A stretch of DNA of 64,000 bases from an uncultured Pelagibacteraceae bacterium (GTDB taxonomy: Bacteria; Pseudomonadota; Alphaproteobacteria; Pelagibacterales; Pelagibacteraceae): NCBI GenBank assembly GCA_902572475.1, contig CACGGB010000002.1:23998-87997 (forward strand). The letters run 5' to 3'. The position numbers were made by a program, and so were the translations under genes. This document shows, one piece after another, positions 1-64,000 of the stretch. The notes under the pieces are model-generated. The model saw only the letters and a program-made list of their open reading frames with translations. It was not told where the DNA came from and did no database searches. Each line of letters starts with the position of its first letter. Position 1 is the first letter of the stretch.

Positions 1-835
1 CATTTAACAAAGTTCCTATTGTAGAATTCAAATACTTTCTCTCTACAATTAAATCTAATCCACCATGGTCTTTTACGTATTCAGCAGTTTGAAAATCGTC
101 TGGTAACGTTTCTCTTACAGTGTCTTGTATTACTCTTCGTCCAGCAAAACCAATTACGCTTTTTGGTTCACCAATCAGAATATCCCCCAACATTGCCCAA
201 GAAGCAGTTACCCCTCCTGTTGTTGGATTTGTTAAAATAACGACAAAAGGAATATTTTTTTTCTTCAGCTCATTTACAGCTAAGGCAGTTCTTGACATTT
301 GCATTAATGCTATTGAACTTTCATGCATTCTTTGTCCCCCAGAACAGCTAAAAAATATATATGGCAAATTATTTTCTATCGCATTTTGAGCTCCTGCAAT
401 AAAAGCTTCTCCGGATGCGGCGCCGAACGAACCTCCAATAAATCTAAAGTCTTGAGCTCCTGTTACTACATCGATCCCTTGAACTTTTCCTTTAGCAATT
501 AATACAGCATCACTTTGTCCCGTCAATTCACGCGCTGTTTTTAAACGATCAGTGTATTTTTTCTTATCTACAAAATTTAAAGGATCATCTTTTGGAAGAG
601 GAGTTTCAATTAATTCAAATTCCTTGTTATCAAAAAAGGTTTTGAACCTTTCCTTACAAGTAAGTTTATGATGTTCACCACATTTAGGACAAACCTTAAG
701 ATTGGAGTCCATGTCTTCTTTATAAATCAAATTTTTACAGCTACATGTAGTCCAAAGATTTTCTTCAACTCTTGAAGACCTTTTTTCAAATAAGGACTTT
801 ATTTTTGGTTTGATAAATCTTGTTATCCAATTCAT
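1..835 (-). CDS. accD: Acetyl-CoA carboxylase carboxyltransferase subunit beta (partial, C-terminus outside window)
   Basis: Minus-strand reading frame open from 835 to the window edge; N-terminal zinc-finger-like Cys motifs, carboxyltransferase region; follows trpA as in many alphaproteobacteria. Confidence 0.88.
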   Translation of the reverse strand, partial: MNWITRFIKPKIKSLFEKRSSRVEENLWTTCSCKNLIYKEDMDSNLKVCPKCGEHHKLTCKERFKTFFDNKEFELIETPLPKDDPLNFVDKKKYTDRLKTARELTGQSDAVLIAKGKVQGIDVVTGAQDFRFIGGSFGAASGEAFIAGAQNAIENNLPYIFFSCSGGQRMHESSIALMQMSRTALAVNELKKKNIPFVVILTNPTTGGVTASWAMLGDILIGEPKSVIGFAGRRVIQDTVRETLPDDFQTAEYVKDHGGLDLIVERKYLNSTIGTLLN

Positions 836-1632
836 AAAATTTTATTTCTCAGATTGTACACAACTTTAGCTAACTTTGTGACAGGATTTTGTCTCATTTT
901 GAGTGATTTTGTTATTATTTTACACAACATACTGCCTACAACCAACCCATTTGCTGATTTAAGAGAAGAAATCGTTTTTTCAGTAATTCCGAATCCAATA
1001 ACAAGGTTTTTTTTAGGATTGATTCTTTTAATCGTATTATAGTTTTGTAAAATTTTTTTTGGTGAAACTTTCAGCCTTCCCCCTGTTGTTGAAAGCATTG
1101 AAATATAATAAATCATATCATGCGAGTCATTAACAATTTTTTTCATTCTTTCTCTAGAAGTAGTAGGTGATAAAAGTTGAATAAAGCTTATTGACTTTTT
1201 CTTGCACTTTTTTGCAAAATTTTTATTTTCAGGGTAAGGGAGGTCAACTATAATTAAACCATCAACTCCTGATAACTTACAACTTTTTAAAAAGTTATTT
1301 TCTCCTTTCTGGTAAATTAAATTAAAATAACCCATCAAGATAATTGGTTTATCAGGATTATTTTTTTTAAATTTTTTAACAATTTGAAAAACATCTTTTA
1401 ATTTAATTCCATTTTTTAAAGCTCGGTGCGAGCTACCTTGTATCTGTCCACCATCAGCTATGGGGGTATTGTGAGGGAAACCTAGTTCAAGGATATCAGC
1501 GTGTTTAGATATTTCATTTAATATTTTTAGAGAATTATTTTTGGTGTTATCTCCTGCGACTGTGTAAGTAATTAAAGCTGGTCTTTTTTCTTTTTTACAA
1601 TTTTGAAAAGCTAAAGCTATTTTAGACTTCAT
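832..1632 (-). CDS. trpA: Tryptophan synthase alpha chain
   Basis: ORF 266 aa; ELGFPHNTPIADGGQIQGSSHRAL and GLIIVDLPYPE motifs; adjacent to trpB. Confidence 0.95.
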   Translation of the reverse strand: MKSKIALAFQNCKKEKRPALITYTVAGDNTKNNSLKILNEISKHADILELGFPHNTPIADGGQIQGSSHRALKNGIKLKDVFQIVKKFKKNNPDKPIILMGYFNLIYQKGENNFLKSCKLSGVDGLIIVDLPYPENKNFAKKCKKKSISFIQLLSPTTSRERMKKIVNDSHDMIYYISMLSTTGGRLKVSPKKILQNYNTIKRINPKKNLVIGFGITEKTISSLKSANGLVVGSMLCKIITKSLKMRQNPVTKLAKVVYNLRNKIL

Positions 1633-2861
1633 CTTTTATATGATCCTAATTTCTGTTTAATTATATCCTTATCTTTAATGCTGTCTCCACAAGAGTTCAC
1701 AATAATAACCTCAGAACTGTCCAACTTAGGAGCTAATTTAATTGCCTCTGCAAAAGCATGTGAAGGTTCTAGTGATGGAGAAATATTTTCTAATCCTGAA
1801 ACTAATTTATATGCACTTAGTGCCTCCTCATCATTAGCTGAGGTATATCTTGCTCTTTTTGCATCCTTTAGAAAACAATGTAAAGGGGATATCCCAGGAT
1901 AATCTAATCCTGCAGAAATAGACTCAGTCGAACCTATTTGACCTTCTTTATCTTGAATTACATATTGAGCAGCGCCATGAAGAATTCCTATTTTAGATCC
2001 GTTAGTTAGTGGCGCAGCGTGAAGCTTGCTGTTTTTTGGTCCACCAGCTTCTACTCCAATGAATTCTGCATCGGTGTTCATAAATTCATTCCAGAAACCA
2101 GCCGCAGAACTTCCGCCTCCTACACAATTAATTAATTTTAACTTACTAGGTATTTTTCCAAATTCGTCATTTATTTGCTTAATTAACTCTCTAGAAATTT
2201 GAGCTGTGCTCCAAGCACAAATCTTAATAAAAATATTTGGCCCAACAGTACTTCCTACACACATATGTGTTGTATCACAATTCGAGACCCAGTAACGCAT
2301 ACATTCACTTACCGCATCAACAAGTGTTTGACTTCCCGTAGTAACCGGAACTATCTCTGCTCCGTTTTTTTTAATAGCTTCTACGTTAGGCCTTTGTCTT
2401 TTAATATCTTTAGCGCCCATAAAAATTTTACATTTAAGTCCAAATTTTTTAGCCGCCATAGAAAGCATTTTTCCTGCGTATCCAGCACCAGTATCACCTA
2501 CAATAAATCTTTTTCCTGCCTTTTTAGCTATTAAACAGTGAACAGTAGCATTGTATATCTTGTGAGCACCGCCATTAGCTTCAGAAACCACTTTAGCATA
2601 AATTTGTGCTCCTCCTAGATGGTCTGTTAAATTATCTAGTTTTATAAAAGGAGTAGGAGCGCCTACATATGTTTTAAAGTAATGATCTCTTTCTTTGAGA
2701 AATTTTTTATCTTTTCTTAATTTTGCAAATAATTTTGTTAAATCGTCTATCGGTTTTTTTAAAGTTTCAGGTATAAAGTTTCCACCAAACTTTCCACCGT
2801 ACATGAAATTCTTATCATGCTGGTCGATAAGAGCTAAGTTTTTTCTAATTTTTAATTTCAT
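1629..2861 (-). CDS. trpB: Tryptophan synthase beta chain
   Basis: ORF 410 aa; YGGKFGGNFIPETL start, PLP-type GGGSSAAGFWNEF, LEPSHAFAEA. Confidence 0.96.
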   Translation of the reverse strand: MKLKIRKNLALIDQHDKNFMYGGKFGGNFIPETLKKPIDDLTKLFAKLRKDKKFLKERDHYFKTYVGAPTPFIKLDNLTDHLGGAQIYAKVVSEANGGAHKIYNATVHCLIAKKAGKRFIVGDTGAGYAGKMLSMAAKKFGLKCKIFMGAKDIKRQRPNVEAIKKNGAEIVPVTTGSQTLVDAVSECMRYWVSNCDTTHMCVGSTVGPNIFIKICAWSTAQISRELIKQINDEFGKIPSKLKLINCVGGGSSAAGFWNEFMNTDAEFIGVEAGGPKNSKLHAAPLTNGSKIGILHGAAQYVIQDKEGQIGSTESISAGLDYPGISPLHCFLKDAKRARYTSANDEEALSAYKLVSGLENISPSLEPSHAFAEAIKLAPKLDSSEVIIVNSCGDSIKDKDIIKQKLGSYKR

Positions 2862-3453
2862 TTATTTTTTTTATAAAACTTTTAATTTTCAGGTGATCTT
2901 TGTAACCTAATTGATTTTCTAAACTAGATGATAAATCAAAAAAATTAACCCCTAATTTACAGATATTTTCTACATTATTTTCAGATATCGAACCTGCTAA
3001 AGCATATTTTGTACCAATAGGAATTTTCGTAATTAAATTTTTGGGAAATTCTAAAGATTTCTCCATACCTGGTGTATCAAACAAAATTACATCAGCATTT
3101 TCAAACTCTCTAAATTTTTGAATATCTTGTGCCTCTTTAACTTTAACAGCTTTAATGATTTTAAAACCCATATTTTTAATCTCATTAACTCTTTCTTTTG
3201 TTTCTGACCCATGTAATTGAATATAATCGAAAGTTCCAATTAGGTTCTTTTTTATAAACTCGTCAGAGGGATTGACCGTTACCGCAACAAAAGCAGAATT
3301 TTCTTTATCGTAACTAGAAAGTACTTTAATATCTGACGTATTTACGTTTCTGGGAGATTTTTTATAAAAAACAAATCCTAAATAATTAACTCTAAGATCA
3401 ATACATAATTGGACATCTCTGGTTGGATTTAAGCCACAAATCTTTATTTTCAT
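2845..3453 (-). CDS. trpF: Phosphoribosylanthranilate isomerase
   Basis: ORF 202 aa; KICGLNPTRDVQ..., LGFVFYKKSPRNV, LFDTPG. Confidence 0.92.
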   Translation of the reverse strand: MKIKICGLNPTRDVQLCIDLRVNYLGFVFYKKSPRNVNTSDIKVLSSYDKENSAFVAVTVNPSDEFIKKNLIGTFDYIQLHGSETKERVNEIKNMGFKIIKAVKVKEAQDIQKFREFENADVILFDTPGMEKSLEFPKNLITKIPIGTKYALAGSISENNVENICKLGVNFFDLSSSLENQLGYKDHLKIKSFIKKINEIKN

Positions 3454-4115
3454 TATCTAAGTTTTTTAACAAGATTTTGAATATTTCTTTTTATATTTCC
3501 CCGTGTAATTGCACGTCCAATTACTAACCAATCAGATTTGACTTTCTTAGCTTCCATAGAACGTTTTTGATCATAATTTCTCTTTCCTATTTGCACCCCA
3601 GGAGTAATTATTTCTTTTTTAAAAATTTTTCTTACAGCACTTACTTCATATGGACTACAAACTAATGCATCTAAACCTGCTTTTTTTGCAAGCTTTGCTT
3701 GATGAGATACTAAACTTTTAACTGATTTATTGTACCCAATTAATTTTAAATCATTGTTATTAAGTGAAGTCAAAGTCGTAACACCAATTATTTTTGTTCG
3801 TCCTGAAATTCTTTTTACTGCTTTGAGCGCTGCATGTCCTGAAGAAATATGAACAGTTAGATAATTAATCCTTAAATCTTTTAATGCTTTAACCGCTGAT
3901 ATCATGGTATTTACAGTATCATTTAATTTTAAATCAATAAAAATAATTTTATTTTTTAAAGATGAAATAAATCTCCTACCATTTTTAGAATTCATAAATT
4001 CTAAGCCAAATTTATAACCAATCTTTATCTTATTAGTTTTTGTTTGATTAATTATCCTCTTTGCTTTTGTAAGATTAGTTGTATCACAAGCAATAAAAAT
4101 TTTGATTTTTTTCAT
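3453..4115 (-). CDS. pyrF: Orotidine 5'-phosphate decarboxylase
   Basis: ORF 220 aa; FIDLKLNDTVNT (DxKxxD-type motif), ITPGVQIG, VIGRAIT. Confidence 0.9.
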   Translation of the reverse strand: MKKIKIFIACDTTNLTKAKRIINQTKTNKIKIGYKFGLEFMNSKNGRRFISSLKNKIIFIDLKLNDTVNTMISAVKALKDLRINYLTVHISSGHAALKAVKRISGRTKIIGVTTLTSLNNNDLKLIGYNKSVKSLVSHQAKLAKKAGLDALVCSPYEVSAVRKIFKKEIITPGVQIGKRNYDQKRSMEAKKVKSDWLVIGRAITRGNIKRNIQNLVKKLR

Positions 4116-4393
4116 TTGTTTATTAAAGCTTTAAGTTTTTTGCTAGCTCTAAATCTTACTTTATTTTTTTCAGGGACATAAATCAATTTTCCTGATGCTG
4201 GATTACGAGCTGAAAATTTTTCTTTAATTTTTTTACTAAAAAAAGTTCCAAAACCTCTTATCTCAAATTTTATACCTTTTTTTAGAGATCTTTGAATACT
4301 ATAGCAAAAAGTTTCAAGAATTTCTTCTAATTGGGATTTATCTAATTTTGGATTTTTTTCTTTAAGTTTTTTGATAATTTCTGATCTAGACAA
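4112..4393 (-). CDS. ihfB: Integration host factor beta / HU-family DNA-binding protein
   Basis: ORF 93 aa; EIRGFGTFFSKKIKEKFSARNPASGKLIYVPEKNKVRFRASKKLK; immediately downstream of rpsA. Confidence 0.9.
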   Translation of the reverse strand: MSRSEIIKKLKEKNPKLDKSQLEEILETFCYSIQRSLKKGIKFEIRGFGTFFSKKIKEKFSARNPASGKLIYVPEKNKVRFRASKKLKALINK

Positions 4394-6115
4394 TTACTTT
4401 TCTTTTTTTCCTTTTTTCCCTATAGCCTTCTCAAAGATTCCTTTAAGTGTTGCTCCAGATTTTGTTGCTCCTTCACCAAATTTAGCTATTAAAGATTTTT
4501 CTTCATCTATTTGAGCTGCTTTAACACTCAATTTAATTTTTCTCATTTTTAAATCAAGCTCAGTAATTTTTGCGTCTAAAGCATTTCCTGAAGAAAAAAC
4601 TTCTGGTCTAGCATCTGCAGAGTCCTTTGCTAGATCTGACTTTTTAATTGTGACAATTAGCTTTTTATCTTTATCAATTGAAACTTTAACGCCAGTCTTT
4701 AAAACTTCGTGAATTCTCGTAGTAATCACGTCACCAACTTTTTTGTTGTTATCTTTAAACCAATCTAATGGGTCTTTATCCAAAGCTCGTTTTGAGAATT
4801 TGATTTTATCATCTTTAATTTCTGAAATTTTAACTTCAATTATTTCATTCTTTTTGAATTTTTTTAAATCTTCATTGTTTTCGTCATAGGAAATTTCTTT
4901 ATAATGAAGCATTCCAGTTAAGCCAGTTTCAACTAGTTCTCCAAATATCGCTTTATCAGTGATATTATTAATTTTAATTTTTACTGTTTCTCCAGTTTTT
5001 TCTTTTATTTTATCCCATGGATTGTCCAAAGTAGCTTTATACGAAAGAGAAATTCTCTTTGTTTCTTTATCTATATTAACGATTTTAAATTTTATTTTTT
5101 GAGAAACAGATAGAATTTTACTTGGCTTAACGTTTCTGTTAGTCCAATCTAGTTCTGAGTTATGTACCAAACCTTCAATTCCATCTTCAATTTTAACAAA
5201 GCAACCATAATCCATAATTTTAGTAACTATACCTTCGTAAATTTCACCTAATTTGTATTTTTTTTCAATGTTATCATAAGGGTCTTCGGTTAAAGCTTTT
5301 ACTGAAGCTGATACGCGATTTGTTTTGTTGTCAATTTTAGTTATTTTAACTTTTATTTTTTGTCCAATAGTTACAAGGTCGGATGGTTTTTTCACCCTAC
5401 CATGACTTAAATCGCTCACATGCAAAAGTGCATCAACTCCATTAATATCTAAAAAAATTCCCCAATCTGTTGTTGCTTTCACTATTGCATCATTAACTAT
5501 GTCACCCTCTTTTATATTTTTCAGCGCTTCTGAGATTTCTGCATTTTTGCTTTTTTCAAGAACAGCTCTTCTCGAAACACAAACGTTTCCTCTGTTTTTA
5601 TCTATTCTTGTTGCTATTACTTTGACTGGGGTATTCATTAAGTGATCCACTCTTTTTAAAGGTCTAACATCAATTTGAGATGATGGCATAAAACAAGGTA
5701 AACCATCAACTGTTGCAATGAAGCCTCCTTTGACTTTACCTGTAATATAACCTGTCATTTCTTCTTGAGTTTCAAAAACTTTCTCCATTTTTTTCCAGGC
5801 TTTCATTTTTCTAGCTTTATCTCTTGAAACTATTATTTCACCTTTAAAACTTTCAATTCTTTCAAGATACACGTCAATTTGAGAGCCAACTTTTAATTTA
5901 GAAAGTTCTTCATCATTTTTGAATTCTTCTATAGGTATCATTCCCTCCATTTTTGCTTTACAATCAACAACAATAAAATTTTTTGTTATCTCTGTTACTT
6001 TAGCTTTGATAATTTCGTTTTCTTTAAGCTTTCTATCTTTAAAATCTTGATCAAGAAGGTTTTGGAACTCTTTGTGGAGAGGATTTTGTTTTTTTAATTC
6101 TTGTTCACTTGCCAT
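4394..6115 (-). CDS. rpsA: 30S ribosomal protein S1
   Basis: ORF 573 aa with multiple S1 repeats (WGIFLDINGVDALLHVSDLS, YGCFVKIEDGIEGLVHNSEL). Confidence 0.96.
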   Translation of the reverse strand: MASEQELKKQNPLHKEFQNLLDQDFKDRKLKENEIIKAKVTEITKNFIVVDCKAKMEGMIPIEEFKNDEELSKLKVGSQIDVYLERIESFKGEIIVSRDKARKMKAWKKMEKVFETQEEMTGYITGKVKGGFIATVDGLPCFMPSSQIDVRPLKRVDHLMNTPVKVIATRIDKNRGNVCVSRRAVLEKSKNAEISEALKNIKEGDIVNDAIVKATTDWGIFLDINGVDALLHVSDLSHGRVKKPSDLVTIGQKIKVKITKIDNKTNRVSASVKALTEDPYDNIEKKYKLGEIYEGIVTKIMDYGCFVKIEDGIEGLVHNSELDWTNRNVKPSKILSVSQKIKFKIVNIDKETKRISLSYKATLDNPWDKIKEKTGETVKIKINNITDKAIFGELVETGLTGMLHYKEISYDENNEDLKKFKKNEIIEVKISEIKDDKIKFSKRALDKDPLDWFKDNNKKVGDVITTRIHEVLKTGVKVSIDKDKKLIVTIKKSDLAKDSADARPEVFSSGNALDAKITELDLKMRKIKLSVKAAQIDEEKSLIAKFGEGATKSGATLKGIFEKAIGKKGKKEK

Positions 6116-6761
6116 ATTTTTTTATTATCATTCTTTCTACGTATATTGACATTTTTTGCACCATTGCCTGTTTGTTCAATTTACCGGTGTCGATTTCTAT
6201 CGAATCTCTATGTTTAAGTAAAGGGGAGTTTTTTCTCTTTGTATCTGCAATATTCCTTATTTTAAGGGACTTTTTCACGTCTTTATATTTTATTTTTCGA
6301 TCAATTTTTTTAAGCTCTTTGTGCCTTCTCATAGCTGCAATATTTAAGTTGCACTTAAAAAAAAATTTTAAATCAGATCCTGGCAATATTTTAGTAGATA
6401 TGTCTCTTCCTTCAATACAGCAGTTAGGATTTTTTTTGGCAAATCTTTTTTGAAATTCTTTCAGTATAAGTCTAATATTATTTTTTTTTGCAATAACTGC
6501 ACTATAATCTGAGATCTGTGGTGTGTGTAGTCTAATTTTTTCAAGTTTTTTATAATTTAAATTTTTAAACTTTCGTTTAAGAAATCCTACTTTATTAATT
6601 GGATTATTTTTTAAAATTAAGAAACTTGCATATCTATAAAGTAAACCAGATGATAAAAACTTTAAATTATACTTCTTAGAAATCATTTTTGCTCCAGTAG
6701 ATTTACCAGTAGCTGCTCCGCCATCACAAGATATTTGAATAAATTTCTTAATTTTTTTCAA
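6105..6761 (-). CDS. cmk: Cytidylate kinase
   Basis: ORF 218 aa; SCDGGAATGKSTGAKMI P-loop, CCIEGRDIST; cmk-rpsA synteny. Confidence 0.92.
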   Translation of the reverse strand: MKKIKKFIQISCDGGAATGKSTGAKMISKKYNLKFLSSGLLYRYASFLILKNNPINKVGFLKRKFKNLNYKKLEKIRLHTPQISDYSAVIAKKNNIRLILKEFQKRFAKKNPNCCIEGRDISTKILPGSDLKFFFKCNLNIAAMRRHKELKKIDRKIKYKDVKKSLKIRNIADTKRKNSPLLKHRDSIEIDTGKLNKQAMVQKMSIYVERMIIKKYGK

Positions 6762-8091
6762 ATTTTGCTCCTAAATATTTCATAATTTTCAAAAAAGAGG
6801 GTGATGAGGTATTCACAGTTTCAAAATTTTTTATTTTAGTTTTAGCTCCGGTTAGTAAAGCTAAAACAAAAGCTGACATACAAATCCTATGGTCTCCTAA
6901 ATTAGATACAATAATTTTTTTATCTTCAGCATTAAAGATACCTTTTCCAAATATTTTTAAATTATCTTTTGAGCTAATACTTTTAACACCAATTTGACTT
7001 AAAATACTTTGCATTTCTTTAATACGATTACTTTCTTTATTGGCTAAACCCTCTATTCCTTTAAATATAGATATTCCTTTTACCAACGCAGCTATTACAA
7101 ATAAAATAGGATACTCATCAGTTGCGTTTGTATAGTATGTTTTATCCGCCTTAATTGGTTTGAGTTTACAGTTCTTTATCAAAATATCACCTCTTATTTC
7201 ATTACTTTCTTTTTTTAAATTCATAAATTTTATTTTTGCACCTTGTTTTTTAAGAAGGTGATAAAATCCTATCCTAGTTTTATTTAAGCATACATTTTTA
7301 ATTTTTAGGTTTGATTTTTTATTTAGTAACGTTAATGCTGCGAAAAATGCTGCTGAGGATGGATCTCCAGGTACAGTAACGTCTAATTTTCTAAGCTGTT
7401 GTTTTCCAAAAATTTTAATAATTTTCCTAACATCAGATTTAATGTTGATCACATTTTTATTTTTAAATAACATATTTTCTGTATGGTCTCTGCTTCTCGC
7501 CATTTCTGTAATTTTAGTGTTACCAAATGAATTTAGACCTGCAAGAATGACTGCACTTTTCAATTGAGCAGATACACCGGCTTTATATTCAATCCCTATT
7601 GGAATTTGTGAAGATATGAGATTAAGTGGAAATTTATACTTTTTAGATGGTAAAAATTCAGCTCCAAAATCTGATAATATTTCGATGAGCTCTTTCATAC
7701 TTCTTTTATTTAAAGAATTGTCACCTCTCACTTTAACTTCAACGTTAGGTGTAGTTGATAAAATACCAATCAGAAGTCTTGCTAAAGTCCCTGAATTTCC
7801 AAAATTTAGCACCTCACCTTTTTTTATCGTTAAAGAGCCAAGCCCTTTGCCAAAAATTTTGTAATATTTTGAACTTACCTTTTTTATTTTTACACCTAAT
7901 TTTTTTAGACAATCAATTGTGGAAAAGACATCTTCAGACTCTAAAACATTTTTTACTGTAGAAATATCTTCACTGATCGCACCGATTAAAAAGCTTCTAA
8001 TCGAAATTGATTTATCAGAATCTACGCTTATTACCTTATTAAATTTTAAAATTTTAGAGTTTAATTTTAAATTAAAACTTTTTGAAGACAT
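6748..8091 (-). CDS. aroA: 3-phosphoshikimate 1-carboxyvinyltransferase (EPSP synthase)
   Basis: ORF 447 aa; DKSISIRSFLIGAI, NFGNSGTLARLLIGIL, DHRICMSAFVLALL. Confidence 0.95.
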   Translation of the reverse strand: MSSKSFNLKLNSKILKFNKVISVDSDKSISIRSFLIGAISEDISTVKNVLESEDVFSTIDCLKKLGVKIKKVSSKYYKIFGKGLGSLTIKKGEVLNFGNSGTLARLLIGILSTTPNVEVKVRGDNSLNKRSMKELIEILSDFGAEFLPSKKYKFPLNLISSQIPIGIEYKAGVSAQLKSAVILAGLNSFGNTKITEMARSRDHTENMLFKNKNVINIKSDVRKIIKIFGKQQLRKLDVTVPGDPSSAAFFAALTLLNKKSNLKIKNVCLNKTRIGFYHLLKKQGAKIKFMNLKKESNEIRGDILIKNCKLKPIKADKTYYTNATDEYPILFVIAALVKGISIFKGIEGLANKESNRIKEMQSILSQIGVKSISSKDNLKIFGKGIFNAEDKKIIVSNLGDHRICMSAFVLALLTGAKTKIKNFETVNTSSPSFLKIMKYLGAKFEKN

Positions 8092-8097
8092 CTATTT

Positions 8098-8853
8098 TTA
8101 AGAAAACTGAGAACCAAAATAATGTTCAATAGCTTTAGTAGACTTAAGTAGCTCTCTAGATGTACCCTCTGCAATAATAGTCTGCTCCCCGAGTACATAA
8201 CTTCTGTCTGTTATATCAAATAAATTTTTTACGTTATGATCGGTTACTAAAATAGCTGTACCACTTGATTGGATTTTTAAAATATATTTTTGTATATCTT
8301 GAATTACCAAAGGATCCAGTGCCGCTAATGGCTCATCTAGTAAAACAATTTTAGGTTTATTTATCATGACTCTCGCCATCATCAGTCTTCTTATTTCTCC
8401 ACCAGATAAAACGGATGCGTTTAAGGTTCTCAAATGCTGAAGATTAAATTCATCTAAAAGTTTTTCGGTAATAGCTTTTTGATTTTCGGATCCTTTAATT
8501 GAAATTTGAGCAATTCCTAAAATGTTATCGTATACCGACATATTAAATACGCTTCTTTGTTGAGGCAGATAGCCCAATCCTTCTTTTGATCTTAGATGAA
8601 TAGGAATTTCCTCTATTGACTTGTTATTAAGGTATATCTTCCCTCCCTCAACATTTTGTTCTCCGATACACATTGAAAATAAAGTTGTTTTTCCACAACC
8701 ATTTGGACCTAAAACACCCACACACTCACCAGGAAATACTTTTAAAGATAATTTTTTTAAAATAGGTCTACCATCAAAAGATTTACTAACGTCTTTAACC
8801 TCAAAAATTGGTTTATCTTTTTTAAATTTTAAAATTCTAAAACCTTTTTTCAT
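8098..8853 (-). CDS. lptB: LPS export ABC transporter ATP-binding protein
   Basis: ORF 251 aa; GPNGCGKTTLF Walker A, LSGGEIRRLMMARVMINKPKIVLLDEPLAALDP. Confidence 0.9.
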   Translation of the reverse strand: MKKGFRILKFKKDKPIFEVKDVSKSFDGRPILKKLSLKVFPGECVGVLGPNGCGKTTLFSMCIGEQNVEGGKIYLNNKSIEEIPIHLRSKEGLGYLPQQRSVFNMSVYDNILGIAQISIKGSENQKAITEKLLDEFNLQHLRTLNASVLSGGEIRRLMMARVMINKPKIVLLDEPLAALDPLVIQDIQKYILKIQSSGTAILVTDHNVKNLFDITDRSYVLGEQTIIAEGTSRELLKSTKAIEHYFGSQFS

Positions 8854-9458
8854 TTTAAATTAATATTAGCATTTATTTTGTCATCTTTAAATGATGCAAT
8901 GTTTAAAGTTTGTTTTTTTATATCAAATAAAAGTTTATCTGCAACCATAGTACCTCTAATATCTTTAATTTTAACTTTTTCTGAAATGATTAAAAAACTT
9001 TTAGAATTAGAGTACTCTGCTTTTTGAGCAAATAACTGGCTTCCCTCATATGTGGCACTAACATCTCCTTTAAAAACCATATCTAAAGAAATATTGTTAT
9101 AGATACCGATATCTGAAAAAACATTTAGAACTGTACCGTCTTTGAAATAAAATCTTGCTTCTACAAATTTCATATTAACAACATCTGACTCTGATTTACT
9201 ATTCCGTGCCTCTTTTGATTTAAGAATATATCTATTTCCAGCAAGATCTAAACCAGAATATTCTATATTATAAAAGACATCACTATTTTCAGTGTTACTA
9301 TTTTCTAATTGTTTCTTTATTTTTTCCTGTGTTTCTCTTGAAACAATTTTTTCGTTAGATGTTTCATTTTGATTAAAGTAAGTAAAAATTATAATTAACA
9401 TACCTACGATCAAAAGACCTATTTGGATCAATCTTAACTTTTTTTTTCTTTCAATCAT
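8850..9458 (-). CDS. lptC: LPS export ABC transporter periplasmic protein LptC-like
   Basis: ORF 202 aa; single N-terminal TM followed by LptC-like beta-rich domain (YNIEYSGLDLAGNRYILKSKEAR); located between kdsD and lptB. Confidence 0.78.
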   Translation of the reverse strand: MIERKKKLRLIQIGLLIVGMLIIIFTYFNQNETSNEKIVSRETQEKIKKQLENSNTENSDVFYNIEYSGLDLAGNRYILKSKEARNSKSESDVVNMKFVEARFYFKDGTVLNVFSDIGIYNNISLDMVFKGDVSATYEGSQLFAQKAEYSNSKSFLIISEKVKIKDIRGTMVADKLLFDIKKQTLNIASFKDDKINANINLK

Positions 9459-10432
9459 TTTATTCCAGTTTGTAATAGAAAGTGAATATGAATTATACCT
9501 TTTAAAACTTTGTTATTTTTTTTGTAATCTTTGTCAGAAACTACTAGCAAACTTGTAATTTTTTTTTCATTCATTATCGCTAATGCTTTTGATGCTGGCA
9601 TATTTTCATTCACCACTAGTGGATTTTTTGTCATGAAATTTTTTAGATTATTTTGTGAATAATTCTTAATTTCTCGTCTTAGATCGCCATCTGTTACCAA
9701 ACCTTTAATAAATCTTTTTTGTAAAATCACTACTATACCAAGTTTCTTTTTATTAATAATCTTAAGAGCTTCTTTAAAACTTCCTTTGTAGTTTAAAGTT
9801 GGCATTTTATTTCCAGAGACCATAATATCTTTGGCTAATAAAAGAGAGGTACCAATATTTCCTCCTGGATGAAAAACTTTAAATTTTTCTTTAGAAAATT
9901 TTTTTTGGTACATCACTGTTGTAGCTAAACAATCACCTAACAATAATGTTATTGAGGTACTGGATGTTGGTACCATTCCAGTAACATCAGATTCTTTTAC
10001 CTTTGGAAGAATTAATCTTATATCACTGGCTTTTAAAAGTGTGCTGTCTGGTTTGGAGGCCACACCTATTATTTTAATACCAAAGCGATTTGCGTACTTT
10101 AGCATATTTGTTAGTTCGGATGTATTCCCTGAGTAAGAAAAAATAATAAGTAAATCTTTTTTTTCTATTTGTCCCATATCACCATGTAGCGCTTGTGCTG
10201 GGTCGCAAAAAAAACTTGGAATTCCTACGCTGGAAAATGTCGCTGAAATCTTTCTGGCAATAATACCTGATTTTCCTATTCCTGCTAAAATTACTTTTCC
10301 TTTACAGTTTACAATTAAGTCTACAGCTTTAGAAAATGATTTGTTAAAAACTTTTTTGATTTTCTTTAGCTCATTAATCTGAGTATTCGCTGCTTTTTTG
10401 GCAAGAGATATATAATTTTTTTTATTCATCAA
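9455..10432 (-). CDS. kdsD: Arabinose-5-phosphate isomerase (SIS + CBS domains)
   Basis: ORF 325 aa; GIGKSGIIARKISATFSSVGIPSFFCDPAQALHGDMGQI, CBS pair at C-terminus. Confidence 0.92.
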   Translation of the reverse strand: MMNKKNYISLAKKAANTQINELKKIKKVFNKSFSKAVDLIVNCKGKVILAGIGKSGIIARKISATFSSVGIPSFFCDPAQALHGDMGQIEKKDLLIIFSYSGNTSELTNMLKYANRFGIKIIGVASKPDSTLLKASDIRLILPKVKESDVTGMVPTSSTSITLLLGDCLATTVMYQKKFSKEKFKVFHPGGNIGTSLLLAKDIMVSGNKMPTLNYKGSFKEALKIINKKKLGIVVILQKRFIKGLVTDGDLRREIKNYSQNNLKNFMTKNPLVVNENMPASKALAIMNEKKITSLLVVSDKDYKKNNKVLKGIIHIHFLLQTGIK

Positions 10433-11052
10433 TGTTCAAAAATATCCTCTTTAAAACCTTTTTGATCTAACTCAACTCTTGTATCTAAAAACTCCAAGCA
10501 CTTTTTAAAGATATCTATTCTTTTTTCTCTTATTAACATACTTTCCAATTCACTTTTGATCTTGTGTAAATACACAACATCATTAGCTGCATATTCCAAT
10601 TGTTTATCAGATAATTTGTCTATATCTTTATTCCAATCACTACTACCCTGTCTTTTATCTATTGATTTATTACAGAACTCTTGAATTAAATTTTTTAAAC
10701 CGTGGGCATCAGTATAAGTTCTAACTATTTTAGAAGCAATTTTTGTATCAAATATATTTTTTATTTTACACTTAAGAAAAAATTCTAATGAGTTTTTATC
10801 AAACCTCAAGAAATGACCAATTTTTAAAATTTTATTGTTTTCTAAAACTGAAACGAGATTTGGGGCACTATAATTATTTTTATTGGGTTGGATTATATAT
10901 ATGTTCTTATCTTCATCACATATTTGAATGAGGCTGAGTTTATCTCTGGAAGGAATTTGAAGCCCAGTCGCTTCTGTATCTATTGCGATACTATTTTTGA
11001 AAGAACTAGCTATTTCGGAGGTTATGTCTTCTTTTATCTTAAATATTTTCAT
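10429..11052 (-). CDS. Ribonuclease D-like 3'-5' exonuclease
   Basis: ORF 207 aa; IAIDTEATGL, KIGHFLRFDKNSL, YAANDVVYL DEDDy-type exonuclease motifs. Confidence 0.88.
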   Translation of the reverse strand: MKIFKIKEDITSEIASSFKNSIAIDTEATGLQIPSRDKLSLIQICDEDKNIYIIQPNKNNYSAPNLVSVLENNKILKIGHFLRFDKNSLEFFLKCKIKNIFDTKIASKIVRTYTDAHGLKNLIQEFCNKSIDKRQGSSDWNKDIDKLSDKQLEYAANDVVYLHKIKSELESMLIREKRIDIFKKCLEFLDTRVELDQKGFKEDIFEH

Positions 11053-11073
11053 ATATATATATGTCTAAATACC

Positions 11074-12018
11074 ATGAAAAATCAAATTTGCACAATCTTA
11101 GGTGGTGGGGGATTTATAGGAAGATATCTTGTTCGAAATTTGACCAAGAAAAATTATAGATGCATTATTACAACTAGAAAAGCCTTCCAAAAAGGATATT
11201 TGAAGACTCAAGCAACTCCAGGAGCTATAGAGCTATTAGATTGGAATCCAAATAATTTTTCAGATTTAAAAGAGGCAATAAAAAATTCTGATTTTGTAAT
11301 TAATTTAATTGGTATTCTTTTTGAAAATAGAAAGCAAAAATTTTATAATATTCACGCTAAAATACCAGAAGCAGTTGCTAAAATTTGCGCTGAAAGTGAT
11401 GTAAAAAAGTTTATTCAAGTAAGTGCAATTGGAGCAAATGAAAAATCAAATTCTCTTTATCAAAAATCTAAATTTCAAGGAGAAAAAAACGCTCTTAATA
11501 ATTTTGATAAAACAGTAATTATAAGGCCAAGTGTTGTTTGTGGTTCAGAGGATAATTTTACAAATTTGTTCTCAAAATTAAGCATACTTCCAATTATTCC
11601 TATAGTGGGATTTAATTATAAGTTTCAACCAATTCTAGTAACTGATGTGGCTGATGCAATTGTTAAAGCTATTGAGAAAAAAAATAATGAAAAAAAAATT
11701 TATGAAATTGGAGGACCAAAAATAATTAGTTTTGGAGATATGGTAAAATCAATCTTAGCTACAATAAATAAAAAAAGAATTGTAATGGCTATGCCAATGT
11801 CCATTGCAAAAATTCAAAGTACTATCACAGATTTATTACCTATACCGCCTATTCTAACAAGAGATCAATGTGAAATTTTGTCAGAAAATGACAATGTAGT
11901 ATCAAATAATAACTTAACTTTAAAAGATCTTGATTTAAATCCCTCTGACGTAGAAGAGGCTATGAAAAAATGGTTATGGCGTTATAGAGATGGCGGTCAG
12001 TTTGCAAAAACAAAATGA
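11074..12018 (+). CDS. NDUFA9-like NAD(P)-binding epimerase/complex I-associated protein
   Basis: Start ATG chosen at 11074 within ORF 10888-12018; TILGGGGFIGRYLVRNL Rossmann motif; atypical SDR/NDUFA9-like architecture. Confidence 0.82.
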   Translation: MKNQICTILGGGGFIGRYLVRNLTKKNYRCIITTRKAFQKGYLKTQATPGAIELLDWNPNNFSDLKEAIKNSDFVINLIGILFENRKQKFYNIHAKIPEAVAKICAESDVKKFIQVSAIGANEKSNSLYQKSKFQGEKNALNNFDKTVIIRPSVVCGSEDNFTNLFSKLSILPIIPIVGFNYKFQPILVTDVADAIVKAIEKKNNEKKIYEIGGPKIISFGDMVKSILATINKKRIVMAMPMSIAKIQSTITDLLPIPPILTRDQCEILSENDNVVSNNNLTLKDLDLNPSDVEEAMKKWLWRYRDGGQFAKTK

Positions 12019-12359
12019 AAACTATTAGTTTATTTTCTGGATATATTTATTTAATAATAGCTATTATCACTGGTATAACATCTAATGGATTTCTTAAAAC
12101 TACTGAAAGTTTCACAAAACTAACTCCTACTATTTTTTGTATTCTAAGTATTATTGTTTGTATTTTTTGTTTATCTAAGGCAATGACTATTATTCCAGTT
12201 GGTTTTACTTACGCAACGTATGGAGCTTTGACAATAACAGCTGTCACTTTGTTTGGTATATTTAAATACAATCAAACTCCAAACCTTTATGGCACCCTAG
12301 GTTTACTATTAATTATTGTTGGCGTAATACTTTTAAATGTTTTTGGTAAAGTAAAATAA
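12015..12359 (+). CDS. Small multidrug resistance (SMR/EmrE-like) family membrane protein, catalytic Glu replaced
   Basis: ORF 114 aa, four hydrophobic segments; YIYL..AI, ESFTKL.PT, IPVGFTYATYGA, GLLLIIVGVILLNV align by eye to EmrE. Confidence 0.75.
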   Translation: MKTISLFSGYIYLIIAIITGITSNGFLKTTESFTKLTPTIFCILSIIVCIFCLSKAMTIIPVGFTYATYGALTITAVTLFGIFKYNQTPNLYGTLGLLLIIVGVILLNVFGKVK

Positions 12360-12403
12360 AACCCTAGGTAGAAATTATTTTTCTTATCTGACTCCTCTTT
12401 ATA

Positions 12404-12409
12404 TATAAT
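12404..12409 (+). promoter_or_regulatory. Candidate -10 element (TATAAT) upstream of ugpB
   Basis: TATAAT in the 95-nt intergenic region before ugpB. Confidence 0.4.
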
Positions 12410-12454
12410 TTGTGGTAGCGTTTTTTCTTTTTAAAGAAAACGGGGGACAATTAA

Positions 12455-13768
12455 ATGAAACACATAAAAGCTATAATTGCTTCGATAGCACTTTTCGCAA
12501 TGTTTGCGGGAACTTCGCTTCAAGCAAAAGTAGAAATACAATGGTGGCATGCTTTTGGTGGAAGACTTGGTGAATTACTTGATGAACAAGTAAACAAGTT
12601 TAATGCATCACAAGATAAATACACTGTAGTACATACTAGAAAAGGTAATTACTCGGAAACTCTTAATGCTGGTATCGCTGCATTCAGAGCTGGACAACAT
12701 CCAAATATCCTTATGGTATTTGAGGTTGGAACAGCAAGTTTAATGGCTGCAAAAGGAGCTTATGTTCCTATGTACCAACTTATGAAAGATGCTGGTCAAA
12801 GATTTAATCCTAAGGGATTTGTTTCAGCTGTATCTGGCTATTACACGACAACAGATGGCAAAATGTTATCTATGCCTTATAACTCTTCAACACCAGTTCT
12901 TTGGGTAAATAAAGACCTGATGAAAAAAGCAGGTTTAGATCCAGAGATGGACCTGAGTACTTGGAAGAGAGTTGGAAATGCACTTGATGCCGCAAAAGCA
13001 AAAGGTATTGATATGCCTTTCTGTACTTGTTGGCATAGTTGGGTTCATCTTGAGAACTTTTCAGCGTATCACAATATCCCATTCGCAACTAAAGCAAACG
13101 GATTTGCTGGTTTAGATACTGAGTTGGCTTTCAATAGCCCAGTACACATCAAGCACATTCAAACTTTAGGTAAATGGGCGCAAGAAGGTAAATTTAAATA
13201 CATGGGTAGAAGAAATGAAGCTGGTAAAAATTTTAGAGCTGGTGAATGTATGTTAATGACAGAGTCTTCTGCTGGTTATGCTGGTATCAAAAAAGAAGCA
13301 AAATTCGAATTTGGTATTAGACATTTACCTTACTATGGAGGAACTGAAGCACCTCAAAACACAATTATTGGTGGTTCATCTCTATGGGCATTATCTGGAA
13401 AATCTAAAGAAGAGAACAAAGCAACAGCTGCGTTCTTAGCTTTCTTATCTAAAACTGATATTCAAGCTAAGTGGCACCAAGACACGGGTTATTTAGGTGT
13501 TACCACTGCAGCTGCTTCAGCTACTAAAAAGTCAGGGTTCTATAAATCAAATCCTGGTACTGATTTAGCAGGAATACAGATGATGAGAAATAAAGTTACT
13601 CAAAACTCTAAAGGCTTACGTCTTGGATCTTTTGATCAAATAAGAGGAATTATTGATGAAGAGATGGAAGGAGTTTACAACGGTACTAAAACTGCTCAAG
13701 TAGCTTTAGACAGCGCTGTAAAAAGAGGTAACGTTCTTTTAAGAAGATTTGAAAGAGCTAACAAATAA
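12455..13768 (+). CDS. ugpB: sn-glycerol-3-phosphate ABC transporter substrate-binding protein
   Basis: ORF 437 aa; signal peptide; VEIQWWHAFGGRLGELL, FRAGQHPNILMVFEVGTASLMAAKGAYVPM; followed by ugpAEC. Confidence 0.92.
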   Translation: MKHIKAIIASIALFAMFAGTSLQAKVEIQWWHAFGGRLGELLDEQVNKFNASQDKYTVVHTRKGNYSETLNAGIAAFRAGQHPNILMVFEVGTASLMAAKGAYVPMYQLMKDAGQRFNPKGFVSAVSGYYTTTDGKMLSMPYNSSTPVLWVNKDLMKKAGLDPEMDLSTWKRVGNALDAAKAKGIDMPFCTCWHSWVHLENFSAYHNIPFATKANGFAGLDTELAFNSPVHIKHIQTLGKWAQEGKFKYMGRRNEAGKNFRAGECMLMTESSAGYAGIKKEAKFEFGIRHLPYYGGTEAPQNTIIGGSSLWALSGKSKEENKATAAFLAFLSKTDIQAKWHQDTGYLGVTTAAASATKKSGFYKSNPGTDLAGIQMMRNKVTQNSKGLRLGSFDQIRGIIDEEMEGVYNGTKTAQVALDSAVKRGNVLLRRFERANK

Positions 13769-13783
13769 ATCAATTTAATGTAT

Positions 13784-13801
13784 CAGGGGCGAAAGCCCCT
13801 G
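13784..13801 (+). other. Intercistronic stem-loop between ugpB and ugpA
   Basis: CAGGGGC-GAAA-GCCCCTG perfect 7-bp stem with GNRA tetraloop, no T-tract following. Confidence 0.75.
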
Positions 13802-13820
13802 GTATACTTCTTAAGATCAA

Positions 13821-14702
13821 ATGGAAAAAAGAGTTTTTTTTAAAGGCTGGTGGTTACCAACACTGTTAGTTGCACCTCAGTTACTGATTTCTTTTGTCTT
13901 CTTTTTTTACCCATCAGGGCAAGCCATTTGGAATTCTTTATTTTTACCAGATCCCTTTGGATTAAAAACTGAATTTGTTGGCTTAGATAATTTTAGATTT
14001 TTATTATCTGACCCTTATTATTTAGCAAGTTTTAAAACGACAGTTATTTTCTCAACTGCGGTATCAGTTTCATCAATGGCTTTAGGTTTATATTTAGCCG
14101 CATTAGCCGATCGATTAATTAAAGGCGCAGGAGTTTATCAAACATTATTAATTTGGCCTTACGCTATTGCGCCAGCGATCGCAGGAGTTTTGTGGTTATT
14201 TATGTTCAATGGAAATATTGGTTTAGCTTCTTATTATCTTAAAGCTTTAGGTTATGAATGGAATCATACTTTAAAAGGTGATCAAGCAATGTTTTTAGTT
14301 ATTTTAGCTTCATCCTGGGGAAGAATAAGTTATAACTTTTTATTTTTTTTAGCAGGACTACAAGCCATTCCAAAATCAATCATTGAAGCGGCAGCAATAG
14401 ATGGAGCTAGTTTTTGGAAAAGATTTGGCACAATTGTAATACCTTTACTTTCACCCATCACATTCTTTTTATTAGTAGTAAATATTGTTTATGCTTTCTT
14501 TGATACTTTTGGAGTAATACATACAATCACCTCAGGTGGACCTGAACAATCGACCACTATACTTGTATATAAAGTATTCTCTGATGGATTTGTGAGCCAA
14601 GATCTAGGATCAAGTGCAGCTCAGTCTGTAATCTTGCTAGTTTTAGTCGGAATTTTAACTGTAATTCAATTTAAATATATAGAGAGAAAGGTGCATTATT
14701 AA
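13821..14702 (+). CDS. ugpA: sn-glycerol-3-phosphate ABC transporter permease
   Basis: ORF 293 aa; EAAAIDGASFWKRFGTIVIPLLSP permease motif. Confidence 0.93.
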   Translation: MEKRVFFKGWWLPTLLVAPQLLISFVFFFYPSGQAIWNSLFLPDPFGLKTEFVGLDNFRFLLSDPYYLASFKTTVIFSTAVSVSSMALGLYLAALADRLIKGAGVYQTLLIWPYAIAPAIAGVLWLFMFNGNIGLASYYLKALGYEWNHTLKGDQAMFLVILASSWGRISYNFLFFLAGLQAIPKSIIEAAAIDGASFWKRFGTIVIPLLSPITFFLLVVNIVYAFFDTFGVIHTITSGGPEQSTTILVYKVFSDGFVSQDLGSSAAQSVILLVLVGILTVIQFKYIERKVHY

Positions 14703-15556
14703 TGGTTGAGAAAAAGAAATCCGGATACTGGTTAACTCACCTGGGTTTAATCCTTGGGGTATTATTCATATTCTTTCCAGTATGGCTTACTTTCGTTGCA
14801 TCCACTGTAACTCAAGATGCAATTATTTACCCTCCATTACCAATGTTGCCAGGAACAGAATTCTTTGAAAATTATGCCAATGCATTATTTAGAGGTTCAC
14901 CAGAGGGATACGGAGCCAAAGTTCCTGTTATAAAAATGATGATGAACTCAGCAATTATGGCAATCGGAATTACAGTTGGAAAAATAATAATCTCTTTATT
15001 ATCAGCTTTTGCTTTTGTTTATTTTAGATTTCCATTTAGGAACTTATGTTTCTGGTTAATATTTATTACTCTAATGCTTCCAGTAGAAGTAAGAATAGTG
15101 CCGACTTATGAAGTGGTTGCGAATTTAAATCTACTTAATTCTTACACAGGATTAATCTTCCCGTTAATTGCATCAGCCACAGCAACTTTCTTATTTAGAC
15201 AATTTTTTATGACTATACCTGATGAAATGGTCGAAGCAGCTAGAATGGATGGATGTAGTCCAATGCGTTTCTTTTTTGATATATTAGTTCCCATAAGTAA
15301 AACAAACATCGCAGCTTTATTTGTTATTTTGTTTATTTTCGGTTGGAACCAATATTTATGGCCGTTATTAATGACTACCGATCCTGATATGAGAACTATT
15401 GTGATGGCTATTGACTCAATGATACCTACAGGCGATGACTATGCACACTGGCCAACGGTTATGGCAACAGCAATGTTAGCTATGGTACCACCAGTAATAG
15501 TAGTTATCAGTATGCAAAAGTTTTTTGTTAAAGGGTTATTAGAAAGCGACAAATAA
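14702..15556 (+). CDS. ugpE: sn-glycerol-3-phosphate ABC transporter permease
   Basis: ORF 284 aa; EAARMDGCSPMRFFFDILVPISK. Confidence 0.93.
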   Translation: MVEKKKSGYWLTHLGLILGVLFIFFPVWLTFVASTVTQDAIIYPPLPMLPGTEFFENYANALFRGSPEGYGAKVPVIKMMMNSAIMAIGITVGKIIISLLSAFAFVYFRFPFRNLCFWLIFITLMLPVEVRIVPTYEVVANLNLLNSYTGLIFPLIASATATFLFRQFFMTIPDEMVEAARMDGCSPMRFFFDILVPISKTNIAALFVILFIFGWNQYLWPLLMTTDPDMRTIVMAIDSMIPTGDDYAHWPTVMATAMLAMVPPVIVVISMQKFFVKGLLESDK

Positions 15557-16611
15557 TGTCTCAAATTAGTTTACAAAATTTAAAGAAATCTTTTGGAAAA
15601 ACTCAGGTTATACATGATCTAAGTATTGATGTTAAAGACGGTGAATTAATTGTAATAGTTGGACCATCAGGTTGTGGAAAATCAACTCTATTAAGAATGG
15701 TTGCAGGCTTAGAAGATGCTAATGAAGGAAATATTTTAATTGATAATAAAAAAGTAAATGAGCTTGAACCTATGGAGCGAAATATTGCAATGGTATTTCA
15801 AAATTACGCTCTTTATCCGCACATGACTGTTTTCGGTAACATGGCTTATGGTTTAAAGATTGCAAAAGTGCCAAAGGAGGAAATTGAATCAAGAGTTCAA
15901 AAAGCTGCTGAAATTTTAGAGCTTGGAGAATTATTAGAGAGAAAACCCAATCAACTATCCGGAGGACAAAGACAAAGAGTTGCAATGGGAAGAGCGATTG
16001 TAAGAAATCCTGTAGCTTTTTTATTTGATGAACCTTTATCAAACCTAGATGCCAAATTAAGAGTTCAAATGAGATTAGAGATTAAAAAACTTCAAACTCA
16101 ATTAAAAACTACCTCTCTTTATGTAACACATGATCAAGTTGAGGCTATGACTTTAGCTGATCGTATGATTGTAATGAACGAAGGTAATGTAGAACATATT
16201 GGAACACCTTTAGAAGTATATACGAAACCTAAAACTTTATTCACAGCTCAATTTATCGGAAGTCCTGCAATGAATATTTTAAAAGGTAATTGCGGAGGTA
16301 ACAAATTGATTTTGGCAAACAAAGCTTCACTTTCAGTGAATTCAAAATTTAATGGACCTGTTAATATAGGTATGCGACCTGAAGATTTTGAATTAGATCA
16401 AAATGGTCCAATCAAGTTAAAAGTTGAACTTGTAGAATTAATCGGAGCCAACACACTTATTCATGGTAAACTTGAAAATAGTAATGAAATTTTAGTTGCA
16501 AGTATCTCAGGTGTTGTTAAAGAAGATACTATTGGAAAAAATATTAATCTTTCCATTCAAGATGACAAACTACACCTGTTTGATACTAATACTGATTTGA
16601 GGATTAATTGA
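15556..16611 (+). CDS. ugpC: sn-glycerol-3-phosphate ABC transporter ATP-binding protein
   Basis: ORF 351 aa; [36 protein letters not shown]-type C-terminal domain. Confidence 0.93.
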   Translation: MSQISLQNLKKSFGKTQVIHDLSIDVKDGELIVIVGPSGCGKSTLLRMVAGLEDANEGNILIDNKKVNELEPMERNIAMVFQNYALYPHMTVFGNMAYGLKIAKVPKEEIESRVQKAAEILELGELLERKPNQLSGGQRQRVAMGRAIVRNPVAFLFDEPLSNLDAKLRVQMRLEIKKLQTQLKTTSLYVTHDQVEAMTLADRMIVMNEGNVEHIGTPLEVYTKPKTLFTAQFIGSPAMNILKGNCGGNKLILANKASLSVNSKFNGPVNIGMRPEDFELDQNGPIKLKVELVELIGANTLIHGKLENSNEILVASISGVVKEDTIGKNINLSIQDDKLHLFDTNTDLRIN

Positions 16612-17540
16612 TCAATCCATTTTTAACGAAACCTAACTACATAAGAATTTACGGCCACAGGGGAGCTAGAGGCGATATTGTTGAAAACTCAATCTCTGGT
16701 TTTAAATATACTTTTGATCTTGGCATCAAAGCTGTTGAGTTTGATGTCGTAATTTCAAAAGATAATATTCCAACAATATTTCATGATTACAGATTAAATC
16801 CTGATTTAGTTAAAGATGCCTCAGGGAACTGGATCACAGATAATAGCATGAAATTAGTAGAACTCACTTATGAGCAAATCAGTAAGTATAGTATTGGAAG
16901 TATAAAACCCGAAACAAAGTACGCAAAAAGATTTAAAAATCAAAAACCTATTACAGGTGAAAAAATACCAAAATTAACTGATTTCTTTAAATTAGTGACG
17001 GAAGATAAATATAAAGATGTATTTTTAAATTTAGAAATTAAATCAACTCCAACACAAGAAAACGTAACACCAGATCCAGAGAAAATGGTTTCTTTAATCC
17101 TTAAAGATATAAAAGACTTTAATCTTGAGGATAGAACTTTAATCACTTCTTATGATTTTAGAATTCTTTACGCCCTTAAAAAACAAAATCCAAATATTTT
17201 AAGAGGGTTTATTACCTTGCAACAAGGTCTTTCAATAACTAAAAAGAATATTTATGAAAACTCTCCATGGATGGTTAAAAATTATCCTTTGGAAGAATTA
17301 TTTTTGCTACCAAATATTATTAAATCATTAGAGGGACATGTATGGAGTGTTTTCTACCGTGATGTGACTAAACAAAATGTAGAATTAGCACACAAACATG
17401 GTTTAGCTACTTGTGTTTGGACAGTGAATAGAGAAAAAGATATTATTAGAATGATCGAGTACGGAGTTGATGGAATTATCACCGACTATCCAAAAAAGGT
17501 TCAAGAAATTTGTAAATCCAAAAATATCTCTTGGTTTTAA
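16608..17540 (+). CDS. ugpQ: Glycerophosphodiester phosphodiesterase
   Basis: ORF 310 aa, TTG start; YGHRGARGDIVENSISGF, KAVEFDVVISKDNIPTIFHD, YGVDGIITDYP. Confidence 0.92.
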   Translation: MINPFLTKPNYIRIYGHRGARGDIVENSISGFKYTFDLGIKAVEFDVVISKDNIPTIFHDYRLNPDLVKDASGNWITDNSMKLVELTYEQISKYSIGSIKPETKYAKRFKNQKPITGEKIPKLTDFFKLVTEDKYKDVFLNLEIKSTPTQENVTPDPEKMVSLILKDIKDFNLEDRTLITSYDFRILYALKKQNPNILRGFITLQQGLSITKKNIYENSPWMVKNYPLEELFLLPNIIKSLEGHVWSVFYRDVTKQNVELAHKHGLATCVWTVNREKDIIRMIEYGVDGIITDYPKKVQEICKSKNISWF

Positions 17541-17581
17541 GCTTGAAAACTTGAAAATATATTTATCGTCGTGCAAATAAA

Positions 17582-17604
17582 CCCCTGATTTTTTAAATCA
17601 GGGG
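17582..17604 (+). terminator. Bidirectional terminator-like hairpin after ugpQ
   Basis: CCCCTGATTT-TTT-AAATCAGGGG, 10-bp perfect stem between convergent genes. Confidence 0.75.
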
Positions 17605-17623
17605 CATTTAATTTATTTATAAA

Positions 17624-17821
17624 CTAATTATTTAAAGATGCTGTGATAGGTTCTTTATTTTTATTAGCTCTTTTTTCAGCGATTTTTTTCTCGATACTAG
17701 CTATCTTTAGATCAATCTTTGATAGTTTTTTTTGTTTAGTGCTTATCTTATTTTTAAGCTTATCGATTGATTTTAGTATTTTTTTCTTTTTCTTTTCGTT
17801 TTTTTTTAACTTTTTTTTCAT
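17624..17821 (-). CDS. Lysine-rich predicted coiled-coil protein, 65 aa
   Basis: ORF with strong SD-like GGAGGAACAATATG; Lys-rich heptad-like sequence. Confidence 0.6.
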   Translation of the reverse strand: MKKKLKKNEKKKKKILKSIDKLKNKISTKQKKLSKIDLKIASIEKKIAEKRANKNKEPITASLNN

Positions 17822-17923
17822 ATTGTTCCTCCAAAAAAGAAAAATCTAAAATAATCTAAAAAATTTTTCAAATGAAATTAAGAAAAATCTTTTAAACTAA
17901 AAGTTGAAAAAATTTAGAAAATC

Positions 17924-18820
17924 CTACGGAACTAATAAATTTATAAATCTGTCTGTTTTTTGGATCTCAAGACTGTTTACGTAACCACAATTTTCACCAT
18001 CAACCTGTGATAGAACTTTATTGTTTACACCATTTATTTTTAATCTGTTCAATTCTTTTTTAATTACACTTTTTGCAGGAGTTAAGTCGCCTTTGGTTAA
18101 AATTAACCAAACATAATAAAGTAATTTTATTCTGGTCAGGTCTTTAAATATGTAAGCTACTATCCTGTTTTCAAATATATTGGTATCATTTGTTATAGAA
18201 TGGGGACCAGCATAGTATTTTGAATTAGTACATAAAATCCAATCAGCCATAATTTTTTCATTATCTACCTCAACCTCCATTTTATTATTTTTTAAAAATA
18301 AAAAATGCTGAAAACCTTTTAAAGCGAAAATTACTTTTCCAAGATACTTTTTAATATTAGTATTTATGGACTCAACAATTCGAGAGTCAAAACCTACACC
18401 AGCCATCAAGAAAAAGTACTTATCATTTATTTTTGCTAATGAAATTTTCTTATGATTATCTGATACTAGGACGTTGTAAATCTCCTCCGCCTTTTTCTTA
18501 ATTTGAGTTTCTATTTGTAAAATATTTGCAGTGCCAGCAGGTATGTATCCAACTAATTTGTCTTTTAGATTATCACTTTTAAACATTTCATTAATACCAA
18601 AACATACGCTCCCGTCACCGCCAGCAAATACTAACCGATCAAATTTTTTATTAGACAATTCTTTAAATACATTCCTTGCATGATCTTCGCTTTCAGTTTT
18701 AAAAAGATCTACAATATGATTTTTTTCTAAAAGATTAATGACCTTGTTAATTAATTTAAGTTTTCTACCACCTGCTGCATTTGCGTTAAATATCACCGCA
18801 AAATTCAATTTTTTATTCAT
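17924..18820 (-). CDS. Diacylglycerol kinase family (YegS/DagK-like) lipid kinase
   Basis: ORF 298 aa; FNANAAGGRKLKLI, FAGGDGSVCFGINEMF, GYIPAGTANILQIE. Confidence 0.88.
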   Translation of the reverse strand: MNKKLNFAVIFNANAAGGRKLKLINKVINLLEKNHIVDLFKTESEDHARNVFKELSNKKFDRLVFAGGDGSVCFGINEMFKSDNLKDKLVGYIPAGTANILQIETQIKKKAEEIYNVLVSDNHKKISLAKINDKYFFLMAGVGFDSRIVESINTNIKKYLGKVIFALKGFQHFLFLKNNKMEVEVDNEKIMADWILCTNSKYYAGPHSITNDTNIFENRIVAYIFKDLTRIKLLYYVWLILTKGDLTPAKSVIKKELNRLKINGVNNKVLSQVDGENCGYVNSLEIQKTDRFINLLVP

Positions 18821-18821
18821 A

Positions 18822-18850
18822 TTTTAACAATTCTGTAACATATTTATGAT
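18822..18850. promoter_or_regulatory. Candidate Pho box array in the divergent DAG kinase/plcP promoter
   Basis: TTTTAAC-AATT-CTGTAAC-ATAT-TTATGAT: 7-mers separated by 4-bp A/T spacers (11-bp period), compare E. coli Pho box CTGTCAT repeats. Confidence 0.6.
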
Positions 18851-18884
18851 TCTACTTTTACTAGAGATTCGTTTTATAAAAAAT

Positions 18885-19700
18885 ATGGAAACAATTCAAA
18901 CTAAATCTAAGGGAAAGATTTTAAATTACAAAAGCATCTTTATTTCCGACTTGCACCTTGGGCATAGAAAAAGTGCAGCAAACAAATTATTAGAATTTTA
19001 CAAACATTCAAGGTCAGAGAATTTATACCTTGTTGGTGATATCATTGATGTTTGGGCTTTAAAAACAAAATTTTACTGGCCTCAAGAACATAATGATGTG
19101 ATTCAAAAAACATTAAGAAAAGCAAGACATGGAACAAAAGTAAAATATATTGTTGGAAATCATGATGATGTCTTCAGAAAATTTTTACCATTACATTTTG
19201 GCGATATTGAAGTTGTAAATAAAGCCATACATGTAAGCTCAGATAATAAAAAGTATATTGTTGTTCATGGTGATGCCTGGGATGGAGTCATGAAATATGC
19301 TCCATGGTTATCAAAAGTAGGAGCTGTCGCTTATAGTTTTTTACTTGAGTTTAATGTTGTTATCAATGTTTTTAGAAGATTATTTAAAAAGGGTAATTGG
19401 TCTTTAGCAAAATATTTAAAACACAAAGTAAAGAACGCTGTAAAATATATAGGTGATTATGAAAAAACTTTAGCAATTTATGCTAAAAGAAAAAATGTTG
19501 ATGGCATAATTTGCGGCCATATTCATCATTCTGCCGATCAAGTCTTAGATGGTGTGAGATATTTAAATTGTGGTGATTGGGTAGAAGGTGCAACTTTCTT
19601 AGTAGAACATTTTGATGGTCGCATGGAAGTTATTGACTGGGACAAAATCAGAGGTGATGTTGTTGATTACGAGCCGTATCTAAAAGTAGTAAATAAATAA
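18885..19700 (+). CDS. plcP: Calcineurin-like metallophosphoesterase; PlcP-type phospholipase C / LpxH-like
   Basis: DLHLGH, GDIIDVW, GNHDD, HGDAWD, CGHIHH motifs; next to GT4 glycosyltransferase; start ATG 18885 within ORF 18846-19700. Confidence 0.78.
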   Translation: METIQTKSKGKILNYKSIFISDLHLGHRKSAANKLLEFYKHSRSENLYLVGDIIDVWALKTKFYWPQEHNDVIQKTLRKARHGTKVKYIVGNHDDVFRKFLPLHFGDIEVVNKAIHVSSDNKKYIVVHGDAWDGVMKYAPWLSKVGAVAYSFLLEFNVVINVFRRLFKKGNWSLAKYLKHKVKNAVKYIGDYEKTLAIYAKRKNVDGIICGHIHHSADQVLDGVRYLNCGDWVEGATFLVEHFDGRMEVIDWDKIRGDVVDYEPYLKVVNK

Positions 19701-20708
19701 ATGAAGATTTTAATCGTTACTGATGCCTGGTATCCGCAAGTGAACGGTGTTTGTAGAACTTTAAAAAATCTTGGCGATGAATTAAAAAAAATTGGACATC
19801 AGGTTGAATATATTGAACCTAATCAATTTTTTACTGTGCCAATGCCAAAATATAATGAAATAAAACTTTCTATTAATGTTTGGCCTAGAGTAGGCAGATT
19901 AATTTCTAAAGCTGATGCTGACATAATTCACATAGCTACAGAAGGTCCGATAGGAATATTTGCAAAAAGATATTGTGTAAAAAGTAAGCTTAAGTTTACC
20001 ACGTCTTACCATACTCAATTTGATAAATATTTGAAGCTATACTATCCTTATTTGCCAATTAAGCTTGCTCAAAAGTTCCTTAAAGGATTTCACTCAAAGG
20101 CGGAAAAAATTTTAGTAACAACTCAGTCGATGAAAGATGAACTTCAAGAAATTGGTTTTGAAAAGGATAAGATGGTTGTTTGGACTAGAGGAGCAAACCA
20201 CGGGGCATTTCAAAAGCCTAAAAAGATTAATTTAGAGTATAAAAGACCAATTTATCTTTATGTGGGAAGAGTATCTATTGAAAAGAATATAAGAGCATTT
20301 CTGGATTTAGATTTAGAAGGTACGAAATTAGTTGTCGGTAAAGGACCTGATTTAGATAAACTAAAAAAAGAATATCCTGAAGCGATATTTAAAGGAGAGA
20401 GAACAAATGGTGAGCTTGCAAGTTACTTTGCTTCTTCTGATGTTTTTGTTTTCCCGAGCAAAACAGATACTTTTGGAATTGTAATTATAGAAGCTTTAAA
20501 ATGTGGATTGCCAGTAGCAGCGTACCCTGTTGCTGGACCAAAAGATATTTTTAACGGCACAAATATTGGCTCGTTAAACAACGATCTTAAAAAAGCAGCA
20601 CTTGAAGCTCTTAAGTCAGATAGAAGCGCTTGCATTGAGCATGCAAAAAAATATACCTGGGAAAATTGCGCAAAAATCTTTTTAAATAGTGCGGTATCAA
20701 ACCGCTAA
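19701..20708 (+). CDS. GT4-family glycosyltransferase, candidate glycolipid (DAG) glycosyltransferase Agt-like
   Basis: ORF 335 aa; TDAWYPQVNGVCRTLKNL, YVGRVSIEKNIRAFLDL, FPSKTDTFGIVIIEALKCGLPVAAYPVAGP. Confidence 0.82.
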   Translation: MKILIVTDAWYPQVNGVCRTLKNLGDELKKIGHQVEYIEPNQFFTVPMPKYNEIKLSINVWPRVGRLISKADADIIHIATEGPIGIFAKRYCVKSKLKFTTSYHTQFDKYLKLYYPYLPIKLAQKFLKGFHSKAEKILVTTQSMKDELQEIGFEKDKMVVWTRGANHGAFQKPKKINLEYKRPIYLYVGRVSIEKNIRAFLDLDLEGTKLVVGKGPDLDKLKKEYPEAIFKGERTNGELASYFASSDVFVFPSKTDTFGIVIIEALKCGLPVAAYPVAGPKDIFNGTNIGSLNNDLKKAALEALKSDRSACIEHAKKYTWENCAKIFLNSAVSNR

Positions 20709-20750
20709 AAAATATTTCTTTAGTCTATATCTTTAAAGTATAATCAAATC

Positions 20751-21947
20751 ATGGAATTATTATTTTACTCTCTTGCTGGAATAATTGTGATCGTAGTAAT
20801 TGTAGTATCTAGAAAATCAATTGTAGCAGGTATGGAGGCAAGATCCGATATTAAGAGAGAGAACAAACCAAGTAATAATGAAGAGGGAATAGAAGACATC
20901 ACCAATGAAAATATTGAAAAAACTAATGAGCAAGTAAAGATTATAAATCAAATCGATGATCTAATTTTAATTGTAGATAAATTTAAAAATATCAAATTTT
21001 TTAATAGTAGTGCAAAAAAAAAATTTGGAGAAAATAATTTAAATAAGCACGTGGCTACTTTATTGAGAGTTCCTGATTTACTCCAAAATATTGATTTAGT
21101 GCTTTTAAAAAAAGAGACAATTACTATGGATTTAGAATTATCCTCTCCCTCATTTCAGTTCTTTAAAGTTCATCTATTCTCTGGACCGACCTCATATGTC
21201 GATGATCCTGACTCAGTTGTTTTATTTCTAAAAGATTTAACTGATATTATAAAAGCGCAAAGGTTCAAATCTGATTTTGTAGCCAATGTAAGCCATGAAC
21301 TTAAAACGCCTTTAGTTTCTATTAAAGGATTTCTAGAAACTATAAGCGGACATGCGAAAGATGATTTAGAAGCACAAAAAAAATTCATACCGATAATGCT
21401 TGAGCAAGCTGATAGGATGGAAAGCTTAATTAAAGATTTACTTTCATTAAGTAGAATTGAGTTAGAGGAACATATACAGCCTCAAGATAAAGTAAATTTA
21501 AAAGAAATTTTAAGTAACGTTGAAGACATCCATCAAAAAAATTTAAAATCTTTTGAATTTAAAAATAATATAAAAGATGATTTCTTTATTAAAGGCGATC
21601 ATGAAAAATTAATTGAAGTTTTTTCAAATATTATTGATAACAGTATAAAATATTCAGAAAAAAATAAAAAGATCGAAGTTAATTGTGGGCAAGGTAACGG
21701 AAAAGTAATAGGAGACTCTTATACCGTGTCCATTAAAGATAATGGTATTGGAATTCCAACTGAACAACTTCCGAGAATTACAGAAAGATTCTTTAGAGTT
21801 GATGCAGCTAAAAGTAAAAAAGTTGGTGGCACTGGACTTGGAATGGCGATCGTGAAGCACATTGTTAATCAGCATAGAGGTGAGTTAGAAATAAAAAGTG
21901 AGACTCAAAGGGGCACCGAAATAAAGGTTCACTTTTCTAAATTTTAG
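20751..21947 (+). CDS. phoR: Phosphate regulon sensor histidine kinase
   Basis: ORF 398 aa; N-terminal TM, PAS-like region, NVSHELKTPLVSIKGF H-box, DNGIGIP, GTGLGMAIVKHI; upstream of pst locus. Confidence 0.9.
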   Translation: MELLFYSLAGIIVIVVIVVSRKSIVAGMEARSDIKRENKPSNNEEGIEDITNENIEKTNEQVKIINQIDDLILIVDKFKNIKFFNSSAKKKFGENNLNKHVATLLRVPDLLQNIDLVLLKKETITMDLELSSPSFQFFKVHLFSGPTSYVDDPDSVVLFLKDLTDIIKAQRFKSDFVANVSHELKTPLVSIKGFLETISGHAKDDLEAQKKFIPIMLEQADRMESLIKDLLSLSRIELEEHIQPQDKVNLKEILSNVEDIHQKNLKSFEFKNNIKDDFFIKGDHEKLIEVFSNIIDNSIKYSEKNKKIEVNCGQGNGKVIGDSYTVSIKDNGIGIPTEQLPRITERFFRVDAAKSKKVGGTGLGMAIVKHIVNQHRGELEIKSETQRGTEIKVHFSKF

Positions 21948-22010
21948 CAAATATCACAATTTTATTAAATTATGTCTTGAGATAAACGGCAAAATAGTTA
22001 AAGTTTTAGT

Positions 22011-22622
22011 ATGACTAGATTAATGAATTATATAAGTCTGGTTTTATTAACTTTAATTTTTACAACTGTTAAGGCAGATGTAAACTTAATTGAGAAAACT
22101 TTACGTTCTCAACCTCTTACAGTTTTTGATCTTGGACTTTTAAGACTTAAAAACGATCTTAGGCAAGCTAAAAACGATTTAGTTCTTGAAGTAGATAATA
22201 AAAATGTATCTACAATTTATACTGAAGCTATATTTTCTAGAAGAGACGATGGAATTCAATTAATTGTGTCAGCACCGATGAGCACTCATTTAAATGCTAA
22301 CTCGTACATGGTGGACTCAATTAAATGTAGAAAAATTTTTGAAAAAGTTAAAAATAATCTTTTAAAAGGACAAAACGAGAGCAATATGATTCACTCAAAA
22401 GCTGCATCTTATTTAAGTGAAGTATTCACCGCTCCAACACAATGGAATGCTTGGAGATATGATAAAAGTTTTACACAAAAATTAGTTAACTTTGTGCAAC
22501 TAGAAGTTACATTAAAGCCAACTCAATCCTACGCAGTTAAAAATAAAGTAAGACCTTTTAGTTGCGGAGGGTCTTTAGCCTCTGATTATCAACAAATCGA
22601 GATAACTAGAAAGTTCAACTAA
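22011..22622 (+). CDS. Secreted/periplasmic protein of unknown function between phoR and pstS
   Basis: ORF 203 aa; N-terminal hydrophobic signal-like segment (YISLVLLTLIFTTVKA). Confidence 0.75.
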   Translation: MTRLMNYISLVLLTLIFTTVKADVNLIEKTLRSQPLTVFDLGLLRLKNDLRQAKNDLVLEVDNKNVSTIYTEAIFSRRDDGIQLIVSAPMSTHLNANSYMVDSIKCRKIFEKVKNNLLKGQNESNMIHSKAASYLSEVFTAPTQWNAWRYDKSFTQKLVNFVQLEVTLKPTQSYAVKNKVRPFSCGGSLASDYQQIEITRKFN

Positions 22623-22632
22623 AAAGTTATCA

Positions 22633-22661
22633 TTTTAATAAATTTGTAACATATCTGTAAT
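22633..22661 (+). promoter_or_regulatory. Candidate Pho box array upstream of pstS
   Basis: TTTTAAT-AAAT-TTGTAAC-ATAT-CTGTAAT: three 7-mers with 11-bp period, 69 nt upstream of the pstS start. Confidence 0.7.
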
Positions 22662-22729
22662 AATTAAGAGTCCTCTTAATTTTATGAATCCAATGTTTGT
22701 TAATTAATTAATAAATGAAAGGATAAACA

Positions 22730-23734
22730 ATGAAAAAACTATCAATCGCTTTAGCTTCATTAGTTGCAATGTTAGTTGTAACTTCTGCTCAAGCTAGAGA
22801 TCAGATTAAAATCGTAGGTTCTTCAACTGTATTCCCTTATGCAACAATCGTTGCTGAAAGATTTGGTTCGTCTGGTAAATTTAAAACACCAGTAATCGAG
22901 TCAACAGGAACAGGTGGTGGAGCTAAATTATTCTGTGCTGGAGTTGGTACAGAGCACCCAGACATAACAAATGCATCTAGAGCTATGAAGGCTAAAGAGT
23001 ATGCGCTATGTCAAAAAAATGGTGTTGAAGAAATCGTAGAGATTACAGTTGGTAACGACGGAATAACGTTAGCTTATTCTAAAGATGCTAAACCAGTAAA
23101 CTTTACAAAAAAACAATTATGGGCAGCATTAGCAAAAGAGGTTGCTAAAGATGGTGCGTTAGTACCAAATCCATATAAAAATTGGAGTGATATCGACCCA
23201 TCATTACCAAACTACCCTATCAAAGTTATGGTGCCTCCAGGAACATCAGGAACAAGAGATGCTTGGAATTCATTAGTAATGAAAAAAGGTATCGATGATG
23301 CTTCCAAAAAAGCTGGCGCTAAATATAAAGCGTTAAGAGAAGATGGTGCGGTAATTGAAGTTGGTGAGAACGACTCACTTATTATTCAAAAATTAGCTGC
23401 GGACAAAGAAATGTTCGGTTTCTTTGGTTTCAGTTATTTCTTAGCTGCAAAAGATAAATTGCAAGCTGCAAGCATTGAAGGTGGTCAACCAAGTCTATCT
23501 TCGATTCAAGATTACAGTTACGCAGTTGCAAGACCTTTATTCTTCTATGTGAAAAAAGCTCACGTGGGCGTTGTACCTGGCTTACATGAATTCGTAAAAG
23601 AGTTCACAAGTAAAAAAGCTATGGGTAATAAAGGTTATTTAACTGATATCGGGCTAGTACCTCTAGATGGCAAGTTATACAAAACATCTAGAACTAACGC
23701 TACGAAGTTAGTTAACATGCCTGCTAAGAAGTAG
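22730..23734 (+). CDS. pstS: Phosphate ABC transporter substrate-binding protein
   Basis: ORF 334 aa; signal peptide, IKIVGSSTVFPYATIVAERF, GTGGGAKLFCAG, PPGTSGTRDAW. Confidence 0.96.
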   Translation: MKKLSIALASLVAMLVVTSAQARDQIKIVGSSTVFPYATIVAERFGSSGKFKTPVIESTGTGGGAKLFCAGVGTEHPDITNASRAMKAKEYALCQKNGVEEIVEITVGNDGITLAYSKDAKPVNFTKKQLWAALAKEVAKDGALVPNPYKNWSDIDPSLPNYPIKVMVPPGTSGTRDAWNSLVMKKGIDDASKKAGAKYKALREDGAVIEVGENDSLIIQKLAADKEMFGFFGFSYFLAAKDKLQAASIEGGQPSLSSIQDYSYAVARPLFFYVKKAHVGVVPGLHEFVKEFTSKKAMGNKGYLTDIGLVPLDGKLYKTSRTNATKLVNMPAKK

Positions 23735-23750
23735 TAGTATCAATTAAACA

Positions 23751-23776
23751 AAAAGGGGGTATTTTACCCCCTTTTT
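23751..23776 (+). terminator. Terminator/attenuator hairpin between pstS and pstC
   Basis: AAAAGGGGGTATTTTACCCCCTTTTT, G5/C5 stem followed by T5. Confidence 0.85.
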
Positions 23777-23793
23777 ATCTCTGGAAGCTCAAT

Positions 23794-25170
23794 ATGAATT
23801 TAATACTTGTAACTTTTATTATTCTCTTAGCTTTCACAAGTTATTATTTCGGTAGAAAAAAAGCTCTAGTTATTCAATCATCACAAAGACTTACGGCATT
23901 ACCAAAATTTTATGGATATTATTTAGCTGCTTGGTGTGCTGCACCAGCATTAATAATTTTTGCTCTTTGGTCAGTTTTTGAACCATCAATAGTTAAAACA
24001 TTTATTTTACAAGATTACACTGATCAGAACTTAACTAAAAATGAGCTTCAGCTTATTTACACAAAGGTTAAAGCATTAGCCGCAGGAACTTACACGGGAA
24101 ATATTACTAATTTTCTAGATGAGTCTGCTAATAAGTACATTCAATTAAAAGGAATAGCTAACAGCGCTAAAGTAGCAATTATTTTAGCAATTTTAATTTT
24201 CTCTCTGAGTTTTGCGTATAGATCTGTTCAGAAAAATGATCGAATGAGAGAACCAGTAGAAATTTTTCTTAAATGGGTGTTATTTGTTGCATCATTAGGC
24301 GCAGTTTTAGTTACAATCGGAATAGTTTTTTCACTTTTATTCGAAGCGATTAGGTTTTTTCAAGCAGTAAAAATCTTTGACTTTATATTCGGAACTCATT
24401 GGTATCCTGCTAAAACTTTTGTAAGAGATGGCCAACCAGATCCTGAATTAATGAAGGATGCTTTCGGAGCTGTGCCTTTATTTGCTGGAACTTTTTTTAT
24501 TGCTTTTATTGCAATGTGTGTTGCCATCCCCATAGGTTTGCTGAGTGGGATATATCTATCTGAGTATGCTGGAAGAGGCGTAAGAAAATATGCGAAACCT
24601 ATTATTGAGATTTTAGCTGGTATTCCAACAGTGGTATATGGTTTTTTTGCAGCTTTAACCGTCGGTCCTTTTGTTAAAGAAATTGGTAACGCTATGGGTT
24701 TACAAGTTTCAGCGGAGAGCGCTTTAGCTGCAGGAGCAGTTATGGGAGTAATGATAATTCCTTTTATTTCAAGTCTAAGCGATGACGTTATGACGGCAGT
24801 ACCTCAAAATTTAAGAGATGGGAGTTACGCAATGGGCGCAACAAAATCTGAAACTGTAAAAAAAGTAATTTTTCCAGCAGCCCTACCTGGTATCGTAGGT
24901 TCGATACTTTTAGCAGTATCGAGAGCGATAGGAGAAACAATGATTGTTGTAATGGCCTCAGGACTAGCGGCTAATCTTACAATGAATCCACTTGAGTCAA
25001 CTTCTACCATTACAGCGCAAATTGTAGTAATTTTAATTGGAGACCAACAATTTGGAGATCCAAAAACTCAATCAGCTTTTGCATTAGGAATATCTTTATT
25101 TATAGTAACTTTATTCTTAAATGTAATCGCTCTTTCAGTTGTTAAAAAATATAGGGAAAAATATGAATAG
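23794..25170 (+). CDS. pstC: Phosphate ABC transporter permease PstC
   Basis: ORF 458 aa; EILAGIPTVVYGFFAALTVGPFV, AIGETMIVVMASG. Confidence 0.94.
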   Translation: MNLILVTFIILLAFTSYYFGRKKALVIQSSQRLTALPKFYGYYLAAWCAAPALIIFALWSVFEPSIVKTFILQDYTDQNLTKNELQLIYTKVKALAAGTYTGNITNFLDESANKYIQLKGIANSAKVAIILAILIFSLSFAYRSVQKNDRMREPVEIFLKWVLFVASLGAVLVTIGIVFSLLFEAIRFFQAVKIFDFIFGTHWYPAKTFVRDGQPDPELMKDAFGAVPLFAGTFFIAFIAMCVAIPIGLLSGIYLSEYAGRGVRKYAKPIIEILAGIPTVVYGFFAALTVGPFVKEIGNAMGLQVSAESALAAGAVMGVMIIPFISSLSDDVMTAVPQNLRDGSYAMGATKSETVKKVIFPAALPGIVGSILLAVSRAIGETMIVVMASGLAANLTMNPLESTSTITAQIVVILIGDQQFGDPKTQSAFALGISLFIVTLFLNVIALSVVKKYREKYE

Positions 25171-26434
25171 TTTTAAGAAAAATTTATTAAAAAAAAGATA
25201 TAACGCTGAAAGAAGATTTCAATGGTATGGCAAAATAGCTATAGGATTAGCTTTAAGCTTTTTAGCAGTTTTTATGTTTCAGATATTTTCAAAAGGTTAC
25301 TCAGCTTTCCAAAAAACTTGGATAGTAACAGAAGTTCATTATGATAAAGAATTACTTTTAATCGATGCAGAAAGCCCATCAAAAGATGATTTAGAAAATG
25401 CAGACTATTATGATGTTGCTTACAAAGCTATGACCTCATTAGATCCTGGACTTCCTGAAGAAGAGGATCGTCAATTGATACAAATGGTTTCGTATAAATA
25501 TGAGGCAGAGGTTAAAGATCTACTTTTAAAAAATCCAGACTATCTAGGTAAAATAGTGCCCATAAAATTAACAGCTTCTGATGATGTTGATCAAGTTCAT
25601 AAGGGAAATTATCCAAGAGATATTCCTGAGGAGAATAGAAGAGTAAATGATTACCAGTTGCAGATTTACGATATGCTTAATGAAAGAGGAGATATTTTAT
25701 CAGAGTTTAACATTAGTTTTTTTACAAGTCCTGATTCAAGAGAGGCAGAACTAGCAGGTATAGCTAGCTCGTTTATGGGAACAGTTTTTAGTATACTAGT
25801 ATGTTTAGCGTTTTCATTTCCTGTTGCAGTGTTAGCTGCAATTTATCTCGAGGAATTCGCACCAAAAAATAAATTTACAGATTTTATAGAAGTAAACATT
25901 AATAATTTAGCAGCTGTTCCATCGATAGTATTTGGTTTGCTAGGTCTTGGTGTTTTATTAGCAGTTTTTAATTTACCAAGATCGACACCACTTGTTGGAG
26001 GAATTACTTTGTCTCTTATGACATTACCAACAATAATTATTGCTGCAAGAGCTTCTTTAAAAGCTGTTCCCCCAAGTATAAGAGAAGCTGCTTTAGCGAT
26101 GGGTGCAAGTAATATGCAAACAACCATGCATCATACTGTGCCACTATCAATGCCTGGAACTTTATCTGGAACGATAATTGGCTTGGCTCAAGCTTTAGGG
26201 GAAACAGCCCCTTTAATTTTAATAGGAATGGTTGCTTTTGTGAATACAATACCTGGTACGCCAGTTGATCCTGCTGCAAGTTTACCAGTTCAGATATATA
26301 TATGGTCAGAAAGTGCTGAGAGGGGTTTCGTTGAAAAAGTATCTGCATGTATTATGGTGCTTCTAGCTTTTTTAATTTTAATGAACTTGGCAGCTCAAAT
26401 CGTTAGACACAAATTTGAAAAGAAATGGAGTTAA
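25163..26434 (+). CDS. pstA: Phosphate ABC transporter permease PstA
   Basis: ATG at 25163 within ORF 25139-26434; NNLAAVPSIVFGLLGLGVLL, GLAQALGETAPLILIGM. Confidence 0.93.
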   Translation: MNSFKKNLLKKRYNAERRFQWYGKIAIGLALSFLAVFMFQIFSKGYSAFQKTWIVTEVHYDKELLLIDAESPSKDDLENADYYDVAYKAMTSLDPGLPEEEDRQLIQMVSYKYEAEVKDLLLKNPDYLGKIVPIKLTASDDVDQVHKGNYPRDIPEENRRVNDYQLQIYDMLNERGDILSEFNISFFTSPDSREAELAGIASSFMGTVFSILVCLAFSFPVAVLAAIYLEEFAPKNKFTDFIEVNINNLAAVPSIVFGLLGLGVLLAVFNLPRSTPLVGGITLSLMTLPTIIIAARASLKAVPPSIREAALAMGASNMQTTMHHTVPLSMPGTLSGTIIGLAQALGETAPLILIGMVAFVNTIPGTPVDPAASLPVQIYIWSESAERGFVEKVSACIMVLLAFLILMNLAAQIVRHKFEKKWS

Positions 26435-27190
26435 ATGAGTAAAATAAAAGCGGAAAATGTAAATGTTTATTACGGATCCAAACAGGCATTATTTGACGTC
26501 TCTATAGATATAGCAGAAAAAGAAGTTACAGCTTTAATTGGACCATCTGGGTGTGGAAAGTCTACTTTCTTAAGATGCTTGAACAGGATGAACGACGTCA
26601 TAGAAATTTGTAGAGTTGAAGGCAGTATTAAAATGGACAACCTAGAACTGAATTCAAGAAAGTTAGATGTTGTGAGACTTAGGGAGAACGTTGGTATGGT
26701 TTTTCAAAAACCCAATCCATTCCCTAAAACAATTTATGAAAATGTAGCTTATGGTCCTACTATTCACGGTATTGCACAGAGCAAAGAAGAAATGGATCAA
26801 ATAGTTGAAACAAGTTTGAAAAAAGCTGCCTTGTGGAACGAAGTTAAAGATAGACTTGATGAAATCGGAACTGGCTTATCAGGAGGTCAACAGCAACGAC
26901 TATGTATTGCTAGAGCTATATCTGTAAGTCCAGAAGTGATTCTTATGGACGAACCATGTTCAGCGCTTGACCCAATAGCAACAGCTCAAATTGAAGAACT
27001 TATAGATGATCTTAAAAAAGAGGTCACAATTGTGATAGTTACCCACTCAATGTCACAAGCAGCTAGGGTATCTCAAAAAACAGGTTTCTTTCATTTGGGA
27101 AAACTTATAGAATTTGGACCAACAGATAAAATATTTAAAAATCCTGATAATCAGCAAACTCAGGATTATATTACAGGAAGGTTTGGTTAA
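26435..27190 (+). CDS. pstB: Phosphate ABC transporter ATP-binding protein
   Basis: ORF 251 aa; [55 protein letters not shown]. Confidence 0.97.
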
Positions 27191-27870
27191 TGAGTGAAAA
27201 ACCGCACATTGTAAAATCTTACGAAGAGCAACTTCAGTTATTAAAAGATACAATAGTGAAAATGGGAACTGGAGTTGAGAAACAGCTTGAAAACACTATT
27301 CAATCTTTAGTTAAAAAAGACATTAGTTTAGCAGAAAAATCTATCAAAGATGACGAATTGACTGATAAGTATGAAATAAATATAGAAGAGCAAGTTGTAA
27401 ATTTGATTGCCTTAAGGCAACCTATGGCAATAGATTTAAGAGAAACAGTTGTTGCCTTAAAAGTTTCTTCAGACTTAGAGAGAATTGGTGATTTAGCAAA
27501 AAACATCTCAAAACGATTAACTAAAATTGGAACTGATTTACCTAATGATATTACTAAAAATTTCGAAATAGCTGGTTTAAAAGCATCAAAACAAGTCAAT
27601 GCAGTTTTAAATTCGTATTTACATAGAGCTAAAGATACAGCAGAAAATGTTTGGAATTCTGATGAAGAAATAGATCAAATGACTAATTCTAATATGGAAG
27701 CTGCAGTAAAGCATTTAGAAAAAAATAAAAACGATGTACAAAAAGTAACCCAACTACTTTTCATGCTTAAAAATATTGAGAGGATTGGAGATCATGCAAC
27801 CAATATTGCAGAGCAAGTTTATTTTCTGATTACAGGAGATTATTTAGAGGGAGACCGACCAAAAGGATAA
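27190..27870 (+). CDS. phoU: Phosphate signaling complex protein PhoU
   Basis: ORF 226 aa; RQPMAIDLRETVVALKVSSDLERIGDLAKNI, NIERIGDHATNIAE. Confidence 0.96.
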   Translation: MSEKPHIVKSYEEQLQLLKDTIVKMGTGVEKQLENTIQSLVKKDISLAEKSIKDDELTDKYEINIEEQVVNLIALRQPMAIDLRETVVALKVSSDLERIGDLAKNISKRLTKIGTDLPNDITKNFEIAGLKASKQVNAVLNSYLHRAKDTAENVWNSDEEIDQMTNSNMEAAVKHLEKNKNDVQKVTQLLFMLKNIERIGDHATNIAEQVYFLITGDYLEGDRPKG

Positions 27871-28553
27871 TGAGGGCAAATTTATTCATTGTTGAAGATG
27901 AAATACCCATCGTAACTTTACTTAAATACAATTTAGAAAAAGAGGGTCACAAAGTTGATTATGCAGTCAATGGAGAAGACGCTATTAGAAATATAAAGGA
28001 AAAAAATCCTGATTTAATTTTATTAGATTGGATGTTGCCAGATATTTCAGGTGTTGAAGTCTGTAAAAATTTGAAAAGAAGCAATCTTCACAAAAATATC
28101 CCAATCATTATGTTAACAGCCAAAGGTGAGGAAGAAGACAAACTTAAAGGATTTGAAACAGGAGCTGATGACTACGTAACTAAGCCATTCAGCCAAAAAG
28201 AACTTATTGCAAGAGTTAACGCTTTATTAAAGAGATCTAAACCAAGTGTTGCCGCTGATGTTGTAGTATTTGAGGATCTTAAAGTAGATAGAGTTCAACG
28301 AAGAGTTTATAGAGCAGATAAACAAGTTATAGTTGGCCCAACCGAATTTAAACTAATTGATTTTTTAATAAAGAATCCAAAAAGAGTATATTCGCGTGAG
28401 CAACTTCTAAATTCTGTATGGGGAGATGATATTTATGTTGAGTCCAGAACTATAGATGTTCATATAAGAAGACTAAGAAAAGCAATAAATATTGATGGCA
28501 AGAAAGATCTTATCAGAACAGTAAGATCTGCTGGCTATTCCTTAGATGTTTGA
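27870..28553 (+). CDS. phoB: Phosphate regulon response regulator
   Basis: ORF 227 aa; receiver domain LDWMLPDISG, TAKGEEEDKLKGFETGADDYVTKPFS, OmpR-type winged helix C-terminus. Confidence 0.95.
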   Translation: MRANLFIVEDEIPIVTLLKYNLEKEGHKVDYAVNGEDAIRNIKEKNPDLILLDWMLPDISGVEVCKNLKRSNLHKNIPIIMLTAKGEEEDKLKGFETGADDYVTKPFSQKELIARVNALLKRSKPSVAADVVVFEDLKVDRVQRRVYRADKQVIVGPTEFKLIDFLIKNPKRVYSREQLLNSVWGDDIYVESRTIDVHIRRLRKAINIDGKKDLIRTVRSAGYSLDV

Positions 28554-29059
28554 AGATCTTTTGGCTTTATAAATGATATTAATTTTCCTTTAACTTTTGA
28601 TAACTTTTCCCAATCATTGAAATTAAAACTTACTTCAGCAACGGCTGCAGTAGGAAATTTTCTTTTTAAATTTTCAAATTGTTCGGAGTTTTCTTTAAGA
28701 CAGATTCGATTTATGAGTTCACTAATTGAAGGTTCATGATTGATTAAAAGTAAAGTTTTATAATTATCAACTGTTTGTTTTAAGATATGAATAATTTCAT
28801 CCTCACTAGCATGATAAAGCGCTTTTTTTTTAATAATTTTCTTAAAACTGATTTTTTCTGACAATATATTTAATGTTTGTATTGTCCTTTTTGAGGATGA
28901 GCAATAAACTAAATCAAATTTTAACTTCTTTTTAATAAAAAATTCACAAATTAATTTTGCTGAATTTTTCCCTCTTTTATTCAATGGCCTGTCATGATCA
29001 TCTAAATTTGGAAAATCCCAACTAGATTTAGCATGTCTCATCGCATATAATTTAAACAT
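28535..29059 (-). CDS. sixA: Phosphohistidine phosphatase SixA-like (histidine phosphatase superfamily)
   Basis: ORF 174 aa; YAMRHAKSSWD, LLINHEPSI; converges on phoB with 19-nt overlap. Confidence 0.85.
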   Translation of the reverse strand: MFKLYAMRHAKSSWDFPNLDDHDRPLNKRGKNSAKLICEFFIKKKLKFDLVYCSSSKRTIQTLNILSEKISFKKIIKKKALYHASEDEIIHILKQTVDNYKTLLLINHEPSISELINRICLKENSEQFENLKRKFPTAAVAEVSFNFNDWEKLSKVKGKLISFIKPKDLQTSKE

Positions 29060-29081
29060 ATTTTTAATTTAACATTTAAAT

Positions 29082-31208
29082 ATGTCGAAAGCATCATTTT
29101 CAGAAAACGCTAATATTAGCAATCAACTCATAAACAGAGAATTATCTTGGCTTCAGTTTAATGATCGTGTTTTAGAAGAATCAAAAGATAAAACAAATCC
29201 TCTATTTGAAAGAGTAAAATTTTTATCAATCGCAGGTACAAATTTAGATGAATTTTTTATGGTAAGAGTCGCTGGACTTTTTAATCAAATTAAAGATGGT
29301 TTTGACGAATTAAGCGCAGATGGATTAACTGCAGAGGATCAATTGAATAGGGTCGTATTAAAAACTAAAGATCTATTAAAGAAGCAAAACGAAGCATTCC
29401 TAGAGTTGAAAAAAGAGCTATCGAAAGAAAAAATTTTCATTCGAAAAATGTCAGAACTAAATAAGAAGGATCTTATGTATCTAAGAGAATATTTTCAGGA
29501 AACAATTTATCCTATAATAACACCTACTGCCATTGACCCATCACATCCCTTTCCTTTTATACCAAATAAAGGCCAAGCAATTTTACTAAGAATGACTAGA
29601 ATAAAAAAAAAAAGAGAACTAAATGCAATTATAGTTATACCAAGAGCACTTCCAAAATTTGTATCTCTAAACAATTCTGAAACAATAAATGAATTTGTCA
29701 CAATTGATGACGTAATTTGTAAATTTGCTAATGAAATATTTCCAGACCATAATATCGAGGCAAGTTTGCAGTTTAAAATAATTAGAGACAGCGAAATTGA
29801 AATAGATGATGAAGCTGCTGATCTTGTGAGATATTTTGAAAAAGCAATTAAGAAAAGAAGAAGGGGAAACGTAGTTAAACTCGAAGTAATCACTAATTCA
29901 AACAAAAAACTTTTAAATTTTATTTCAAAAAAATTTAAAATGGATGAAGATCATATTTATGAGGTTGAAGGATTGGTTGGAATACAAGATATAGATGAAA
30001 TTTGTAAAAAGAAAGATCCAAAGCTGAGATTTAAAAAGTTTAATCCTAGAGAAGTTGAAAGATTGAAGGAATTTGATGATAAATTTTTTTCAGCTATAAG
30101 AAGTAAAGATTTTGTTGTACACCACCCTTTTGAAACTTTTGATGTAGTAATTCAATTTTTAGAAGCTGCAGCAAAAGATCCCAAAGTTATCGGTATCAAA
30201 CAAACTTTGTATCGAACCACACCTGACTCTCCTATCGTAAAAGCACTAAGTAGAGCAGCAGAAAACGGAAAAGTTGTTACAGCCGTAATAGAAATAAAAG
30301 CTCGATTTGATGAGGAAGCTAATATTGAATTATCTAGGAAACTAGAGAAAGCTGGCGTTCAAATTGTTTACGGATTCGCAAAATATAAAACGCATGCAAA
30401 GGCAAGTTTAGTTTTAAGAAAAGAAGGAGCTAAAACGCGAAGCTATGTTCACTTAGGTACAGGAAACTATCATCCAATTAACGCAAAAATTTATACTGAC
30501 TTATCACTGTTTAGCTCTAATCAAGACTTGGCCAAAGATGTCGAAAAATTTTTCAATTATGTAACTGGTTATGCAAAACCAAAAAAATTGAATAAAATTT
30601 TTATGTCTCCATTAAATAGCAGGAATTTTTTTGAAGAAAAAATTGAAAATGAAATTGTAAATGCAAGTAAAGGAAAACCTGCAGAAATATGGGCAAAAAT
30701 GAATTCTCTTGTAGACCCTGGAATTATTAAGAAATTTTATGAAGCTTCAAACGCAGGAGTAAAAATAAATTTATCAGTAAGAGGAGTGTGTTGCTTAAGA
30801 CCTGGAATTAAAGGTCAATCTGAAAATATAAAAGTAAAAAGCCTTATTGGCAGATTTTTAGAACACTCAAGAATTTATTGTTTTGCAAATGGTAGTTCTA
30901 TGCCCTCTCGAGAGAATCAGGTATATATTTCATCTGCAGATTTAATGCCTAGAAATTTAGATAGAAGAATTGAAATAATAATTCCGATAGAAAACAATAC
31001 TGTGCATGAGCAAATTTTAGATCAAATTATGTTAGCTAACTTTAAAGATAAATCAGAAACATGGTATTTAGATAGTTTGGGAAACTATCATAAAGAACAA
31101 GAAAAAGGCTTTTCCGCACATTCCTATTTCATGAAGAACCCAAGTTTATCAGGTCGTGGTAAGTCAATTTTAAGAGCTAAACCTCAAAATTTAAGATTAG
31201 TAAAATGA
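29082..31208 (+). CDS. ppk1: Polyphosphate kinase 1
   Basis: ORF 708 aa; NRELSWLQFNDRVLEE, HHPFETFDVVIQFLEAAAKDPKVIGIKQTLYRT, KTHAKASLVLR. Confidence 0.96.
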   Translation: MSKASFSENANISNQLINRELSWLQFNDRVLEESKDKTNPLFERVKFLSIAGTNLDEFFMVRVAGLFNQIKDGFDELSADGLTAEDQLNRVVLKTKDLLKKQNEAFLELKKELSKEKIFIRKMSELNKKDLMYLREYFQETIYPIITPTAIDPSHPFPFIPNKGQAILLRMTRIKKKRELNAIIVIPRALPKFVSLNNSETINEFVTIDDVICKFANEIFPDHNIEASLQFKIIRDSEIEIDDEAADLVRYFEKAIKKRRRGNVVKLEVITNSNKKLLNFISKKFKMDEDHIYEVEGLVGIQDIDEICKKKDPKLRFKKFNPREVERLKEFDDKFFSAIRSKDFVVHHPFETFDVVIQFLEAAAKDPKVIGIKQTLYRTTPDSPIVKALSRAAENGKVVTAVIEIKARFDEEANIELSRKLEKAGVQIVYGFAKYKTHAKASLVLRKEGAKTRSYVHLGTGNYHPINAKIYTDLSLFSSNQDLAKDVEKFFNYVTGYAKPKKLNKIFMSPLNSRNFFEEKIENEIVNASKGKPAEIWAKMNSLVDPGIIKKFYEASNAGVKINLSVRGVCCLRPGIKGQSENIKVKSLIGRFLEHSRIYCFANGSSMPSRENQVYISSADLMPRNLDRRIEIIIPIENNTVHEQILDQIMLANFKDKSETWYLDSLGNYHKEQEKGFSAHSYFMKNPSLSGRGKSILRAKPQNLRLVK

Positions 31209-32710
31209 AACCAGAATTAAAAAATCTTTTTAAATTTCAGTCTAATAAAAAGTCTAAGCAAGCCATAATAGATCTTGGATCAAATTCAGTAAGAATGCTC
31301 ATATACGATAATTTTAAAATTTCTCCAATCCCAGTCTTTAATGAAAAAGCAGTTTGCAAACTTGGAAAAAATTTAGATAAATCTAAAAAACTAAATCCCG
31401 ATGGAATTAAAGGTTCTTTAAAAGTTCTAAATAGATTTAAAGAAATTTTAGATATTTCAGACATTCAAGATTTAGAAATTATTGCAACAGCAGCTTTTAG
31501 AGAGGCCACTGATGCAAGTGAATTTTTAAGAGAAATTGAAAAAATATTTAATAAAAAACCACTAGTATTATCTGGCGAGGAAGAAGCAAGAACATCAGCA
31601 AATGGTGTAATGGTAGGATTTGATGAAGTAGATGGATTAGTTGCAGATTTAGGAGGTGGAAGTTTAGAACTTGCTAGAGTTTCTAAAAATCAAATTTTTG
31701 AAACAACCTCTTTACCTCTTGGAGTATTAAGACTTGAAAATAATCCTATTATAAAAAAAAGAAATTTGGGAAAATATGTTAGAAAACTTTTAAGAGATGA
31801 AAAATGGCTTTCTAAAAAGAAATTTAAAAATATTTATTTGGTAGGAGGGACTTGGAGATCATTATTTAAATATCATCTCTTTAAAGAAAAACACCCATTA
31901 CATATTTTGCATCAATATAAACTCTCAAAAGATGTAGCAGTAAAATACTTAAATAGAATCTCAAAATTTAATAAATCATCTTTGAAATTAATGGAATATA
32001 TTACTAAATCTAGAACTCCCTATTTACCTTTTAGCTCTATAATACTAAACGAAATAATTGAAGCAGCAAGCCCCTCAAAAGTTATTTGCTCAATCAGTGG
32101 ACTGAGAGAGGGACATATGAATACAATTATAAACCAAGGAATGAGCGAGGATGAAATTTTCAAATTAAAAACTGACGGTATATCTTTTAAAAAAGGGGAC
32201 TATGGAAAGAGTTTTGAGAAATATTTTAATTTTATTTCACCATTATTTGAAGACAACGAATATTTTAATCGAAGATTACTAACCTTGGCTTGCATCTTAA
32301 GTAAAATGGATTGGGGCCTAGGAGCTTTTCAAAAAGCAGAATTAGTTTTTATGGAAGTGTTAAATACTCCATTACTAAAACTAGAACATAGAGATAGAGT
32401 AAAAGTTGCATCAGCAAGTTTTTGGAGACATTGTGGCTTAAAATATAATCCGAATTATCAGTTTTTATCCTTATTAAATAACAACGAAATTTTATCCTCA
32501 AAGCAAGTGGGATCTGCTTTAAGATTAGCAGAGTCACTCACTAGCATGTCTTCTTTGTTGTTAGATGAATTTAAAATTTATAAAAGAAATAAGACTATTT
32601 TTTTGAAAATACCTAACAATCATAGCGATATTGTCTCAAAACAAGTAACTAAAAGACTTAAAAACCTGGCAAGAGAGATGAATGTCGACTCCAATATCAT
32701 TTATTCTTGA
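31205..32710 (+). CDS. ppx: Exopolyphosphatase (Ppx/GppA family)
   Basis: ORF 501 aa; AIIDLGSNSVRMLIYD, VADLGGGSLELARV; overlaps ppk1 by 4 nt. Confidence 0.93.
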   Translation: MKPELKNLFKFQSNKKSKQAIIDLGSNSVRMLIYDNFKISPIPVFNEKAVCKLGKNLDKSKKLNPDGIKGSLKVLNRFKEILDISDIQDLEIIATAAFREATDASEFLREIEKIFNKKPLVLSGEEEARTSANGVMVGFDEVDGLVADLGGGSLELARVSKNQIFETTSLPLGVLRLENNPIIKKRNLGKYVRKLLRDEKWLSKKKFKNIYLVGGTWRSLFKYHLFKEKHPLHILHQYKLSKDVAVKYLNRISKFNKSSLKLMEYITKSRTPYLPFSSIILNEIIEAASPSKVICSISGLREGHMNTIINQGMSEDEIFKLKTDGISFKKGDYGKSFEKYFNFISPLFEDNEYFNRRLLTLACILSKMDWGLGAFQKAELVFMEVLNTPLLKLEHRDRVKVASASFWRHCGLKYNPNYQFLSLLNNNEILSSKQVGSALRLAESLTSMSSLLLDEFKIYKRNKTIFLKIPNNHSDIVSKQVTKRLKNLAREMNVDSNIIYS

Positions 32711-32812
32711 AAATTAATAAATCTTTAACTTAATTTAAATATTTTTTTAGCATTTATATATTATTAACTGATTAACAGTCTCCCAACTGTGTTGTTAATT
32801 AATTAGCCCATC

Positions 32813-32841
32813 AGCCCAAGGTATCAATATTTCCTTGGGCT
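32813..32841. terminator. Bidirectional terminator-like hairpin between ppx and aquaporin gene
   Basis: AGCCCAAGG-TATCAATATTT-CCTTGGGCT, 9-bp perfect stem. Confidence 0.7.
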
Positions 32842-32850
32842 GGCCTCCAA

Positions 32851-33498
32851 TTACAAAATAATTTTTCTGATTAAATAGACAGCCAATATTCCACCAAGCA
32901 TCTCAGCAATGATATAGCTAGGAGTATTTAAGTAATTAATTCCAGTAAATGTGTCTGTAAAAGTTCTTGCGATTGCTACCGCTGGATTTGCAAAAGAAGT
33001 TGAAGAGGTAAACCAATACCCCGCTGTTATAAAAGTAGCTACTGATGAAGCGACCGCAAGTTTGCCACTCTTTAAAGATCCAAATATCACAAAAATTAAT
33101 CCAAAAGTTGCAATGATCTCAGCTGTAAAAATATTTATTCCAGGTCTTATCTTCTGTGAAAGCTGCAACAAAGGAAGATCAAACATAAAATTAGCTAACA
33201 TTACCCCTAACATGCAACCTAAGATTTGAGCAGAGATATAAGTGATAATTAAATTTTTTTTAATCTTGTTGGTAAAATACATTGCTAAAGTAACGACAGG
33301 ATTGAAATGTGCGCCGGAGATATCACCGATTGAAGTAATCAGAACAAATAATCCTGCACCTGTAGCTAAAGTATTCGCTATTAACATTACAGCGATATCA
33401 TCAGTTAGATTTTGAGCCATAATACCTGAACCAACAATAATCATGACTAAAAAACAACTTCCTATAAATTCACCAATAAATATCTTTTTACTTTTCAT
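32851..33498 (-). CDS. MIP/aquaporin family channel
   Basis: ORF 215 aa; SGAHFNPVVTLAMYF and FANPAVAIARTFT NPA-type motifs, six hydrophobic segments. Confidence 0.92.
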   Translation of the reverse strand: MKSKKIFIGEFIGSCFLVMIIVGSGIMAQNLTDDIAVMLIANTLATGAGLFVLITSIGDISGAHFNPVVTLAMYFTNKIKKNLIITYISAQILGCMLGVMLANFMFDLPLLQLSQKIRPGINIFTAEIIATFGLIFVIFGSLKSGKLAVASSVATFITAGYWFTSSTSFANPAVAIARTFTDTFTGINYLNTPSYIIAEMLGGILAVYLIRKIIL

Positions 33499-33931
33499 TT
33501 TTTACCCAATGTTTAATTTTTTCATTAATTATATTATAAGTTTCTTCAGCTATTAAATTTATTTTATCTTTATTTTTAGTTTTTTTAATTTTTTCAACAG
33601 GGTCCGCGATGTCCCAGTGCGTAATGGTCTTTTTTTTGGGCCATACAGGACAAACTTCTTTATTGGCGTTATTACAAACTGTAATCACGTAATCAATATC
33701 AATATCATTTTTTAAAAATTCATCAAAATTTTTCGAATAATACGTGGCTAAATTAAATTTTTTTCCTTCTAGATACTCTTTAATGTAGGGATTGATTTTC
33801 CCTGAAGGATTACTTCCAGCGCTAAATGCGATGAATTGATTTCGGAAATTATTGTTTACAATACTTTCCGCTATTATGCTTCTCGCAGAGTTTCCAGTAC
33901 AAACAAATAATATTGTTTTTATTTTCCTCAT
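33488..33931 (-). CDS. arsC: Thioredoxin-type arsenate reductase (LMW-PTP family)
   Basis: ORF 147 aa; FVCTGNSARSIIAE P-loop, VITVCNNANKEVCPVWP second/third Cys, HWDIADP. Confidence 0.9.
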   Translation of the reverse strand: MRKIKTILFVCTGNSARSIIAESIVNNNFRNQFIAFSAGSNPSGKINPYIKEYLEGKKFNLATYYSKNFDEFLKNDIDIDYVITVCNNANKEVCPVWPKKKTITHWDIADPVEKIKKTKNKDKINLIAEETYNIINEKIKHWVKNEK

Positions 33932-33957
33932 AAAAAATGTACTGAAGTGTCCCGAAC

Positions 33958-34191
33958 TTACGGAACCAAAATTTGATAAAAACCAATAATAAATAATGGA
34001 ATCTGTAACCCAAAATTGGTTAATATTGCTTTATCCTTAGAAATAAAACCTGCAATTGTCCAACCAACAACTCCCGCTCCATGAAACATTATATTTACTG
34101 GATACATATTCAAATTTGTTAATAAAATACCTGTAAGAACTAAAAAAGTACTTAACCATTTAAGGTATTTTTTAATAAACTTCATAATCAA
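33958..34191 (-). CDS. Small membrane protein of unknown function
   Basis: ORF 77 aa, predominantly hydrophobic. Confidence 0.6.
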   Translation of the reverse strand: MIMKFIKKYLKWLSTFLVLTGILLTNLNMYPVNIMFHGAGVVGWTIAGFISKDKAILTNFGLQIPLFIIGFYQILVP

Positions 34192-34218
34192 TTATATGAT
34201 TGTAATGTTAAAGTTTTG

Positions 34219-34713
34219 TTAACCAGACGAGGCTTTAACTTTTTTCTCGATAAATTCTGGTATCTCATCACCAAGATCATCGTCTTTTTGATTTTTAGGT
34301 TGAAAGGCATACAAAACATGAAGTTTGCAATAAGGAAAATCTCCTTCAGGCTTTCTACCGCAAAAATAGAATTTCTCCTCATTAGGATGACCGATAGGCC
34401 ACTTGCATGTTTCATCTGTTAGTTCTTCAAGTGATTTCGGGTTTTCTGGCTCAAAGTTTTTATCTAATAATATTGATTGAAATTTAGCTTTTCTTGATGT
34501 CGGCGCGGGTCCTCTTCTAATCTGCTTATTATCATTGGTTCTAGGTGAATTAGATTGCTTAGAAGGGGCTCTAGCTTCTAAATTTAATCTATGAGCTTTT
34601 CCAATTACTGCGTTTCTAGTGGTGTCACCTAGTTCTTCGGCTATCTGACTTGCAGTATGCCCTTTTGACCAGAGTTCTTTTAATTTAGCGACTTTTTCTT
34701 CTGTCCAACTCAT
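34219..34713 (-). CDS. gcrA: GcrA cell cycle regulator
   Basis: ORF 164 aa; MSWTEEKVAKLKELWSKGHTASQIAEELGDTTRNAVIGKAHRLNL, C-terminal CKWPIGHP...YCKLH. Confidence 0.94.
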   Translation of the reverse strand: MSWTEEKVAKLKELWSKGHTASQIAEELGDTTRNAVIGKAHRLNLEARAPSKQSNSPRTNDNKQIRRGPAPTSRKAKFQSILLDKNFEPENPKSLEELTDETCKWPIGHPNEEKFYFCGRKPEGDFPYCKLHVLYAFQPKNQKDDDLGDEIPEFIEKKVKASSG

Positions 34714-34849
34714 AGTATATAATTACAATATTTAGTAATTATTAAAAACTTAGGGCATAATATTGGGGTTTAAAACATTAAAACGCATCAAAGCTGTGAG
34801 TAGATTTAGTTTTGCACAGTTTTTTTAATAACAGGTTATAAGACTATCA

Positions 34850-35662
34850 ATGGTTGAAATTTCGAAAAAATATAAAATTGGAAAAAGAAGATTTGGATTA
34901 GTTAATTGGTGCGGAACATGGACTTTATACAAAAAAGAAGTTCTGAGATTCTTAATTGTGTGGATACAAACTATTTTTTCTCCACTAATTTCATCTTTAC
35001 TCTTTTTACTTGTCTTATCTTTAGCTATTGGAGCAGATAGAGGTGATGTTCTTGGAGTACCTTTTATAACTTTTTTAGCGCCAGGGTTGATTTCTATGCA
35101 AGTAATTCAGCAATCCTTTTCTCATTCTTCATCATCTTTTATGATTAAAAAAATTGATGGAACTATAGTTGATTTATTATTTGCTCCCTTGTCTGCTGGA
35201 GAAGTTACGATCTCAGTTTCTCTTGCGGCTGTAACAAGAAGCGTAGTAATCGGATTAGTCTCAATTATTGTATTTCATCTGATTATTGATATTGAAATAA
35301 AAAATTACTTAATGCTAATATCGTTCACCTTACTTTCTTCATTTATCTTAGGAAATATTGGAATAATTGCTGGGCTATGGGCTGAAAAATTTGATCACAT
35401 GGCGACAGTTACTAACTTTGTAATAGTTCCATTATCTTTCTTATCAGGTACTTTTTATTCAATAGAGAGACTCCCTGATTTTTTGCAAGCAGTAAGTAAA
35501 GTAAATCCATTTTTTTATATGATTGATGGTTTTAGATATAGTTTTATTGGCACTTCAGACGGTTCAATCTCTGTTGGTTTAGTATATTTAACTGCCCTAA
35601 GCTTTGTTAGCTGGCTTGTTTGTTATTTATTGTATAAAAAAGGCTATAAAATAAAATCATGA
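34850..35662 (+). CDS. ABC-2 type transporter permease
   Basis: ORF 270 aa; LYKKEVLRFLIVWIQTIFSPLISSLLFLLVL, six hydrophobic segments. Confidence 0.87.
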   Translation: MVEISKKYKIGKRRFGLVNWCGTWTLYKKEVLRFLIVWIQTIFSPLISSLLFLLVLSLAIGADRGDVLGVPFITFLAPGLISMQVIQQSFSHSSSSFMIKKIDGTIVDLLFAPLSAGEVTISVSLAAVTRSVVIGLVSIIVFHLIIDIEIKNYLMLISFTLLSSFILGNIGIIAGLWAEKFDHMATVTNFVIVPLSFLSGTFYSIERLPDFLQAVSKVNPFFYMIDGFRYSFIGTSDGSISVGLVYLTALSFVSWLVCYLLYKKGYKIKS

Positions 35663-36825
35663 GTAAAATTTTAAATACTTATAACAGAAAGAAAATCTCT
35701 TTTTCTAAAGGAAAAGGAAGTTTCTTATATACAACGAATGGAAAGAAATATTTAGATTTTGTTCAAGGAATTGCTGTTAATTGCCTTGGTCATGCTAATG
35801 ACTATTTAATAAGATCAATTAATAAACAATCTAAAAAATTGTGGCATGTTTCAAACGTTTTTACTATCCCTGAGCAAGAGAGATTGGCAAAAAGATTAGC
35901 TCAAAAAACATTTGCAGATTATGTAACTTTTCAAAACTCTGGTGCTGAAGCGACAGAAGCAGCTATTAAATTTGCTAGAAGGTACTTTTACTCAAAAGGT
36001 CAACCAAGAAAAAATAGAGTTCTTTGCATCAATAATAGTTTTCACGGTAGAACTATTGCAGCTATTTTTGCTAGTAATAGTAAAAAAGCCATTGAAGGTT
36101 TTAAACCTAAAGTAGATGGTTTTGATCATTTCAACTTCGGTGATCACAAAGGTTTAGAAAAAGCAATAACTAGTAGAACAGCAGCTATTATGGTCGAGAC
36201 TATAATGGGAGAAGGGGGAATAAAAGTTATTCCGGATTTTTGTCTTAAGGGATTAAGAAAATTATGTAACAAGAAAAAAATTTTATTAATACTCGATGAA
36301 GTACAATGCGGCATTGGAAGAAGTGGCAAATTTTTCGCTTTTGAATATGCAAAAATAAAACCTGATATTGTTCCAATAGCAAAAGGTATTGGTGGTGGAT
36401 TTCCCGTAGGTGCAGTTTTAGTTAATAAAAAAGTAGCATCAGGCATGAAGCCTGGGACTCACGGCTCAACCTTTGGAGGAAATCCTTTAGCAATGAGTGC
36501 TGGAAATGCTGTAATGGATATTATGTTTAAAAAAGGTTTCTTAAACAATGTAAGCAAAAATGGAAAATATTTTATTAGTCAACTTGATAAAATTAAAAAT
36601 AAGTATCCTAAAATTATTAAAGAAGTTAGAGGTAAAGGTCTGCTCATCGGACTATGTCTTCACGTAAATCAAGCTAAATTTATTCAAAAACTTTTAGATA
36701 ATAATTTATTGACAGTAAGAGCTGCTGAAAACGTTGTCAGACTTTTGCCTCCTTTGAATGTAACAAAGAGCGAGATAAATTTAGGTTTAAAAATAATAGA
36801 GAAAGTTTGCAAAAAATTTAAATGA
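35659..36825 (+). CDS. argD: Acetylornithine aminotransferase
   Basis: ORF 388 aa; FQNSGAEATEAAIKFAR, LILDEVQCGIGRSGKFFAFE, GTHGSTFGGNPLA. Confidence 0.94.
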   Translation: MSKILNTYNRKKISFSKGKGSFLYTTNGKKYLDFVQGIAVNCLGHANDYLIRSINKQSKKLWHVSNVFTIPEQERLAKRLAQKTFADYVTFQNSGAEATEAAIKFARRYFYSKGQPRKNRVLCINNSFHGRTIAAIFASNSKKAIEGFKPKVDGFDHFNFGDHKGLEKAITSRTAAIMVETIMGEGGIKVIPDFCLKGLRKLCNKKKILLILDEVQCGIGRSGKFFAFEYAKIKPDIVPIAKGIGGGFPVGAVLVNKKVASGMKPGTHGSTFGGNPLAMSAGNAVMDIMFKKGFLNNVSKNGKYFISQLDKIKNKYPKIIKEVRGKGLLIGLCLHVNQAKFIQKLLDNNLLTVRAAENVVRLLPPLNVTKSEINLGLKIIEKVCKKFK

Positions 36826-37748
36826 AAAACTTTATAAACATCTCTGACTGTTCTTCAGCAGAGCTTAGAGCGATTATTGAAGAAGCAAAAAGTAGAAAAC
36901 AAAATAGATCTGGATTAAATAAATCTGCGCCTGATAAAGATAAGCCCTTTGAAGGCAAGTCGATGGCTATGATTTTTGAGAAACCTTCTACTAGAACAAG
37001 AATGTCATTTGACATTGCTATTAAACAACTAGGTGGATCGTCAATTATTTTAAATCCAGATGGAATACATTATGGTAAGGGAGATGAGACTTTAAAAGAT
37101 ACAGCAAAAGTTTTGTCTGAGTATGTTGATATCGTTATGTTGAGAACTTCATCTCACAAAAATTTAGAGGCGTTTGGAAAGCATTTGGATATCCCAATAA
37201 TCAATGGCCTTTCAGATGAAAGTCATCCTTGTCAAATTATGTCTGACATTCTTACTTATGAAGAAAGCAACGGCTCCATTGAGGGTAAAATTATTTCTTG
37301 GATTGGAGATGGTAATAATAATATGTCAAATTCCTTAATAGAAGCCGCAGGTAAATTCAATTTTCAACTCAAAATTGGTTGTCCAAAAAAATATTCTCCA
37401 AATAAAAATATATTGAAGCTGGCAAAAAAAGAGAGAGTAAAATTAACAATTACTTCAAAACCTTTAGAGGCAGTTATTGGTGCTGATTGTGTAATGACTG
37501 ATAAATGGATCTCAATGAACGATAAAGTAAATAAAATTTCTAAAAAGAAAACTTTAAAACCTTACCAAGTTAATAAGAAATTAATGAGCAAGGCAAACTC
37601 AGATGCTATTTTTATGCATTGTCTACCTGTGGGAAGAGGAGAGGAAGTTACTGATGATGTCATAGATGGTAAGCAGTCAGTTGTATGGAGGCAAGCTCTT
37701 AATAGAGTACATGCTCAAAAAAGTATTATTAAATGGTGTCTTGATTAA
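36822..37748 (+). CDS. argF: Ornithine carbamoyltransferase
   Basis: ORF 308 aa; FEKPSTRTRMSFDIAI, SDESHPCQIMSDI, MHCLPVGRGEEV. Confidence 0.95.
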   Translation: MKNFINISDCSSAELRAIIEEAKSRKQNRSGLNKSAPDKDKPFEGKSMAMIFEKPSTRTRMSFDIAIKQLGGSSIILNPDGIHYGKGDETLKDTAKVLSEYVDIVMLRTSSHKNLEAFGKHLDIPIINGLSDESHPCQIMSDILTYEESNGSIEGKIISWIGDGNNNMSNSLIEAAGKFNFQLKIGCPKKYSPNKNILKLAKKERVKLTITSKPLEAVIGADCVMTDKWISMNDKVNKISKKKTLKPYQVNKKLMSKANSDAIFMHCLPVGRGEEVTDDVIDGKQSVVWRQALNRVHAQKSIIKWCLD

Positions 37749-38290
37749 GGTAATGGTTTTGGATTATCACCTTTAGAGTTCATATATAAAATTACCGAAG
37801 CTCTATCTTTCTCTTTTCTAAGTCCAGCAAAAGCCATTTTAGTCCCTTTAATGTAGGCTTGAGGTTTGATCAAATAACTATTCATTTCCTCAAAAGACCA
37901 TTCTTTAGCATAAGCAACCATTGCTTTTGAGTACTTATAATCATTAACTGAGCCAGCAGTTCTTCCGATCACGCCCCATAAATTAGGACCTATCATATTT
38001 TTTCCACCAGCAGCAATCATATGACAAGCACTACACTTTTTAAAAACTTTTTCTCCATGAGCTAAATCACCCATTGCTAGTAATGCTTTTATATCAACCG
38101 CCTCTACTTTTTTTTCAGAAGTTTCGGTAGAGGCTGAAGTTGAAGCCACCTCCAATCCTTCAATTTTATAGGCGGCCTCTTTAGGTTTTTCTACATGAAA
38201 TAAGATGTCTGTGAATTTTCCAATACCAATAACAATTAATGCAGTTAAAAGAACTGCAGCTATAATTTTATTTAATTCAAAACTGTCCAT
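37745..38290 (-). CDS. Membrane-anchored class I cytochrome c
   Basis: ORF 181 aa; N-terminal TM, CSACH heme motif, GPNLWGVIGR, KGTKMAFAGL axial Met. Confidence 0.92.
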   Translation of the reverse strand: MDSFELNKIIAAVLLTALIVIGIGKFTDILFHVEKPKEAAYKIEGLEVASTSASTETSEKKVEAVDIKALLAMGDLAHGEKVFKKCSACHMIAAGGKNMIGPNLWGVIGRTAGSVNDYKYSKAMVAYAKEWSFEEMNSYLIKPQAYIKGTKMAFAGLRKEKDRASVILYMNSKGDNPKPLP

Positions 38291-38361
38291 AATTTTGATA
38301 AATACTAGTCAGACGTATAACACGAGTTTTATAAAAAAAACTTAAAATTACCAAATTTTTT

Positions 38362-38378
38362 TGCGTCTTTGAGACGCA
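38362..38378 (+). other. Hairpin in kdsB 5' leader
   Basis: TGCGTCT-TTG-AGACGCA perfect 7-bp stem, ends 5 nt before the ATG at 38384. Confidence 0.65.
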
Positions 38379-38383
38379 TAATT

Positions 38384-39121
38384 ATGAATAAAACTGCAAT
38401 AATAATACCATCAAGATTAAGCGCTCAAAGATTACCAAATAAACCACTTAAACTTATAAACAACAAAGAGATGATTCTTCACGTCTATGAGGCAGCTAGG
38501 AATTCAAATTCGGGAGAAGTATACGTCGCTACTCCAGATCAAAAAATAATTGAAGTAGTAAAAAACTTTGGTGGAAAAGCAATTATGACAGCAAGTAGTC
38601 ACAAGACTGGGACAGATAGAGTATTCGAAGTTTTCAATGAAACTTTAGACTGTAAACCGGAAATTATTGTAAATCTTCAAGGGGATATGCCAAATATTGA
38701 TCCTAAAGATATTCAAAGTTTAATTAATTACATGTCTCAAGGAAAATGTGAAATCGGGACATTAGCAAGTGAGATTAGCTCAAAAGCCGATCTGGATGAG
38801 CAAAATATTGTCAAGGTATTAGTGAAAGAAACTATGAAGCCAGGAATGTTCGTTAAGGCTTTAGATTTTGTAAGAAACGATCCCAAAATAGATCAAAAAG
38901 TTTATCATCATGTAGGTATTTATGCCTTTACTAATAAAGCTTTATTAAGGTATGTAAGCTTAAAAAGATCAGAACTTGAATTAGAGAGAAATTTAGAACA
39001 ACTAAGAGCAATGGATAATAACATGTCTATACATGTTGGATTTATAAATTCCTCTCCTTTAAGTGTTGATACAGAAAAAGATTTTTTTGAAGTTAAAAAA
39101 CTAATGGAAAAAAATGGGTAA
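38384..39121 (+). CDS. kdsB: 3-deoxy-manno-octulosonate cytidylyltransferase
   Basis: ORF; IIPSRLSAQRLPNKPL, NLQGDMPNIDP; ATG 38384 preferred to TTG 38369. Confidence 0.9.
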   Translation: MNKTAIIIPSRLSAQRLPNKPLKLINNKEMILHVYEAARNSNSGEVYVATPDQKIIEVVKNFGGKAIMTASSHKTGTDRVFEVFNETLDCKPEIIVNLQGDMPNIDPKDIQSLINYMSQGKCEIGTLASEISSKADLDEQNIVKVLVKETMKPGMFVKALDFVRNDPKIDQKVYHHVGIYAFTNKALLRYVSLKRSELELERNLEQLRAMDNNMSIHVGFINSSPLSVDTEKDFFEVKKLMEKNG

Positions 39122-39956
39122 AATGAAAATTGCTATACAAGGTGAGCTTGGAGCTTACTCACATATTGCAGCTAAAAATTTATATAAAGAAACTGATATC
39201 AAGACTTGCGCAACTTTTGAAGAAACTTTTAAGCAAGCTTACAATGACTCTAACTGCAAGATAGTAATCCCTATTGAAAATTCTTTAGCTGGTAGAGTAG
39301 CAGATATTCATTATTTGCTACCAAAGTACAAATTACAAATTCACGGAGAGCACTTTCAACCCGTAGAGCATAATTTGATTTGTAAACAAGATGCCAATAT
39401 GGAAGATATAAAATTTGTGAGAAGTCATGCTCAAGCTATCGGCCAGTGTCAAAATTTGATTAATAAAAAAAAATTTAAACAAATTATATCTGCTGATACT
39501 GCTGGTTCAGCCAAAGATTTAGCAGAAGGTAATGATAAATCTATAGCAGCAATAGCCTCTGAACTATCTGCAAAAATTTACAATTTAAAAATTCTTCAAA
39601 AAAATATCGAGGATGAGAAAGGTAATGTAACAAGATTTTTAATAATGGGAAAAAATATCGAACAGCCTGAATTTTCTCAAAATAAAAAATTTATAACTAG
39701 TTGTATATTTAGAGTTAAGAGTGAACCTTCAGCCTTATATAAGTGCTTAGGTGGTTTTGCAACAAATCAAGTAAATTTAACAAAACTAGAAAGTTTTTCA
39801 GTTAAGAATACTTTTGAGCAAGCAAATTTTTATTTGGATCTAGAAGGTCATATAGAACAACCTGGGGTAAAAAAAGCACTAGAGGAACTAGGTTTTCACA
39901 CTGAAACTTTAGATATATTGGGAGTTTACGAGGCTTCAGCTTTTAGGCAAAAATAG
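39114..39956 (+). CDS. pheA: Prephenate dehydratase
   Basis: ORF 280 aa; IAIQGELGAYSHIAA, IPIENSLAGRVADIH, NVTRFLIMG, ACT domain. Confidence 0.92.
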   Translation: MGKMKIAIQGELGAYSHIAAKNLYKETDIKTCATFEETFKQAYNDSNCKIVIPIENSLAGRVADIHYLLPKYKLQIHGEHFQPVEHNLICKQDANMEDIKFVRSHAQAIGQCQNLINKKKFKQIISADTAGSAKDLAEGNDKSIAAIASELSAKIYNLKILQKNIEDEKGNVTRFLIMGKNIEQPEFSQNKKFITSCIFRVKSEPSALYKCLGGFATNQVNLTKLESFSVKNTFEQANFYLDLEGHIEQPGVKKALEELGFHTETLDILGVYEASAFRQK

Positions 39957-39978
39957 TCCACAAAAAGCAAATCTGCTC

Positions 39979-40008
39979 TTGTAGTATTTAAATTGATCTT
40001 GATATAAT
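39979..40008 (+). promoter_or_regulatory. Candidate sigma70-type promoter for ffs-dnaX
   Basis: TTGTAG (39979-39984), 18-bp spacer, TATAAT (40003-40008), just upstream of SRP RNA. Confidence 0.6.
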
Positions 40009-40014
40009 CATCTT

Positions 40015-40104
40015 GAGGTTGGCATCAGGTGGATGTTTCATAAACCCGGTCAGGTCTGAAAAGAAGCAGCCGCAGTGAAAATTATTCAGGTTGTTGCCTG
40101 CCTC
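40015..40104 (+). ncRNA. ffs: Bacterial small signal recognition particle RNA (4.5S)
   Basis: Conserved GGTCAGGTCTGAAAAGAAGCAGCC apical domain; ends pair GAGG..GGCA with TGCC..CCTC; -10 TATAAT immediately upstream. Confidence 0.9.
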
Positions 40105-40109
40105 TGACT

Positions 40110-41780
40110 ATGACAAATAAAATTTTAGCACTTAAATACAGACCACAAGAATTTAAAGATTTAATAGGTCAAGAAGTGATGGCTCAAACTATTACTAATG
40201 CTATTAAGCTAGGCAAAACTCCTAACGCATATCTTCTTACCGGTATTAGAGGAGTTGGTAAAACCACAACTGCAAGATTAATAGCAAAAGCTTTAAATTG
40301 TGAAAAAAATCACAATCAAAAAATAAAATGTTCAGCTGAAGATTTTTGTACGACTTGTAAAGAAATCGTCAATTCAAATCATATTGATATTTTAGAGATG
40401 GATGCTGCATCAAAGACAGGAATAGACGATGTACGAGAATTAATTGAAAATTCAAAATACAGTCCCACAAGTGCAAAATTTAAAATTTTTATAATTGATG
40501 AGGTTCATATGCTTTCAAAGCAAGCATTTAATGGACTTTTAAAAACGTTAGAGGAACCTCCTCCAAGTTTAAAATTCATTTTGGCTACTACGGAAGTAAG
40601 AAAAATACCTGTGACTATCTTATCTCGATGTCAAAGATTTGACCTGAAAAGAGTTGGGGTTGATTTACTTTTAGATCATTTAAAAAAAATTTCCATCAAA
40701 GAGAATGGTAATATTACTGATAATGCCCTAAAACTTATAGCAAGAACTTCTGAAGGATCTGTAAGAGACTCTATCTCATTATTAGATAGAGCTTTGATTG
40801 CCCAATCTATTAATGAAAATCAGCCAATAGAAGAGAAAGACGTTCGGAAGATGCTAGGGCTTGCTGATAAATCAAAGGTAATTTCCTTATTAAAAGAGGT
40901 GTTAAGTGGAAAGGAAAAAGAGTCAATCACAATTTTAAAAGAGCTAATCAATGATGGACTAGATGCAAAAAATTTTTTAAACGATATTTTAGAGGTTTTA
41001 TATCTTTTTAGTAGAAAAATAAATTTAGGCCCTATCGAAGACGATCTGTCAGTGTCGGAGTCAGAACTTCAAATGGTTGATCAATATTCAAAAAATATAG
41101 ACATGCAAGACATAGGATTATTCTGGCAGTTAACAATAAAGACCATAGACGATTTAAGAATAGTTGGAAATGAAAATTTAACTCTTGAAATGTATGTAAT
41201 GCAACTAATTCATTTAAGAAATTTAGAAGATAAAAAAGAAATGACTAATTTAAATGAGTCATCCTCAATTGAAACAGAAAATTTTTCCAGTAAAAAAATA
41301 GATGAAAACAAAATTGAAAGCAATTTAACAAATAAAGCTAAAAATCAATTAAAAAGTACAGAGCAAATTAAAACTAATCCAATTAAGAAGATTAATCATG
41401 AAAATGGAAAATCTAAAATAGAGATAACAAGTTTTCAAGACTTAATCGACTATGCAAACAAAGAAAAAGAAATTGAACTTAAATATGATTTAGAAAGAAA
41501 TGTAAAATTAGTAAGTTTTAATAAAGGAAAAATAGATATTAGTTTCAACGAAAAATTGAACAAAAATTTTATTAAGAATTTGACTGAAAAACTTTTAAAT
41601 TGGACTGGAGAAAGATGGATAATTTCGTTAAGCAAAAATTTAGAAGCTAAAAGCTTATATGAAAAAAATCAAGAGAACGAAACAAACAAAATAAATGAAT
41701 TTAAAAAAAGTAAAATTGCCAAAGAACTAGAATTAGCATTTCCAGATGCCAGGCTTATTGAAGTAAAGGATGATGATTAA
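40110..41780 (+). CDS. dnaX: DNA polymerase III subunit gamma/tau
   Basis: ORF 556 aa; KYRPQEFKDLIGQ, TGIRGVGKTTTARLIAKALNC, zinc-binding Cys, IIDEVHMLSKQAFNGLLKTLEEPP. Confidence 0.94.
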   Translation: MTNKILALKYRPQEFKDLIGQEVMAQTITNAIKLGKTPNAYLLTGIRGVGKTTTARLIAKALNCEKNHNQKIKCSAEDFCTTCKEIVNSNHIDILEMDAASKTGIDDVRELIENSKYSPTSAKFKIFIIDEVHMLSKQAFNGLLKTLEEPPPSLKFILATTEVRKIPVTILSRCQRFDLKRVGVDLLLDHLKKISIKENGNITDNALKLIARTSEGSVRDSISLLDRALIAQSINENQPIEEKDVRKMLGLADKSKVISLLKEVLSGKEKESITILKELINDGLDAKNFLNDILEVLYLFSRKINLGPIEDDLSVSESELQMVDQYSKNIDMQDIGLFWQLTIKTIDDLRIVGNENLTLEMYVMQLIHLRNLEDKKEMTNLNESSSIETENFSSKKIDENKIESNLTNKAKNQLKSTEQIKTNPIKKINHENGKSKIEITSFQDLIDYANKEKEIELKYDLERNVKLVSFNKGKIDISFNEKLNKNFIKNLTEKLLNWTGERWIISLSKNLEAKSLYEKNQENETNKINEFKKSKIAKELELAFPDARLIEVKDDD

Positions 41781-42101
41781 ATGAATAATTTTTCAGATAT
41801 GTTATCTAAAGCCAAAGCGATGCAGGAAAAAATGAAAGAAGCTCAAGAACAAATTAAAAAGATCGAGGTAGAGGGCATGTCTGGTGGAAATTTAGTAAAA
41901 GTAACTCTTTCAGGAGATTATGAACTTAAATCAATAGAAATCTCTAATGAAGCAAAAAAAGAAAGCCAAGAAATTATTAACGATTTAATAATTGCCGCAT
42001 ATAATAATGCAAAAGAAAATTTAAAAAAAAAATCTGCAGAAGAACTATCTAAGGTTACTGGAGGATTAAATCTGCCTTTAGATTTTAAATTACCTTTTTA
42101 A
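41781..42101 (+). CDS. YbaB/EbfC family nucleoid-associated protein
   Basis: ORF 106 aa; MLSKAKAMQEKMKEAQEQIKKIEVEGMSGGNLVKVTLSG; dnaX-ybaB-recR synteny. Confidence 0.93.
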   Translation: MNNFSDMLSKAKAMQEKMKEAQEQIKKIEVEGMSGGNLVKVTLSGDYELKSIEISNEAKKESQEIINDLIIAAYNNAKENLKKKSAEELSKVTGGLNLPLDFKLPF

Positions 42102-42706
42102 TGGACAACGATATTCCAGAAATAAAAGAGCTGATTCAACAATTTTCAAAATTACCTGGGTTGGGTCCAAAATCTGCTAAACGTATAATACTTAAATTAA
42201 TTAATAATAAAGATAATATGGTAAAACCTTTAGCAAAATCTCTTGCTCAAGTTTACAAAAAAGTTGTTCGTTGCGTTGATTGCGGAAACCTTAAAATAAT
42301 TGATAAATTTTGTATCTGTTCTACAGATAATTCATATGACAAAATTTGTGTTGTTGAAAATTTAGCAGATATGTGGGTTATAGACTCGGCTAATATCTAT
42401 AAAGGTCACTTTCACATTCTAGGAGGCACTCTAAACTCCAATGAAAACTATGAGCAAAAAAATTTACTCATCGACTCTTTAGTAAAAAGGATAAAAAAAA
42501 ATAATTTAAAGGAAGTCATTATAGCCACAAGTGCAACTGTAGAGGGTCAAACCACCGCTCACTACATTGAGGACACAATTAAAAATGACAAGATCAAAAT
42601 TACAAAGTTAGCTCAAGGCTTACCTGTAGGGGGAGAGATCGAACAACTAGACGATGGAACTTTATTCTCAGCTTTTAAAAATAGAGTTCCAGTAACTGAC
42701 AATTAA
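42101..42706 (+). CDS. recR: Recombination protein RecR
   Basis: ORF 201 aa; [17 protein letters not shown], Cys4 zinc finger, Toprim [21 protein letters not shown]. Confidence 0.94.
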
Positions 42707-44847
42707 AGAGCTTTTTTCATCTCTAATCTCTTTTTGTGTAACAAAGGCTCTGTATATCCTGACGGTTGGCTCCTTCCTTTAAAAACTAAGTCGCAAGCAG
42801 TTGAAAATGCTAAAGAGTTATCGAAGTCATCAGACATTTTTTTGTAATTTGGATCATTTTTATTTTGTTCATCCACTATTCTTGCCATTTTTTTCATTAT
42901 CTCTAATACTTGATCTTTTTTGCAAATCCCATGATAAAGCCAATTAGAAATATGTTGTGAAGATATCCTTAAAGTAGCTCTATCTTCCATTAAACCAACA
43001 TTATTAATATCAGGAACTTTAGAACAACCTACACCTTGGTCAATCCATCTCACTACATATCCTAGAATACCTTGGGCATTGTTTTCTAATTCACGATTTA
43101 TATCTTCAATAGACCAGTTAGGTCTATCAGCTTTAGGAATTTCTAAAATATTTTCTACCTTGGTTTTAGTCCTAGCTTTTAATTTATTTTGAACATCAAA
43201 AACATTTACTTTGTGATAATGCAGAGAGTGTAAAGTTGCTGCAGTTGGCGAAGGAACCCAAGCGCAATTGGCTCCAGAATTTGGATGACTAATTTTTTGA
43301 TCCATCATATTTGACATTTGATCTGGCATAGCCCACATACCTTTTCCTATTTGTGCTTTTCCGGAAAAACCGCAACTTAAACCAATATCTACATTCCAAT
43401 CTTCATAACTGTTAAGCCAAATAGATTTTTTCATTTCTCCTTTAAAAATCATTGGCCCAGCTTCAAAAGATGTATGCATCTCATCACCTGTGCGATCTAA
43501 AAATCCGGTATTAATAAATACAATTCTATCTTTTACTTGCCTGATACATTCTTTCAAATTAACCGTTGTTCTTCTCTCCTCGTCCATTATTCCGACTTTA
43601 ATTGAATATTTTTCCATACCTAAAACTGTTTCCACTTTTTCAAATAAGGTATTTGTAAATGAAACTTCCTCAGGTCCGTGCATTTTTGGTTTAACAATAT
43701 AAACTGAGCCAGCTCTTGAGTTCTGTTTACTTTTAAAATCATGCAATGCACAAAGACTTGATATAAATCCGTCTAAAATACCTTCTGGTATCTCAGAGCC
43801 ATCTTCTAAAATTATTGAAGGATTAGTCATTAAATGACCCACGTTTCTGTTCAAAAGCAAAGATCTACCATGAAGAGTAATTTTTTTTCCATCTTTTGAA
43901 ATATACTCTCTATCAGGATTTAATTTTCTCACAAATTTTTTGCCATTTTTTTCCATGTTAGCTTTTAGATCGCCTTTCATTAATCCAAGCCAATTTCTAT
44001 AACAATGAACTTTATCTTGGGCGTCAACAGCAGCTACAGAGTCTTCATTGTCAATGATAGTTGAAAGTGCTGACTCAACAATAATGTCAGATATAAATGC
44101 TTTGTCATTTTTTCCAACTATCGAGTTAGAGTCGATTTTTATTTCAATATGGAGATTATTATTTTTAATTAAAATAGAACTTGGATTATCTTTGTCCCCA
44201 TTAAAACCTACAAACTGATCAGTATTTTTAAGCTGAAATTTTTCAGAACCACTGAAAAAAAATAAAGAGTTTTTTTCAATAAATATTTTTGAAATTTCTT
44301 TCCAGTCTATTTTTTCTAAGGGCGCTATCTCATTAAGAAAATTTCTCACATAATCTACGACTTTGTTTGCTCTTTCCGAGTTATAATCTTTGAACTTTTT
44401 ACCAGGTATAACATCCGTTCCATACAAAGCATCATACAAGCTGCCCCATCTTGCATTTGCAGCATTCAAAGCATATCTAGCGTTGTCGACAGGTACCACA
44501 AGTTGAGGACCAGCTACAGAAGATATCTCATAATCAACATTTTTTGTTTTTATTTTGAAATCATCACTTTCTCGTACAAGATAATTTATACTTTTTAAAA
44601 ACTCTACATATTGTACTTTATCAAAATCTTTACCTTTATTAGAAACATGCCAGTCATCAATTTTTTTTTGGACAGTTTCCCTTTTTTTAATTAATGCTTT
44701 GTTGATTGGTGTTAGTTCATGAACAACTTTTGAAAATTTGCTCCAGAAATCTTCAGATACAACACCGGTTCCAGGAATTGCCTCATTATTTACAAATTCA
44801 AACAAAGTTGAACTGATTTTAAGCCCATTTTTCTCTACAAAATTCAT
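42703..44847 (-). CDS. glcB: Malate synthase G
   Basis: ORF 714 aa; [66 protein letters not shown]. Confidence 0.96.
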
Positions 44848-44881
44848 ATCGGCCGATCTTTACATTATATTATAATATAAT
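44848..44881. promoter_or_regulatory. Palindromes in glcB/accA divergent intergenic region
   Basis: ATCGGCCGAT perfect 10-bp palindrome (44848-44857) abutting the glcB ATG; ATTATATTATAATATAAT perfect 18-bp palindrome (44864-44881). Confidence 0.5.
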
Positions 44882-44906
44882 AATAGTATTATAATTGTAT
44901 CGATTC

Positions 44907-46013
44907 ATGAAAAATTATTTAGATTTTGAAAAAGAAATTAAAGCTCTAGAACAAGAAGTTGATGGATTAAAAAGCCCTTTTGGCTCAGAAGGCATCTCAG
45001 AGGTAGATACGAATAAAATAAGAACTACCCAACAAGAAATTAATGAAAAACTAGAAGAAATTTATTCTAACTTAAATAGTTGGCAAAGAACTCAAGTTGC
45101 AAGACACGAAGATCGTCCAAAAGCAAATTTTTACATAAAAAAAATATTTACACAGTTCACTTTACTTTCTGGAGACAGATATTTTGGTGATGATAAGTCT
45201 GTTATAGCTGGATTTGGTTTGATTGATAACAAATCAGTATTAATTATTGGACAAGAAAAAGGTGAAGATCTAAACAGCAGGATAGAAAGAAATTTTGGGA
45301 TGATGCGACCTGAGGGTTATAGAAAATGTATTAGGCTTATGAAACTCGCTGATAGATTTCAGATACCAGTTATAAGTTTTATAGATACTCCAGGAGCTTA
45401 CCCAGGAATAGGTGCAGAACAAAGAGGCCAAGCTTCAGCCATTGCTAATTCAATAGAATGTTGCATGTCTTTGACTGTACCAAATATTTCAATAATTATT
45501 GGTGAAGGAGGCTCAGGAGGTGCAATAGCTTTAGCATCTTCAAACAAAGTTATAATGTTAGAGAATTCTATCTATTCAGTAATATCACCAGAGGGATGTG
45601 CATCAATTCTTTGGAGGGATCCTAGTAAATCTCTTCAAGCTGCTGAAGCTATGAAGTTAACCGCAAAAGATTTATTAAAATTAAAAATAATTGATGAGGT
45701 TATACCTGAACCTTTAGGAGGTGCTCATAGAGATCCTGAATCAATCGCAGCTGATATAAAGCATTCAATAATCAAGAATTTAAAAAACTTTGAAAATTAT
45801 AGTAAAGATCAAATCTATGATCATAGGAAATCAAAATTTCTTCAAATTGGACGGACACAAGGATTTAGTGGATCATCTAATCTAAAAGATGGAGAATTAA
45901 GTTATACCGAGTCAGGAATAACAAAACTAAAAACTCATATAGAGAAAAATAAATTAATATATGGAGGATTAGTTTTAGTTGGAATTGCAACCTTAATAGC
46001 TGTTTTATCCTAA
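44907..46013 (+). CDS. accA: Acetyl-CoA carboxylase carboxyltransferase subunit alpha with C-terminal TM extension
   Basis: FTLLSGDRYFGDDKSVIAGF, SFIDTPGAYPGIGAEQRGQASAIA, GEGGSGGAIAL; extra C-terminal hydrophobic helix; ATG 44907 within ORF 44895-46013. Confidence 0.92.
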   Translation: MKNYLDFEKEIKALEQEVDGLKSPFGSEGISEVDTNKIRTTQQEINEKLEEIYSNLNSWQRTQVARHEDRPKANFYIKKIFTQFTLLSGDRYFGDDKSVIAGFGLIDNKSVLIIGQEKGEDLNSRIERNFGMMRPEGYRKCIRLMKLADRFQIPVISFIDTPGAYPGIGAEQRGQASAIANSIECCMSLTVPNISIIIGEGGSGGAIALASSNKVIMLENSIYSVISPEGCASILWRDPSKSLQAAEAMKLTAKDLLKLKIIDEVIPEPLGGAHRDPESIAADIKHSIIKNLKNFENYSKDQIYDHRKSKFLQIGRTQGFSGSSNLKDGELSYTESGITKLKTHIEKNKLIYGGLVLVGIATLIAVLS

Positions 46014-46146
46014 TACTGTTGTAAAAAAGCAATTGCGTCAAATAATGCTAATCAACTATTGACTTTTGTTAAGCAAATCTATTTAAGGTTGGTCAAGACT
46101 AACTTTTAGTTAGTTAAAGTTAATAATAATAAGGAAACAAGTAAAT

Positions 46147-46359
46147 ATGAGTACACTAAAAGGTAAAGTAAAGTGGTTCAATGGTACTAAAGGATATGGT
46201 TTCATTGAAAGAGAAGACAAAGAAAAAGACGTGTTCGTCCATTCTTCTGCAGTTAGAGAAGCTGGTTTAAAGTATTTAAACGAGGGTGATGAGTTAACGT
46301 TTGAAGTGGAGAGCACAGAAAAAGGTCCTTCAGCAGTAAAACTGCAGAAAACATCTTAA
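46147..46359 (+). CDS. Cold shock domain protein
   Basis: ORF 70 aa; [32 protein letters not shown]. Confidence 0.95.
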
Positions 46360-46386
46360 TCTAAATTTCCAAAAATCACTGATTAT

Positions 46387-46427
46387 CGGGACATTAATTC
46401 TAGCCTTAAACTATTTTTATTGTCCCG
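46387..46427. other. Inverted repeat downstream of the csp gene
   Basis: CGGGACA ... TGTCCCG 7-bp arms with a 27-nt AT-rich loop. Confidence 0.45.
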
Positions 46428-46602
46428 CTAATTTCATCTTGAAAAAGTCACAATTATTTTCTACATAGAGATTATGATTATAGAAAAAAGAATCACTTCA
46501 ACATTTAGAGCACATTCTCACAGAATGCATGCTAGGCTATTGCTTAGCTTATAATCAAAAATATATAAATTTAACCAAAATTAAGATAAAAATAAAAGGG
46601 AT

Positions 46603-46679
46603 GCAGCAGTAGCTCAGTTGGTTAGAGCACTAGTTTGTGGAACTAGGGGTCGGTGGTTCGAATCCACCCTGCTGTACCA
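46603..46679 (+). tRNA. tRNA-His (anticodon GTG), CCA encoded
   Basis: Cloverleaf: acceptor GCAGCAG/CTGCTGT, D-arm AGCTCAGTTGGTTAGAGC, anticodon arm CTAGT-TTGTGGA-ACTAG, T-arm GGTGG-TTCGAAT-CCACC, A73, CCA. Confidence 0.95.
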
Positions 46680-46683
46680 AAAA

Positions 46684-48030
46684 ATGACAAAAGAAAAAAA
46701 GAACAAACCTTCTAAAGATCTTCCATTAGGGTTTGTAGACAGACAAGAAAAAGAATTACTCGTACGTGATTTTATAATTTCTAATATTAAAGAAGTTATG
46801 ATCAAGTATGGTTTTCAATATCTTGAAACTCCAAGTTTTGAGTATTCGGATAGTATTGGAAAATTTTTACCAGATAAAGAAAGACCAGATGAAGGCGTTT
46901 TTTCGTTTAAAGATGAGAACAAGTGGCTTTCCTTAAGATACGATCTTACAGCACCTCTGGCCAGGTACGTCGCAAAAAATTATTTAGAAATTCCTAAACC
47001 ATTTAAAAGATATCAACTTGGCACTGTTTGGAGAAATGAAAAGCCGGGACCTGGTAGGTTTAGAGAATTCTTACAATTCGATGCAGATTATGTTGGAACA
47101 AAAAGTTTACAAGCAGATGCCGAATTGTGTGTCATGATTTCAGAAATCCTAGAAAAATGCGGTCTTATGAAGTCAGAGTATACAATCAAAATCTCATCAA
47201 GAAAAATCACTGAAGAATTATTTAAAAAGTTAAATATAAGCGACAGTCAACAAAAGCTTACTGCCCTTAGAGCCCTTGATAAAATCGATAGACTTGGTTG
47301 GGATGGTGTAAAAGAATTATTAGGTAAGGGAAGAAAAGATAAATCAGGTGATTTCACAAAAGGAGCAAATTTAAAGCTTGAGGATATTAAAACAATAGAG
47401 GAAACACTTAAGAAAAATTCACCTGAAACAGAGGATTTAGTTGAGATATTGAAAACTTTTAAGGATTATAATTTTAATAATTTTGAATTCGACCCAACAA
47501 TTATTCGAGGATTAGAGTATTACACAGGTGCAATTTTTGAAGTGAATTTAAAATTTGATGTAACAAATAACAAAGGGCAAGTGATTCAATTTGGATCCAT
47601 AGGAGGCGGTGGAAGATATGATAATTTGGTAAATAATTTTGGTAATTATGATGCTCCCGCTACAGGGATATCAATTGGTTTAGATCGTTTAGTTTATGCT
47701 TTGATGCAAAAAAAAGAATTCAAAGTAAAACAATCTAAACCAGTCGTAATTTGTGTTTTCGATAAAAATTTGATGAAAGATTATATCAATGTGCAAACGA
47801 TATTAAGAAAAGCTGGTGTTAGCACTGAAATTTATCCTGGAGAAAGTAAATTGAAAAAACAAATGGAGTATGCAGATAAAATAAAATCTCCAGCAGTTAT
47901 TTTATACGGTGAGAATGAAATGAAATCAGGTAAGTTGATTCTAAGGAACCTAAGCTCAGGTGAAGAAAAATTAATTGAAATTAGAGAAATAGTTAATGAA
48001 ATCAAAAAAATTATCAGAAGTAATAATTAA
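46684..48030 (+). CDS. hisS: Histidyl-tRNA synthetase
   Basis: ATG 46684 inside ORF 46618-48030; WRNEKPGPGRFREFLQFDADYVG motif 2, GLEYYTGAIFEV, GGGGRYDNLV. Confidence 0.94.
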   Translation: MTKEKKNKPSKDLPLGFVDRQEKELLVRDFIISNIKEVMIKYGFQYLETPSFEYSDSIGKFLPDKERPDEGVFSFKDENKWLSLRYDLTAPLARYVAKNYLEIPKPFKRYQLGTVWRNEKPGPGRFREFLQFDADYVGTKSLQADAELCVMISEILEKCGLMKSEYTIKISSRKITEELFKKLNISDSQQKLTALRALDKIDRLGWDGVKELLGKGRKDKSGDFTKGANLKLEDIKTIEETLKKNSPETEDLVEILKTFKDYNFNNFEFDPTIIRGLEYYTGAIFEVNLKFDVTNNKGQVIQFGSIGGGGRYDNLVNNFGNYDAPATGISIGLDRLVYALMQKKEFKVKQSKPVVICVFDKNLMKDYINVQTILRKAGVSTEIYPGESKLKKQMEYADKIKSPAVILYGENEMKSGKLILRNLSSGEEKLIEIREIVNEIKKIIRSNN

Positions 48031-49033
48031 AACTTTTAAGAGCAATGGATTTGTTTTATCTGAGCCTGATGTTCTTTTAGACTCAGATTATATTATAGAA
48101 AGATCTGGAGAAAAATTTAGAAGTTCAATTCTTACTTTTGATAAAGAAGATGGAAAAACGATGTGCCTAAGACCAGACTTAACAGTTGCATCATGTATAA
48201 GTTATTTACAAAATAAATCCGACTCAAAAATCTATTACTCTGGTCAAGCTTATAGAAAAACAAGTGGTAAAGGAGCAAACTTTATTAATGATCAATTAGG
48301 TATCGAAATTCTAGGTTCAAAAAACCTGATTAAAGATGATTTTAAAGTTATCAGTACAATTTTAAGTTCAGCAAAAAAAATTAAAATGAAAAAAATTAAA
48401 ATTAAAGTAGGCGATATAAGTTTATTTAAAAGCCTGATAAATTCTCTTGAGATGCCAGAAAGATGGAAGCTAAGATTAATAAGACACTTTTGGAGACCAA
48501 AATATTTTGAGGAACTTTTAAAGAGATTAGAAAAAAATACAGATATTGATGCAGTAACCTTTGACGCAGATAAAAAAAGATTTTATGAAATGAAAAAATT
48601 TGATCAAGATAAAGTGATTGCTGGAAGATCAATTTCAGAAATTTTAAAAAGATTTGATAAAAAGATTAAAGACCCAAGATCGTTTGTAGATGGAAAAATA
48701 ATTGTAAAAATTATCAAAACTTTCTTAAAAATTAATTGTAAACTTTCAAAGTTAGATGATGAACTATTAAATTTCGCAAAAAAAAACAAACTTAAAGAAA
48801 ATATATTTAAAAATTTTAAATCTATTCAAAACTTAAAAAAACTTAATCAAGATATAAATTACGTTGCAAACTTCGGTAGAGAAGTCGAGTATTATACTGG
48901 AATTGTTTTTGAAGTATTCTCAGGAAAGAAAGAAATTGCTAGGGGAGGTCGCTACGATGATTTACTTAAAAGCCTTGGAGCAAAAAAAAATATACCGGCT
49001 GTTGGAGCTGCAATTAACCTAAAAAATATATGA
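47996..49033 (+). CDS. hisZ: ATP phosphoribosyltransferase regulatory subunit
   Basis: ORF 345 aa; HisRS-like paralogue (LRPDLTVASCISYL, VEYYTGIVFEVF, ARGGRYDDLL) adjacent to short-form hisG. Confidence 0.88.
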   Translation: MKSKKLSEVIIKTFKSNGFVLSEPDVLLDSDYIIERSGEKFRSSILTFDKEDGKTMCLRPDLTVASCISYLQNKSDSKIYYSGQAYRKTSGKGANFINDQLGIEILGSKNLIKDDFKVISTILSSAKKIKMKKIKIKVGDISLFKSLINSLEMPERWKLRLIRHFWRPKYFEELLKRLEKNTDIDAVTFDADKKRFYEMKKFDQDKVIAGRSISEILKRFDKKIKDPRSFVDGKIIVKIIKTFLKINCKLSKLDDELLNFAKKNKLKENIFKNFKSIQNLKKLNQDINYVANFGREVEYYTGIVFEVFSGKKEIARGGRYDDLLKSLGAKKNIPAVGAAINLKNI

Positions 49034-49707
49034 AAGATATAATTACTATAGGTTTGCCAAGTAAAGGGCGATTGAAAGAAAAATCAATATCATTTTTTAA
49101 TGATAATGGGTTGAAAATTATACAAAGTGAAAAAGAAAGAAATTATTTTGGTACTATCGAAAATAAACTTTACGTTAAAATTATATTTCTACACGCTAAA
49201 GAAATTATTCAAAGATTAGGAGATGGAACTTTGGATATTGGAGTATCTGGTCTAGATCTCTTAAAAGAGTCAGAAAAAAATTTACAAAGTAAAATTAATA
49301 TCCAAAAAAAACTTGATTATGGAAACGCAAACCTAGTTATTGCTGTGCCGGATGATTGGATAGATGTACAGACAATTGCTGATCTTGAAGAGGTGTCATT
49401 TGACATTAGATCTAAAAGAAATTTTAGATTGAGAGTAGCGACTAAATATCCAAATTTGACTAATGATTTTTTAATATCTAAAGGAGTTACCCAATATAAA
49501 TTGATACCTAGTCTCGGTGCTACAGAAACATATCCTTTTATAGGATCTTCAGAAATAATTACTGATATTACATCTACAGGGAAAACTTTGGCTGATAACA
49601 ATCTAAGAGTTCTTAAAGATGGATTGATACTTAACTCTAGAGCATGTTTATTTATTGCAAAAAAAAAGGCTGCAAAACTGCAGCCTTTTTTAAAATCTTT
49701 TGTTTAG
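49030..49707 (+). CDS. hisG: ATP phosphoribosyltransferase, short form
   Basis: ORF 225 aa; IGLPSKGRLKEKSISFF, LGDGTLDIGVSGLDLL, SSEIITDITSTGKTLADNNL; lacks C-terminal regulatory domain. Confidence 0.93.
   Translation: MKDIITIGLPSKGRLKEKSISFFNDNGLKIIQSEKERNYFGTIENKLYVKIIFLHAKEIIQRLGDGTLDIGVSGLDLLKESEKNLQSKINIQKKLDYGNANLVIAVPDDWIDVQTIADLEEVSFDIRSKRNFRLRVATKYPNLTNDFLISKGVTQYKLIPSLGATETYPFIGSSEIITDITSTGKTLADNNLRVLKDGLILNSRACLFIAKKKAAKLQPFLKSFV
49663..49690. terminator. Bidirectional intrinsic terminator overlapping the hisG 3' end
   Basis: AAAAA-GGCTGCA-AAAC-TGCAGCC-TTTTT, 7-bp GC-rich stem with A/T tracts, between convergent hisG and groEL. Confidence 0.85.
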
Positions 49708-49713
49708 GTGAAA

Positions 49714-51381
<1,668 letters not shown>

Positions 51382-51390
51382 CTATAAAGT

Positions 51391-51687
51391 TTATTTTTTA
51401 CTTTTTGAAATTCCCATTATGTCTGACTCTTTCATAATGCTGTACTCTTTACCGTCAATTTTGACTTCAGTTCCAGACCATTTTCCGAAAAGAACTATAT
51501 CTCCAACTTTAACGTCCATTGCGGAAATTTTTCCATTTTCATTTTTAGCTCCAGGACCTACAGCAACAACTTCACCTTCCTGTGGTTTTTCCTTAGCAGT
51601 GTCTGGTATGATAATCCCGCCAGCAGTTTTTTCCTCACTGTCTAGCACTTTAATAAGCACACGATCGTGCAGAGGTCTAAATTTCAT
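51391..51687 (-). CDS. groES: Co-chaperonin GroES
   Basis: ORF 98 aa; [44 protein letters not shown]. Confidence 0.97.
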
Positions 51688-51721
51688 ATATATTTTCTCC
51701 TATAAATTTTTATGTAGTGTT

Positions 51722-51753
51722 GATATGGTATGTTTTAACTATATTTCAAGGGG
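51722..51753 (-). promoter_or_regulatory. Candidate RpoH-type heat-shock promoter for groESL
   Basis: Minus strand CCCCTTGAAATATAGTTAAAACATACCATATCA: CTTGAAA -35-like and CCATAT -10-like elements. Confidence 0.45.
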
Positions 51754-51819
51754 CAAAATCATTAAAAAAAAACCACTATATACAATATTTGTAAGCATTA
51801 AAAGGAGAGAAATAGTACG

Positions 51820-52626
51820 TTGAAAGAACTAGACCATTTGGCAGCCATATTCGAAAAATATGATACTTTTGTTATAGACCTATGGGGAGTAATGCATAAT
51901 GGAGTTGCTCTTAATCCAAGCGCTATAGAAGCAGTAGACCAATTGAAAAAACACGCAAAAAAAATAGTATTTCTATCTAATGCACCTAGGCCTAGTTCGA
52001 ACGTAATTAATTTTCTGTTAAAAATGAAAATGGATAAAAGATACCTTGAAAATGTAATAACCTCAGGTGAGGCAGCAATGCATGCCATAAACCAAAAAAA
52101 ATTTGGAAAGACGTTTTTTCATCTAGGACCAACCAGAGATACTCCAATATTTGAAAAAGTAAAAGATAATAAAACTGATCTTCAGAGTTGTGATTTTATT
52201 TTATGCACAGGATTATTTGACGAATATGAAAATGACTTGAACTATTATAGAAAAATTTTATTAAAGCATGTTTCAAAAAAATTGATTTGCACTAATCCTG
52301 ATTTAATAGTTCATAGAGGCAGCATTGAAGAACTATGCGCAGGCTCAGTAGCAAAAGTTTTTGAGGATCTCGGAGGTAAAGTGATTTATTTTGGTAAACC
52401 ACATAAGGAAATTTACAATATGTGTTTTGAGTCAAACGAAAAAGTTTTGGCCATCGGTGATAATTTAAGAACAGATATAAAAGGAGCCAATAATTTAAAT
52501 ATAGATTCTATTTTTATAACTGAAGGCGTTCACCGTAAAGAGCTCAACAGTTCCTCTGAGCTCAATAAACTTTTAGGAAAATATAATGTAACAGCAAATT
52601 TTTTTCAAAAAGAATTAAAATGGTAA
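51820..52626 (+). CDS. HAD superfamily class IIA hydrolase
   Basis: ORF 268 aa, TTG start with [47 protein letters not shown]. Confidence 0.87.
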
Positions 52627-52627
52627 A

Positions 52628-53536
52628 ATGAAAATTTATAATAGTCCAAGTCTTGATCAAAAACACTGTAACGGTGTTATAGCAATAGGTAATTTTGATG
52701 GATTACATTTAGGCCATCAAAAAGTAATAAATGAGGCAAAACGAAAAGCTGAAAAAAATAAAATACCTTTTGGAGCTATGACTTTTGAGCCAGTGCCTGT
52801 GATGTTTTTTAATAAAAAAATTAAAAACCACAGAATAAACTCTTTACAACAGAAAAAACAGCAGCTTAAAAAATTCAAGCTAGATTTTTTAATAATAATA
52901 AAATTTAATAAAAAGTTTTCATCTCAATCTGCAGAAGAGTTTATTAAAAAAATTATTTTCAAAAAAACAAAATGTAAATTCTTATATGTAAGTAAAAACT
53001 TTAAATTTGGTTTTAAACGACAAGGAAATATTAAAACTTTAAAAAAATTCGAAAAAAAATATGATTTTAAAAACATTGTAACTAAACCTTTCAAAAAAAA
53101 TAATAAAGTAATTTCATCATCATTTATAAGAAAAAAAATAAGATTGGGAAAAATAGTTGAGGTAAATAAATTGTTAGATCGTAATTGGACTGTTGTTGGG
53201 AAAGTAATTAAGGGACAGGGAAGAGGACATAAAATTGGTTTTCCAACATGTAACTTGAAATTAAATGATTACGTCGTCCCTAAACTTGGAGTTTATGCTG
53301 TAAAAGTTAAAACTAATAATCTTATTAAAAATGGTATTGCTAACGTAGGCTATAGACCAACTTTTAATGGGCAAAATTTATTATTAGAAACAAATGTCTT
53401 TGGAATTAACAAAAATTTATATAATAAAGAGATTAATATAAGTTTTAAAAAATTTATAAGACCAGAAAAAAAATTTAGAAATTTGAAATATTTAAAAAAA
53501 CAAATACAACTAGATATAAAACAGGCAAAAAAATAA
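52628..53536 (+). CDS. ribF: Bifunctional riboflavin kinase/FAD synthetase
   Basis: ORF 302 aa; AIGNFDGLHLGHQKVI, GKVIKGQGRGHKIGFPTCNL, GIANVGYRPTF. Confidence 0.93.
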   Translation: MKIYNSPSLDQKHCNGVIAIGNFDGLHLGHQKVINEAKRKAEKNKIPFGAMTFEPVPVMFFNKKIKNHRINSLQQKKQQLKKFKLDFLIIIKFNKKFSSQSAEEFIKKIIFKKTKCKFLYVSKNFKFGFKRQGNIKTLKKFEKKYDFKNIVTKPFKKNNKVISSSFIRKKIRLGKIVEVNKLLDRNWTVVGKVIKGQGRGHKIGFPTCNLKLNDYVVPKLGVYAVKVKTNNLIKNGIANVGYRPTFNGQNLLLETNVFGINKNLYNKEINISFKKFIRPEKKFRNLKYLKKQIQLDIKQAKK

Positions 53537-56268
53537 TGTCAAAAGATACCTTGCAGCTACCCAAAACAGCTTTTTCAATGAAAGCTAGTTTGCCACTTAA
53601 AGAACCTGAAATTTTAAAGAAATGGGAAAAAAATAAAATTTTTGATAAGCTTAGAAAATTATCTAGCGGAAAAGAAAAGTTTATACTTCATGATGGCCCG
53701 CCCTATGCGAACGGTCATATACATATGGGCACCGCGTTAAATAAAATTTTAAAAGATATGATAACCCGTTTTCATCAAATGAACGGCAAAGATTCTGTTT
53801 ATGTACCAGGTTGGGACTGTCACGGGCTCCCCATAGAATGGAAAATTGAAGAACAATATAAAAAAAAGAAAAAGAACAAAGACGAAGTGCCTATTAAAGA
53901 TTTCAGACAAGAATGCAGAGAATTTGCAAAAAGCTGGATCGATGTTCACATTAAAGAGTTTAAGAGACTAGGAGTAGTAGGAGATTTTGAAAATTATTAC
54001 TCTACAATGAGTTATGAAGCTGAAGCCCAAATAGTGAGAGAGTTAGGTAAATTTCTTTTAGATGGAAGTTTATATCAAGGATTTAAGCCAGTTCTATGGT
54101 CAACTGTAGAAAAAACTGCTTTAGCTGATGCTGAAGTAGAATATTTAGATCATACTTCTAATACAATTTATGTTGCATTTAAGGTTAAGAAAACTAATAA
54201 AGACTTTCTTAAGGATTCAAGCATCATAATTTGGACTACCACACCTTGGACTATACCTGCCAATAAGGCATTAGCTTTTAATAATAATATCGAATACTCA
54301 GTTTTGGAAATTGAAAACCTTGAACATTTTAAAGAAAAAAAAATTGTAGTCGCAAAAAATTTAATTGAGTCGATTACTAAAGAATGTGAAATAAAAAACT
54401 TTAAAGAATTAAAGTCTTTCAAGGGTTCAGAATTTAAAGGAACCTTGTGTAGCCATCCATTTGTAAAAATGGGTTTTGATTATGACGTTCCAATGCTGGA
54501 TGCACAATTTGTTAACTTAGAGCAAGGAACAGGAATTGTTCATTGCGCTCCCAGTCACGGTCCTGATGACTTTAATTTATGTTTAAAAAATAATATCCCA
54601 TCACTTTACACAGTTGATAACGCGGGTGTTTATACTAAAGAGGTCCCATATTTTACAAATACACATGTATTTAAGGCAGACCCAATTGTTATAGAAAAAC
54701 TTAAAGAGCAAAATAAATTACTTAAAAATGACAAACTTAATCATAGCTATCCTCATTCTTGGAGATCAAAGGCTCCTTTAATTTATAGAGCTACACCTCA
54801 GTGGTTTATTTCCATGCAAAAAAATAATTTAAGAGATAAAGCCGTCAAAGCTATAAGTGAAACTGTCTTTTACCCAAATAAAGGTAAGGAAAGGCTTATG
54901 TCAATGATTGAGGGAAGACCAGACTGGTGTGTTTCAAGACAAAGAGTGTGGGGCGTACCATTACCTATATTCATAAATAAAAAAACAAAAGAACCGTTAA
55001 GAGATCAAAAAATTATAGATAGAGTTGCCTCAATTTACGAAAAGCAAGGCTCAGATTGTTGGTTCACAGACGATGCCAAAACTTTTCTAGGTAATGATTA
55101 TGATGCAAAAAATTATGAAAAACTAAATGATATTGTTGAAGTTTGGTTTGATAGCGGTTCGACACACAGTTTTGTTTTAGAGAAAAGAAAAGATTTAAAA
55201 TGGCCTGCAGACATGTATTTAGAGGGATCTGATCAGCATAGGGGATGGTTTCACTCTTCCTTATTAGAATCATGTGGAACTAGAGGAAAAGCGCCATTTA
55301 AAAGTATTCTTTCACATGGTTTCGTAGTGGACGGTAAAGGTATGAAAATGTCTAAATCGATGGGTAATGTAATCTCTCCTGATGATATATTGAAGAATTA
55401 TGGTGCAGACATACTTAGGGTTTGGGCTTCAGCGTCTGATTATGCTGAAGATATAAGAATAGATAAAAATATTTTAATCCAACATGCCGAATCTTATAGA
55501 AAAATTAGAAATACCTTTAGATTTATGCTGGGTAACTTAAAAGATAATTTTGAAAAACAAAACTTTGAAAAAGTTAAGCTTAACGAATTCGATGAATTAG
55601 AACAATTTATCTTACATAAATTATTTTCAATAAATAAATCTTTTAATGAAAATTTAAAAAATTACAATTTTCATAAGCTATATAAAGAACTCTTAAATTT
55701 TTGCACACTTGACCTTTCTTCTTTTTATTTTGATATCAGAAAAGATGTTCTTTACTGCGATAGCTTGAACTCAAAAAAAAGAAAAAATTGTGTAATTGTT
55801 TTAAATATAATTTTAGAAAGTTTATTAAAATGGTTTGCTCCAATTTTAGTTTTTACCACTGAGGAAATCTTTAGCTTAATAAATAAAAATAATGATGATG
55901 AAAGTATACATGAAAATTATTTTGTAAAAATTCCAGCAAGTTGGGAAAATGATAAGCTAAACGAAAAATGGTTGAAATTATTTAAAATTAAACAAGATGC
56001 AAATATTGCTATAGAGGAGAAGAGAGCTAGCAAAGAAATTGGATCGAGCTTAGAGGCTGAAATTAAACTAGTATTAAAGAAAGATCAATTTGAACTCCTC
56101 AACAAATTAGACTTATCGGATTACTTTATTGTTTCAAAAGCTGAAAAGGAATTATCAAATAATGATGAAATCAAGATTGAAGTGAAAAAGGCCAAAGGGA
56201 TGAAATGTGAAAGATGTTGGAAAATTTTAGAAAAAAAATGCCAAAGAGAAAGTTGTCCAATAATTTAG
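53536..56268 (+). CDS. ileS: Isoleucyl-tRNA synthetase
   Basis: ORF 910 aa; DGPPYANGHIHMGTALNKILKD, GWDCHGLPIEWK, KMSKSMGNVI. Confidence 0.97.
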   Translation: MSKDTLQLPKTAFSMKASLPLKEPEILKKWEKNKIFDKLRKLSSGKEKFILHDGPPYANGHIHMGTALNKILKDMITRFHQMNGKDSVYVPGWDCHGLPIEWKIEEQYKKKKKNKDEVPIKDFRQECREFAKSWIDVHIKEFKRLGVVGDFENYYSTMSYEAEAQIVRELGKFLLDGSLYQGFKPVLWSTVEKTALADAEVEYLDHTSNTIYVAFKVKKTNKDFLKDSSIIIWTTTPWTIPANKALAFNNNIEYSVLEIENLEHFKEKKIVVAKNLIESITKECEIKNFKELKSFKGSEFKGTLCSHPFVKMGFDYDVPMLDAQFVNLEQGTGIVHCAPSHGPDDFNLCLKNNIPSLYTVDNAGVYTKEVPYFTNTHVFKADPIVIEKLKEQNKLLKNDKLNHSYPHSWRSKAPLIYRATPQWFISMQKNNLRDKAVKAISETVFYPNKGKERLMSMIEGRPDWCVSRQRVWGVPLPIFINKKTKEPLRDQKIIDRVASIYEKQGSDCWFTDDAKTFLGNDYDAKNYEKLNDIVEVWFDSGSTHSFVLEKRKDLKWPADMYLEGSDQHRGWFHSSLLESCGTRGKAPFKSILSHGFVVDGKGMKMSKSMGNVISPDDILKNYGADILRVWASASDYAEDIRIDKNILIQHAESYRKIRNTFRFMLGNLKDNFEKQNFEKVKLNEFDELEQFILHKLFSINKSFNENLKNYNFHKLYKELLNFCTLDLSSFYFDIRKDVLYCDSLNSKKRKNCVIVLNIILESLLKWFAPILVFTTEEIFSLINKNNDDESIHENYFVKIPASWENDKLNEKWLKLFKIKQDANIAIEEKRASKEIGSSLEAEIKLVLKKDQFELLNKLDLSDYFIVSKAEKELSNNDEIKIEVKKAKGMKCERCWKILEKKCQRESCPII

Positions 56269-56280
56269 AAAGTCAATATT

Positions 56281-56775
56281 TTGATCGATCTTAGAGAAAT
56301 AAAAAATAAAATTGTTACAAAAAATAATCTCTATTGTTTGGGTGTTATTTCAATAATATTTTTTTTAGATAGATATACAAAATTATTCATAATAAATAAT
56401 TTCACTGAAAATACATATTATTTAAATAATTATATAAATTTAGATTTAGTTTGGAATACAGGTATAGGTTTTGGACTATTTAGTTCAAACTCAGATATTA
56501 TTTATAATTTAACATCATTACTAATCATTATGGTTATCATATGTCTAATTTATTTTTTAATATATTCTGAAAAATATGAGAAGATAATTTACTCAATTAT
56601 AGTAGGAGGTGCGTTGGGGAACTTTTACGATAGAATGTTTTTTAAAGCTGTGCCAGATTTTATAGATTTACACTACAAAAATTTTCATTGGTTTACATTC
56701 AATTTAGCTGATATATTTATAACTTTAGGAATAATAGCTTTTTTATTTAAAGAAATTTTTAAGGCAAATCAATAA
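56281..56775 (+). CDS. lspA: Lipoprotein signal peptidase
   Basis: ORF 164 aa, TTG start; WNTGIGFGLF, VGGALGNFYDRMFFKAVPDFIDLH, FNLADIFITLG. Confidence 0.92.
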   Translation: MIDLREIKNKIVTKNNLYCLGVISIIFFLDRYTKLFIINNFTENTYYLNNYINLDLVWNTGIGFGLFSSNSDIIYNLTSLLIIMVIICLIYFLIYSEKYEKIIYSIIVGGALGNFYDRMFFKAVPDFIDLHYKNFHWFTFNLADIFITLGIIAFLFKEIFKANQ

Positions 56776-57075
56776 ATGAGATATTTTTTAATTTTTATAT
56801 TTTTGATTTTAATATCGTGTTCATCATTTAAAGAGGCTGGAAAAGTTTTACGAAATGAAAAAACAAATACTACAGATGAATTTCTTGTGAAAAAAAGAGA
56901 ACCTCTAGTTCTTCCACCTGATTTTAAAGAAATTCCTGAACCAGGGTCGATCAAAAAAGAAAACAATTCTGAACAACAAAAATTGAAAATAATTCTCAAA
57001 GCACCTAATAATGAAAATTCCAACAGCAGCTCTTCTAATGTAGAAAAGTCAATTATAGATAAAATTAGAAAGTGA
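56776..57075 (+). CDS. DUF3035-like lipoprotein (BamF-like)
   Basis: ORF 99 aa; lipobox-like LILISCSS; PDEF-like region TTDEFLVKKREPLVLPPDFKEIPEP; follows lspA. Confidence 0.7.
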   Translation: MRYFLIFIFLILISCSSFKEAGKVLRNEKTNTTDEFLVKKREPLVLPPDFKEIPEPGSIKKENNSEQQKLKIILKAPNNENSNSSSSNVEKSIIDKIRK

Positions 57076-58288
57076 AAAAAAATCTAATAGAAAAAAAAAA
57101 TTATATTCAAAAAAAATATTTGAATTCGATGTCTTTAAAAAAGTTTTCAAATAAATTTGAAAAAGAGTTGAAAAAAATTAATTCAAATATCAAAAACCCA
57201 TCACATTTTTTTCACCTTCTTAATAGAGACTATAATTTTAATTTTGATATTAAAGATTTAAAGAAATTTAAAAAGTTTAATACTATAGCTATTATTGGAA
57301 TGGGAGGATCTATTTTAGGTGCAAAGGCAATTTATTACTTTCTGAGAAAAAAAATAAAAAAAAAAGTTTACTTTTTTGATGATGTAAATTCTCAAAATAT
57401 ATTTTCATTTAAAAAGAGAGAAAACACTCAAAAAGTTTTATTCTTGGTTATTTCAAAATCTGGAAATACTATTGAAACTATTTCAAATTTATTATCATTA
57501 AAAATAATTAAAAGAGGATCCAAAAATATAATTATAATTTCTGAAAAAATGACAATTTTTTAAATTTGCTATCAAAAGAATTAGATATATTTTACATTGA
57601 ACATAAAAAGTTTATCGGCGGAAGATTTTCAGTTTTATCTGAGGTTGGAATAGTACCTGCTTATTTCATGGGTATTGATATATTAAAAATTAGAAAAAAT
57701 TTATCAAAATTTTTAAAGGGTCAAGATAAAAATTATTTAAAAGATAGTTCAATAAAATTAGCCTATTTAATAAAGAAAAAGAGTTTCAAGAACCTTGTAT
57801 TTTTGAATTACACTCCTGAAGTAGAAAAATTTTTATATTGGTGTCAACAATTAATAGCTGAAAGTTTAGGAAAAAAAGGAAAAGGTCTTTTTCCAGTCGT
57901 ATCTAGTGTACCTAAAGATCATCACAGTTTGTTGCAGCTATATCTGGATGGTCCAAAAGATAAGTTGTTTTATATATTCCATCGTAATGAAAAATCAAAA
58001 AACAAAATTTTAGTAAAAAATTTGAGTAAAAAAATTATGTTTTTAAATAATAAAAGTTTAGATATTATTAAAAAGGCTCAAAAAAACTCATTAATAAAAA
58101 CTTTGATTAAAAAAGGTATCCCTTTTAGAGAATTTTCAATTAGGGAATTAAACGAAGAAACTTTGGGACAGTTATTTTCTTATTTCATCATCGAAACAAT
58201 ATTTATTGCACGACTTAGCAATATAAATCCTTTCAATCAGCCAGCTGTGGAACAGGTAAAAAATTACACAAAAAAACTACTCAGTTAA
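57072..58288 (+). pseudogene. pgi: Glucose-6-phosphate isomerase, split by a frameshift (57072-57563 and 57566-58288)
   Basis: First ORF carries IAIIGMGGSILGAKAI and VISKSGNTIETI; second carries the downstream PGI region (QLIAESLGKKGKGLFPVVSSVPKDHHSLLQLYLDGPKD). One extra A in the A6 run at 57544-57549 would restore a continuous frame (..SEKNDNFLNLLSKELD..). Confidence 0.85.
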
Positions 58289-58841
58289 ATTTACCAAATA
58301 TAATTTTAGATCTACCGTATTTTTTGATTATAAGAACGTCCAATAAAAATTGTAAATTTTCTTTTGATTTTTTTTCTCTATGAATGATAACAATGTGATT
58401 TTTACTGAAGTATCTTTTATTTTTTATTATTTCAAGATTTGCTAAGTAACTATTATCTGCATATGGAGGATCAATGAAAAAAATATTAAACTTGCTTTTT
58501 TTAAATTCTTTTAGACTGTAATTAATATCTCCTTCAATAATTCGTGCTTTATTCTCAATACTTAAATTTTTTAAATTTTTTTTTATAACGTTTACTACTT
58601 TTTTATCTTTCTCCATAAATGTTACTTTATTTGCAAATCTTGAGATACACTCTAAACCAAATGAACCAAAGCCAGAATATAAATCAAGAACTTTTGACTC
58701 CTTGATATTAATATTTATTTGATTCGAATGTATTAAAATATTAAAAATATTTTCTTTAACAGAGTCTTTAATTGGTCGTGTTGAACTAGTTTTAAAAAAT
58801 TCAAATTTCTTTCCTTTAAGCTTTCCACTAATTATTCGCAT
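58281..58841 (-). CDS. rsmD: 16S rRNA (guanine966-N2)-methyltransferase RsmD
   Basis: ORF 186 aa; MRIISGKLKGKKF, RPIKDSVKENIFNIL, VLDLYSGFGSFGLE, FFIDPPY. Confidence 0.92.
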   Translation of the reverse strand: MRIISGKLKGKKFEFFKTSSTRPIKDSVKENIFNILIHSNQININIKESKVLDLYSGFGSFGLECISRFANKVTFMEKDKKVVNVIKKNLKNLSIENKARIIEGDINYSLKEFKKSKFNIFFIDPPYADNSYLANLEIIKNKRYFSKNHIVIIHREKKSKENLQFLLDVLIIKKYGRSKIIFGKFN

Positions 58842-60105
58842 TTTTTTTTATTTCTCTCCAGCCGATATCTTTTCTAAAAAAACCGTTTTTCCAATTAAGT
58901 TTTCTGATCAAATGAATTATTTTTTTTCTTACAATAAAAAAATTTTTTCCTATAGAAGTAAAATTTAAAACTCTCCCACCATTTGAAACAAGTTGACCTT
59001 CCGAATATTTTGTACCTGCATGATAAAGATAATCACTTTTACTCAAATTAATTTTATCAATATTTTCAATTTTTTTATTTTTGGTATATGAACCTGGATA
59101 TCCTTTAGAGCAAAGAACAATTGTCATACTTTTTTCTTTACGCCATTTAATAACAGTATTTTTAAGTTTATCATTAACTGTATTTAAAAATATTTCCACT
59201 ATGTCTGTTTTAAGTCTTGGTAATATTACCTGACATTCTGGGTCTCCCATTCTTACATTAAACTCTATTAAGAAGGGGTCACCATTTTTGATCATCAAAC
59301 CAACATATAAAAAACCTTTATAATGTTTATCTTTACTTTTCAAAGCTCTTAAGGTTGGTTTCACTATTCTATTGATAATTTTTTTTTCAACATCTTTATT
59401 TATAATTTTTGCTGGAGAGTAAGCGCCCATACCACCAGTGTTCGGTCCAGTATCGTTTTCTCCAACTCGTTTATGGTCTTGAGCAGTTCCAAAAAATTTA
59501 AAATTATTTTTATCAACTACTAAAAAATAACTAGCTTCCTCACCATTTAAAAATTCTTCAAGGACTAATTTTTTTGATGATTTAAATTTGCCCTTAAAAA
59601 TTTGATCAGAAACATTTAAAACTTGATTTTTTGTTTTACAAATAGTTACACCCTTGCCAGCAGCCAAACCATCTGCCTTAACAACTAGAGGTAAATTACT
59701 TTTTTTAAGAAAATCATTAACTTGTGATTTATTTTTACAAATTTTGAATTTAGCAGTTGGAATTTGATAAGATTTACATATTTTTTTCATAAAAGCTTTT
59801 GACCCCTCTAATTTTGATGCAAACTTATTTGGTCCAAAAACTTTAATTTTGTTTTTATTTAGAAAATCAACTATTCCTTTTACTAAAGGCTCTTCTGGAC
59901 CTACTACAACCAGCTCAATTTTATAAAACTTTATTATTTTTAAAATTTTTTCGAAGTTTGAAATTTCTATATCAATATTTTGAGCAATTTTTACAGTTCC
60001 AGCATTACCAGGAATGCAAAAAATTTTGCTTGAAATCTTTGACTCATATATTTTTTGACAAAGGGCATGTTCTCTTCCACCACTTCCTATTAATGCAATA
60101 TTCAT
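58828..60105 (-). CDS. purD: Phosphoribosylamine-glycine ligase
   Basis: MNIALIGSGGREHALCQKI start at 60105 within ORF 58828-60171; VVKADGLAAGKGVTI, NTGGMGAYSPA, EFNVRMGDPECQ. Confidence 0.95.
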   Translation of the reverse strand: MNIALIGSGGREHALCQKIYESKISSKIFCIPGNAGTVKIAQNIDIEISNFEKILKIIKFYKIELVVVGPEEPLVKGIVDFLNKNKIKVFGPNKFASKLEGSKAFMKKICKSYQIPTAKFKICKNKSQVNDFLKKSNLPLVVKADGLAAGKGVTICKTKNQVLNVSDQIFKGKFKSSKKLVLEEFLNGEEASYFLVVDKNNFKFFGTAQDHKRVGENDTGPNTGGMGAYSPAKIINKDVEKKIINRIVKPTLRALKSKDKHYKGFLYVGLMIKNGDPFLIEFNVRMGDPECQVILPRLKTDIVEIFLNTVNDKLKNTVIKWRKEKSMTIVLCSKGYPGSYTKNKKIENIDKINLSKSDYLYHAGTKYSEGQLVSNGGRVLNFTSIGKNFFIVRKKIIHLIRKLNWKNGFFRKDIGWREIKKNANN

Positions 60106-60133
60106 TATTGAATTTATATTGTATAAATTATAG

Positions 60134-60328
60134 ATGAGTAAAAAAAAAGCTAAACTTATTTTTAAACACAATTCTTTCGAAATTAAAGAAGAGGGCGACT
60201 ACGTAACTTGTGCTATTTCGGGCAAAGAAATAATGCTTAAAGATTTAAATTACTGGAATGTAGATTTGCAAGAAGCATATTTTTCACCAAAGGAAGTCGA
60301 TCAAAGATTAAAAAGTCTAAAGAAGTAG
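60134..60328 (+). CDS. DUF2093-like small protein
   Basis: ORF 64 aa; GDYVTCAISGKEIMLKDLNYWNVDLQEAYFSPKEV. Confidence 0.8.
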   Translation: MSKKKAKLIFKHNSFEIKEEGDYVTCAISGKEIMLKDLNYWNVDLQEAYFSPKEVDQRLKSLKK

Positions 60329-60330
60329 TT

Positions 60331-61185
60331 TTATTTCCATCTATTGTGAGTCCAAATCCATTCATTTGGGTTTTTTAATATCATGGACTCAAGAACTTGA
60401 TTTAATTTTTTAGTGATTTCTTCTTTATTTTCTGAATTAGAATTTTTAATTGGATTAAAAAACTTAATCTTATAATTATAATTAGTTTCTCTTTCAATAA
60501 ACACAGGTATAATTGGTAAATCAAATTTTATAGCTAATTGGGCTGGTAAAGAAGTGGTTAATGCTGGCTTTCCAAAAAAATCAACTTTTATTCCTTCACT
60601 TACTCTTTGATCAATCATTAAAGCAATACTTTGTCCTTTTTTAATACACTCAATAGACTCTCTTACTCCGTTAATACCTTTTTTAATTTGTTTTTCACAG
60701 ACATATTTTTTTCTAAGATATTCCATTAAAGGATTTATAAAAAAATTATTCAACGGTCTATAAATTGTTGCTAAGGGAATATTATTTTTTGTTATTTCCA
60801 TGGACATTAATTCAAAATTTGAAAAATGGCCTGAAACAAATATGACTGGTTTTTTTTTATTTAGTATATCTTTTAAAACTTTCTCACCTTCCACAGTAAT
60901 GTGAGCAGAGTTTTTTCTTAAATATTTCAAAAATACATATTCTATAAAAGTGATCCCATAATTTTTCCACATATTTGAAATTATTAATTGTTTTTGAGAG
61001 GAAGAAATATTTTTATTAAATATATTCAAATTTCTATCGATAATTTTTTTAGATTTGAAAAAAGGTCCAATTTTTTCAAATAAAAAAGAAAAAAATCTTC
61101 TACTTAAGTTTTTAGGCAATAAAATTCCAATAAGAAAAAAAATATATACAAATATTGCCTGTAAAAAATAATTAATTATTTTCAT
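60331..61185 (-). CDS. Lipid A biosynthesis acyltransferase (LpxL/HtrB family)
   Basis: ORF 284 aa; VSGHFSNFELMSMEI HX4(D/E)-type motif, MIDQRVSEGIKVDFFGKPALT. Confidence 0.9.
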   Translation of the reverse strand: MKIINYFLQAIFVYIFFLIGILLPKNLSRRFFSFLFEKIGPFFKSKKIIDRNLNIFNKNISSSQKQLIISNMWKNYGITFIEYVFLKYLRKNSAHITVEGEKVLKDILNKKKPVIFVSGHFSNFELMSMEITKNNIPLATIYRPLNNFFINPLMEYLRKKYVCEKQIKKGINGVRESIECIKKGQSIALMIDQRVSEGIKVDFFGKPALTTSLPAQLAIKFDLPIIPVFIERETNYNYKIKFFNPIKNSNSENKEEITKKLNQVLESMILKNPNEWIWTHNRWK

Positions 61186-62110
61186 TTAAATTTTCAAATA
61201 TTTGATTAATAAGTTTGTCTTTATTATCAATTTCAAGTTTTAGTTTTAAGTACTCAATTCCATCAAAATTATATTTTTTAATTCTATGATAATCTTTTTC
61301 AGTGGTAATAATTTTACAATTATTTTCCTCGGCCTGCTTTACAATGCTTAAAAACTCAGTCTTATTAAATTCGTAGTGGTCAGGAAATATAAATTTTTTT
61401 GAAATCTTTAAATCATTTTCTAATAATAGATTAAAAAAATTTTCAGGATTTCCTATTCCTGCCACTGCGAATAAATTTTTATTTTTAAGATGATCAATTC
61501 CGAGTGGGATGTATCGTGAGTAAAAAATAGATATTGTTTTGTTAGTTTCTAAAATTTTATTTTCAAAGTCTAAGTCTCGTTTACCATTTATTACAACAAA
61601 TTGAGCATTTTTAAGTGCTCTAAAACTTTCTCTTAAAGGCCCAGATGGAATTACCATACCGTTACCTATTTTTTGATTTTGATTAAAGCATAAAATACTT
61701 TTTTTTTTAAAAATTTTTTGATCTTGAAATCCATCATCAAGTATCGCTAAATTAAAATTATTATTAATGGCATCGTAAATTCCGTTAGTTCTACTCTCGT
61801 TTAAAATTAAATTTTTAAATTTATCTTTAATCATCATATGCTCATCATAATGACTCTTATAATATTTTCTAATAATCGCAGGATTTTTACCTTTATTCCT
61901 AAGTTCCTCAGCTAAAAATATTGATAACGGTGTTTTTCCAGTCCCACCTATATAAATGTTTCCGACGCATATCACAGGAATCTTAAATTTTATTGATTTG
62001 ATAATTTTTGACTTTAGATAAATAACAAATATTACCATTAAACTAAATGGAAAGAGCAAAAAAGAAATTAAATTTTTAGATCTCCAAAAAATTGGTTTAC
62101 TTATTTTCAT
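61172..62110 (-). CDS. lpxK: Tetraacyldisaccharide 4'-kinase
   Basis: ORF 312 aa; VGNIYIGGTGKTPLSIFLAEEL, LDDGFQDQKI. Confidence 0.93.
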   Translation of the reverse strand: MKISKPIFWRSKNLISFLLFPFSLMVIFVIYLKSKIIKSIKFKIPVICVGNIYIGGTGKTPLSIFLAEELRNKGKNPAIIRKYYKSHYDEHMMIKDKFKNLILNESRTNGIYDAINNNFNLAILDDGFQDQKIFKKKSILCFNQNQKIGNGMVIPSGPLRESFRALKNAQFVVINGKRDLDFENKILETNKTISIFYSRYIPLGIDHLKNKNLFAVAGIGNPENFFNLLLENDLKISKKFIFPDHYEFNKTEFLSIVKQAEENNCKIITTEKDYHRIKKYNFDGIEYLKLKLEIDNKDKLINQIFENLNENN

Positions 62111-63380
62111 TAAACAAAAATTTATTTATTGAGTTCATTGTTTCATTTAAAGTTTTTCTCTCTAAATCTTTAATTAAAACTAAAAATTCCTTGTTATTAT
62201 TTTTATCATCTTTAAGGTCAGAAGATAATCTCATTGCTAACTCATCTGGATTTTTAATCTCATGGCAAACTTTGATTTTATTCAAAATTTCATAAATTTC
62301 TTTAAAATTATAAACGAAAGGACCGTGATAAATTTTGCAACCAAATTTAGCTGCCTCAATGGGACTTTGACCGCCAACACTTTTTAAACTTTCAATTGTA
62401 GATTTACCCATAAAAACACTTTTAGATAAACTTAAAAATCTTGGTAAATTTCCGTAAGAGTTAATAATAATTATTTCTTTATTTTTAGCTATAGGATCAT
62501 TTTTTTTAACTATCTGCGAAGATAAATTAAATTTGTTACACAATTTTTCTACTTTATCCACTCTATTTATATGGCGAGGCGCGATAATAGTAATTAAATT
62601 TTTAATTTTTTCTTTTAAAAGCAAATGAGTTCTTAAACAAAATAGCTCTTCACTATCATGTGTGCTAGCGGCTAGCCAAAATTTATATTTTTCAAAAGCT
62701 TCCTCCTCATTATTGTTTGAAATACTTCTGTCGATATCAGTAATGAATTTAATATTACCTAAATATTTTATATTTTTTGCGTTTAACTTATTTAGATAAT
62801 TACTAGTCTCCTCACTTGATGAAAGACAAAGATCAAACAAACTAAAAATATATTTTGCTGTATTTGGTATTAACATCCATCTTTTAAATGTTTTTTTTGT
62901 TATTCTTGCGTTTATGATTGAAATTGAAATTTTATTTTTTTTTGCTTCCAAAATTAAGTTTGGCCATATTTCAGAGTCTACTAAAAAAATTGTGTCAGGT
63001 TTCCATGAATTTAAAAATTTTTTTATCAGAAAAGGTGAGTCAATAGGAATAAATCTATGATGCATATTATCAAATTTTTTTAGCTCGTCTTTGGCAAGAT
63101 TAGCTGAACTTAAAGTAGTAGTTGTGATTAAAAATTCAAGATTATTTTGAGTTCGATTAAGTATCTTGATTATTGGTAGAATACTTTTGAGCTCCCCAAT
63201 ACTAGCAGCGTGAAACCAAATCAATCGTGAGTCTTTTTTTCTATTAATATTAAAATTTTTAAAAAAAAGTTTCTCTTTATATCTTATCTGATCTTCTTTA
63301 TTAATAAGTTTTCTATAATAGATTATAACAACAATAATTGGATAAAAAAAAGTTGTCAGGATTCTGTATAAGAGAATCAT
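62097..63380 (-). CDS. waaA: 3-deoxy-D-manno-octulosonic acid transferase
   Basis: ORF 427 aa; IWFHAASIGELKSILPII, FLVDSEIWPNLILEA, FMGKSTIESLKSVGGQSPIEAAKFG. Confidence 0.92.
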   Translation of the reverse strand: MILLYRILTTFFYPIIVVIIYYRKLINKEDQIRYKEKLFFKNFNINRKKDSRLIWFHAASIGELKSILPIIKILNRTQNNLEFLITTTTLSSANLAKDELKKFDNMHHRFIPIDSPFLIKKFLNSWKPDTIFLVDSEIWPNLILEAKKNKISISIINARITKKTFKRWMLIPNTAKYIFSLFDLCLSSSEETSNYLNKLNAKNIKYLGNIKFITDIDRSISNNNEEEAFEKYKFWLAASTHDSEELFCLRTHLLLKEKIKNLITIIAPRHINRVDKVEKLCNKFNLSSQIVKKNDPIAKNKEIIIINSYGNLPRFLSLSKSVFMGKSTIESLKSVGGQSPIEAAKFGCKIYHGPFVYNFKEIYEILNKIKVCHEIKNPDELAMRLSSDLKDDKNNNKEFLVLIKDLERKTLNETMNSINKFLFNENK

Positions 63381-63384
63381 TTTT

Positions 63385-64000
63385 TTATTTTAATTGCTTT
63401 TTATATAATGATTTATACTCATTACAATTATTAATCAAAAAATTATGATCCCCTGAGTTTTGTATCTTTCCATTCTTCAAAACAAAAATTACATCAGCTT
63501 TGTGTATCGTAGATAGTCTATGAGCAATTACTAAAGTTGTTTTATTTTTGGTCAGATTAAGTATAGCATTTTGCACAATTTCCTCTGAGTCAGCATCAAG
63601 AGAAGATGTTGCTTCATCTAATAATATAATTGGAGCCTCTTTTAAAATTGCTCTAGCTATTGAAATTCTTTGTTTTTGTCCACCTGATAGCCTAATACCA
63701 TTTTCTCCTATTAAAGTATCGTAGCCTTGAGGTAATTTTTTTATAAAATCGTCTGCTGCTGCGAATTTACATGCTCTCTCGATTTCTTCTTGTGTCGCAC
63801 TTTCTTTAGCATATGAAATATTATTTTTAATAGTATCGTCAAATAAAATGACATCCTGACTTACCATAGAAAGATTTTTTCGAAGAGAAGTTAAAGATAT
63901 GTTTTTTATATCCTGATTATCTATTTGAATTGATCCTTCCTGAGGATCATAAAATCTAGGCAATAAATTTATTATAGTGCTTTTTCCAGCTCCACTGTGA
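63385..64000 (-). CDS. ABC transporter with fused permease/ATPase (MsbA-like), C-terminal part only
   Basis: Frame remains open past the ORF-track Met to the window edge (..HSGAGKSTIINLLPRFYDP); RLSGGQKQRISIARAILKEAPIILLDEATSSLD; next to waaA-lpxK. Confidence 0.88.
   Translation of the reverse strand, partial: HSGAGKSTIINLLPRFYDPQEGSIQIDNQDIKNISLTSLRKNLSMVSQDVILFDDTIKNNISYAKESATQEEIERACKFAAADDFIKKLPQGYDTLIGENGIRLSGGQKQRISIARAILKEAPIILLDEATSSLDADSEEIVQNAILNLTKNKTTLVIAHRLSTIHKADVIFVLKNGKIQNSGDHNFLINNCNEYKSLYKKQLK

Follow-up and report, generated by a model that had tools for sequence, protein, structure and literature searches.

A probable PhoB-activated plcP-agt promoter adjoining a divergent DAGK-family lipid kinase gene in Pelagibacteraceae

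Pho boxes have been predicted for the plcP gene clusters of marine bacteria (Sebastian et al. 2016, PMC4796936), and the type of site analysed here is thus already known. In the SAR11 strain HTCC7211 both PlcP and Agt are functional, and the release of diacylglycerol (DAG) from phospholipids by PlcP was demonstrated by complementation (PMC4796936). The plcP(-agt) promoters of that study resemble the present locus in having plcP followed by agt and predicted Pho boxes. However, in the accessible portions of that paper no discussion was found of a divergent kinase, a shared 64-bp region or the position of an array relative to the kinase. The phosphate islands of HIMB59 contain a DGK gene, an LpxH-annotated gene and an RfaG-annotated gene together with pst and phoBR (PMC10734472), and these three are perhaps, by homology, the kinase, plcP and agt. 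They are given as island content, and the available part of the source yielded no promoter or DAG-switch analysis. PlcP and DagK of Pseudomonas putida BIRD-1 are induced together upon Pi depletion (PMC5082522); the likeness to our locus lies in this phosphate-starvation lipid response.

The stretch of DNA analysed here (the window) is 64 kb long. It belongs to G000, a Pelagibacteraceae (SAR11) genome of 710 kb in 31 contigs and 58% completeness. Its genes are ordered ugpBAEC, a GDPD phosphodiesterase gene, a DAGK-family kinase gene on the minus strand, plcP, agt, phoR, an unassigned gene, pstSCAB, phoU and phoB, among which pstCAB were assigned by position. The plcP gene (18885..19700, plus strand) encodes a metallophosphoesterase of the phospholipase C type, which scores above the cut-off of PF00149 and is 68% identical to PlcP of G095, a genome that we take to be probably HTCC7211. 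It is a calcineurin-like phosphoesterase gene beside agt, and its matches to the LpxH equivalogs fall far below cut-off. The adjoining agt (19701..20708, plus strand) encodes a GT4 glycosyltransferase with 66% identity to that of G095. The sensor kinase gene phoR (20751..21947, plus strand) matches TIGR02966 with 7.7e-89, below the cut-off of that model, and phoB (27870..28553, plus strand), the presumed trans-acting regulator, reaches 327.7 bits with TIGR02154 (cut-off 296.2).

Several further features were observed in this neighbourhood. The gene between phoR and pstS (22011-22622, plus strand; 203 aa) has no Pfam or NCBIfam match and is found at this position in several genera, with 34-52% identity. 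In G095 olsB-like and olsA-like acyltransferase genes lie between phoR and agt-plcP (L294:6417-7981); G067 also has two similar ORFs, and the window lacks such genes at the equivalent place. A small lysine-rich ORF of about 60 codons, under the ORF cut-off, is located downstream of the kinase gene (about 17630-17821, minus strand) and preceded by GGAGGAAC. A strong stem-loop at 17581-17605, usable as a bidirectional terminator, separates the GDPD gene from the sequence downstream of the kinase gene.

The complement of the kinase ATG ends at 18820 and the plcP ATG begins at 18885. As an earlier note on this DNA had claimed, the 64-bp gap between them (18821-18884) holds a PhoB-type array, TTTTAAC-AATT-CTGTAAC-ATAT-TTATGAT (18822..18850, plus strand). 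Its three 7-bp direct repeats are set at an 11-bp pitch, point toward plcP and resemble the CTGTMAT consensus; repeat 3 (TTATGAT) deviates from it. The array is not centred in the gap, as had been stated, but lies 1 nt from the kinase ATG and 34 nt before the plcP ATG. Its geometry equals that of the reference pstS array, TTTTAAT-AAAT-TTGTAAC-ATAT-CTGTAAT (22633..22661, plus strand), upstream of pstS (22730..23734, plus strand). The two promoters share the three repeats, their pitch, order and orientation, and a pair of GANTC sites 13 nt apart on the downstream side, whereas the pstS promoter differs in its canonical repeat 3 (CTGTAAT) and in an upstream neighbour that is not a divergent lipid kinase gene. 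A possible weak fourth repeat, TTTTATT (18811..18817, plus strand), lies upstream in the same register, a little way into the kinase coding sequence, where the shifted matrix match at 18811 reaches 18.7 bits; an extra in-register repeat is also seen in genera g10, g12 and g15.

No sigma-70-like promoter could be recognised on either strand of the 64-bp gap for either gene. A putative -10 element of plcP is placed at TAGAGAT (18862..18868, plus strand), a conserved block 11 nt past repeat 3 that does not match the sigma-70 consensus, because the homologous array of locus L186 is followed by TATAGT at the same 11-nt spacing. A mechanical ORF caller had put the plcP start at 18846. The frame from there is broken in relatives before the ATG at 18885, by a stop in loci of the L114 type (PlcP 70% identical) and by a 1-bp deletion in L089, so that the real start is 18885 and the 64-bp gap stands.

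With up to 3 mismatches allowed, the exact three-part pattern has a single match in the 64-kb window and none in 100 shuffles. A scoring matrix was derived from pstS arrays only, 10 distinct ones found in this genome and its relatives, and plcP sequences were kept out of it. When both strands of the 710-kb genome were scanned with this pstS-only matrix, the plcP array ranked second with 27.4 bits, behind the pstS array (37.2 bits, itself a training sequence) and ahead of the best unrelated site with 17.2 bits. The best score from 20 Markov genomes of the same size was 21.8 bits. For the less strict Pho pattern of two repeats the window gives 28 matches where 24 are expected, which is not significant, and the signal is therefore carried by the three-repeat geometry.

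The 50-bp footprint starting at 18822 retains 37 to 46 of its bases in six of the seven comparison sequences and 30 in the seventh, and in distant genera the identity at fourfold-degenerate sites of the flanking genes is only 0.34-0.51. Conspicuous blocks are TTTAACA, CTGTAACA, ATGATTC and TAGAGATTCG. Repeats 1 and 2 are retained in genus g7, where repeat 3 is loose, the downstream part is longer and several arrays score low (2-11 bits). Every array reads toward plcP, the kinase-ward strand of the 20 intergenic sequences tested scores at most 5.6 bits, and no minus-strand PhoB site for the kinase gene was found in any genus. The array is still present upstream of plcP at three loci that lack an adjacent kinase gene (L225, L231, L232). 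At L186 the kinase gene is divergent to ugpB instead of plcP, and the array is again directed away from it. The array of L047 (genome G029) is eroded beside an intact kinase ORF; phoR is gone from this site and no pstS was found in the genome. Finally, the kinase gene of genus g8 faces phoR and there is no array. Taken together, the orientation, the kinase-less loci, L186, L047 and g8 show that the array belongs to the gene in the plus direction. The clear array at L186 (G395:C8), followed by TATAGT, also places the ugp operon there under the same promoter type; no such array is found upstream of ugpB in the window.

We consider it highly probable that 18821-18884 is a PhoB-activated promoter for plcP-agt. 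Upon phosphate starvation PhoB~P would bind the 29-bp direct-repeat array, which would replace a -35 element, and would recruit RNA polymerase to the putative -10 element at about 18862-18868, yielding a transcript with a short plcP leader. PlcP would then make DAG from phospholipids and Agt would glycosylate it, as is known for the HTCC7211 proteins. The product of the divergent kinase gene is probably a partner in function that deals with the DAG so made, as the near-perfect co-occurrence of the genes suggests.

The kinase gene (17924..18820, minus strand) encodes a lipid kinase of the DAGK_cat family (PF00781, 3e-21, 75.6 bits against a cut-off of 23.6). The earlier name of DAG kinase agrees with this match but is not reached by any NCBIfam model, as the protein falls below every cut-off, including those of all equivalogs (TIGR00147, 103.4 bits against 118.65). 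Its nearest relative of solved structure is DgkB (2qv7, 8e-14), and it carries GGDGS in accordance with the motif GGDG[ST]. A catalytic role is attributed to C-terminal acidic residues, in the DG loop and in DGE, of DgkB/YegS-type kinases. The window protein retains DGE and has EN at the DG loop, and the SAR11 homologues differ from one another at both places. It seems reasonable to call the protein a putative DAG kinase.

Among 397 Pelagibacteraceae genomes the kinase gene is present in 177, plcP in 176 and both in 167; of the 10 and 9 singletons, several begin at contig ends. The Fisher test of this co-occurrence gives a p value of 2e-86, which is inflated by shared ancestry and shared island membership; the pairing is nevertheless real. 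The kinase gene is the divergent neighbour in 80 of 82 plcP loci, and the remaining two loci run into a contig end. Divergent adjacency is seen in g1, g5, g7, g10, g12 and g15; in one g15 genome (G083) the two genes are on separate contigs. The distance from the array to the kinase ATG is 0-23 nt in every adjacent pair measured and falls into classes of 0-1, 6 and 15-23 nt. Two g7 genomes (L187, L189) deviate around the kinase start, and their start codon is uncertain. As far as we found, the conserved divergent pairing of plcP and the kinase gene has not been described earlier as a regulatory unit.

The earlier note had read the gap as a DAG-flux switch, in which PhoB drives one direction and represses the other. 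The array toward plcP, the plcP-agt pair, the tightly linked kinase-family gene and the PhoB and PhoR genes a few kb downstream bear out one side of this reading. On the kinase side, with the array 0-23 nt from the start codon, bound PhoB would most likely hinder rather than help transcription; that it does so is a tentative proposal, to which we give somewhat less than an even chance. Occlusion at this distance is physically plausible, since the array would overlap any initiation signals that the gap contains. The full switch, in which PhoB~P activates plcP-agt and represses the kinase gene by covering its promoter or start, is likewise a possibility that falls a little short of even. DAG would then flow to glycolipid in starvation and return to phosphatidate when phosphate is plentiful. 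Co-occurrence in 167 of the 397 genomes and the divergent layout of nearly all plcP loci favour such a switch. However, PlcP and DagK were both enriched in P. putida upon Pi depletion in a PHO-dependent manner (PMC5082522), and their joint rise argues against opposite directions. DAG is a presumed substrate of the kinase, no kinase promoter is recognised in the gap, and the distance between array and kinase gene varies among the classes given above. Among the matches listed in our literature search, no direct precedent was found for PhoB repressing a divergent diacylglycerol gene.

The kinase may instead be a PhoB-independent housekeeping enzyme of DAG salvage whose gene happens to adjoin the island, with the divergent layout a matter of packing in a compact genome, which appears possible at roughly one chance in three. 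The intact ORF in G029, a genome that lacks pst and has an eroded array, and the g8 kinase gene that adjoins phoR without an array are in line with this explanation. It is at odds with the rarity, within the family, of kinase genes unaccompanied by plcP (10 of 177).

Co-induction, in which both directions rise in starvation and the kinase limits a toxic build-up of DAG, is the behaviour that the P. putida BIRD-1 proteins suggest (PMC5082522), and we consider it rather unlikely for SAR11. No PhoB site is oriented toward the kinase gene in any genus, and activation of this gene by PhoB from the array is unlikely for this reason. Carini 2015 reportedly found a four-gene cluster that is up-regulated by starvation. 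As plcP-agt adjoin olsB-olsA in G095, these four genes would fill such a cluster without the kinase gene.

A layer of DNA methylation on the Pho promoters is also possible. The motif of CcrM-type methylation, GANTC, occurs twice as GATTC beside the plcP array, at 18848..18852 and, 13 nt after this site, at 18866..18870. The pairs with this N13 spacing downstream of the two Pho arrays (18848/18866, to 18870; 22668/22686, to 22690) are the only ones in the window. Most genera retain the two sites at plcP; in some the spacing is N12 or N11, or one site stands alone. At pstS, some relatives have lost the second site. GANTC is rarer in the window than the Markov expectation (103 against 183), and it is 1.7 times denser between genes than inside genes genome-wide. 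The N13 spacing was noticed post hoc, and its 6 pairs in the genome against 1.7 expected are not significant over about 40 spacings, as N25 also gives 6; the remaining four N13 pairs are within ORFs. GcrA (34219-34713) and a CcrM-like methylase on contig 1, with a RAMA domain and a DPPYN motif, are both encoded, and GANTC sites are present in the promoter. At a phosphate-regulated promoter of Caulobacter, PhoB changes the methylation of GANTC (PMC5172544). A paper on GcrA yielded, in its available portions, no usable rule for the position of GANTC. The methylation idea is kept as a lead because of the post hoc spacing, the lack of genome-wide enrichment and the loss of the second pstS site in some relatives. 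It is quite improbable that SAR11 lipid remodelling is tied to phosphate and DNA methylation at once, with the array activating plcP-agt and shutting off the kinase gene while the GANTC pair, as at pstS, is under CcrM/GcrA. Least probable by far is a chance match of AT-rich sequence, which the chance-level frequency of the loose Pho pattern in the window might suggest and which is contradicted by the genome-wide rank of the array, the conservation of its footprint and its persistence with plcP.

SAR11 are among the most abundant cells of the ocean and possess very few transcription regulators, and for these reasons the balance they strike between phospholipids and lipids free of phosphorus matters for the use of phosphorus in the ocean. 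If our reading is true, one conserved PhoB array would be common to genes that make DAG and genes that probably consume it, and this balance would be testable in cultivated relatives.
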